From Ceratodon purpureus (lineage: Eukaryota > Streptophyta > Bryopsida > Pseudoditrichales > Ditrichaceae): a stretch of DNA of 64,000 bases. The notes beneath the pieces are model-generated. The model had not been told where the DNA came from. It was given only the letters and a program-made list of their open reading frames with translations, and did no database searches. Positions 1 through 64,000 of the stretch are shown here, piece after piece (position 1 is the first letter of the stretch; each line of letters begins with the position of its first letter). The position numbers were made by a program, and so were the translations under genes. The stretch covers positions 9,220,772-9,284,771 of the forward strand of contig CM026428.1 of the NCBI GenBank assembly GCA_014871385.1, written 5' to 3'.

Positions 1-424
1 AAAAAACATAAAAAACAAATTTTCTAATTTATATGAAGAAAAGAAGAAGTTTTTTAGGTACATTGCCCAAATCAGTGAGAAAACTTTGTTCTTTTGTGGA
101 ATTAACGTTTTGTACTGAAAGAAGTTTTTTATTGGAAGTCTAAAAAATGAGGACATAAAGTATTTTTAGGAAAAATATCAAAGGTAATGATATATTTAGC
201 ATGACTTCATGAATTGCCTACTAAACACAAAATTTCACTTTGGATACTATAACTTTTTTTTGAAATGTCTAATTGAAAAATAAAAATCCTTGTTACTACA
301 AACATTCACAAAAACTTTCAAAAAACTTTTCTTAAATTGAATCCACATGTACATGCCCAAATTATCAAAAAAACCCAGATGAGGCAAATTGTCCTTTAGA
401 GGTTAAAGATAGATACACCTTATA
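1..424. other. AT-rich intergenic DNA
   Basis: Strongly AT-rich sequence with long A and T runs. I see no reading frame of note, no RNA gene and no recognisable repeat. Confidence 0.6.
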
Positions 425-700
425 ATTACCGTACATTAATAGTGGGTTTGTTCATAAATAATTCCTAAAAAAAAAAAATGTTTTTTTGAAAATTTTAAGG
501 ATGGAAAAACGAAAATATGAGAAATTATTTTATGTGATATTTATCTGTTTTTAATCCATCTAAGACCATTTCAAACGATTTTTTTTTGAAAAAAAACAAA
601 AAACTGAAATTGAAAATTTCTTGGAGATAAACCTTATTTTTCCAAAATAGATAAATTTTCGTTCAAGGGATGAACAAACCTGCTATTGACGTACGGTAAT
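425..700. mobile_element. MITE-like element with 31-bp terminal inverted repeats
   Basis: The first 31 bases (425-455, starting ATTACCGTAC) and the last 31 bases (670-700, ending GTACGGTAAT) are reverse complements of each other with only a few mismatches. The 276-bp span is AT-rich inside and has no coding capacity, as expected of a miniature inverted-repeat transposable element. I could not identify a clear target-site duplication, so the superfamily is unknown. It ends about 340 bp upstream of the OTU-domain gene and could contribute to its promoter region. Confidence 0.65.
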
Positions 701-1035
701 GTTTCCCTTAAAATGGAGCGTAGTACCTTTTTCCCACCTCTTCCACTCACCGGGTATCAACCCATTCCTCACCGGGTATCACCCCGGACCTCAGCCAGAT
801 GCCGAACGCCCGGCCCAGTCGTAACGTCGTTGGGACATCCTGGGCGGCAGTTTATTAGTCTCAAACTCGGGGCAGATTGCTTCTCTCTTATACAAACAAA
901 TCACGAATTCGCAAGAAAACATACAGAGAACTCATGGATTTGCAAGCACTCCTTTCCTTCTTCATTGAGAAGCTCATGAAAAGGATCCGACGGCTGATGA
1001 GTACGTAGAATGTTGCACGTAATCTGCATGCATGC

Positions 1036-3454
1036 ATGGCGGCGCCTCGACGTCCTTCAAGCACCGTAGCCAGTGATGAGAAGATTGCGCAAGCACTGCA
1101 GGAGGAGTTTGATTCCGAAGCCGCACAGGCGGCCGATGCTGGAAACGGGGTCATCCCTGCCATGGATCAACTGCAGGTAAGGTACGTTAGGATGTGAGAA
1201 TGTTGATTAATTGTCGATACAGACGTCGATAATATACGTCGTTTGATGAAATCTGGGTATGTTTGGTGCTTGGTGTTGAGCGGTAACTTATGCTTGGCGT
1301 TGCTGTAGGTGGAGGTTTTGGCCCAGGCGCTTCGTGGTTTGAGTGTCGGGAGCTCGGCCTTGACGGGGCTCTCAAGGAAGAGCCAAATGGCACCCTCGGA
1401 GAAGAAAGTTAGCTCTAGTGACGGTCGCGTTTCCGCCTCATCCAGCAGCTTTTCAGGTTTTCCTCCGAGGAAATCGACTTCGACGGTGGAGGGGGATCAC
1501 CAGCTTGCACTGGCATTGTCTGAAGAGTACCCACAAGTTGATGAAGAGCTTGCGAGACGGTTACATGATCTTGACTCCATTCCGGTGAGCAGAGGAGAAT
1601 GAAATTGCAAACCCTAATTTTGATTGTCACGGTGTTTGTGAGATTTCTGTGTCCAAGATTGATATGTGGTTGTTTGTAGTAGTTTTAGGGTTTTCATTTT
1701 GTTGATGAAATGTTTTCTAGAGCGATGCTTAGGTTGGATATTTGAATGGTTCAATTCTTTGATCCCGTCGGTATGTTTCGTGTGCAGCACATTCCTAAAG
1801 TAAATGGAGCTATTCCACCTGTGGAAGCTGCTAATGCGGACCATCAACGATTGTTGGACAGGTCAAAACGGAAGGGTTTCTTGCAGCCTTCAGCCTGATG
1901 CTTGATTGAGTATGTTTAGTGTCCCGAACTAATTCGACAGGATTTGTCTAATAATTATTAAAGCTTAATAATTCAGTATGAATTGGGTGGGCTTGAAAAG
2001 AGATTGGATGTGTCATGTTTCAGGTTAAGTCTTTATGGACTTACTGAGCGTAGAATTGCAGGCGATGGAAACTGCCAGGTAACGCCAGTGACTCCAATTT
2101 CCTATTAAATTCTCAAATTAGAGACGAGCCTCTGGTGTATATGACCTGTGGGAAATATTCCTCATGCAATGGATATTATTTTTGTGTGGCTTGAATGTTG
2201 GGCAGTTTCGAGCACTGTCAGACCAGCTCTACCGCACTCCAGAGCATCACATGTTTGTGCGGGACAGGATCGTTTCACAGGTCGGCTACATTGTGACGTG
2301 TTAGATTGCCTTCTCATTTTTGAACATGTTGACTAAACCAGTTCAAGTGAATATTTTCTACTCACAGAAAAAGACTAACAACTAGAAAATAGACTCAGAT
2401 CAATAGACCGATGTGTTATACTTTGTGCACATTTTCCTTTGGAATCACCGACATAAATAATTGGAAGGTAACTGGATAACAGGCATAACAGGTATAACTG
2501 TGATTCACCTCTTTTTTAGGGTGGTCAGCGCAGCTCACAAAATCAGGGGATTCCTACTCTGGATATGTCCCGAAGACTTATGACGAGTATCTGAAGAGTA
2601 TGGCGAAGTGCGTATCCTCTCTTTTCTGGTTTCCCTTGCGCTTTGTATTTTTTAAGCTGGCTAAATCGTGCACATTGACAATGGGTTCGTCGCTAGCAGG
2701 GATGGCGAATGGGGTGATCACGTTACATTGCAAGCTGCAGCTGACTATGTAAACGATCTTTTCTCATCTCGGGTCCTTACTGTAATTTCCACTCAGCCCC
2801 TTCTTAGTCAGCTGCAAACACTGGGATCAATAATCACCGTAAGACCTTTGATTGTATCCCTAGAAATATTTAAGAAGTTGCAGCCCCGTTTACGTTGTGG
2901 CATTTTAGTCGAGAACAGAAGATAGCTCGGCAGGTCCTTTCTAACTAAATCTGACATTTTGAAGTTAATGCAGTACGGAGTGAAAATTTCCTTGATCACC
3001 TCCTTCAAAGATACCTGCTTTGTCGAGATTATGCCGTCCGCGCGGAAGTCCACTCGAGGTTTTTACCCTCCACTTTCTTCTTTGCCTGTCGTGTTTCCTT
3101 AATGCAATTATAAAGAGCTCTGGAATCGGAAACTTGCTTTCTTTGGCCGTCTTAATTCTAAAACCTGGATGTGTTCTTCGTCTCCAAGATTTGTAGAAGG
3201 TTTTGTTTGCAAGCATCTGAAGAATTCAGAAGATGATTATGCCTAGAATTGAAACAAGAGTCCCTGGATGTAATCTTAGGTTTTGTTTGTACTACATGTT
3301 ATTTAGCTCATCAGTTGGTCTACAAACTTAGTGATTACTGTGTATTGTGATGAAATGAATCATTTTCACTTGGAAACCATTTTCGTCGTGAGTGCAGAAA
3401 TATATTTGAGCTTTTGGGCAGAGGTTCACTACAATTCTTTATATCCCCTCGGAG
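1036..3454 (+). CDS. OTU-family cysteine protease (plant OTU deubiquitinase-like), 9 exons traced, last exon open
   Basis: Predicted deubiquitinating cysteine protease, probably soluble. Exons traced by GT-AG sites and phase: 1036-1176, 1309-1584, 1788-1861, 2024-2078, 2206-2280, 2534-2607, 2700-2748, 2974-3058 and 3398-3454, giving about 295 codons. The first ~120 residues are low complexity (start MAAPRRPSSTVASDEKIAQA) and contain several short acidic, ubiquitin-interacting-like helices (EEFDSEAAQ, ALSEEYPQVDEEL). The OTU core follows: GDGNC with the catalytic Asp and Cys, then QFRALSDQLYRTPEHH, GEWGDHVTLQAAADYY, and SFWAEVHYNSLYP with the catalytic His. All three catalytic positions are present. 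I chose ATG 1036 because it is the first in-frame Met of a frame that splices cleanly. The C-terminus is unresolved: exon 9 either splices at 3455 to an exon I could not identify, or reads on to a stop at 3529-3531. Confidence 0.85.
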
Positions 3455-4327
3455 GTATAATTAGCCCATATCTATATCCCCTGATTCGCTTTGCTATTAC
3501 CATGAAAAAGCTACATCAATGTCAGTTCTGAGTCTCTATTTTCCTGTGGGGGGTCTCCAATGAATTTACTGCTTCTGTTGAGAGGAACTTTTGATCCAAA
3601 GCTGGTGCCGGAACCTATCAATTAAGTATCTGATAATTCCTTAAACATAAACCATTCAACATGGCTACGTGTTCTTCTACGGAAGCCTGCATTGAATCTA
3701 TTCAAAGCATCATATGTCGTCAGGATGTTGACCCAGAGAGCCTTCATAGTGTTGCTTATTACTACTAATCCCTCGCTTGAGTCTCCAGAGTTACCAGGAG
3801 CATTAGGGAACTGGGTCGAGTATTGAGACGCCGCCAAAAAATCCTTGAAACTCATTCACGCACTTGGTGCAGAGGCCATTTTAAGATGAATGTAACAGAC
3901 TGGTCTGGAGCAAATTATTCACCGTCTTCTACTCTGACAATTACGACTTAAATTGCAAATTTAAATGCTCTTTCCTTCCTCCAACTACGATATCTGTTCC
4001 AAGCATTGATATGGAAGAATGGAGAGGCAGCAAGTAAGGGAGAAGTTGTCAGCCGTGTGAGTTCAGGAATCATTCTACCCAGTTCATAAATTTACTCTAG
4101 AGCTTCGAAATACAACCCCTGATTCTTCATAACTTAAAAGCATTGTTTTGCTACCAATGACCCACTATCGTACACAATGATTCAGTGCATATGTCTATCC
4201 ACTTACGCATTTTTTTATTGACGACCTTGCCAAGACTTTCATAGTATATTTTATGCATAAATATTTGGAAGATCATATATTAAGTATATCATATGTTAAT
4301 AGCAAGTTCGTTCACACTTGAACAAAT
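3455..4327. other. Intergenic region after the OTU gene
   Basis: Probably holds the 3' end and UTR of the OTU gene. Frames here are short and match no family I recognise. No RNA gene or repeat was seen. Confidence 0.5.
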
Positions 4328-11590
<7,263 letters not shown>

Positions 11591-14500
11591 TGTTTCAGGC
11601 AGTCATCCCAGATTCCCAGGACGATTTTATGGTATTTAGAGGATATGCTAGACTTGGTCAACGGAAAACGCTTCTGGAGGGATCTGTCTATTTTCCCTCA
11701 ACGAGCGGTGCTTGGAGGTGGGTCGGAGGCCAGGCTCGGGGGTGGGGAGGGGAGGGGGCAAATCTCTGCCCCTATTATTTGCCTTGAGTGGGGTCCTAGT
11801 GATCTCATGAAGACCTCCTTGAAGTAAATTGAGGCCTACGGCGCCAAATTTATAAAAAAAAAACCAAAAAAAGACTCTAAGACCCCAAAATGGGGAGGGG
11901 CAGCAAAATGGAACCCACTAAGCCTAGCAACTGAACCAGGGGTTGTGGTTTGGTTGCACTTCTCGTCGGGGGAAAATAAAGAGACCCCTTCTGGAGCTGC
12001 TTTCACGTGCAGTAGCAGAAATAATAAAATAAAATTTGTTTGCCAGTGTAGTGATTTTATTAAATAAATGGGAAAATACTTTGCAATCATACATTTAATT
12101 TTGTAAAGCCGTGAATGACTAAAGGGTGGAATTCTCCTTGCAAATAAATGCTAAGTAACTAAAATAAATGTGAAATGAAATGCGAAGTGCCTGAATTAAG
12201 TGTGAAGGAAAATGTTAAAGTGACAAAAAAAGATCCAGCAAGGAGATTTTCAAAAATTAAAAATTAAAAAAAGTATTAAAAAAACAAAACTGTGGAAAAT
12301 TGAACTGTTATTCATGTATTAGACGTTCGATGAAGGTAGATGAGCAATTTAAATTTTATAAATTTTATGTGTTACACTTGGATTGAAATGCACAAGTCAT
12401 GCACTTGATTAATCAATAAACTGGATTCATTCACAAACAGTATGGCAAACATTTAAACAAAAAAAGCACACAAAATCGATCAATGTACAAGACTCAAGTA
12501 TGATGATTTCACCTAGTTTTCATGTAAATTGTAATGTTTGATGTACAAGTGAAAAAAATACATGTAAAGAGTGATTAATGTACAATTGTGTTTGCAAAGG
12601 GTTCACAGCGACACTGTTCACAACTCAAGTTGAACATTCTTAGGCTTTCAGTGTCAATTTTGCATATGTGATATTTCAGTGTCTAGGAACAGACATAAAT
12701 CTTCATATCTTGAGCTTCAAAGTCAACATAACATCATGGAAACTAAAGAAAAGTCAACGTTGAGAATACTAGAATAATCAAGCATCCCCTTGCTGGCCCA
12801 CTTTAATAGACTCTTTCTAAAATTAAATAGCCTCATTGTACCGAAAGGGATTAAGTGAAAAATATTTTTGGCCTTACATACGCAGAACAAGGGATAAATT
12901 CTTGCTTAACCTATTCTGTAGGCACAATTTGAAAAACTTCAGGGAGGAAAAACACTTTTCATCTTCCACCAAACCCAAGACAAGCACATACCTTATCTTG
13001 GCTGCATAAAGTACTTAGAAATCAACTTTGACAATTGCCGATATTGAGTAGAGAGGGATTTGCTTTGGGAGATTATAGGGATTTTGGTTGCAGCTGGAAA
13101 TGACTTAGGAAGTAGGGATTGTTGCATCGTGTCTTGAATCTTTAAGAAGTCTTGAATCAGCTCCCCGTTGGCCTATCGTGTTATGGCTATATGGACTCAA
13201 GGGTCAAGAATGGGATAAGAAAACACATGATACAAGACGGGTATAGTAGAAGCCTAGCAGATGACAAGCTGAACTGTCCGTGAATATGAATCATAAACTC
13301 TTAAATTCATAGTATACTAGGCAACAACCGAGTCTCACTGTAAGAACGACGTAAGATTCAACCATGTCGGCTATTAACCTCACTTCGTTGCCACGACAAT
13401 CAATGAGATGAAGCCATGAATGTAATGTCAGGCCAAACTAGCAACAAGGTTTATAATGCAAAAAATGACAACACAAAATGAGGTGAAGAGATAGACGTAG
13501 TGTTTGGACCACCTGCAACAAGGTTTGCAATGCAAAATCCACAACAAGTCTCCAAATCAAGGTAAAAATAACAAAACCACATGCCCACAACATAGGATAA
13601 CTTATAAGTCTTTGCAATATAAATCTTCATTTGACTCTTCAATTAGTCTTCACTTTGGACCTCGTCTAGACCAATAACACTAAAATGATCACCAAAAACT
13701 TTTTAGAGCTATATTTTGAATAAATAATAGTAATTCTCAAAGTTAAGACAAATTGCTACAATCTAATAAACTTTCATTTGGATAAAAGCTACTATGTATA
13801 AAATATGTGCTCTTAAAGTTTCCAATGATAATCTTGAGCGGTAGTGAACACTTTCCCACCTTTTTGTTTATAATTCAAGATTTTTGGATGCTGTCTATTA
13901 TTGTGTTAGCTTTTTGAAAAGCTAACAACAATTTCTATCCTCCCTTTGAATTTCACTTTTTTCCAACAACAATTGTGACTTTAGGAGAGGTATAAAATAT
14001 CTATTCTTCATTTTAGGTATCAGCAGACCACTTATCAGTCAAATGTTTCCAAAACACTTATGAAAGCTTTAAATCAAATGAAGTTAGTGCCAAAAGAAGT
14101 GTAATACTATCATGTATAACTTCAAAAATTGTTGTTTTAAAATTCTTCTCATCGAATATACAAAGCTCGATACTAGCTTCGACTCTCTTGACTCTTGTAT
14201 ACCACATAAAAACTAAAGAATGACAACAAGAGAGAAGGATTTCCTCCACACATCTTTTCGAATCAGCCACATCAGCCCATGTGTTGCCCACGAAGGCATC
14301 TTTGAAGCCATAGACTCCCTAAAGTTTTACCTTATCACCAATCTAAGTCATTTTTGGGTCTACGATTTCAAAGTCAACTAAAAAGAAGTAAAGCTAGCTA
14401 TTAACTTTCTAATTGAAATCAATTGGTGGTAATAAAATTCAATACCAAAGCTAAAAATAAGCCAAATCAACACTATAATTCCAATAAAATGAAGCATATA

Positions 14501-16557
14501 CTTTAACACTGAGAAACTAAAAAATACGCAAAATAACTACAAGAATGAAACTTGCTCTTTGTTCCTTGATCATGAAAGTAAGTTGTTCTTGAAGCCAAAA
14601 GCGATGGCATATTTCACTAGAAATGCAGTTCATCGTTTGTTTTTCATTATTATCATCAAAGCACCTCTCAAACACCATTTGATAAGTTATAACTCCCGGG
14701 AAGCATAAGTTCAGATTTTAAAATGATAATCAAAGCCCTATTATCAAATTGGAAGAGCAAATTGCGGGATATTTGCTCAGTTTGTGGTTGCGCACAACGC
14801 TCAGAAAGTCCCACCTCATCTCGCAAATGCCGTCTTGCGATACATTATTAACTTGGATTAACCGGTAATTGTGATAAATGCAACTGCAAATCGATAGGAT
14901 CTTGTGAATCCATCACCACAAACATTCAAATCCTTATTTACACTAACTCAGAATGGACTAATAGAAACAAAGCTATTTGGTTATCTTCATTCCAAATGTA
15001 GTAGCTTTCCTAAGAAGCTTGCTTCTACTTTTAAGACTCCAATTAAATCATAATGGTTATCTTTATAATAAAAACAAACACTAACAGCCAAAGATATATT
15101 TTTATTTTTCAAAAAATAACCTAAGTGAGAGAGAATAGATCTACTAGCATTGTTTCGTCAGTCAAATGCCAAGTGGTCTGCCAACATTGACATAAAATTA
15201 GTGTAGGACTAACAACGGTTGCCAAGTTGTAGACGTCGTTGGTTGTCAGAGTCCTTAGCTAGCTATCAATTGGTTCCGGGTTCAAATCTTGTTGGATCCG
15301 TTGATTTGGTCATACCGGCTACAACTTCACATCACTAGTGAAAGTAGGAAATTAGCAGCCAACCACCTTCCTTATTCCCTTGAGCTAAGTGACATGATGT
15401 AGTGCAACCCAAGACCATCATTAGGTGAAAATTCAAGTCACAAAAAGGCCTTACGAAATGGCACACGAGAGAAAAAAAACATGGTGCTCGAGCACTTTTG
15501 ATGGGGCACCACTCATGCTATCGTAGTGCCAGCAACGCCATAGCGGGGGGTCGAAGCAATGACCTTTGACTCCCGCGTGTGTTGGGCCTTGCTACAATGG
15601 CACACTGACAGTACTCCTCTCTACTGGCCACACCTCCTAAGCCGGCCTGCTTGTGTCAGTAGGAATATTCGGCGTCGTATTAATGAAAGGGCCCACACTA
15701 CCAAGGGGGAATGGTTGAATATTTAAACAATTCTAGCATCTACTACCAGCAGCAAAGGGGCTTTTGGGCAGCCCGTTTACCTAACCCAGGCTGCCTTAGA
15801 GGGCCTTTTTGTGACCCCATTTTGCACGTATTGTGGATCTTTCCACAACCCAATCACTTTTTTTTTCAATCATTTTCTTCAATTAGGACTTTAAGGTTGA
15901 TCTCTTGATGTTTTTACGTGGTATATCTATTTACAACATGACACGGGGACGCTAAAAGATTTCTTTACAACTTGATCAGCGGATCCATTTGTACCAGCGA
16001 TGCATAAGCTGCATCGGAACTAATCTTCATACTGACCCTTAAAAAGGTATGACTGTGTGTCTAACTTTGACGCGTTCAGCATCTTTGGGGCAGTATAAGG
16101 CTTTCCCTCTTCAACCGAAGGTTTTCAAATTTTGTTCACGGTTCGAGAGCTGTAGTAGAAATTTATAAGAATCTACATGTGATTCTCGAAACTTTCGTCT
16201 ACATCTTCTTGCATCTAGTAGTGGACGTAAATGATTTCAAAGGCATCTAACACCTCATGGGAAAAGAACCTCCAATCTAGCTCATTCGAGAGAGCTTGGG
16301 CAACCTTTGCACGCACACACAACAGCCATCATATTAGACAATGTTCTAAGAAATTGAGATCCCAAAAGTCGGGTGATTCCCAAAAACCATGTGATCCTAA
16401 AACCCTGGCTGATCATAGTGAATTGAGATTGAGTTGGGAGCTCCAAAACAACAAGTACGTAAAACAACAAGCATGTGAAATCAAAGGCTTCACAAATAAA
16501 CTTGAAATTTGAGGCTCCACATTGAGCTGGCAATGGTACATATGCTTGTAAGAATTC
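11591..16557. other. AT-rich intergenic DNA between the duplicated blocks
   Basis: About 5 kb with only short, non-conserved frames. A GC-richer island at about 15480-15850 has no recognisable protein. A short stretch near 15270-15285 resembles a pol III B box (GGTTCAAATC), so an old tRNA-derived SINE is possible. Otherwise nothing is supported here. Confidence 0.5.
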
Positions 16558-17156
16558 TTACACACATGCTTGTAAGAATTCACAAAGATTCAGGTGAATA
16601 CAAGAGAACAATGGCTGGACTATCGACAAGGATAATAGGACCTCTATGTCAACGAGAGTCTTGAAGTTATCAATAGCCATGGCATAGTGCTTTTTTCCAG
16701 AGGGTGGTATCATATCCAAGCCCATCTTCATGACCAACATCTTGTATTCATCGAAAAAACATTGTGCCAAACTTCTCATCAAAATCCAACAACTTGTTAC
16801 ATTCTTCAACATTTTGTTTCCCTTAGTTTCCATGAGGCTAGCAAGCTTCTGGAACTCAGCATGCTTCTTGTTGCTTTTGCAAAAATAAGAGTACATATAG
16901 AAAGTGTTTGCATAGCCAACTTAATTCTATGGCTTATGTAGTAAATTCCAACCATGAAGGGCGCCATTTTTTTTAACTGAGTGGTGATGCCGGTATAGGT
17001 ACCTTGAAAGGTACTAACGCCATCTACTTCAAAGGAAACAAACTTCAAAGCCACCTCTTCTCGGGTGAGTCCACCTACATTGAGAAGGGCATTCAAAATC
17101 ACCTGAGTCAAGTGATCAGATCTACCATCCTCAGAAACATAGGATAAGTGCAACAA
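16558..17156 (-). pseudogene. hAT-like transposase relic (fragment)
   Basis: Two overlapping minus-strand frames carry pieces of a hAT-superfamily transposase of the type found in zinc-finger/RNase H-like (KIAA1586/ZNF862-like) proteins. The first (17156 to about 16890) has NLTQVIL-like text (here HLTQVILNALLNVGGLT), VSFEVDGVSTFQGTYTG, and APFMVGIYYISHRIKLAMQ. The second (about 16896 to 16558) continues as YFCKSNKKHAEFQKLASLME, KMLKNV, EYKMLVMKMGLDM and DIEVLLSLS. The change of frame near 16890, apparently with some lost residues, and the missing N-terminal and dimerisation regions show a dead fragment of a plain DNA transposon. Terminal repeats were not found. Confidence 0.7.
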
Positions 17157-19494
17157 ATGGAGTACTCTCTCCTAGTCTTTTACTACTTAAAAAAACCTGT
17201 CTTAATGTAGGTGAAGAAACCTCTCTTGATGTAAGCATTATTTTATCGCTTAGTGGAGGTAAAGAAAATTCTTCTCTTCTTGACTTGTAGGCACAAACTA
17301 AAGAACTGAGCACAATGATTGTTACATAACTAATTGTTTTCTTAAGCTATATCAGCAACTTTGCAATCTCTAATTGATCAAGAAGGAACTAATTAGCAAC
17401 ATTTTGTTGTTTTAAGTTTAGATGGGCTTCTACGCAACATTCAACGTTGTCGTCTTCAACACTCAAAAGTTTTATACTTGGAGCTGGGACTTGGATGTGT
17501 TCTGGCTGACCTTGTCGTATTTCTCTGCCCTCGGCTGAATAACTTATTTTTCTCTCTATTGGACTAGTATGGAAAGAAGTTGAGCAAATGTTCTAATGAA
17601 GTGTGTTCTAAAAAATTATTTGATATCTCTATGAATTTTATATAGAGAACATTACACTTTCATATCGCACTTGCCAGATGAAGTGTTAGATGATCAAGGT
17701 TGCCAAGGATCGGGAGTGGATTTCAAATTGTTGGAAGAAGCAATCTGGTAGTCAGTAGAGTATATATCAGGAAGATTGACTTCGCGCCTACACTTGTGAC
17801 TTCACAATATTGTTCTAATAGTGATAAATCAATAATAGGACTTCTGAACCTATTCTATTGTTGCTTATATATTCTCCTCAACATATTTCAATAGTAGAGA
17901 AACCTAAGTTCCTAACAAAAAATCTTGTTCCATGACTCCTAAAGTGGAGGCAAAAGTAAAATACAATTGTCAAGATTTCTTTAAAAAAACCCAATAGGTA
18001 TTTCAAACATCTCAGCATTGTCCATCATTGCAATTTTTTTTGTTAAAATCCTTACGTCCGAATTTCTGCAAGCTTGTCAAAAGATTTAATGACCATATTC
18101 GTTATTTTGAGACATCTTTTAAATTTTGAGACTATTTGCCTATAATTTAAGCAACTATTTTGAGTGATTCATACATTTAAAAAAAATTCTATTCATAGAT
18201 TATCCTTGAATCAAGGATAACCTTCCCATATATAGTCAAAAAGACAATTACAAATATAGAATCAATCAAAGAGATCAATGAAAAATCTAAATTCAAGCAT
18301 TAAATTGAAACTACAAAAAGACTCAATTTAACAAATGGTTTTTTTAATATAGGTTTTTATTTACCAGAGTTGTTGTTTATGATAAGGAGTGTATGTGGAC
18401 GACGATATGAGTGGGGTATTTGTAACAAGTGCAACCAAGAATAAAATCAATTCTAATCTTTTATGTTACATGGATTTGTGAGGATTGCGTATTGTTTTCT
18501 ATAGTGATTGTCATGCAAGTGAAGAACAAGTGAAGAACGTGTGAAGATGAAGGAAAATTAAAAATTAGCGTATGGAAATCTAGCACCCGATACCAAATCT
18601 TGTGTGTGCGGAAATGATATGAGTGACATTGATGATGATGCATTCTCTCCATTTGTAGGCGCCATTCAAATCGTTTAAGGAAGGTGCAAACTCTCAAAGT
18701 ACAAGCTTGTCCCGAAATGGCAGAAAGGGGAGGTAAACCATTGTTTTTTGTGAACCGTATGCTTGTCAAAATAATTTGCTATTAGAGAAATTGGCCTGGT
18801 ATAGACTAACAATGTTATCTTAATGTGAACGCAACAATTTGGGATTCGTACAAAAATTGAGACATGGAGGTCGGATAAGGCATTGTACAAGAGAAAGAAT
18901 AGTGTAGAGGAAAGATGGTAAGGATTTATGGCAATGAGTTTGTACATCACATTTGTCGCATGTTTATGTATTATAGCAAAATAATATCCAAATATAGATT
19001 TTGTGCATGATTGGTACATTAAATGTTTTGTATTTGATACATTAACAAAATCCACCAAAAAAGTATTAGAGAATATAATAGAACAATATAAAACTTAGAT
19101 TATGCAATTCAACTTCCTTGGCTCTTTCATATGGTATTTTTGTACATTTTGTATTTCATTGTTAAATTTGAGATTTTGTTTTAAAGAAAACACTCTACAA
19201 ACATCTTCAATTCCAACTTATATAATAAGTTTATCACCTACTTCAATCTATTCTCAAAGAATTCTTCATCTTGCACATATGTATTAAATTACCACAATTA
19301 TGTAATGTATGCCATCCCATGGGTCACCTGCAGGATTAGAGGCACCCCGATTTTTCATTGTCTACTCCTACAAATATACCGGAAAAATCCCAAATTTTCG
19401 AATATGCCATTTCCAGAAAACACCAATCAACACTTTCCTTACAGTTTGTGCTATGCTCAAAGAAGCTTGCAACAATTTTGACGGACCTCCGAAA
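17157..19494. other. AT-rich intergenic DNA
   Basis: No supported gene. The only structure noted is a 21-bp perfect small hairpin at 18200-18220 (10-bp arms, one-base loop). Confidence 0.5.
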
Positions 19495-19623
19495 ACACTG
19501 AGAGACTCATGAATAGATAACTCTTTAAACTCTGGAAGTTGAGTCTGTCGTTGAATAAATACGGATTGATCAATGATACCTGGCCAGGAGCTTGCAAATG
19601 GATCCATGAAGGGTCACAGCTTG

Positions 19624-26573
<6,950 letters not shown>

Positions 26574-27767
26574 GGCGCCTTTCGGAAAGCTCGTGTGGTG
26601 TGGATTAACAAGTACGGAAGTTGCACATAGCGCCTCGATTGAACATCTCCGACTAACTCCAATTCTCCATGACCAGTATATACTCGGTCCTAGCCAAAAC
26701 AGTACTCCAGGTGGGTCTCACGAATCTCTACTCCCAGGTGTTTTTTTTTTCTTCGAACGCTTTTGCTCGAGGCAAGGTCACGTACCTATGGCGCTAAACT
26801 AAATAATTCTATCACCGGGTTCTATCATGTCACTCCGGATAGACCTCGCATGCGATGTAATTATTCACTAGACTGTTCCTGCGCCACCTGGCCAACTTGA
26901 TCAAGCGACCCTTCTTTCATGAAATCAAGAGTTAATACTCACTTCTGATGAAGCTATCGATCTAGAAGAGCATCAACTTCTCGATTTTTTATGAAACAAA
27001 ATAAGAACCTGTAGTTCTTTGAATTTATTTTGAAGAATTTACAATCTTAGAATGCTTCTCAATCTCCAACAACATGCCAACGGACTGAGCAGTCTGACAG
27101 TCTGTACACCACTGTAGCAGACTCGCCATGACTTGAATGAAAACCGAGTCAGGACTGACCCAGATCAGACTTACCGACACTGCAATACTTTTCTGGTTTT
27201 GATGTTTTAAAATCAGTACCGATTCAACGTCTCAACAACTATAGAGAATGGAAAAGATCTCCCAAAAAGATTTCTCTCTTTTGTTAAAGAATTATCAAAA
27301 CGAAAAACAATGTGCTACTAGCAATGAACCCGGCTCGGAAAGCGAAACTCGCACAACGAGATAAAATGGTAGAATAGAATATGCATGCCGGTGAGTAGAT
27401 GCAGCGTCGTTGGCAGCACTGATGTTGAATGAAGTGGTCCCGACTCCCAAGCTCTGCCTGGCATTCGTCACTGGCCGACCAGTGCCATTTCCACAAGTAC
27501 TGTACCAATGTGTGTGTACTTATCACCATAAGTTCCGTACATAAATATATGTTGGGCATTAATGCCGAGTACCAACTGAGAGCGCGTCTGCTTCACTAAA
27601 TTTTAGTTTGGAAAAGATCCAAAATATAGAATTTTGACTAATCTCATTTCGGAAATTGGGCATATACTCCAAGGTCACCAACAAGACAAAGTATATAAAC
27701 GAGTAACAAGGCTCCTTTCAAATATAAAAGCATGTTTCATGTCTTCGACGAAGAGTAACATCTGGAA

Positions 27768-31199
<3,432 letters not shown>

Positions 31200-34100
31200 T
31201 TATCCACTCTCTGGTCTCGACACACTTGAAGCTCTGCTCATATAATCAACATCCCACTCTTGGGTTGTCGATGCTAACGTCATCAACTGCACTACAGCAA
31301 ACCTCATGGTCGGTCTCGAGTCAGGAGCATGGCTAGTGCACCGTCGCGCCAATTGAGCCATCTACACAGCAGGCAGGCATTGTCTTTTTATTCAACAAAT
31401 AGGAAAAATAAAAATAAAAATAATTAGCAGCGAGTAACGGAATAACAATGTGAAATACGATCGGCACATTCTGCAAAACTCTAAATCAACAATCTCTTTA
31501 AGCAGACGGTTCCCATTGAATTCAGAGGATTCCCCAGAACACTGTAATTCTGTACCTTCCAAACAGCGTCTAGTGGATAGTCATTCTTCAGGGCAGGGTC
31601 AATATATTTTGGAAGCAGAGTTTTTCCATCTGGGTCATTTAGTGTAGGCTCAAACTGCACCAAGCAACAAAAACAAATCATGAATAGTTTGTCAATCTTT
31701 AAATCATTATCTACATAATATAGAAGCTGACGAAGCAATGCGTATTGAATACATATCACGAATGAATCCAGAAGTACGTGAGAGAAAATCAAGAGAAAGA
31801 AAATACGAACCAAAGATGTGAGCGTTCGGCCCTCTCGACTACGAGCTGGAGAAGCACTGCCATCAGCTGTCGGCATTGCACCCGAAATGGCTACCCTCCC
31901 CGAGATAATCTCGAACAGAACCACCCCAAACGCATATACATCCAATTTTGGAGATACTTCACCATAGAGCGCATATCTGAAGACCAGGGTAATTTTAATA
32001 CAGATATATCTTTAAAGGTAGGTAAGATATCAATAAATACAGAAAGCATTTACTAGATACCTCACAACATTTAGCAGTACACTTGATTTCGTATCAATCA
32101 AACATGCATTGATGGGTGTCGACATTGCATCCGAAATTGTTCATCCAACGGTAATTAACCAGGACAGTGTACTTTGCCAAGGTTTAGAAAGCCATACTCG
32201 GGTGACATGTAGCCGAACGTGCCAACAATTCCAGTACCAGTTCCATCCTCAGTCAGCTTTGCCAAACCAAAATCTGCCACCTGAAAAGGGAGAAAATCAA
32301 GCGAATGATTTAAGAATGAGAGAATTTGCAACATAAAATAAAATAAAGCTTGGATAATAGTAAATAAGAGATAGGAAACTTGGTCCAACCTTAGCACGGA
32401 AATTGCTATCGATGAGGATATTGGCAGACTTGATATCACGGTGTATATACGTTGGTTTAGTGTGCTCATGAATGTACTCCAACCCGCGAGCAGCATCGAG
32501 GGAGATTTGAACCCTTTGTATCCATGAAAGTGGAGGCATATCTATCAGCCCACAAGACCCTAAATTTAGGCTTCAATGCGTGGTCACTGAGAAAATTTAT
32601 CACAAAAAATAAAAGGCTGATTGCCTAAATGGTTCTCTTTCAAAAATCAAAGCAACCATTACTGCTCCAAAGACTCTTGCTCTGAGGACTGAACCGTCAA
32701 CACATAATCCCACTAATTACCAGCGGAAGGTCTGCGCCGAAGATGATGGTCAAGAGTTCCATTCTCAATGTACTCGTACACCAGAAACAAGCTATTCGTG
32801 GTGCAGTAACCGATCAACTGTACCTGCATGACCATTCAAAGTGCCAACACGTTTTTGCCTTGTGAGACAACTCACCATGCGATATATAACGAAGTGATCA
32901 GAAAGGCAGCTAAAGGAACCATTGCATATTTATTATATTTCTTAAGAGGAACCCACTGATAATAAGAATAATTGTTTCTTTAGAATCAAAACCTGACCCA
33001 ACTAAATCAAAACATCCAACTGTAGAATATATGATCACCGACCATGAATTACTTACCAAATTTGTGTGATGTACATTGGTTAGAACTTGCAGTTCAGCCA
33101 AGAACTCTTTGGTTGCCTGCAAATTCATCTTCTTAATAGCCAACTTCTGCAAGTGGTTGTTAACCCAAAAGATCAGATGGTCGCACTTTTGCTTTTTTCC
33201 ACACGACAAATCTCAATAGCAGAACTCCTCAATAAACTTCGGACGTAGCACAAAAGAAGGCCTATGCACATAAGGGAAACACAACAGAGAAGAGGGCATC
33301 CCGTCAACCATCCAACTGGACATAACTATTTCTTGTCAAAGGTGGAATAAATGAAACCTGGTTACGAATGACGCCATAGTAAACAGAGGCAAAGCCACCC
33401 TGTCCAATCTTGTAAGACAAGTTGAAATCATTCGTGGCTTCAGCTAACTCTTCATACGTGAATTCAACCGATTTGAGATCTGCTAGCATAGTTGATGCTG
33501 ACCTTGAAGACTTGCTGTCTGCTATACTTGAAGGCAGTAAAGCTGCATCTTTACGAGTGTAACAACAAATCAGGCACAACTTGCAACTTGAAGAGTCAGG
33601 TAAATCAATGAGAATAGCATATTAATTTCATTCATGTCCGTTCTTAAGACGTTGTCTCATACTTACGCATTACTAGACACGCTATAAATTTGACCAACAT
33701 CTAATCTGACATATAGTAACCGTCGACTAATTGATGAAAACATTCAAAAAAATGTACGCGTCCAATCAATACCTGACTGCTTCCCATGCTCCTTGGCTAG
33801 CTTGCGTCTACGGGAGTATTTGAGTCCAAAAAACACCGCAAGCAAACCGAAAAGTAGAAGCGCAACCACTCCAACTACAACCCCAACAATGACACCAACG
33901 TTTGATTCTGCAAATCGAGAAGTACAATCCACTGTTAGCATGCTATAACCAATAATACTGGAAACTCTAATAATTCAATCTTCAAAAACCGTACAAGGAT
34001 CACTAAAAACATCTATCACTGGTTCCAGAAAATTCATGTTCAAAAAAGGACAGAAATCTTGGTCCGTAGAAGCGCTTACTGCTTGAGCTACCGCTGCTGC

Positions 34101-35372
34101 TAGTGCTGCACATCAACAAATAGCAAAGGCCACAAACTTAAGAATAAATTATGTGACTCGATAATGATGCACATATATGAAACTGCCTGCGTCCGTAGTA
34201 ACAGCTTTCCAGTCTGTCGACCAAGGAAACCAACAAACCATTTGCAGCATTTGATTGCACTGTCGATACATAGAGAAACATCCATCACAGGAGAGTAATT
34301 TCTAACAAAGATGCATTCTAAAACTAATCAAATACTACACCGCACTGAGGCAGAGACATACTCATTGAAAGGGGCAAACGCTCCATTCGCATCTGCAATG
34401 AGGAAGAGGAAGATTGCATCAGTATCAGATGTAGATCTAACTTCCAAACTATACTTCATTATTGGACCATGAGTCAACAATACATTCAGCTCGAAATTAC
34501 AAAGACATGAAAAGAGTAGATATGGAATACCTCTTGTTGGTATGAAAATAATCGAATCAGGCGTAAGAGACGTGACGTCAGAATTTAACTTCGAGAGGTC
34601 GGTCGCATCCACACTAAAATTTGTTGCAACACCTGCCAACTGGTCGGTAGCTTGTACCACATATGTTGTAAAAAGGCCATAGGAGCGGCTGACCTTTGGA
34701 TCGCCACAGAAGCATTTCACAGGGATAGAGAGTGTATTTCCTGTAGTGATGATGTTCGCATTATCCAGATTGGAGGCGCTTTTGATGTCAGCTACCGTGG
34801 TCAGCTTCTGGTAGGTTTGATTCGCGATCGAACCTAACGTATCGGTGGATCCGATCTGTATCACACATAATTCTTGTAAGACCCTGTCAAGTAGATCCAG
34901 AGTTTGCTCCAAAGGCACTACATGTTTTACAGTTGGGCCACCGACAACTTCACAAAAACGAACCAAGAAGAAGAAGAAAATGGGCAGACAACCACGCAAA
35001 GGGTTTAAAATGCAAACACAAGTATGTCGTGAAATAACTCACCACATATGTGAATAAGTGAACAAGCTGGCCGTTGAGACACGTACACTGAAACGGAAGA
35101 TAAAGATTTGTGCCAGCTAAAATCACATTGACGTTTGTAACATTCTTGTTATAGGCCTGCAAAGATTTCTCGTTTATCTGGAACCTACTAGTTAGTGCCA
35201 CAATAGTATCGCCCGTTTTTACGCTGTAATATGCTAGAGCATTACATCCCGTAACAGGAACGCAATCGGCTCTTACAACGAGGACTCCAGTTTCTCTTCG
35301 AGCAATAATACAGAGCCATAGTATTAATGTTACGAGCCTACACATATGAAATTCAAAGATTCCGCCCTTCAT
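31200..35372 (-). CDS. LysM-domain receptor-like kinase (LYK/CERK1-type)
   Basis: Plasma-membrane receptor expected to sense chitin-type or related N-acetylglucosamine oligomers. Exon 1 (35043-35372) has a signal peptide ([11 protein letters not shown]), a first LysM ([25 protein letters not shown]) and the CxC spacer CTC. Exon 2 (34531-34855) has two further LysM-like units ([52 protein letters not shown]). Two small exons and a membrane helix follow (33760-33910, [20 protein letters not shown]). The kinase has a glycine loop [55 protein letters not shown] and [10 protein letters not shown]; all catalytic residues are present, as in LYK rather than LYR proteins. The last exon ends [13 protein letters not shown] with the stop at 31200. 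ATG 35372 is the first in-frame Met; an internal Met just before the hydrophobic stretch is an alternative start. Confidence 0.9.
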
Positions 35373-38010
35373 ATTATTTTATTTTCCAGAAATCCACTCG
35401 AATGTCAATGTTCCTGGGTTTGGAGGGTTCCGGTGAGAGAGGAGTTCAGCAGATAACAGTAGTTCTTGACTTGGTCATTCATCTGCATCACACAATCAAA
35501 CAGTCATCGTCTTGAATAGATGACCTGTTCTGATGCCAAGCAGGAGATCATTCCATAGGAACCGTCATTCCATCTCTTAAATATGCTAGACTAAATTCTG
35601 GCCCAAAAACCTATTATTTATTTGATCGCATTTTACAATGTCAATGTCCAACACTTGCAATACGTTCACAGATAGGGGTTAATCAACTAAAGCTTCAGAG
35701 AGCACGGCAAATAGCTCTCAGCCAACATCACAAGAAAGACCAATCAAAGCTATTGAGGAATATTGACCGAAGTAAAACATTCTGAGTCCAGAAGCTCTCA
35801 ACTACCACGATAAACAACACGGTGATTGAGGTAAGAACAGAGCCTACCTTTCCTTTTACCATAGCAAACTTCGAGACTCCTTGTTTGGTAATCCGTGAGA
35901 ACCTTCCCATCTTCACCTCAGAAACGAACCAATCTAGGTATACACATGGAAGTGAAGAAGGCAGTGCTAAAAAGCCCTAGCTCTCAATCTATTACTCCCT
36001 TGCATCCATTGAACTCGATTCTGGCTACAGCCAAATCCACACAGTAACGCACTCCTGAACTCAGCCGGATCAACGCTCCACTCTCCACTCCACAAATCCA
36101 ACTTGGCGACACTCACTGCAGCAAAGCTTCCTACCTGTATAAGCCAAAGTATCACACAAGCATTACAACACAGATATAAGGTAATTTGGAAAAAACCCAA
36201 CTGTCAGTTCACCGACTACCGACTCCCTGGAACAAAATGGCATGAAACTTCTCTAGCTCAAGATTAACCAAACACCTTCACACTCACAACCTTCCCAAAA
36301 TGCAGTCAACCACATCCATAGCCAACCTCATTCAACCCAACCTAAACTCATCTCATCTCTACCCCAACCTCAAAACTAATCACAAAACTCAAAAAAAAAA
36401 CTCAGAAATCCTCCCTATCAACAACCACCTCCCGAAACCACCTCATCTCACTTCCACCAATCCACCCACCCAATTACCTACAGACACTCAAACCTCAACA
36501 AAAACCTCACTCCTCCACCCTAACCACAAACCTCAACACTCACAACCCATGCCTCAAACCCCACCCCCTCCCAAAAACCAAAACTCCTTCCAAAATCCAT
36601 CACATCACCCAAGCTCAAAATCCTTCACCCAAACCTCACAAACACACCAAAACACACACCTTGAAGCCTCAGAAAAGTTCGATCTTCACCTCTAGGCAAC
36701 CTCACAGCACACCATCATCTTCTTCCCCAGATGAGCCCAAATTGCAGTCAAGCGTGAGGAGACTTTGGTGGCCCAAAGCACAGACAGTACCAACGCGTTG
36801 GGATGATTGCCAGACGACTCCCCCACTCTGACGATGATGCAACTCTTCGGTTCCAGTGCTTCCCTGAAAGCAAAACCGGGACAGCTTCTCCTGCTAAAAC
36901 TGCAACCTTGCAAAAAAAATTGCAAAAAAAATTGCCAAAAAAATTGCCAAAAATTTGCAAATAAGCTGCAATTAAATTGAAGAAAAATGTGGAAAATGTT
37001 TGTGAAAATGTTTGGAAAAATCTCTGTGCATGTTTTGTAAGCCAATGAAGCTGCCGGTTGACAGTCGAATACTAGGTGTGCCCCACTGCAGCTACTGATA
37101 CCCAAACCCCGTCACCAGTCAAGGTATCTAAAGTTCTGTAGATGTTAAGGAGCTAAATGTTCAATTTCTGAAGATAGTAGTGGGTTTACGTGAGTGATAG
37201 TTTTAGGTGTGGTGACCTGGACTCTTCTCTTTGCTGACCCATTTCGATTCTGGGAGTTTTTTCTGTCTTCTTTGGGTCTCTTTTTCTAAGTTGTTTGTTT
37301 TTTTCTTTCTTCGACGCCTTGGTCTTTCGGTTTGGTGGGGTGGTGGACCCATAGGCGTTACTAGACTTGGTGGTGGTTTTATTTAGGGGCTGTGTTGATT
37401 TGAGTGTGGGATATTCTGGTATACGTAGATAGTGATGGATTTGGGTGGGCATGGTGTCTATTTGGGGTGTGCTGGTTAGTTTATGTTATCTGGTTTCTAC
37501 CGTTTTTTGGTCTCGCTTTCTTTGACTCGGGTCTTCGGTTGTCGTGGTGCTGTCGTCACTGGTGTGCACGTAAGTCCGCTACTGTTGCCATAACTTGATA
37601 TTCTTTGCTGTCTTCCTAGATTTTAGGGCCTTTTTTGGTAAGATACTAGATTTTGGTTGGTTCGTTGTGATGGTTTTGAGTGGGTGGTTTTTTCTTCAGG
37701 GAAACAGGGAGTGAAACAAGATCATACACAAAGTACCAAATAATCTTGGTAAAAAGAGGGTAATACCTGTATGACTTGATGGAATTACCAGTGTCATTGA
37801 TGGTCAAATCAAGCAATTTTTGAAAGCAAGCGATGACCTCCAACCCTCCAAAATCAAGTTGGTAGTGTGGCATTTTCATTTGGCTAATTTACAACTAGTT
37901 TCTGGATCTCTCCAATCATTGGAGCGAAACGGCCACGCATTCTTGTTGTCAGTTATGAGTGCAAGAGTTGAATGGGAGCTAAGGTGTTCCAACCATACTT
38001 TGTTATTGAT
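35373..38010. other. Intergenic region with strand-biased low-complexity stretches
   Basis: Upstream of the LysM kinase. From about 36240 to 36665 the + strand is almost free of G (C/A-rich), while about 37190-37700 is G/T-rich on the same strand. Short frames inside look like by-products of this composition. No gene is supported. Confidence 0.5.
36905..36960. repeat. Short A-rich tandem repeat
   Basis: Four imperfect units of a run of A followed by TTGC or TTGCC, about 12-14 bp each. Simple-sequence repeat without evident function. Confidence 0.7.
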
Positions 38011-38214
38011 TAACCCCTAAAGTTGAAAGGCCTCAAAACTGCCAAAAACCCTCAAAACTACACTCTTTCCATAGAAGGTGTAAGTTTTTAAGTTTTGATG
38101 AATTTAAGGGAGAAATAACCGTAGGATCTAGTACCTTACTTGTACATGTGTATGTACTCCAAATATTAGATTCAAAATCCTTATCGCTTGTGAGATCACA
38201 ACGTTCTAAGTTGA
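38011..38214. mobile_element. Left part of an older TIR element (E3), interrupted by the Ty3-like insertion
   Basis: Begins with TAACCCCTAA, the same terminal motif as the two elements at 48090-49026 and 49325-50252, and aligns with the first ~200 bp of the former (for example CCGTAGGATCTAGTACC against CCGTAAGATCTGGTAC). Its sequence stops at 38214 and resumes at 47091, so the retroelement lies inside it. The right terminus was not found. Confidence 0.6.
38200..38214. repeat. 15-bp direct repeat flanking the Ty3-like insertion (left copy)
   Basis: AACGTTCTAAGTTGA occurs here and again, identically, at 47091-47105, exactly at the two junctions between the older element and the inserted DNA. 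It behaves as a target-site duplication, but is longer than the 4-6 bp usual for LTR-element integrases. Confidence 0.7.
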
Positions 38215-38367
38215 CTCTTCGTTGCACCCTCCCCCTTCTAGAGGAGATGTTGCCCTCAACATCTTTGTTCCCCTATTCTTCTTTTAGGGACGAGACTTAT
38301 AAAGCTTGTTAGCAACGCAAAACTTATCAATCAAGTCACTACGATGTTCACAAAACTTCCTTTGTAC

Positions 38368-41300
38368 TCATTGGGCTTCGACAGCGGAATACCCTTCGTA
38401 GACCACTTTAAACTCTTCCCCATATCGTTTGTTGATCCTCTGACCAATGATATCGGAAATTTGGCCTACTGTCTTGTCCCACACTTCGAAATCACTTGGT
38501 GGCTTTGCTTTCTTCAACCTTGGGTCTTGGGCTCGATAAGGCTTCAAGAGGGAGACATGGAAAATGGGATGGAGTTTATATTTTAGCGGGATGTCGAGGT
38601 GATACACATCCGGTCGCACCTCTCTCTTTATCTCGAAGGGACAAATCCATTTTGGCCACCACTTCTTCGATAACTCCTTGGGGACGTCAATGTTCTTCAC
38701 CGAGAGCAAGACGTTTGTTCCCACCAAGTACTTAACATCCCTCCTATCCTTGTTCGCCATTTTCTTGTAACGTGTTTGGGCCAGCTCTAGAGCGGTCCTC
38801 ACATTCGTTATTGTCACTTCTCTTCTCGAGATGAACTCTTGTGCGTTTACATCAGATTGTCCCGAAATCTCAAGATCATTTTCGCCACCATGAGGAACCG
38901 AAGGTCCTGTCTCATCTTGGGGTAATGAAGACTCTTCTTCGGTCCCAATGTCTAATGCTAACTCGACGAGAGTAAGTGGCTCGAATCCTCGCGCTACAAA
39001 GAAGGGTGAGTGTTTGGTCGCGGAATGCTTGTGACTATTGTAGCAAAACTCTGCTAACGCAAGCCATTCCGTCCAGTCTCTTTGATCCGCAGCAATATAG
39101 TTGCGCAAATACATATTCAACACTTGATTCACCCTCTCCGTTTGTCCATCGGTTTCAGGATGGAATGCGGTACTCATCTTGAGTTTGGTTTTCAACCTCG
39201 TCCTGAGATGTTGCCAAAATGCGGAAGTGAACTTAGTGTCACGATCGCTAACAATGTCTCGAGGCATGCCATTCGCAACCACCCACCGATCCAAGAATAA
39301 CTTGGCCACATCTTCAACGCTATAATGCTTTAGCGATGGGAGAAACATGGCTAACTTGCTGAACCGATCCACCACTACGAAAATCGCATCATATCCCTCC
39401 GCTGTCATTGGTAAATCCAACATGAAGTCCATTGAAATGCTCTCGAAGGGGCGTTGTCGAATCGGTAAAGGTCTCAACAAGCCTGCCTTCTTCTGATTTT
39501 GTTGCCTACTCTTTTGGCAAGTGTCACATTTCTTGATGAACACCTCTACATCATGGCGCATTTCCGGCCAATAAAACCTCCTTGACAGTTCGGTGTTGGT
39601 GGACAATTCTCCTCGATGTCCACCCAAAGGCATGGCATGATGTTCATCCATGATTCTAAGTCTAAGTTCCCCCTTTGGAACATAAATCCTAGTTTGCTTA
39701 TACTTAAGCAAGCCCTTTTCTAACCTCATTGTCTTGGAGTAGCCACCCCTTTTCTTATCTCTAAAATCAGCAAGGAGTTCTTGCGCCTTCTCATCACTAG
39801 CATACCCTTGGCGGATCATCTCTTGTAAAGATGTCTCGTCTTCGCCTTGGTCACGAGGCAAAGCATAGGCCATCGCGAGAGTCATATACTCCTCTTTTCT
39901 ACTTAGCGCATCCGGCACTATGTTGTCTTTGCCCGGCTTGTGAATGATCTCAACGTTACTAAGCGTGATGGTGTCGTACCATCTCAATTGCTTAGGCGTT
40001 ACCTTGGCTTGAGTTTCCAAGTATTTCAAGGAGATGTTATCGGTGTAGACCTTGGTTGTGAACCTTCCAAGGTAATGTGCCCATTTCTTAAGGCAATACA
40101 CGATTGCAAACAAGTCCTTCTCGTGAGTCGGCCACTGCCGCTCTACTTCCATAAGCTTCCTGCTTTCAAAAGCCACCGGCTTCTTGTCTTGCATCAAGAC
40201 TCCTCCAATTGCGAAGTCACTCGCATCCGTATGGACCTCAAAAGGTTTTTCATACTCTGGAAACTTGAGCACCGGTGCAGTCGACATCTTATGTTTGATC
40301 TCATCGAAGGACTTTTGAACCTTGTCATGCCATTGTATTTGCTTTCGCTCACCGTTGAGCAATTCTGTTAGTGGCGCCGCAATCTTGGAGAAGTCCTTCA
40401 CGGACGATCTGTAGTAGCTTGCCAAGCCATGGAATCCCCTAACTCCCCTTTGAGTTTGTGGTTGGGCCCAAGAGGTGATGGCCTTGACCTTTTCAGGGTC
40501 CGGTCTTCTTCCATCATGACTCAAAACGTGGCCCACGAATCCCATGTCCTCTTGGCCAAACTCACTCTTTTCCAAATTCGCAAACAACTTATTCTCTCTA
40601 AGTTTCTGCAAGACAATCTCTAAGTGCCTTTTGTGTTCTTCTAGAGTTTTGGAAAAGACCAAGATATCATCAATATAGATGATCACGAAATCATCTAACT
40701 CGCCACGGAATATTGAATCCATCATTGTCATAAACGTTGATAGCGCATTACACAATCCAAAAGGCATGACTACGAACTCAAAGGAACCATACCTTGTTCG
40801 CATCGCGGTTTTCTCAATATCGGCCTCCGCTATCCTAATTTGATAGTAGCCAGACTTCAAATCGATCCGGCTAAAGTACTTGACTCCTGCCAATCTATCA
40901 AGCAAATTGTCAATTCGCGGCAAGGGATAGTTGTTCTTGACGGTGATCTTGTTCAAAGCTCTATAGTCAATGCACATCCCTAACTTGCCGTCTTTCTTTC
41001 CCACAAACAAGACGGGAGCTCCATATGGCGACTTACTTTGCCTTATGTACCCTTTGGCTAGTAGCTCCGTCACTTGGATTTTGAGTTCTTCCAACTCTTT
41101 CTGATTGAGCCGGTAAGCCGCTTTGCAAGGCGGTTGTTCACCGGGTTTCACCTCAATCCTATGATCAACGGCACGATGAGGCGGGAGTTCATTTGGCACG
41201 TCTTTCGTCAACACATCTTTGTATTTTTCAATAACTTTCATTATGTTTCGAGGCACCTTAGGCCCATTTACACCCGGTTGCTTAGTGTCATCAACATAAG

Positions 41301-42270
41301 CTTCCTTCAAAACGAACACAAAATGAACGTCTCCTAACTCTTCAGGAGTACGTACCAAACAAATTGCCTTGCCCTTCAAAACAGGGAGAGTTGTATGTGG
41401 GAACACTACTTGTCCTCTAGGGGTAAGTCCCACAACTCTCACTTCGGGTCGGCGCCTAAGTTCTACACTATAAGTGGCTAAGAATGTCGTTCCTAAAATT
41501 GCTTCTACGGCTCTTAAGTCGCAGATGGTGAAGTCTTCTACGAGATTGTCTTCACCGCACTTGAACTCCATCTTCGGCGCCACCGTCGTTGTCGAACTCC
41601 TCCCATTCGCAAACTCCACCTTGATCTCCTTCGCTACTTCCTTGGTCTTCACGCCAAGTCGCTTCGAAAGGTCTTTACTCAAGAAGGAGTGAGTTGCGCC
41701 TGTGTCCAACAACATAGACACATTAATACCGTTAACAACACAATCAAGATAGACTAACTTAGAAGTATGAGTAATGACAACGTCAACTCTTGCCTCAAAC
41801 CCTCCTTCGCTTAAGTCTTTTTGACTCAAGGCACTAACCTTCTTGGGTTCGGTGCAAGTAGAGAGGACATGTCCTTTCTTGCCACAGTTGTGACAAGTGA
41901 TTTTCTTATGCCACTCCTCCACCTTCCCAGGTTTATTTTGCTTGCCCTTGTATTTGGACGAGGATGCTTTGTTGTCCTTAAGCTTGTCTTCCTTCGAAAA
42001 GTCGCCCTTGAACCTTTTAGAGGGGTAGTTCGACTTGAACTTCTTTCTCTTATGATCGCCCTTTTGGCTTTCCCCTCCCGCCTTCACTTCGTCTCGAGTG
42101 TTGGCGGCCTCGTAACTACCACCAAGTCGATCGGCTTCCTTAAGCATTTCTGCTACGTTTCTAGGAAGATCCGTTACTCCTGGAAAGAAAGCCTCTCGAT
42201 CCTTTTCTGACAAACCCGCAAAGTAAATCACCTTCTTGGCATAATCATCAAGGTCAGGAGCTAGCTGCAT
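38368..42270 (-). CDS. Ty3/Gypsy gag-pol frame (zinc knuckle, protease, RT, RNase H, integrase)
   Basis: A 1,300-codon frame that looks whole. Visible domains by residue: CCHC zinc knuckle from about 126 (CHNCGKKGHVLSTC), aspartic protease at about 187 (LLDTGATHSFLS), reverse transcriptase with YIDDILVF at about 532, RNase H at about 680 (TDASDFAIGG), integrase zinc region and core at about 875-1050, and a C-terminal segment with HPIFHVSLLKPY typical of chromovirus-like and other plant Ty3 integrases. It belongs to the surrounding element, not to the host gene set. The family assignment is secure from domain order (RT before integrase). Confidence 0.93.
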   Translation of the reverse strand: MQLAPDLDDYAKKVIYFAGLSEKDREAFFPGVTDLPRNVAEMLKEADRLGGSYEAANTRDEVKAGGESQKGDHKRKKFKSNYPSKRFKGDFSKEDKLKDNKASSSKYKGKQNKPGKVEEWHKKITCHNCGKKGHVLSTCTEPKKVSALSQKDLSEGGFEARVDVVITHTSKLVYLDCVVNGINVSMLLDTGATHSFLSKDLSKRLGVKTKEVAKEIKVEFANGRSSTTTVAPKMEFKCGEDNLVEDFTICDLRAVEAILGTTFLATYSVELRRRPEVRVVGLTPRGQVVFPHTTLPVLKGKAICLVRTPEELGDVHFVFVLKEAYVDDTKQPGVNGPKVPRNIMKVIEKYKDVLTKDVPNELPPHRAVDHRIEVKPGEQPPCKAAYRLNQKELEELKIQVTELLAKGYIRQSKSPYGAPVLFVGKKDGKLGMCIDYRALNKITVKNNYPLPRIDNLLDRLAGVKYFSRIDLKSGYYQIRIAEADIEKTAMRTRYGSFEFVVMPFGLCNALSTFMTMMDSIFRGELDDFVIIYIDDILVFSKTLEEHKRHLEIVLQKLRENKLFANLEKSEFGQEDMGFVGHVLSHDGRRPDPEKVKAITSWAQPQTQRGVRGFHGLASYYRSSVKDFSKIAAPLTELLNGERKQIQWHDKVQKSFDEIKHKMSTAPVLKFPEYEKPFEVHTDASDFAIGGVLMQDKKPVAFESRKLMEVERQWPTHEKDLFAIVYCLKKWAHYLGRFTTKVYTDNISLKYLETQAKVTPKQLRWYDTITLSNVEIIHKPGKDNIVPDALSRKEEYMTLAMAYALPRDQGEDETSLQEMIRQGYASDEKAQELLADFRDKKRGGYSKTMRLEKGLLKYKQTRIYVPKGELRLRIMDEHHAMPLGGHRGELSTNTELSRRFYWPEMRHDVEVFIKKCDTCQKSRQQNQKKAGLLRPLPIRQRPFESISMDFMLDLPMTAEGYDAIFVVVDRFSKLAMFLPSLKHYSVEDVAKLFLDRWVVANGMPRDIVSDRDTKFTSAFWQHLRTRLKTKLKMSTAFHPETDGQTERVNQVLNMYLRNYIAADQRDWTEWLALAEFCYNSHKHSATKHSPFFVARGFEPLTLVELALDIGTEEESSLPQDETGPSVPHGGENDLEISGQSDVNAQEFISRREVTITNVRTALELAQTRYKKMANKDRRDVKYLVGTNVLLSVKNIDVPKELSKKWWPKWICPFEIKREVRPDVYHLDIPLKYKLHPIFHVSLLKPYRAQDPRLKKAKPPSDFEVWDKTVGQISDIIGQRINKRYGEEFKVVYEGYSAVEAQ

Positions 42271-42510
42271 CTTGGTAATGTAGTCTGCTGTGTACCGACT
42301 TAAGGTTCGCGTTCCTTATCTAAGTCTGGTGAACGCCACCGCATCTCTAAAATCAGAGAACTTGGTGGTGAATCGCTCGATCATTTGAGCTTATATTTCA
42401 TCCCAAGAGTAACTGAAAGGCCACTTCTTTGTCGAAAGAGGGTTCGAGTTCTTCTTCTTGGTCGTCCACCAAACTCTTGCGGAACCTCGAAGGTTGATAG
42501 CTACAATCGC

Positions 42511-45500
42511 TATTTGCTCCTTGTCGGGAGTGTTGTGCATATCAAAATGGTCTTCCATTCGCCCAACCACTCCCAAATTTTGGTCCCGCTTTGGTTAGTG
42601 AAGGCCGCGGGCAACTTTAATCCTTGAGCTGCTTTTCCCACGCCCTTATTCACTTCTCCGACGCGCGCTCTTTCCTCAAGTCTAGCCACATTCACGCGAA
42701 GATCATTCACGATTTCAATCAAGATTCTTCGGCTTGGCAGTCTTTCGGCTTCCTCATCGGATAAAGGAGAGCGTCCCCTTCTTGCTCTTCTTCGAGCGGG
42801 GCGATCTTCCGTCTCCTCGTCATCATCCCTTCGTCCTCCTCCTCGTCCTGCTCCACTAGCATCGGCATTGGTTGAGTCTCAATCACCACCCCCACTTCCA
42901 CTTGGAGGATCACCGGCAACGATCACTACTCTCACAGCCTCGCCTTGGTTGTTAGCTTGGACATTGGAGGGGCCAGCCGTGCCTTCGCCATCAGCAGGCG
43001 GTTTTTCCTTAGGGACTTGTTCTTTAGGAGCACTCTTTGCTCCCTTCCCTTTGGCCGCCCTGCCACCTCCAGCGTGTTTTGGATCTTGCTCCGTTTCCTC
43101 CCCTGAATCGTGAGCCGAAGTTGCGTCGTCGACCCCCTTCTTGAGAGCCTTCGCTTTACTTGTTGCCGGCTCCTTGGTAGCTTGTTTTCCTCTCGCCTTC
43201 TCTTTGGCTGCGCCACCTTCCGGTGCCGTTGTGGCCATTTTCTTAGAAGGTCGTCCAACCTTCTTAGTCTTGAAGGCTGTTGGGTTCATCGCTGCCAATT
43301 CGACGGGGTCAATTTCTCCTTGAATCGCAGCCGCGGCGTCACCCGCTTCCACTTCCACCGGATCGTCTTGGTGAGCTGCTTGAGCCTCAACTTCATCTAG
43401 TCGAGCCATCTTGCTTGTGCTCTTTTACTGAGGCTCTCGCAGCTATCCACCCTTAAGGTACTCTGATAACCACGTGTCACACTCCAAACTTAGTCGCTCG
43501 TTCCTCATGAGTCCAAGTCCGTCGCGGTGCTCCTATTTACCAACAAAACAACAAGTCCCACGAGTTAGTTTACTCCGGAGTGCGCTCCAACGAACCCCGA
43601 CGTTCAACTCCCTCACGGCACTTACTCACTTAGCCAGACTCTCTAAGACTAACTAAGTCTAACCCTCGCGACCCGCCCAAGAGACAACTCCCGGGTGCGA
43701 GTGAGGCGCCTTAAGCCTTCGCTAGCCAAGACCCTCGAGAGGATCCCCATCCATATGGCGGATTTACAAGGCCATGGATTTGGCTTTAAGGGATCTTTTA
43801 CACACTCATAGGTACTTTTCCAGAATTCCGTTCCTTCTTCACCACTTGGACATGGGAGCGAGCCATGCGTCGCGCCAGGAGCGACTCAAAGGAGCGCAAG
43901 CGCCACCAACTTACTTGGCGAGCAGTAAGTTGCCTATTCGCTCCTTGTCGGGAGTGTTGTGCATATCAAAATGGTCTTCCATTCGCCTCAACCACTCCCG
44001 AATTTTGGTCCCGCTTTGGTTAGTGAAGGCCGCGGGCAACTTCAATCCTTGAGCAGCCTTTCCCACGCCTCTATTCACTTCCCCGACGCGCGCTCTTTCC
44101 TCAAGTCTAGCCACATTCACGCGAAGATCATTCACGATTTCAATCAAGATTCTTCGGCTTGGCAGTCTTTCGGCTTCCTCATCGGATAAAGGAGAGCGTC
44201 CCCTTCTTGCTCTTCTTCGAGCGGGGCGATCTTCCGTCTCCTCGTCATCATCCCTTCGTCCTCCTCCTCGTCCTGCTCCACTAGCATCGGCATTGGTTGA
44301 GTCTCAATCACCACCCCCACTTCCACTTGGAGGATCACCGGCAACGATCACTACTCTCACAGCCTCGCCTTGGTTGTTAGCTTGGACATTGGAGGGGCCA
44401 GCCGTGCCTTCGCCATCAGCAGGCGGTTTTTCCTTAGGGACTTGTTCTTTAGGAGCACTCTTTGCTCCCTTCCCTTTGGCCGCCCTGCCACCTCCAGCGT
44501 GTTTTGGATCTTGCTCCGTTTCCTCCCCTGAATCGTGAGCCGAAGTTGCGTCGTCGACCCCCTTCTTGAGAGCCTTCGCTTTACTTGTTGCCGGCTCCTT
44601 GGTAGCTTGTTTTCCTCTCGCCTTCTCTTTGGCTGCGCCACCTTCCGGTGCCGTTGTGGCCATTTTCTTAGAAGGTCGTCCAACCTTCTTAGTCTTGAAG
44701 GCTGTTGGGTTCATCGCTGCCAATTCGACGGGGTCAATTTCTCCTTGAATCGCAGCCGCGGCGTCACCCGCTTCCACTTCCACCGGATCGTCTTGGTGAG
44801 CTGCTTGAGCCTCAACTTCATCTAGTCGAGCCATCTTGCTTGTGCTCTTTTACTGAGGCTCTCGCAGCTATCCACCCTTAAGGTACTCTGATAACCACGT
44901 GTCACACTCCAAACTTAGTCGCTCGTTCCTCATGAGTCCAAGTCCGTCGCGGTGCTCCTATTTACCAACAAAACAACAAGTCCCACGAGTTAGTTTACTC
45001 CGGAGTGCGCTCCAACGAACCCCGACGTTCAACTCCCTCACGGCACTTACTCACTTAGCCAGACTCTCTAAGACTAACTAAGTCTAACCCTCGCGACCCG
45101 CCCAAGAGACAACTCCCGGGTGCGAGTGAGGCGCCTTAAGCCTTCGCTAGCCAAGACCCTCGAGAGGATCCCCATCCATATGGCGGATTTACAAGGCCAT
45201 GGATTTGGCTTTAAGGGATCTTTTACACACTCATAGGTACTTTTCCAGAATTCCGTTCCTTCTTCACCACTTGGACATGGGAGCGAGCCATGCGTCGCGC
45301 CAGGAGCGACTCAAAGGAGCGCAAGCGCCACCAACTTACTTGGCGAGCAGTAAGTTGCCTATTCGCTCCTTGTCGGGAGTGTTGTGCATATCAAAATGGT
45401 CTTCCATTCGCCTCAACCACTCCCGAATTTTGGTCCCGCTTTGGTTAGTGAAGGCCGCGGGCAACTTCAATCCTTGAGCAGCCTTTCCCACGCCTCTATT

Positions 45501-47040
45501 CACTTCCCCGACGCGCGCTCTTTCCTCAAGTCTAGCCACATTCACGCGAAGATCATTCACGATTTCAATCAAGATTCTTCGGCTTGGCAGTCTTTCGGCT
45601 TCCTCATCGGATAAAGGAGAGCGTCCCCTTCTTGCTCTTCTTCGAGCGGGGCGATCTTCCGTCTCCTCGTCATCATCCCTTCGTCCTCCTCCTCGTCCTG
45701 CTCCACTAGCATCGGCATTGGTTGAGTCTCAATCACCACCCCCACTTCCACTTGGAGGATCACCGGCAACGATCACTACTCTCACAGCCTCGCCTTGGTT
45801 GTTAGCTTGGACATTGGAGGGGCCAGCCGTGCCTTCGCCATCAGCAGGCGGTTTTTCCTTAGGGACTTGTTCTTTAGGAGCACTCTTTGCTCCCTTCCCT
45901 TTGGCCGCCCTGCCACCTCCAGCGTGTTTTGGATCTTGCTCCGTTTCCTCCCCTGAATCGTGAGCCGAAGTTGCGTCGTCGACCCCCTTCTTGAGAGCCT
46001 TCGCTTTACTTGTTGCCGGCTCCTTGGTAGCTTGTTTTCCTCTCGCCTTCTCTTTGGCTGCGCCACCTTCCGGTGCCGTTGTGGCCATTTTCTTAGAAGG
46101 TCGTCCAACCTTCTTAGTCTTGAAGGCTGTTGGGTTCATCGCTGCCAATTCGACGGGGTCAATTTCTCCTTGAATCGCAGCCGCGGCGTCACCCGCTTCC
46201 ACTTCCACCGGATCGTCTTGGTGAGCTGCTTGAGCCTCAACTTCATCTAGTCGAGCCATCTTGCTTGTGCTCTTTTACTGAGGCTCTCGCAGCTATCCAC
46301 CCTTAAGGTACTCTGATAACCACGTGTCACACTCCAAACTTAGTCGCTCGTTCCTCATGAGTCCAAGTCCGTCGCGGTGCTCCTATTTACCAACAAAACA
46401 ACAAGTCCCACGAGTTAGTTTACTCCGGAGTGCGCTCCAACGAACCCCGACGTTCAACTCCCTCACGGCACTTACTCACTTAGCCAGACTCTCTAAGACT
46501 AACTAAGTCTAACCCTCGCGACCCGCCCAAGAGACAACTCCCGGGTGCGAGTGAGGCGCCTTAAGCCTTCGCTAGCCAAGACCCTCGAGAGGATCCCCAT
46601 CCATATGGCGGATTTACAAGGCCATGGATTTGGCTTTAAGGGATCTTTTACACACTCATAGGTACTTTTCCAGAATTCCGTTCCTTCTTCACCACTTGGA
46701 CATGGGAGCGAGCCATGCGTCGCGCCAGGAGCGACTCAAAGGAGCGCAAGCGCCACCAACTTACTTGGCGAGCAGTAAGTTGCCTATTCGCTCCTTGTCG
46801 GGAGTGTTGTGCATATCAAAATGGTCTTCCATTCGCCTCAACCACTCCCGAATTTTGGTCCCGCTTTGGTTAGTGAAGGCCGCGGGCAACTTCAATCCTT
46901 GAGCAGCCTTTCCCACGCCTCTATTCACTTCCCCGACGCGCGCTCTTTCCTCAAGTCTAGCCACATTCACGCGAAGATCATTCACGATTTCAATCAAGGT
47001 TCTTCGGCTTGGCAGTCTTTCGGCTTCCTCATCGGATAAA
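42511..47040 (-). repeat. Tandem array of 1,425-bp gag/leader units (three copies and a partial fourth)
   Basis: Unit starts at 42511, 43935, 45360 and 46785; the fourth copy stops at 47040. Units 2 and 3 appear identical over their length and unit 1 differs slightly near its start. Each full unit includes a 176-codon minus-strand frame (42879-43409, 44304-44834, 45729-46259) starting MARLDEVEAQAAHQDD, rich in Lys, Ala, Glu and Pro, with an AT-hook-like KVGRPSKK. It also includes about 0.5 kb of leader with the primer-binding-site-like stretch. The frame is probably an N-terminal gag portion. Part of the retroelement fossil at 38215-47090. Confidence 0.9.
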
Positions 47041-47090
47041 GGGTTTAGGGTTTAGGGTTTAAGGGTTTAGGGTTTTAGGTTTATGTTTAG
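47041..47090 (+). repeat. Interstitial telomere-like repeat (TTTAGGG type)
   Basis: About five imperfect units of the plant telomere repeat (GGGTTTA), degenerating at the right. It begins directly where the partial fourth gag unit stops and ends at the 15-bp direct repeat. It is an internal tract, since unrelated sequence continues for 17 kb. Confidence 0.9.
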
Positions 47091-47105
47091 AACGTTCTAA
47101 GTTGA
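47091..47105. repeat. 15-bp direct repeat flanking the Ty3-like insertion (right copy)
   Basis: Identical to 38200-38214. Beyond it the sequence (AAGAAAAGTTTTTTT) continues the alignment with element E1, as expected if the older element was split here. Confidence 0.7.
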
Positions 47106-48089
47106 AAGAAAAGTTTTTTTCCCTTAATGCAAAATAGATTTCAAGTGTTTTGTGAGCCAAGAAAACCAATTTTGAAAGCAAACTAGATGTGAGGCTCTTC
47201 AAATTCCTGTTCCTAGATGAGTTAGGAATATGTCCATGCACTTTTTTCCTTCATACGTCCTAAAAAACCTAAAGAAATGCTTGATTTTTCACATGGAGGT
47301 ATGCTGAAATTCAAATGCAAAGGCCAGTCTATGATAGTAAAAAAGGCATACAGAGAAATATTGGATTGGAAATCCGAGCGGTTAGATCATGTCTTCAAAT
47401 TGTATTTACAAGTAGAAAAAACAAAACTTGAAAAAAAGTAAAATTCCGATTTTTGGTGAATTTTTGAATTTTTTACGATCTAATTAATTTAGGGCTGATT
47501 TTGAGCATGTACTGCAGTTTTGGGCAGTATTCAGCATGCCTCAATAGTGTTATCAAATTTTGATTGCGGATATCTTCTAAATTATGAAGAATTTTGAAGC
47601 ATGAATGGTCTTGTTAGAAAGATATGAAAATTTCTTATGTTGTGCCAAAATTACAGCCACATCCGTTAAAATTAGACTTATAGGGAGCCTAACCGGACCC
47701 TTAATCATACTAAAACTGTTGAATTGATGTTTTAGGGATTAAGTTTTTGACGTTATATACTTTTTTTAAAACTATAGATTTTAAAGCACCAAAATTACTC
47801 TTTTTAGTAAATTTTGATGGAGGAGTTTCCGTAAATTTTAGATATCCAAATTTATTAGATTGATGATTGTATATATTTACATATGTTTGAACCAAAATAT
47901 TGAAACATGTAAGGAGTAATTATTTTATTTTTTGATCTATTGATAGTAACACCATTTATACTAATAACTTACTTAAGATTTGATAATTGATTTGAACTAT
48001 ATCAGTTGAGATTTCAACTCTTAGTTGGAAGTTTTTTACTAAGTGTAGGCTTCACTGGTAGCTATGTTTTAAAAAAGTTCAACTCCATT
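47106..48089. other. AT-rich DNA, probably the right part of element E3
   Basis: The first ~100 bp resemble the interior of E1 after its position 48290. Similarity becomes weak further on and I could not place a right terminus. No gene seen. Confidence 0.45.
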
Positions 48090-49026
48090 TTAACCCCTAA
48101 GTGCCCAAGCATGTTTTGGGTCTCGAAACCTCCAAAACATTGATTTTTGACCACCTTGTAGAAACGACAATTTGAACCAAACAAATTTTCTTTTTTTAGA
48201 CATCCAGCCGTAAGATCTGGTACTAAACCTCCTTTAGAAGTACTGTTAAAATTTTCAACCGTTGAATGTTTACCATCTTAGAGATTATAATATTCAAAGT
48301 TGCAACAAAAGTTTTTTTGGGCATTGGTTGAATGACATAGTAAAAATAGTGCAAAGGAGGAGTTGAAGATTGTTACCCCAAACATTTTGCTCATATTTTT
48401 TTCCATGTAGGTAATCAAGTTCAGTACCTCCATGGAAAATTTGAAAGACTCATTCCTTTTTTTGGCTCTCATAAAAATTATTTTCTAGAAGGAGGTCTAA
48501 AAACGTTGATATAGTAAAACATGCATGACGTCACGTATATTTGGTTTTAGAAAAATCTGAACTGTGGTTAGGTGCCTTTATAAGTTTTTTATTTTTAGGG
48601 AAAATTATTTTTGAAAAACTTCAAAATCTCAAATTTTGACGAATTTTGAAAGAATTAATTCAAAAATTACTGAAAATATTGAAGCTTGTCTTTGTAATTT
48701 TTAGAGGCTGCCCTTGTAAAATTGGTATATTTTTTGACTTGGGTCTCTTTGGAATTTGAGTGGTGGTTTGGTTATGAACATTTTTCAAGAATTTTTTTTC
48801 AAAAAAAGCCTAATTTTAAGCTGCCCGTTTTGGACTTGAAACCTAAAATTTCTAGATAAAGGTCTTAAAATTGGAATTTGGCTTTGCAAATTCTACCACA
48901 TACATTTTGCAGTACAAGGAGCATCCAGTAAAAATATTAGGCAAAAATATTAATTTTAACCCCTTTATCTAGACTGACCAAATCAGCAAAAAGCCGTTTT
49001 GGCTTTCCTGGGCACTTAGGGGTTAA
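48090..49026. mobile_element. Non-autonomous TIR element E1 (937 bp)
   Basis: The ends are perfect 18-bp inverted repeats (TTAACCCCTAAGTGCCCA at 48090-48107 and its reverse complement at 49009-49026). TA at both edges suggests a TA target site with the repeat starting ACCCC. The interior is AT-rich without a transposase. It is related, in inverted orientation, to the element at 49325-50252. Confidence 0.8.
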
Positions 49027-49324
49027 GTGAATACCAACTATAGCCTACATAAGAATAAATAAATGAATGAAAGAATAATCAAAATCAAGTAATGCACTTC
49101 TAAAACTTTAAAAGCATTCAATCATTCAATTGCATTTACCAAATATTAGGTAATTATATGCTGTTGACTTTTCATTTGTGTTTAATCGAATAATTTCAAA
49201 TAAAAAACAACGCAAATTATGATACTTTGATATAATTTGGTTATTATAACATGATTGGAATATTTAAACTAACGTTGGATTAATTTTTTTATTTTAAAGT
49301 TATAAATTGAATATTATAAATATC

Positions 49325-50252
49325 TTAACCCCTAAACGACCACGGCCACCAAAATGGCTTTTTGCTATTTCGGGCAGCTTAGATGAAGGGGTTTAAATTA
49401 ATATTTTTGCCTAAGATTTTTACAGGAGACTCATTATACTGCAAAGTGTATGTGGTAAAATTTGCAAAGCCAAATTCCAATTTTAATACCTTCATCTAGA
49501 AATTTTAGGTTTAAAGTTTCGGGCGAGCACTTTGAAATTAGGTTTTTTTAAGATTTTTTTTCTTGAAACATGTTCATAATCAAAGCACTACTCAAATTCC
49601 AAAGAGACCTCCATGAAAAAGTTTACCATTTTTACATGGGCGGCCTCCAAAAATTACGATAACAAGCTTCAAAATTTTTGAATAAATTCTTTCAAAATTT
49701 ACCAAAATTTGAGATTTTGGAATTTTTCAAAAATAATTTCTTTCAAAAATCACAAACCCATAAAGGGACCTTACCACCGTTTAGATTTTTCCAAAACCAA
49801 ATATATGTAACGTCATGCATGTTTTACTATATCGTTGTTTTCAGATCTGCTTATAGAAAATGATTTTTATGAAGGTATAAAAAGATGAATGAGTCTCTCA
49901 AATTTTTCATGGAGGTACCCAACTTGATTAGCTACATGGAAAAAAATATTACCATGATGTTTGATGTAAAAATCTTCAACTCTTCCTTTGCACCATGAAG
50001 GCAATGCCTCTTGAGCAAGGCCTAAAAAAACTTTTGAACAAACTTTGGATGTTATGATCATGCAAATGATAAACATCCAACGGTTAATTTTTTGGAAGGT
50101 AACTTGAATTAGGCTTATGTAGAGGATCTTACGGTTGAAAGTTTTAAATAAATAAAAAAAATTGGTACATACTCCCGGGAGTGCATAGAGGTAGAAAATC
50201 GCAGTTATGAGGTTTTAGAGCTCCAAAAACACCATGGATTTTTAGGGGTTAA
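49325..50252. mobile_element. Non-autonomous TIR element E2 (928 bp), inverted relative of E1
   Basis: Ends in TTAACCCCTAAA and its complement. Read on the minus strand it aligns with E1 along most of its length: the left part here (Leu-free, AT-rich, containing AAATTTGCAAAGCCAAATTC) matches the right part of E1, and the right part (GGATCTTACGGTTGAAA) matches the left part of E1. No coding capacity. Confidence 0.8.
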
Positions 50253-51000
50253 ATGAACTAATTGGTAATAGTGTATTGGGTAAACTTCAACCAATAATGG
50301 TAGAGGCACCCTCAAATGAAGTAGCATTATTCTCAACAAGGTTGTTGAAGAAAGTAATGGAGAAATTATCTTCCTTGGAGAACCTCATTTGGGTGTGTTT
50401 CTCCACTTTTCAAATGAAACTCTTTCTAAAGCCTTAAGTTGAAATCAATCCCATCTCGAAAGCACCTTAAATTTCAATTGAGAAAGCACCCCCCCCAATT
50501 CACATCATAAACTTACAAAGAATATGAACAATACCCAGCTGACAGATTACACTCACTCACTTACAAACTTACCGTTACAAGAGAAAATTCCCAAGATTGA
50601 GAACAAGCTCACCTTGCAAACTAGCATCCAAAACCAATTTAATATAAGATGATCTAATGGTGAAGTGCCAAGTTGGTGGTGAACATGCCTTATAATTGCC
50701 CACCGTTCTAAAATTGCTCAAAATGTACAATAGCAGCTCATTTTAAAGTAGAAATATAGGTATTTCGTACATTGCTTATTTTTTTAGGTCACAATAGATA
50801 AGGGGTGTACTAGTCACCTACATTTCCGCCCTGAAATGAGCTACCATTAAATATTTGGGCGATTTTAAAACAGTGGCGATTTTACAGCGTATACTTCTCT
50901 TCCTTTTCATAGAACTCTTCTTCTCTCTAAAAATCCACTGTAATCTCGGGCTATGTGTCCCATTATGATCCATGGAATTCATTCAATTTTAGTTTATACA

Positions 51001-51030
51001 TATATATATAAATAAATAAATAAATAAATA
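51001..51030. repeat. (TA)n/(AAAT)n microsatellite
   Basis: Five TA units followed by about five AAAT units. Confidence 0.9.
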
Positions 51031-52102
51031 GTACAATGTGCAGATGTTACTTCTGTAGTACAGTACCTCATTTCAAACATGTTTTCTACAATTGAAGGGG
51101 CCTGATTTTCGACCTCTATGATTGAATATATTCTTTATGAAGTAATGGATGAATTAAACCTGCAGTGTGTAGCAATTTTGAAGCCCCAGTGGGCATGCTC
51201 GAGTGAGAAAGTGGAGTATCATAACTTAACAAGTCCAGCAAGGATAGCATAGCTGAAAGCCACTGGTTTTGAGCTTGTACCAACTTGTTTCAACAAGCTT
51301 CCATCTCGACATTGTTCCAGGTTTGCAAATCTCTTCCATGAGGCTTCAAACTCGAGAGCCACTTCAGCTAAATTTTTAGCCGGACTGTGTGTTCTGTGAT
51401 CCCATGGTGTGCCCTATTTGACAATCTTGCTCTACTTGCAGCTTCCGGATTAGCCCAACTCGTCGTCCTTCCTTTCCTTTCCTGAAAGACCCAAACGCCC
51501 AAATCGCATCCAACAATCAAAGATGATGAAAACTGAGCCATGACTCAGGAACTAAAACTTCGGAACTCGCTTGATAGAAGATGAAATTAACTTATCGAGA
51601 ATTGAGGCTCTCAGTGAAGCGAATTCATCAACACTGAATGTTGTAACTACGTTTTCTGGGCCCATGTGGATGAAACGGATAAACAGTGAACATCATCATC
51701 CAAGGCTGGGGCGCAGACTTACGATTGAACATATTGATCATTCGAGGCTTAAACCTCCCAAGTTGGGATCTGGAGGCGGTGACGCTACAGGTTGCTCAGA
51801 TTCGGCCACCCACAACTCCCATTTCTGCGCAGGATTCGCACATTCTGTCATAGTCTCTGAGTTGCCCTACACTTCTCTTGCAATCGCTCTTTTGGGTTTT
51901 GCCCATCGCAATGCGTTTCCGTCTCCCTCTCCAAATCCATCTTCAACGGCGTTACTGGAGAGTACATGGAGATTCTGTCGAGGATGGTCAAATTATGGTA
52001 AGTCTGTTTGTATGTGGGTAATGGTGTTTTCCAGATTCTGGGTTGAGGTTCTGCAATTCAGGGGTTTATGGAGAGTTTTTCAGCTCTTGAAATTGTTCAG
52101 GT

Positions 52103-52119
52103 TTTAGGGTTTAGGGTTT
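52103..52119 (+). promoter_or_regulatory. Telo-box-like element upstream of the MTERF gene
   Basis: TTTAGGGTTTAGGGTTTT, a short AAACCCTAA-type telo-box. Such boxes are known near the 5' ends of plant genes for translation and organelle biogenesis, which fits the gene about 0.55 kb downstream. The role here is inference. Confidence 0.45.
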
Positions 52120-52673
52120 TGGGGTTTGGGTTAGGACTCAGGAGTTTTGAAAATTTTGGTTTATTCAGGGTATTTTAGCACGAGTAGTGTCAAGAGTGGG
52201 GTTTTTGTTCTTACACCGCGGTTTCTTTGTGTAGGTGATGTGAATTTACATCTGTGATGAGTTTTTGGTTATCTGGATTGAAAGAGAAAGGTTTGAGATG
52301 GCTTCGGTAGGGCTGAAGACGGCTCTTCAAGCTCTCGTAGTCGACGATGTCTTATCAGGGAGTTGCTACAGCTCTTACTCAGGTGCGTGCTGACACTGTG
52401 CAGACCGGGTCTTGCTACAGTGGGAAGGTAGAGTTCTCTTTGCGGATTACGATTGTTCTGAAGCCATTCACGAGGTTTATGAATTGAGTTTTATGTATTA
52501 GGGTTTTAGGTTATTTGTTTCCCAAGACGTTCAGCGTGGTTTAGTTTTCTGTTTGGTTGATATTTGTGATGTTGAAGAGTTTTTTAAATTTAACGAGACA
52601 ATCCAACTTCAGAGAAGTGTTTTCAATTTTGACTTGAGTCTGCCTAGAGACACGTACAAATGAACTCTGTTGC

Positions 52674-54631
52674 ATGTGCGGCTCATACCGAGATTGTCTT
52701 GGTGGTTTGGCAGGGAAGCCACTGCGGAATGGATTTTTTTCAGGGTCAGGGTCCAACTTCGAAGTCCCTGGAACTTCGCTTTGTCGATTGGCAGCCGTAA
52801 GTTCCTCTTGCAACTCTCAACCTTTGGATGTACAAGGACCAAGTAATGATGCAGCAGGTGAGCCACGAATTCCCATTTGCCTCTTCAAACAACTGCAACT
52901 AAACACTTGTAAATGTTGGGGAATAGGAATAATTGATGACACCTACGGAATCTGCATTTCAGTTTCTGTGTTTACATATCTGAATAGCTGTATTGATGTC
53001 TGATCATTGGGAGCAGTGGGCGGGGACGGATTGAAAGTGCTAGAGATAAGTATGATGAGCGATCAAGGGGAAGTGAAATCCATGCTCGTTGAATTCCTTC
53101 AGGCTCGAGGAGTAAATGGGTCTCTGGCTACACGGGCAGTGAACAAAGCTACTCGGCTAACTGCTCACCTTCTATCTCTCTTGCGCATGGTTTATCGCAT
53201 ACGTTACCTAACAGGTTTTTCCAACTCTCCTATAAGACCTTAATTGTTTCGCTTGCCTTAATTTTCGGTGTAAGGTGGCAACTGAAAGCTCATAGTCAAC
53301 TGCAAATTCGCAGAGTTTTAAGAATCATAGATTGGGACTTATACTTGCTGTTACTTGGAGCAAGGTCGTCAGTATTTTTCTTTTGTCAACTTCCATATTT
53401 GGGTCTAGTTTGAAATGGAATTCTGAGTAATCCTAGTTTTCTTTGAACTGTACTTCCACTTATTAAGGCGGATGGTTTTGCATGTTTTGCAGGGAGGGAG
53501 CTAACAGCATCAGAAATCAGGAGCTCATTATCACCCTTCTTGGAGAAACTAGGAGCAGAACAGGACAAAGTAGGACTTGTTGATGTTTTCATAAGTTTCC
53601 CCGATGCCCCATCTGTGAAGACAAAGAACTTGGATTCATACTATTTTGGGGACTCTTTTACATCACCAGTTCTTGGAGAGGTTAAATTTCGCAGTTTCCC
53701 TCAACTCCAAGCACATATGGTATACGGGAAGCTTCCACTCTCATTGGTATATCTCCTGGAATTAGGGTTTCCTCCTGATGATGTAGCAAATGTTGTGTCA
53801 CAATTCCCATCTATTGCAAGCCACAGCGTGGAAGGGAGAGTTAAGCCCATAATTGATTTCCTGCTGGGATTGGGAATCCACGTCACCGACATACCAAAAA
53901 TCATCTTGAGGAGACCTCAACTCTTTGGGTGCAGTTTGGAAGAGAATATAAAGCCAACAGTTGCGTTATTGAAGGAGCTTGGAGTGGATTCAGAGGGCTG
54001 GGTGAAAATACTGTCACAATTTCCACATATTTTGACTTACAGCCTTGGAAAGGTTCAGCAGGTGGTGTCGTTTCTTTCAGAGATAGGGCTCTCTCCGAAA
54101 GAATCAGGCAAGGCACTCACAAGGTTCCCTCAGATTATTGGGTATAGTATTAATGCTAAGCTGAAGCCGTTTGCAGATTACTTCCACAGTATTGGAGTCA
54201 AAGACTTGAAAACTCTTGTATCAAGATCCCCACAACTTATGGGGCTAAGCCTGGAGCTCAATATCAAGCCTACAGTTCTATTCTTTTCAGAGAATGGTTA
54301 CACATCGGAAGAGCTCAGTACCATAATTCTTCGATTTCCGCAACTATTGGGGCTGAGCACGGAAGGAAACCTGCGGCCAAAGTGGGACTATTTTTTGCAA
54401 ATGGATCGACCGAATTCGGAGTTGGTTGATTTTCCTCAGTATTTTGGCTATAGCTTAGAGAAACGTATCAAACCTAGGTATGAGGCCCTGGAAATGAGGG
54501 GTATTAAGTGGTCCTTGAACCGGACGCTGAGTCTTACGGGGCCTCAGTTTCTTAAGCATATGGAGAAGGAGACAGAACTGACTGGCTTAGTTCAAAATCT
54601 TGACCTACGAGAATCTGATGGCTACCAGTAG
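52674..54631 (+). CDS. MTERF5: Mitochondrial transcription termination factor-family protein, MTERF5/MDA1-like
   Basis: Organelle nucleic-acid-binding protein of tandem helical mTERF repeats; plant MTERF5 acts in chloroplast transcription. Three exons in perfect phase: 52674-52857, 53017-53214 and 53493-54631, giving 506 codons (Arabidopsis MTERF5 is similar in length). The N-terminus (MCGSYRDCLGGLAGKPLRNG) is rich in Ser, Gly and basic residues and could be a transit peptide. The last exon holds about seven to eight mTERF motifs with the typical proline (FPSIASHS, RPQLFGCS, FPHILTYS, FPQIIGYS, SPQLMGLS, FPQLLGLS), then PKWDYFLQMD and FPQYFGYSLEKRIKPRYE, which mark the MTERF5 clade. The start is the first Met of a frame that splices in phase; a longer N-terminus from an upstream exon cannot be excluded. 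Confidence 0.88.
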
Positions 54632-57003
54632 TTGTTTTTGTCGCCGGAGTCCCTCAATTACCTTGTACAGCTTCTAGTCGGTAATTTGAAAAACTCATAT
54701 TTCTCACCAGTTTTCTGTCGTTTATCATTTCGTTGAGAGACCGGAAGAATTATTTCGTGATGCGTGTACAGTACCTTGTCGAAGTAGTCACCATCTCCAG
54801 AACATGAAAGCTTTCTCTGTGGAATTATTTTCACCATGTTCGTTTCTGGCCGTGATTGCTAGACTGGCTGCTGTGGCAGCGATTTTTTTTTCAAAATTCT
54901 GTATATTTTACTGGTCAGTGACTGTGAATCTTGTTGAGATCTTGACGGTAGCCAATGTCAGAGCCGTGTGTGTTTTGTCTTCGCTTCAACTTGCTTGATT
55001 CATCTTTTATCAGATCTTACTCCAATTATTGAACTGCCGTATTCTTTTGGAAGCAATGTTTTTGTCACTAATGTCTCTCACTTCACTTTGAGTGTAACAG
55101 GTTTCAATGAATTCTGAAGTTTCCAAAACTAATCCAAGTTATACTTCTAGCATGATGGTTGCATTGCTTGCGCTTCAGAGTTCTTTCTGTTGCAATCAAT
55201 CACTCCTGTCGAGGTGAATAATTAGTGATTACAATCTCCGTGAAGCACAACTTTTCCGTGTAACACAAAGAGTCTTCATTTCCATTGCGACAATCAGAGA
55301 TTACACCTTCAAACTTGACTCCCAAACACCAAGTACAGTCCCGCGTGGAGCTCTAATTTTGCAATATTACTATTCATCCTGAAATGATGTTTCACAGACA
55401 ACCACTTAACCTGTTAGTGAAAGTAATCAGTTCACTTAAGCACCCAAATCAATCAATCACGCCCTTTCAAACCTTAGCATACATTACCTTCAAATGACGC
55501 AACTATGCATTCCTGATCAAGCCAACAACGGTACAGTCTTAAAAACATCCACCCGCGTTCCTTAATGATCATGACTCGCAAACCTCTGATGACAAACGTT
55601 ACTATTACAGACAGTAATTCCACCATTCCAGCAAATCTTCGATGCGTCCACTAACCGTCCGATGGATCCACATTCATTACCATGAAAAGACGTCGATTCA
55701 AAATCCAAATTGCAACTCCTTCAAGACTAGATCAACACCTGCAGGAGTCCTAGTCACAGACAGACACAGTTGCTGGGCCCAGAGCCTTTGGTGCACCACC
55801 TCGAAATAAACAACGGAGTTCGTACATTGCTCATTCAATATTTGTTATGCTCCAACCCGATCACACTGTGCAGGAGGAGCTCGAAGGACAACTGAGAGCC
55901 TCTGCAACGTTACCTGTCATTGTTGCTTGTGAACCGGCCATCTCACCTAACTTACATGCCCCCTCCATGCCACCAAGGCCTGCCCCAGTGACTCGACTCA
56001 AGCAATGGCCCTCCGGTTGTACTAACAGTGACACGAAGTTGATGCCTCTAGTGTCCTTCACTGCAAGTCTTGAGATAAGAATGGTGCGCCCCATGTGGTG
56101 TCAGGATTTGATTACAGCTTCAGAACTTCTCTCCTAATGTGAAGAGTCAAGGCTCCTTGAAGGAATATTTCCCAGTTAATGACCTCATCTGCGACCGGTT
56201 CCTGGATTTCTTTGTCAGACAGCGCACCGCCCGTACATGAAGCTTTCTTTCTTGCAATTACGTGTAGATGATAACCCTATTTGGGTAACAGACACGTTAT
56301 TTTATGTGAAGGCCGATGGTGGCAAAGTGAACTTGGTAATGTAGCTAGGTTTGAGAAAACTGACCAGGTCATTCCATCAAAAACATTCTTGCAGAGTCTG
56401 AGAATAGGTTTCGTTACGGTCTGCGAGGATGTACTGGGCATTGAATAACATGTTGACAGTGGGTCAGAGGTAGCTGTAGAAATACTTGAGTAACAGTGAT
56501 ATCCAGGTATAGATGGTACATGAACTAGGACCCGAGGTACACACACAAATTTTTCACCAATCAGATTCTGCTCATGTGCACGATCACTTGGGTTGCGTTC
56601 ACTCTAACACTAAACCAGATATTACATAATCTGAAGATCTGCAAGCAAGAGCAATATGCTCGGCAGTTGCCAAAATTCAGGCGAGCTAGCTAGCTCCCCA
56701 AATGATTTCTAAGAGATAATTACATATTGTACATCTTCCATGTCACCGAGCAAGGGGAAGGTCTTTTTTTTTATGCAAGAAAACGCTACTGATTTGAGGG
56801 GAAAATTGTCCTACTGGAACCTTCAGAAGCTAGGTGATCTAACTCCTCCTCGAGATCTAACTTCTACAGTATTTAAGGGGACTATGTTCTAACTCCTGTT
56901 CATTTTCTACAGAAATTCTGAAAGGTCCGCTGGTTCTATGAGCCGTTACAAAGTGGACTTGTAGACCTAAACTAAAGATTAAGCACAAGAAAAGGAAGCT
57001 CCA
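54632..57003. other. Intergenic region between the MTERF gene and the TMK kinase
   Basis: The 3' UTRs of two converging genes plus about 2 kb of unassigned DNA. Short frames at 55847-56137 and 55861-56094 are on opposite strands of the same DNA and match no known family. Nothing else is supported. Confidence 0.5.
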
Positions 57004-60000
57004 TTACCGGCCATCGGTGGAAGTAAAGGAGTCTGCAAAGCCCACCGGTCGAACTGGAATACTAGACTTCGTACTATCGTCAAAACGATGGGTCATGGTG
57101 GTGTCACCTTCATATTCTTGCCACCGCTTCAAGGCCTGGGGTAGAGAAAGCTCCAAGTCGTGATCACCGAAACCGGATCCTTCATCGTGACGATGGTCTG
57201 TCGGCTTCCAATGCTCTACTAATGGTGTAAGCACGCTGACTGCATGGCTCATGTCAGGGCGTGAGTATGGCTCGCGAGATGTGCAATGACCAGCCAGCTC
57301 GGCAACTATGCAGAGAGTCCTAAAAGTCTCGTCATCAACGTCGATGGTAGGGTCGATTGTTGAACGAAAATTATCCTTGTTGGCATGCATCAAACGCTGA
57401 AACCAAGTCACCAGATGCATGTTCTCCTCTGACTGTGTTTCATCAAGAGCTCGACGGCCAGTCATGAGCTCCATTAATACCACCCCGAAGCTAAAAACAT
57501 CCGCCTTCGTAGTAACTCGGCCAGTAACTGCACCATTGAGAAGAGTTGAAATCATTAGAATTTGGTCTACAATGTTCAACAATGAAAAAATTGCCAATCA
57601 CTCACTAGTCAATTGTCACGTCATAATAAAACTAAAGATTAAAATTAAAGCTGTCTCGACGGGAGAGCAAATTACCTGCATATTCAGGAGCCAAATATCC
57701 GAATGTTCCTGCCAACCTCGTCTCCACTGAGTACTTTCCTTCCGGAGCAAGCTTGACAAGCCCAAAATCCGATACCTTAGCTCGGAAGTCATCGGTGAGC
57801 AATATATTTGAAGGCTTTAAATCTCTGTGAATGAAGCTCCTTTGCGCTAAATTGTGAAGATATTCTAAGCCGCGAGCTACGTCAAGTGCAATACTTAACC
57901 TCATCATCCACGTAAGCGGCTTTTCTTGTAACTGTTTATAGTCGAAGAGATGCTGAGCTAGTGTGCCTTGTGGCATGTACTCATAAACGAGGAGCCTTTC
58001 ATTGCCATTTGCACAGTAACCCAGAAGGCCCACTAGATGCCGATGCTTCACTTTCGTCAAGACATGAATTTCTGATTGAAACTCACTCAAGCCTTTATTG
58101 CTGACCACAGCTGACTCCATCCTCTTGACTGCAATCTGTGTCCCATCTTCGAGCTCTCCTCTGTAAACTACTCCAAACCCGCCCCGACCGAGAATATTTT
58201 CCTCCGAGAAGTTGTTCGTGACTGCTCTCAGCACTTCGATGGACATAAACATGTTGCTCTGCTCCATAGCCTACTCACCCATGTTCGAATATATATTAAC
58301 ATTCATAATTTGATTCAATTACAATCATACTGCTCATCTAAATACAAACAAAAACTGAAAAAACTATACAGAAAACAATGAGGTCATTTGCAAGATGGAT
58401 CACCTGTTGATCATTTGAAGGGCTGCTGCTTGAACCGCTCGTGGTACCATAGGAGCTGACAGTAGCTTGATGGCTGGCGCTGCTGTTACTATTCGTCATG
58501 ACCTTCACCAAATCGCGCTCAGATCCAGACTCTCCTCGTGGAAATATGGAGATCCCATTCAAGCCGTGTAAATTCTTCTTTTTTCTCTTGCATAAAATAA
58601 ACACCAGAAGGGCAGCAACCAAGACTGCTACCATCCCACCAAGCACGCCACTAATTACTGGCACCATCCCGGCAGCTTTAGATTTGCTACTCTGCACTGC
58701 AATTGTTCCGCTAGGAGCTAGCGCAGATGCATCAGGAGCTGCTCCACCAACCGGACTAGGAGCTGAAGGAGTGCCCGGCACAGTTGGTGTAGGAGTGGCC
58801 CCAACTGGTGGAGATCCAGACACTGGAGGAGATCCAGCCACTGATGGAGATACAGCTACAGGAGGAGATCCAGCAACAGGTGGAGTTCCAACCACTGGGG
58901 CAGGTGCAGCAGTCATGAAAGGGTTCCCCACATAATTGAATGACACAGACGATGAGAATAGAGGCAGAGGACCTGTAAGGTTGTTGTTACTAACATCCAC
59001 GCTTTTGAGCAACGGAAGTGTAGCCAGCTCCGAAGGAACTGGCCCATTAAGAGCATTCTTCGAGAGAACCAACGACTTCAAGGAAGTCAAATTGGCCAGA
59101 GACGGTGAGATTGTGCCCGTGAGTCCGTAAGACTGGAGGATGATGGAGACGACTTCACCAGACGCTGGATCGCAGGCAACACCAATCCAACTTGCGCATG
59201 GATCAGAACCAACCCACGATACAGCAACTTGTTGAGGGTATCCTACCGATGCTAGGAAATCTAAGAGAGAGGACACAGATGAGGAGCATTTCACTCCCCC
59301 TCCGCCGCAGAAGCTTGCAGGGTCATAGTTTGTGGTGACTGCGGACTTGAACGCCGGAAGCTCACCCGAGAGATGATTGTGTAGCATGAGGAATTCAGTT
59401 AACGCGGGTAGGTTAGCAACCCCGAGGGGCAGTCTCCCGACGAGATTGTTGTCGTTGATACGCAGGCTTGTGAGACCAGCAGCGCTATCCAACCCCGAGG
59501 GCACCGGGCCATAGAAATTGTTGACATGCACCCAGAGAATCTGAAGGCTGAGCATTTCACCGACGGGGTCGATGCTTCCATTCATGCCCTGGTTGTTGAG
59601 CTTGAGAACCTGGATGTTGGAGCTTCGAAAAGACTCCGGAATCCCACCCACGATGTTATTGTAAGAGGCTTCCAGTGTCTTGAGCGACGGCATGGTGCCG
59701 AGAAAGGCAGGGAGTGGGCCTGTGATGCTAGCATTGGTGACAGAGAGCACGGTGAGAGTGCCTGCATTCTCAAGGCTGGCGGGTATGGACCAGCCACCAA
59801 CGGCCTTGTTTAGGTTCGGATTGTTTTCGACGTGAAGCTCCAAGATGGAGGACAACCCGTCGAAGCAGCCGGCCGGAGTAGACGTGAAGTTGTTGTCGTC
59901 GAGAAACGCATACTGCAGCATGGACAGCCCAGCCAGCGACGGCATGGCGCCCGTGAAGAAGTTGTAGTTGAGCTCGAGGTACTGCAGAGACGAAAGCTTG

Positions 60001-60269
60001 TTGAGATCCGGCGTCACCTGCCCTGTGAGTCCCAATTGCCGCACCCGGAGCTGCACCACGTTCCCAGCGCTGTCGCATTTCACCATCTTCGCATTCCACG
60101 CACACGGATCCGGATCCGTCCACCCGAGGCGCCCGCTGTTCGTCACCCCAGCCTTGAACGCCTCCAGCACCTTCATATCCCCAGCTGGATCCCCCGCCGC
60201 CAGAACCACAAAGAACACCGCCACCAGCACAATCCCGCACCTCACTCGCCCTCCCGCCATACCTCCCAT
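57004..60269 (-). CDS. TMK: TMK-type LRR receptor kinase
   Basis: Plasma-membrane receptor kinase of the TMK (transmembrane kinase, LRR-IX) family, known in flowering plants for auxin-linked signalling. Three exons in phase: 58404-60269, 57676-58270 and 57004-57527, giving 994 codons (Arabidopsis TMK1 has 942). Signal peptide near residues 8-25 ([15 protein letters not shown]). Two LRR blocks (about 50-300 and 360-440) are split by a Cys-containing island (about 315-358, [10 protein letters not shown] and [16 protein letters not shown]), the family hallmark. A Pro-rich stalk with GSPPV-type repeats spans about 455-505, with the membrane helix at about 535-560. The kinase has [39 protein letters not shown] and [11 protein letters not shown] at 60269 or 60260 may start translation. 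All catalytic motifs are intact. Confidence 0.93.
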
Positions 60270-61936
60270 TCGAAATTCCTAGCCCACACACTCCAACTGA
60301 AATCTCAAACCATCTCTTGGCAATCAACAACCATTGCCAATCTCACTCCCCATACACCACTCCCGCATCAGCACCCCTCCCGGGCACTGAGCCATCCCCC
60401 ACCCACATGACCACCGAATCTCCAAAACCACCCTCACACGAAAAACTCCTCCTGGACCACCAAAAGCCACAATCTCTCGATCATCCTCAATCCTTCCCCA
60501 AGTCACCTGCTACAACCAAACAACCAACACACATTCAATGCCCTGAACGAACACCATCAAATGCCAACCCTACTGACAAACACAGACTCACACTTCAAAT
60601 CCTTAAAGACCGAGTTAAGCTCCCTCCACCTTCAACACCAAACTCCAAAACCACACCTTTGATCTCCAAGACTACACCTTCCTCACTTATTTCTACAAAC
60701 TCAGGCTCCCTGCTGCCAACAAACAAGACTAGAACTCCATAAAATCACAGTTGAATGCTAAAAGAAGAGCACCTGATCATCGAGTTCATGGAGCAGTTAC
60801 TGAAAGTGGGTCATCACCTGATCCAACTTTCAGGTGGGTCAATATGATTCTACGACTCACAGTTGCAAGTGAGGGTGGTGATGATCTTCCAACAAGAAGA
60901 GACGAAAGAGTGACAGACAGGGAGGGAGATAAGTTAAGGAAACATGCAGACGGAAGAGGGAAGTAGTAATTGTGATGAGTGAAAGCAATCCAGGCAAACA
61001 TGCAGTGAGAGTTGAGTGCGGTGATGGAAAGTGCCAGTTGCAGACACACTCATGGCAGCTGCTTGCTGCAGCTGCTGCTGGCTTCAGAGAGATGCTGCTG
61101 GTGCTGGGAGAGGAGTGGAGTGCATCCATGGCAGCCCATGATTCAAGCCAAGCAGGCGAAGGCAAGCAAAGGCGGCAGTTTGGGGGGAGACGGCACTCTG
61201 CCTGCACGGTCACCGGGCGGGTGGGCGGTGGCCCAGTGACCGTGGTTTTGGTAGGTGGGGACGGCTGTGCGGTGGCGTCCTCTCGGGTGGAGGGATTTGC
61301 AGAACGTGTTTATTTTGTTTTGGGTTTTGGAACTGTTGGGCCGTGTGTCCTTTGATCAGGGAGGGTTCTAAGTTATCATAAGGTGCTCAATAATGGTTCA
61401 ATTTTCAGCGTGGGAAATCTCCAGCAAAATTAACACTGCAAATAATTTTCATGTATGGGGAAACTAAGTGAAAAGTTGGAGCAAGTGGAATCATCATTTT
61501 TGGATTCTTCTACAATTAGTTATGAATTTTTTTAGCTGGATTCATAGGTGTTTCTAAAATGATGCCCTAAAATGGCATCCTATAATGTTTGCCATCAAAT
61601 ACATGGTACTGCTGGGTGAGGAAGCAGCGACGCTATCTTGTGAGCCGTGAGCGGTGAGCAGTGAGCGGTGAGCACTAAATTTTCAATTTTTTGGGGAAAA
61701 ATTTGAATTTTTATTTTATTTTTTTGAATTTTTTTGAGAGCAATCAAACAATGGTGAGCAATTTAGGACACTTCGTTGGAATATATGAATGCAAATAAAG
61801 TAGACCCTATAACCGTGGAATCAATCAAATGTGAATGGTTGGATGGGAAAGCTTACTGTTCAAGTCACATACAGAATGTATATCCAATTTTTTTTTAAAC
61901 ATTTTTTTATTGCATTTTTGTGGTTGCGGATACGAG
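60270..61936. other. Intergenic region upstream of the TMK gene
   Basis: About 60300-60740 is C/A-rich on the + strand (G/T-rich in the sense of the TMK transcript), like the region upstream of the LysM kinase. A minisatellite lies at 61641-61676. No gene supported. Confidence 0.5.
61641..61676. repeat. Short tandem repeat (TGAGCNG units)
   Basis: Five units of 7 bp such as TGAGCCG, TGAGCGG and TGAGCAG in a row. Confidence 0.8.
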
Positions 61937-62022
61937 AGAAGAATATTTCCAAGGCATGAAGGAATATTCACCTCTCGGATCCGAGAGGAGAATATTCCTT
62001 CATGCCTTGGAAATATTCTTCT
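61937..62022. repeat. 86-bp almost perfect palindrome
   Basis: The two 43-bp arms are reverse complements with a single mismatch and no loop. The centre is CTCTCGGATCCGAGAG (61972-61987). The DNA could extrude as a cruciform, and a transcript would form one long hairpin. Flanks are AT-rich; no terminal repeats outside it are clear. It could be a fold-back element, a small-RNA hairpin locus or a trace of inverted duplication. Confidence 0.92.
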
Positions 62023-62205
62023 TTTGCTTTCATTTTACCACAAACACATTCGACAGGTGGACAATATATAAATAAATAGTGACCTTTATTTATGTTTTGC
62101 GGATTCCAAATCCATCACAAATCCAAAACAAATCAATTCCGCTATTCATATAATGTATTCTTGAGCTGTATTGGTCACTCAATTTCACAGTATAACCATA
62201 AGAAA

Positions 62206-64000
62206 CTATTGAAGCGGTTCAACAACTTTGGCCATCTCCAGAACACGCATAACTTCGTTGAAGCTGAAGCTGGGGGCGTGCATAAAAGTATCAACCTTGT
62301 AATCCATCTCACATAGATAACGGAAGATATAATAAACATGTTTACAATACTTCCACTGGCCTCTTTTGCCAAGGGTTTCAGAAGTCATTTTCATGAAGTC
62401 GGGGCAAGTACATCCAGGGAAGTCCGTGATGGTGATACAATATATCGTTTCACTTGGACTCTTCAAGGAGATGACGCAACCAAATCCTGGATATGGAATC
62501 GATGTGACACTTGTAATCCAATAGTTGTTCATGAGACCCGCGCTGCTCCACTTGTTGCGGTGGTCGGAGGTAGGAGCGTCAGAACTTCTCCTGATGGCAT
62601 ATCCGTTTCGAGTCGTCGGGTGTGTATCCGGATCAACAGGAACCGGGAAATGACTCCTTGGAAGCGGCATATTAGCAGAAACCTGGAACTGACGACGAGG
62701 TGATAGTACTCCACGTTGTTGGAGTTGGAAGCCGGCCTCTTCAAGAGCCAAAATCTCTTTGATGGTCAGGTTCGTGCCCCTTTTCACAGGCCAAGTCTGC
62801 GGGATAGATGGCCAATCGATCACAAACGACTTCTTCGTGCCCTTCACACATCTATTAATGTCATCGGCGCAAAACCAGAAGTCAGTAGAAATCTGGCGAT
62901 CGGTTCTGAACTCCTTCTTCAGCCCTACATAGGTAGGAGCAGGCGTACCATGCGTACCTCGGCGCACTCGGGTATCGCACTTCTCATTCGTATGAGCCTG
63001 CATTGCTTGGCATTTTCGGTTAGACTTGCCGGACAGTCTGGCAATGTGCCACTTAGAGGGGTCGCAATCTGTCTCCTGCACTGAAGTAGTGTGTTCAACA
63101 CCGGAGTCAGGTTGAGAAAGAGCCTCCTCAATGCGTGCTCTGGTGGATCTCGTGCCATCACGAGGAATGGAATAATTCACAGTATCGTAGCGATGCGAGT
63201 CATGACTAGAACCAGGCGGCAAATCTAACTTCCGTTTCGTAGATCCAAAGATCTCTGCACCTTCCAAGCCTCCTTTCTTCGTTAGTAAATCCTCGGCTCC
63301 CGGGTAGGAATTGACTGCCTCAGCAATCAACTTGGGGTCACCAGAGCGTTGAGCGTGGCGTAAACGAAGTTCGGCTCTGTCCGGACCTTTACCGCCCTTT
63401 CCTCCCTTCAGCCAAGACCGGTAACTTGTGATCTGCATGAATGCTCGGATCATATCATCCACTGTTGCCTCGTACAAACAGGTCATTGTGTTTCCTGATT
63501 GTTGAAGCCATCTGTTATGCACTGTTTCCGCAAGGTTGCAGGAAGGCATGTCGGCTCTCTCGTCAAGGCTAAGATCCTGGGAAATACAATAAAATAGATC
63601 ATGTGATTTTCAGGATTATAGATAAAAAACAAGCTTTGCTAATACTTGATGGAAGGTTTAGAGATGAATGAACTTACAAGCTGCATCGAGCCTCCCCATT
63701 GTCTATACCGATAGTGCCAGAAAACCATCCAATCATTTAGATGACGCCTTCCTTCTTCAGTTGTAGCCCCTGACGAAAGCCACCACCCACGGATGACGTT
63801 GTACTGCGCTTCTGCTTCCTCCTGGGTCTTTGCGTCCTTCCATACTTTGCACAAAGCTTTGTGTTGGTCTTGAAAGCTTGGCAAGATATTCCGAGAAGTA
63901 GCCCTCTGAAGGCACTTTGTCCAGTGGAAAAGACAAGTGCGCTCTCGTTCTTCCATAGGATCATTGGGATCTCCGTTCCCATACACCTTCCGAACAGCGT
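62206..64000 (-). CDS. SWIM zinc-finger protein related to MULE/FAR1-type transposases (5' end outside window)
   Basis: The gene runs off the right edge; two exons are visible, 63678-64000 (open) and 62206-63576, joined in phase. The upstream exon (CLFHWTKCLQRATSR, ATTEEGRRHLNDWMVFWHYR, YRQWGG) and the start of the next (SCNLAETVHNRWLQQSG) have the style of a MULE-type transposase C-terminal region. The last ~100 residues contain a SWIM finger: CTCPDF, then WKYCKHVYYIFRY, fitting CxCx(n)CxH. A long, polar, variable middle part separates them. It may be a domesticated transposase-like regulator, as FHY3/FAR1 are, or the gene of a plain DNA transposon. The frame is intact for 457 codons in the last exon. 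No terminal inverted repeats were seen on the visible side. Confidence 0.7.

Follow-up and report, generated by a model that had tools for sequence, protein, structure and literature searches.

Results

An 8.9 kb insert in the host repeat E3

In the analysed window, a stretch of 64,000 nucleotides from Ceratodon purpureus (contig CM026428.1), the repeat E3 is split by an insert of 8.9 kb, which probably originated when a staggered break captured rearranged Ty3 retroelement DNA and the 15-nt overhangs were filled in. Rather than a novel type of mobile element, the locus appears to be the scar of a single repair event. In order, the insert comprises a 3'-truncated Ty3 fragment, a 1,425-bp unit repeated 3.2 times head to tail, and a telomere-type tract. 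The features are listed below in window coordinates.

38010-38199, plus strand: left part of the host repeat E3, an about 840-bp MITE-like element; begins TTAACCCCTAAAG
38200-38214, plus strand: left copy of the 15-bp duplication AACGTTCTAAGTTGA; single copy at empty sites
38215-42658, minus strand: Ty3 arm (copy A) with the start of the 3' UTR, pol and a portion of gag; the truncation at 38215 falls within the 3' UTR
38368-42315, minus strand: frame of 1315 codons running from stop to stop, coding for protease, RT, RNase H, integrase and a Tf2-1-like SH3
42510-43933, minus strand: unit 1, 1,424 bp; distinguished from units 2-3 by nine differences, all within 42515-42658
43475-43734, minus strand: half LTR of unit 1, 260 of 515 bp; meets the 3' UTR block 43730-43929 at a 5-bp GACCC microhomology
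43934-45358, minus strand: unit 2, 1,425 bp; half LTR 44900-45159, 3' UTR block 45155-45354
45359-46783, minus strand: unit 3, 1,425 bp; half LTR 46325-46584, 3' UTR block 46580-46779
46784-47042, minus strand: partial unit 4, 259 bp of gag; its plus-strand reading ends ...GGATAAAGG
47040-47090, plus strand (G-rich strand): degenerate TTTAGGG-type tract of about 50 bp; first AGG shared with gag
47091-47105, plus strand: right copy of the 15-bp duplication
47106-47743, plus strand: right part of the host repeat E3

The direct repeat which the initial annotation had placed at both junctions is real. As about 2.6 chance pairs of 15-mers are expected in 64 kb, such a pair alone is not rare; here, both copies lie exactly at the junctions of the insert. 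Five empty copies of E3 were read, and in each of them the 15-mer occurs once, followed by uninterrupted sequence (four exact, one with one mismatch), so that a match already doubled before insertion, which had been named as a possible refutation, was not found. The empty-site pattern, with up to three mismatches allowed, matched 129 places in the genome and its reversed control none; the target duplication is absent from the five copies and from these 129 matches. Judged by the empty copies, the site also carried no telomeric repeats prior to insertion. The insertion target reads CAC|AACG. That the flanks align across the gap holds for other E3 copies; the element E1, with which the alignment had originally been reported and which is presumably located at 48186-49027, has no more than a short core in common with E3 (38 bp at 82%). 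A duplication at 4325-11554 had also been considered as E1 and was dropped, being unrelated to the flanks of the insert; 48186-49027 is the likelier candidate.

The Ty3 arm and its family

In the pol region of the insert, the RT, RNase H and integrase zinc-binding domains score above their curated cut-offs; the integrase core rve (E 7e-7) stays under its own. The initial annotation regarded the insert as an LTR-less Ty3-type element, one end of which was a purine tract (about 38225-38240, minus strand). Neither statement can be upheld. All 19 family copies covering the 38215 end (one of them being the reference copy itself) run on past the truncation, which led us to reject an LTR-less element family, and in 14 of the 19 the alignment reaches the outer edge of the 3' LTR. 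The purine tract was rejected as true terminus, since the 3' LTR of copy L039 starts about 625 bp beyond it.

LTR pairs with a length of 499-518 bp were found in six of the 12 family stretches that were fetched; the other six are truncated or incomplete (L042, L044, L049, L050) or contain runs of N (L041, L045). Five of the six copies with LTR pairs have 5-bp target duplications, and the duplication of L046 is unreadable because this copy sits in a GGGA run. The 15-bp duplication of the insert thus differs from the 5 bp of its own family. Two terminal LTRs are missing from the insert, and half LTRs occur internally only, once in each of the three complete units. Because the other copies carry ordinary LTRs and 5-bp duplications and the odd inner joints are unique to this locus, the existence of an LTR-less Ty3 element is unsupported.

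Tandem units, joints and telomere-like tract

The 1,425-bp unit, whose tandem arrangement does not figure in the initial annotation, contains the 5' part of gag, a PBS-like stretch, half an LTR and a piece of the 3' UTR. Units 2 and 3 are identical across 1,425 bp. Unit 1 equals them over its last 1,275 bp and deviates at nine positions, all of which are found in the first 149 bp (Fisher p 1.2e-9); here, within gag, the sequence changes from copy A to that of the repeated units, B.

The two unit joints occur three times each in the genome, in all cases inside the insert (controls: 0). For the gag/telomere joint, the genome contains one exact match, none with one or two mismatches and 13 with three, the control giving three matches. 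A donor locus for the 1,425-bp unit or for the gag/telomere joint was not found elsewhere in the assembly, and neither terminus of the insert recurs in the genome. The fragment ends are arbitrary and not common to other family copies. Microhomology is present as GACCC at the LTR/3' UTR joint, as a single A at the left joint and as AGG at the telomere joint. Beyond these three joints none is clear; the joint between 3' UTR block and gag contains a few unexplained bases instead.

The about 50 bp of TTTAGGG-type repeats, which the initial annotation described as abutting a partial gag unit, are present at this position. Their polarity and the AGG overlap fit addition by telomerase. The tract is imperfect, containing TTTAAGGG, TTTTAGG and TTTATG; a fresh telomerase product would therefore need later decay or slippage.

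Comparison loci

Twelve further interstitial loci were scanned, six of which held an array of at least three clustered motifs (L052-L055, L057 and L058 were dropped); the motif has 1,040 (overlapping) matches, of which these six represent a small sample. None of the six has a repeat of at least 11 bp abutting its array, which gives no support to TTTAGGG-tailed insertions with duplications as a general class. At L066, a 17-bp repeat lies 11 bases off the array, and its second copy follows about 90 bases later. Among six pairs of boundaries of truncated copies, five are without a direct repeat above 6 bp (shared stretch 4-6 bp). The sole exception is L042, a truncated copy of the same Ty3 family with the 10-bp direct repeat CCTTAGAGCA at its ends and a 7-bp filler. 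Another rearranged family copy, L027, contains an inverted joint.

Discussion

Probable capture at a staggered break

One of the routes initially proposed, in which retroelement DNA is captured at a staggered break and repair involves telomerase or a telomere fragment, fits the tests run; that telomerase acted rather than a captured fragment being joined is what we infer. Two other family copies, L042 with its 10-bp repeat and L027 with its inverted joint, speak for the capture reading. A double-strand break with a 15-nt stagger would have opened inside E3 and would have been closed by rearranged Ty3 DNA, the fill-in of both overhangs giving rise to the flanking duplication. The insert may represent a single polymerisation track, running left to right on the plus strand. 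In this case, a 3' end would have entered the 3' UTR of Ty3 copy A and proceeded via pol into gag; near 42,660, the template would have been switched in homologous gag to B. The 3.2 near-identical units suggest that B was a rearranged circle of 1,425 bp, consisting of the gag 5' end, the PBS-like stretch, the half LTR and the 3' UTR piece. After about 3.1 laps, copying would have halted at ...GGATAAAGG, and the G-rich telomere strand would have been placed directly on the free 3' end, as by telomerase, prior to joining with the right side of the break. These pieces may have been assembled before capture or at the break itself. For rolling copying as a step within the capture reading, we see an even chance. 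The full sequence of events is doubtful: a small, rearranged retroelement circle, copied in rolling fashion, would have lengthened a retroelement DNA end, telomerase would have capped this end like that of a chromosome, and a break would then have captured the capped DNA. If true, the locus would preserve an intermediate that connects retroelement circles with break-induced copying and telomere healing in a plant.

The array may have originated differently within the same framework. Break capture could have delivered a telomere fragment along with just one additional partial unit, the units being multiplied later by unequal sister-chromatid exchange. The identity of units 2 and 3 and the restriction of unit 1's differences to its first 149 bp could also result from such a recent expansion. 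However, the homology available for the first exchange amounts to only about 259 bp, and the crossover would have to lie after 42658, as units 2 and 3 would otherwise carry the variants of unit 1. We regard this variant as less likely than not.

Several observations stand against this explanation by break capture and copying. No donor circle is seen, and the array could have grown after insertion by the unequal exchange just described. The arrangement is found at none of the six other interstitial arrays examined, and five of the six boundary pairs of truncated copies are without a comparable repeat. The captured retroelements reported in the relevant part of PMC4516963 are mostly without target duplications. 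The 3' UTR block-to-gag joint has no clear microhomology, and an assembly error could lie in the identical units.

Other routes of entry

Target-primed entry, the other route initially put forward, would imply that a Ty3-antisense transcript with a telomere-like tail was inserted by LINE-type machinery, generating the 15-bp duplication. LINE-type insertion gives variable target duplications of about 7-20 bp, a range which includes the 15 bp observed here, and target-primed LINE sites are of the TT|AAAA type. In its duplication length and its simple-repeat tail, located at one end, the insert formally resembles a LINE, and zf-RVT domains of the LINE type are common in the genome (616 candidates; 150 were scored, all of them over the cut-off). 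In contrast, the target CAC|AACG differs from the TT|AAAA type. The route is disfavoured because the insert has no poly-A or A-rich tail, neither of its ends recurs in the genome, and none of the six other arrays has an abutting duplication; we consider it unlikely.

Abnormal reverse transcription could yield a complex cDNA that is inserted by integrase, comparable to the elements of Sabot and Schulman 2007 (PMC1950507), and template switching would account both for the joint at GACCC and for the chimeric make-up from A and B. Integrase is, however, expected to produce LTR ends and 5-bp duplications, as in the family copies with LTR pairs, whereas the present insert has a 15-bp duplication, with one end located in the 3' UTR and telomeric repeats at the other. 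This makes an integrase product very improbable; rearrangement by reverse transcriptase may have preceded capture. A false join with false tandem units is just as hard to believe: long identical units are difficult to assemble, but the 15-bp duplication at the outer ends is clean, and the inner joints are consistent and found at this locus only.

Significance

If read correctly, the locus records in one track several steps which are generally investigated one by one: a switch from one retroelement copy to another, several laps of copying on a small unit, the attachment of telomeric repeats to an end that is not a telomere, and fill-in of overhangs at the capture site. It would further indicate a way for DNA of LTR retroelements to get into a plant genome in the absence of integrase ends, and caution that odd "LTR-less" copies may be repair products.

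Comparison with known systems

The literature searched, to which most subscription journals do not belong, yielded no report of a plant retroelement-plus-telomere capture with target duplication. In plants, patch-mediated or staggered-break tandem duplications are known, reportedly from work by Vaughn and Bennetzen in 2014; short direct duplications are said to arise there from filled-in overhangs. In contrast to those duplications, a large foreign filler parts the two copies at our locus.

The part of Sabot and Schulman 2007 (PMC1950507) considered here describes complex LTR elements generated by template switching, which resemble the insert in being chimeric DNA from two copies; unlike it, they terminate in LTRs with 5-bp duplications. 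Telomeric-repeat insertions at breaks are treated in the pertinent sections of Nergadze et al. 2007 (PMC2246262), according to which a target duplication is found at 6 of 130 rodent and 4 of 25 primate loci. As in our case, the repeats are joined at the break with a few matching bases, the site is repeat-free before insertion, and a target duplication is sometimes there. Those loci are mammalian and the added DNA is random or telomerase RNA sequence, whereas our locus gained 8.8 kb of rearranged Ty3 sequence. In mouse zygotes, truncated LTR retroelements were captured at induced breaks, as stated in the portion of PMC4516963 relevant here. The inserts share with ours LTR retroelement fragments truncated at both ends and a composition of several fragments; their fragments are joined by microhomologies of 1-7 bp, whereas ours has such matches at three of its joints. 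They differ in their target sites, mostly without duplication (one of 4 bp), whereas the present case is a natural plant locus in which tandem units and a telomeric tract accompany a duplication of 15 bp.

Results

The 8.9-kb insert interrupts a MITE-like host repeat, E3, and its boundaries are given by the following features of the window.

38010-38214 and 47106-47743: dispersed host repeat E3, about 840 bp, with ends TTAACCCCTAAAG / TTTAGGGATTAA
38200-38214: left copy of the 15-bp repeat AACGTTCTAAGTTGA
47091-47105: right copy of the 15-bp repeat AACGTTCTAAGTTGA

The initial annotation had proposed a 15-bp direct repeat at both junctions, and this was confirmed at these coordinates, the two copies being separated by 8,876 bp. 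In all five insert-free E3 copies that were read the left flank passes straight to the right flank, and the 15-mer is single (four exact, one with one mismatch). It was not already doubled at the empty site; therefore, the insertion created the duplication. A 34-base empty-site pattern gave 129 genome matches at up to three mismatches, its reversed control none. A further repeat of about 840 bp, a distant relative of E3 via a short common core, lies at 48186-49027 and 49324-50157 in two copies of opposite orientation (79% identical). The 7-8 kb direct duplication at 4325-11554 and 19492-27459, whose two blocks are 93% and 84.5% identical, is unrelated to the insert.

The Ty3 sequence of the insert lies on the minus strand, where a 1315-codon stop-to-stop frame encodes protease, RT, RNase H, integrase and a Tf2-1-like SH3 domain. 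Of 286 candidates from the left-junction search 40 were scored, and 24 of these, besides the window itself, matched the element. All 19 family copies that reach the window's truncation point (among them L010, the same locus as the reference copy L039) extend at least 100 bp beyond it, and in 14 of them the alignment continues as far as the 3' LTR's outer end. In L039 the 3' LTR starts about 625 bp from the truncation point. LTR pairs of 499-518 bp with 98.6-99.8% identity were found in six of the 12 fetched stretches. Five of these copies have 5-bp target duplications (GGCTG, GGAAG, GCCGC, CTTGC, GTATG); the sixth sits in a GGGA run, where a duplication is not readable. Thus, the Ty3 family is ordinary and the window copy is the exception: the suggestion of an LTR-less element type was not borne out by the ends of the other copies, next to which the insert itself stays deviant.

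Eighteen of the 24 matches are located on contig G000:C6, which measures 110.5 Mb vs 16-29 Mb for the other large contigs of noted size and could be a giant chromosome rich in TEs or else unplaced sequence strung into a pseudo-contig. One family copy on it (L027, 1461-1470) has the 3' UTR joined inverted to pol with a 10-bp overlap. At the boundaries of a truncated member on G000:C3 (L042; 2134-2150 and 5916-5925) stand a 10-bp direct repeat, CCTTAGAGCA, and a 7-bp filler, AACTTAG, which precedes its LTR and is also present in the nearby LTR. This locus is possibly a second capture event. The remaining five boundary pairs tested have 4-6 bp in common.

Starting at 42510, a 1,425-bp unit is present 3.2 times. 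Compared with L039, the full unit comprises the gag 5' end, a stretch that we take to be PBS-like, a half-LTR (260 of 515 bp) and a 200-bp 3' UTR block. The half-LTR and the 3' UTR block share GACCC at their joint; this joint and that between the 3' UTR block and gag each have three genome matches, all in the insert. Units 2 and 3 show no differences, and partial unit 4 has one additional change. Unit 1 differs from units 2-3 at nine positions, all clustered in its first 149 bp (Fisher p 1.2e-9), with zero differences over the next 1,275 bp. We infer two source copies, copy A for the pol arm and template B for the array, the change between them falling near 42,660. The identical units could also stem from unequal exchange after insertion.

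On the plus strand, TTTAGGG-type repeats spanning about 50 bp follow GGATAAAGG and lead up to the right 15-mer. The gag/telomere joint has one exact genome match, none at one or two mismatches and 13 at three (reversed control: three); no second copy of the tract was found in the genome within three mismatches over 36 bases. The last three gag bases, AGG, agree with the telomere motif, and the G-rich strand prolongs the plus-strand 3' end, which is telomerase's direction of addition. The tract may have been supplied by telomerase rather than by a captured telomere fragment; its repeats are imperfect, which counts against a fresh telomerase product unless decay or slippage occurred. Near one end of G000:C1 (two overlapping loci), TTTAGGG is the commonest unit (54 counts), alongside a few variants. 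None of six other interstitial arrays examined abuts a duplication, so the telomere feature does not seem, in this small sample, to belong to a general class. At L065 (G000:C1, 1330-1358) a short TTTAGGG array lies between two inverted-repeat-like arms.

Discussion

Capture of a rearranged retroelement fragment at a break has the best support of the readings, and target-primed entry is disfavoured. The whole insert may be read as a single 5'-to-3' track on the plus strand, which would lead from the left break end via copy A to template B, around it for about three laps, and through the telomeric repeats to the right break end. Template B may then have been circular, and the duplication would result from filling in a 15-nt stagger.

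In the literature searched, as far as the sources cover it, we found no report of a retroelement-plus-telomere capture with target duplication in a plant. In mammals, telomeric repeats are reported to be inserted at breaks, often with a few matching bases there, and target duplications are listed for 6/130 rodent and 4/25 primate loci (PMC2246262). Induced breaks in mouse zygotes are described as capturing truncated LTR retroelements with 1-7 bp of microhomology, target duplications being mostly absent and 4 bp long in one case (PMC4516963). Mammalian cells reportedly gain short tandem duplications when complementary 3' overhangs are filled in (PMC8355091), and circles of LTR retroelements are presented as well established in plants (PMC12786077). 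In contrast to the insert in the window, complex elements arising by template switching, as portrayed in PMC1950507, retain LTR ends and 5-bp duplications.
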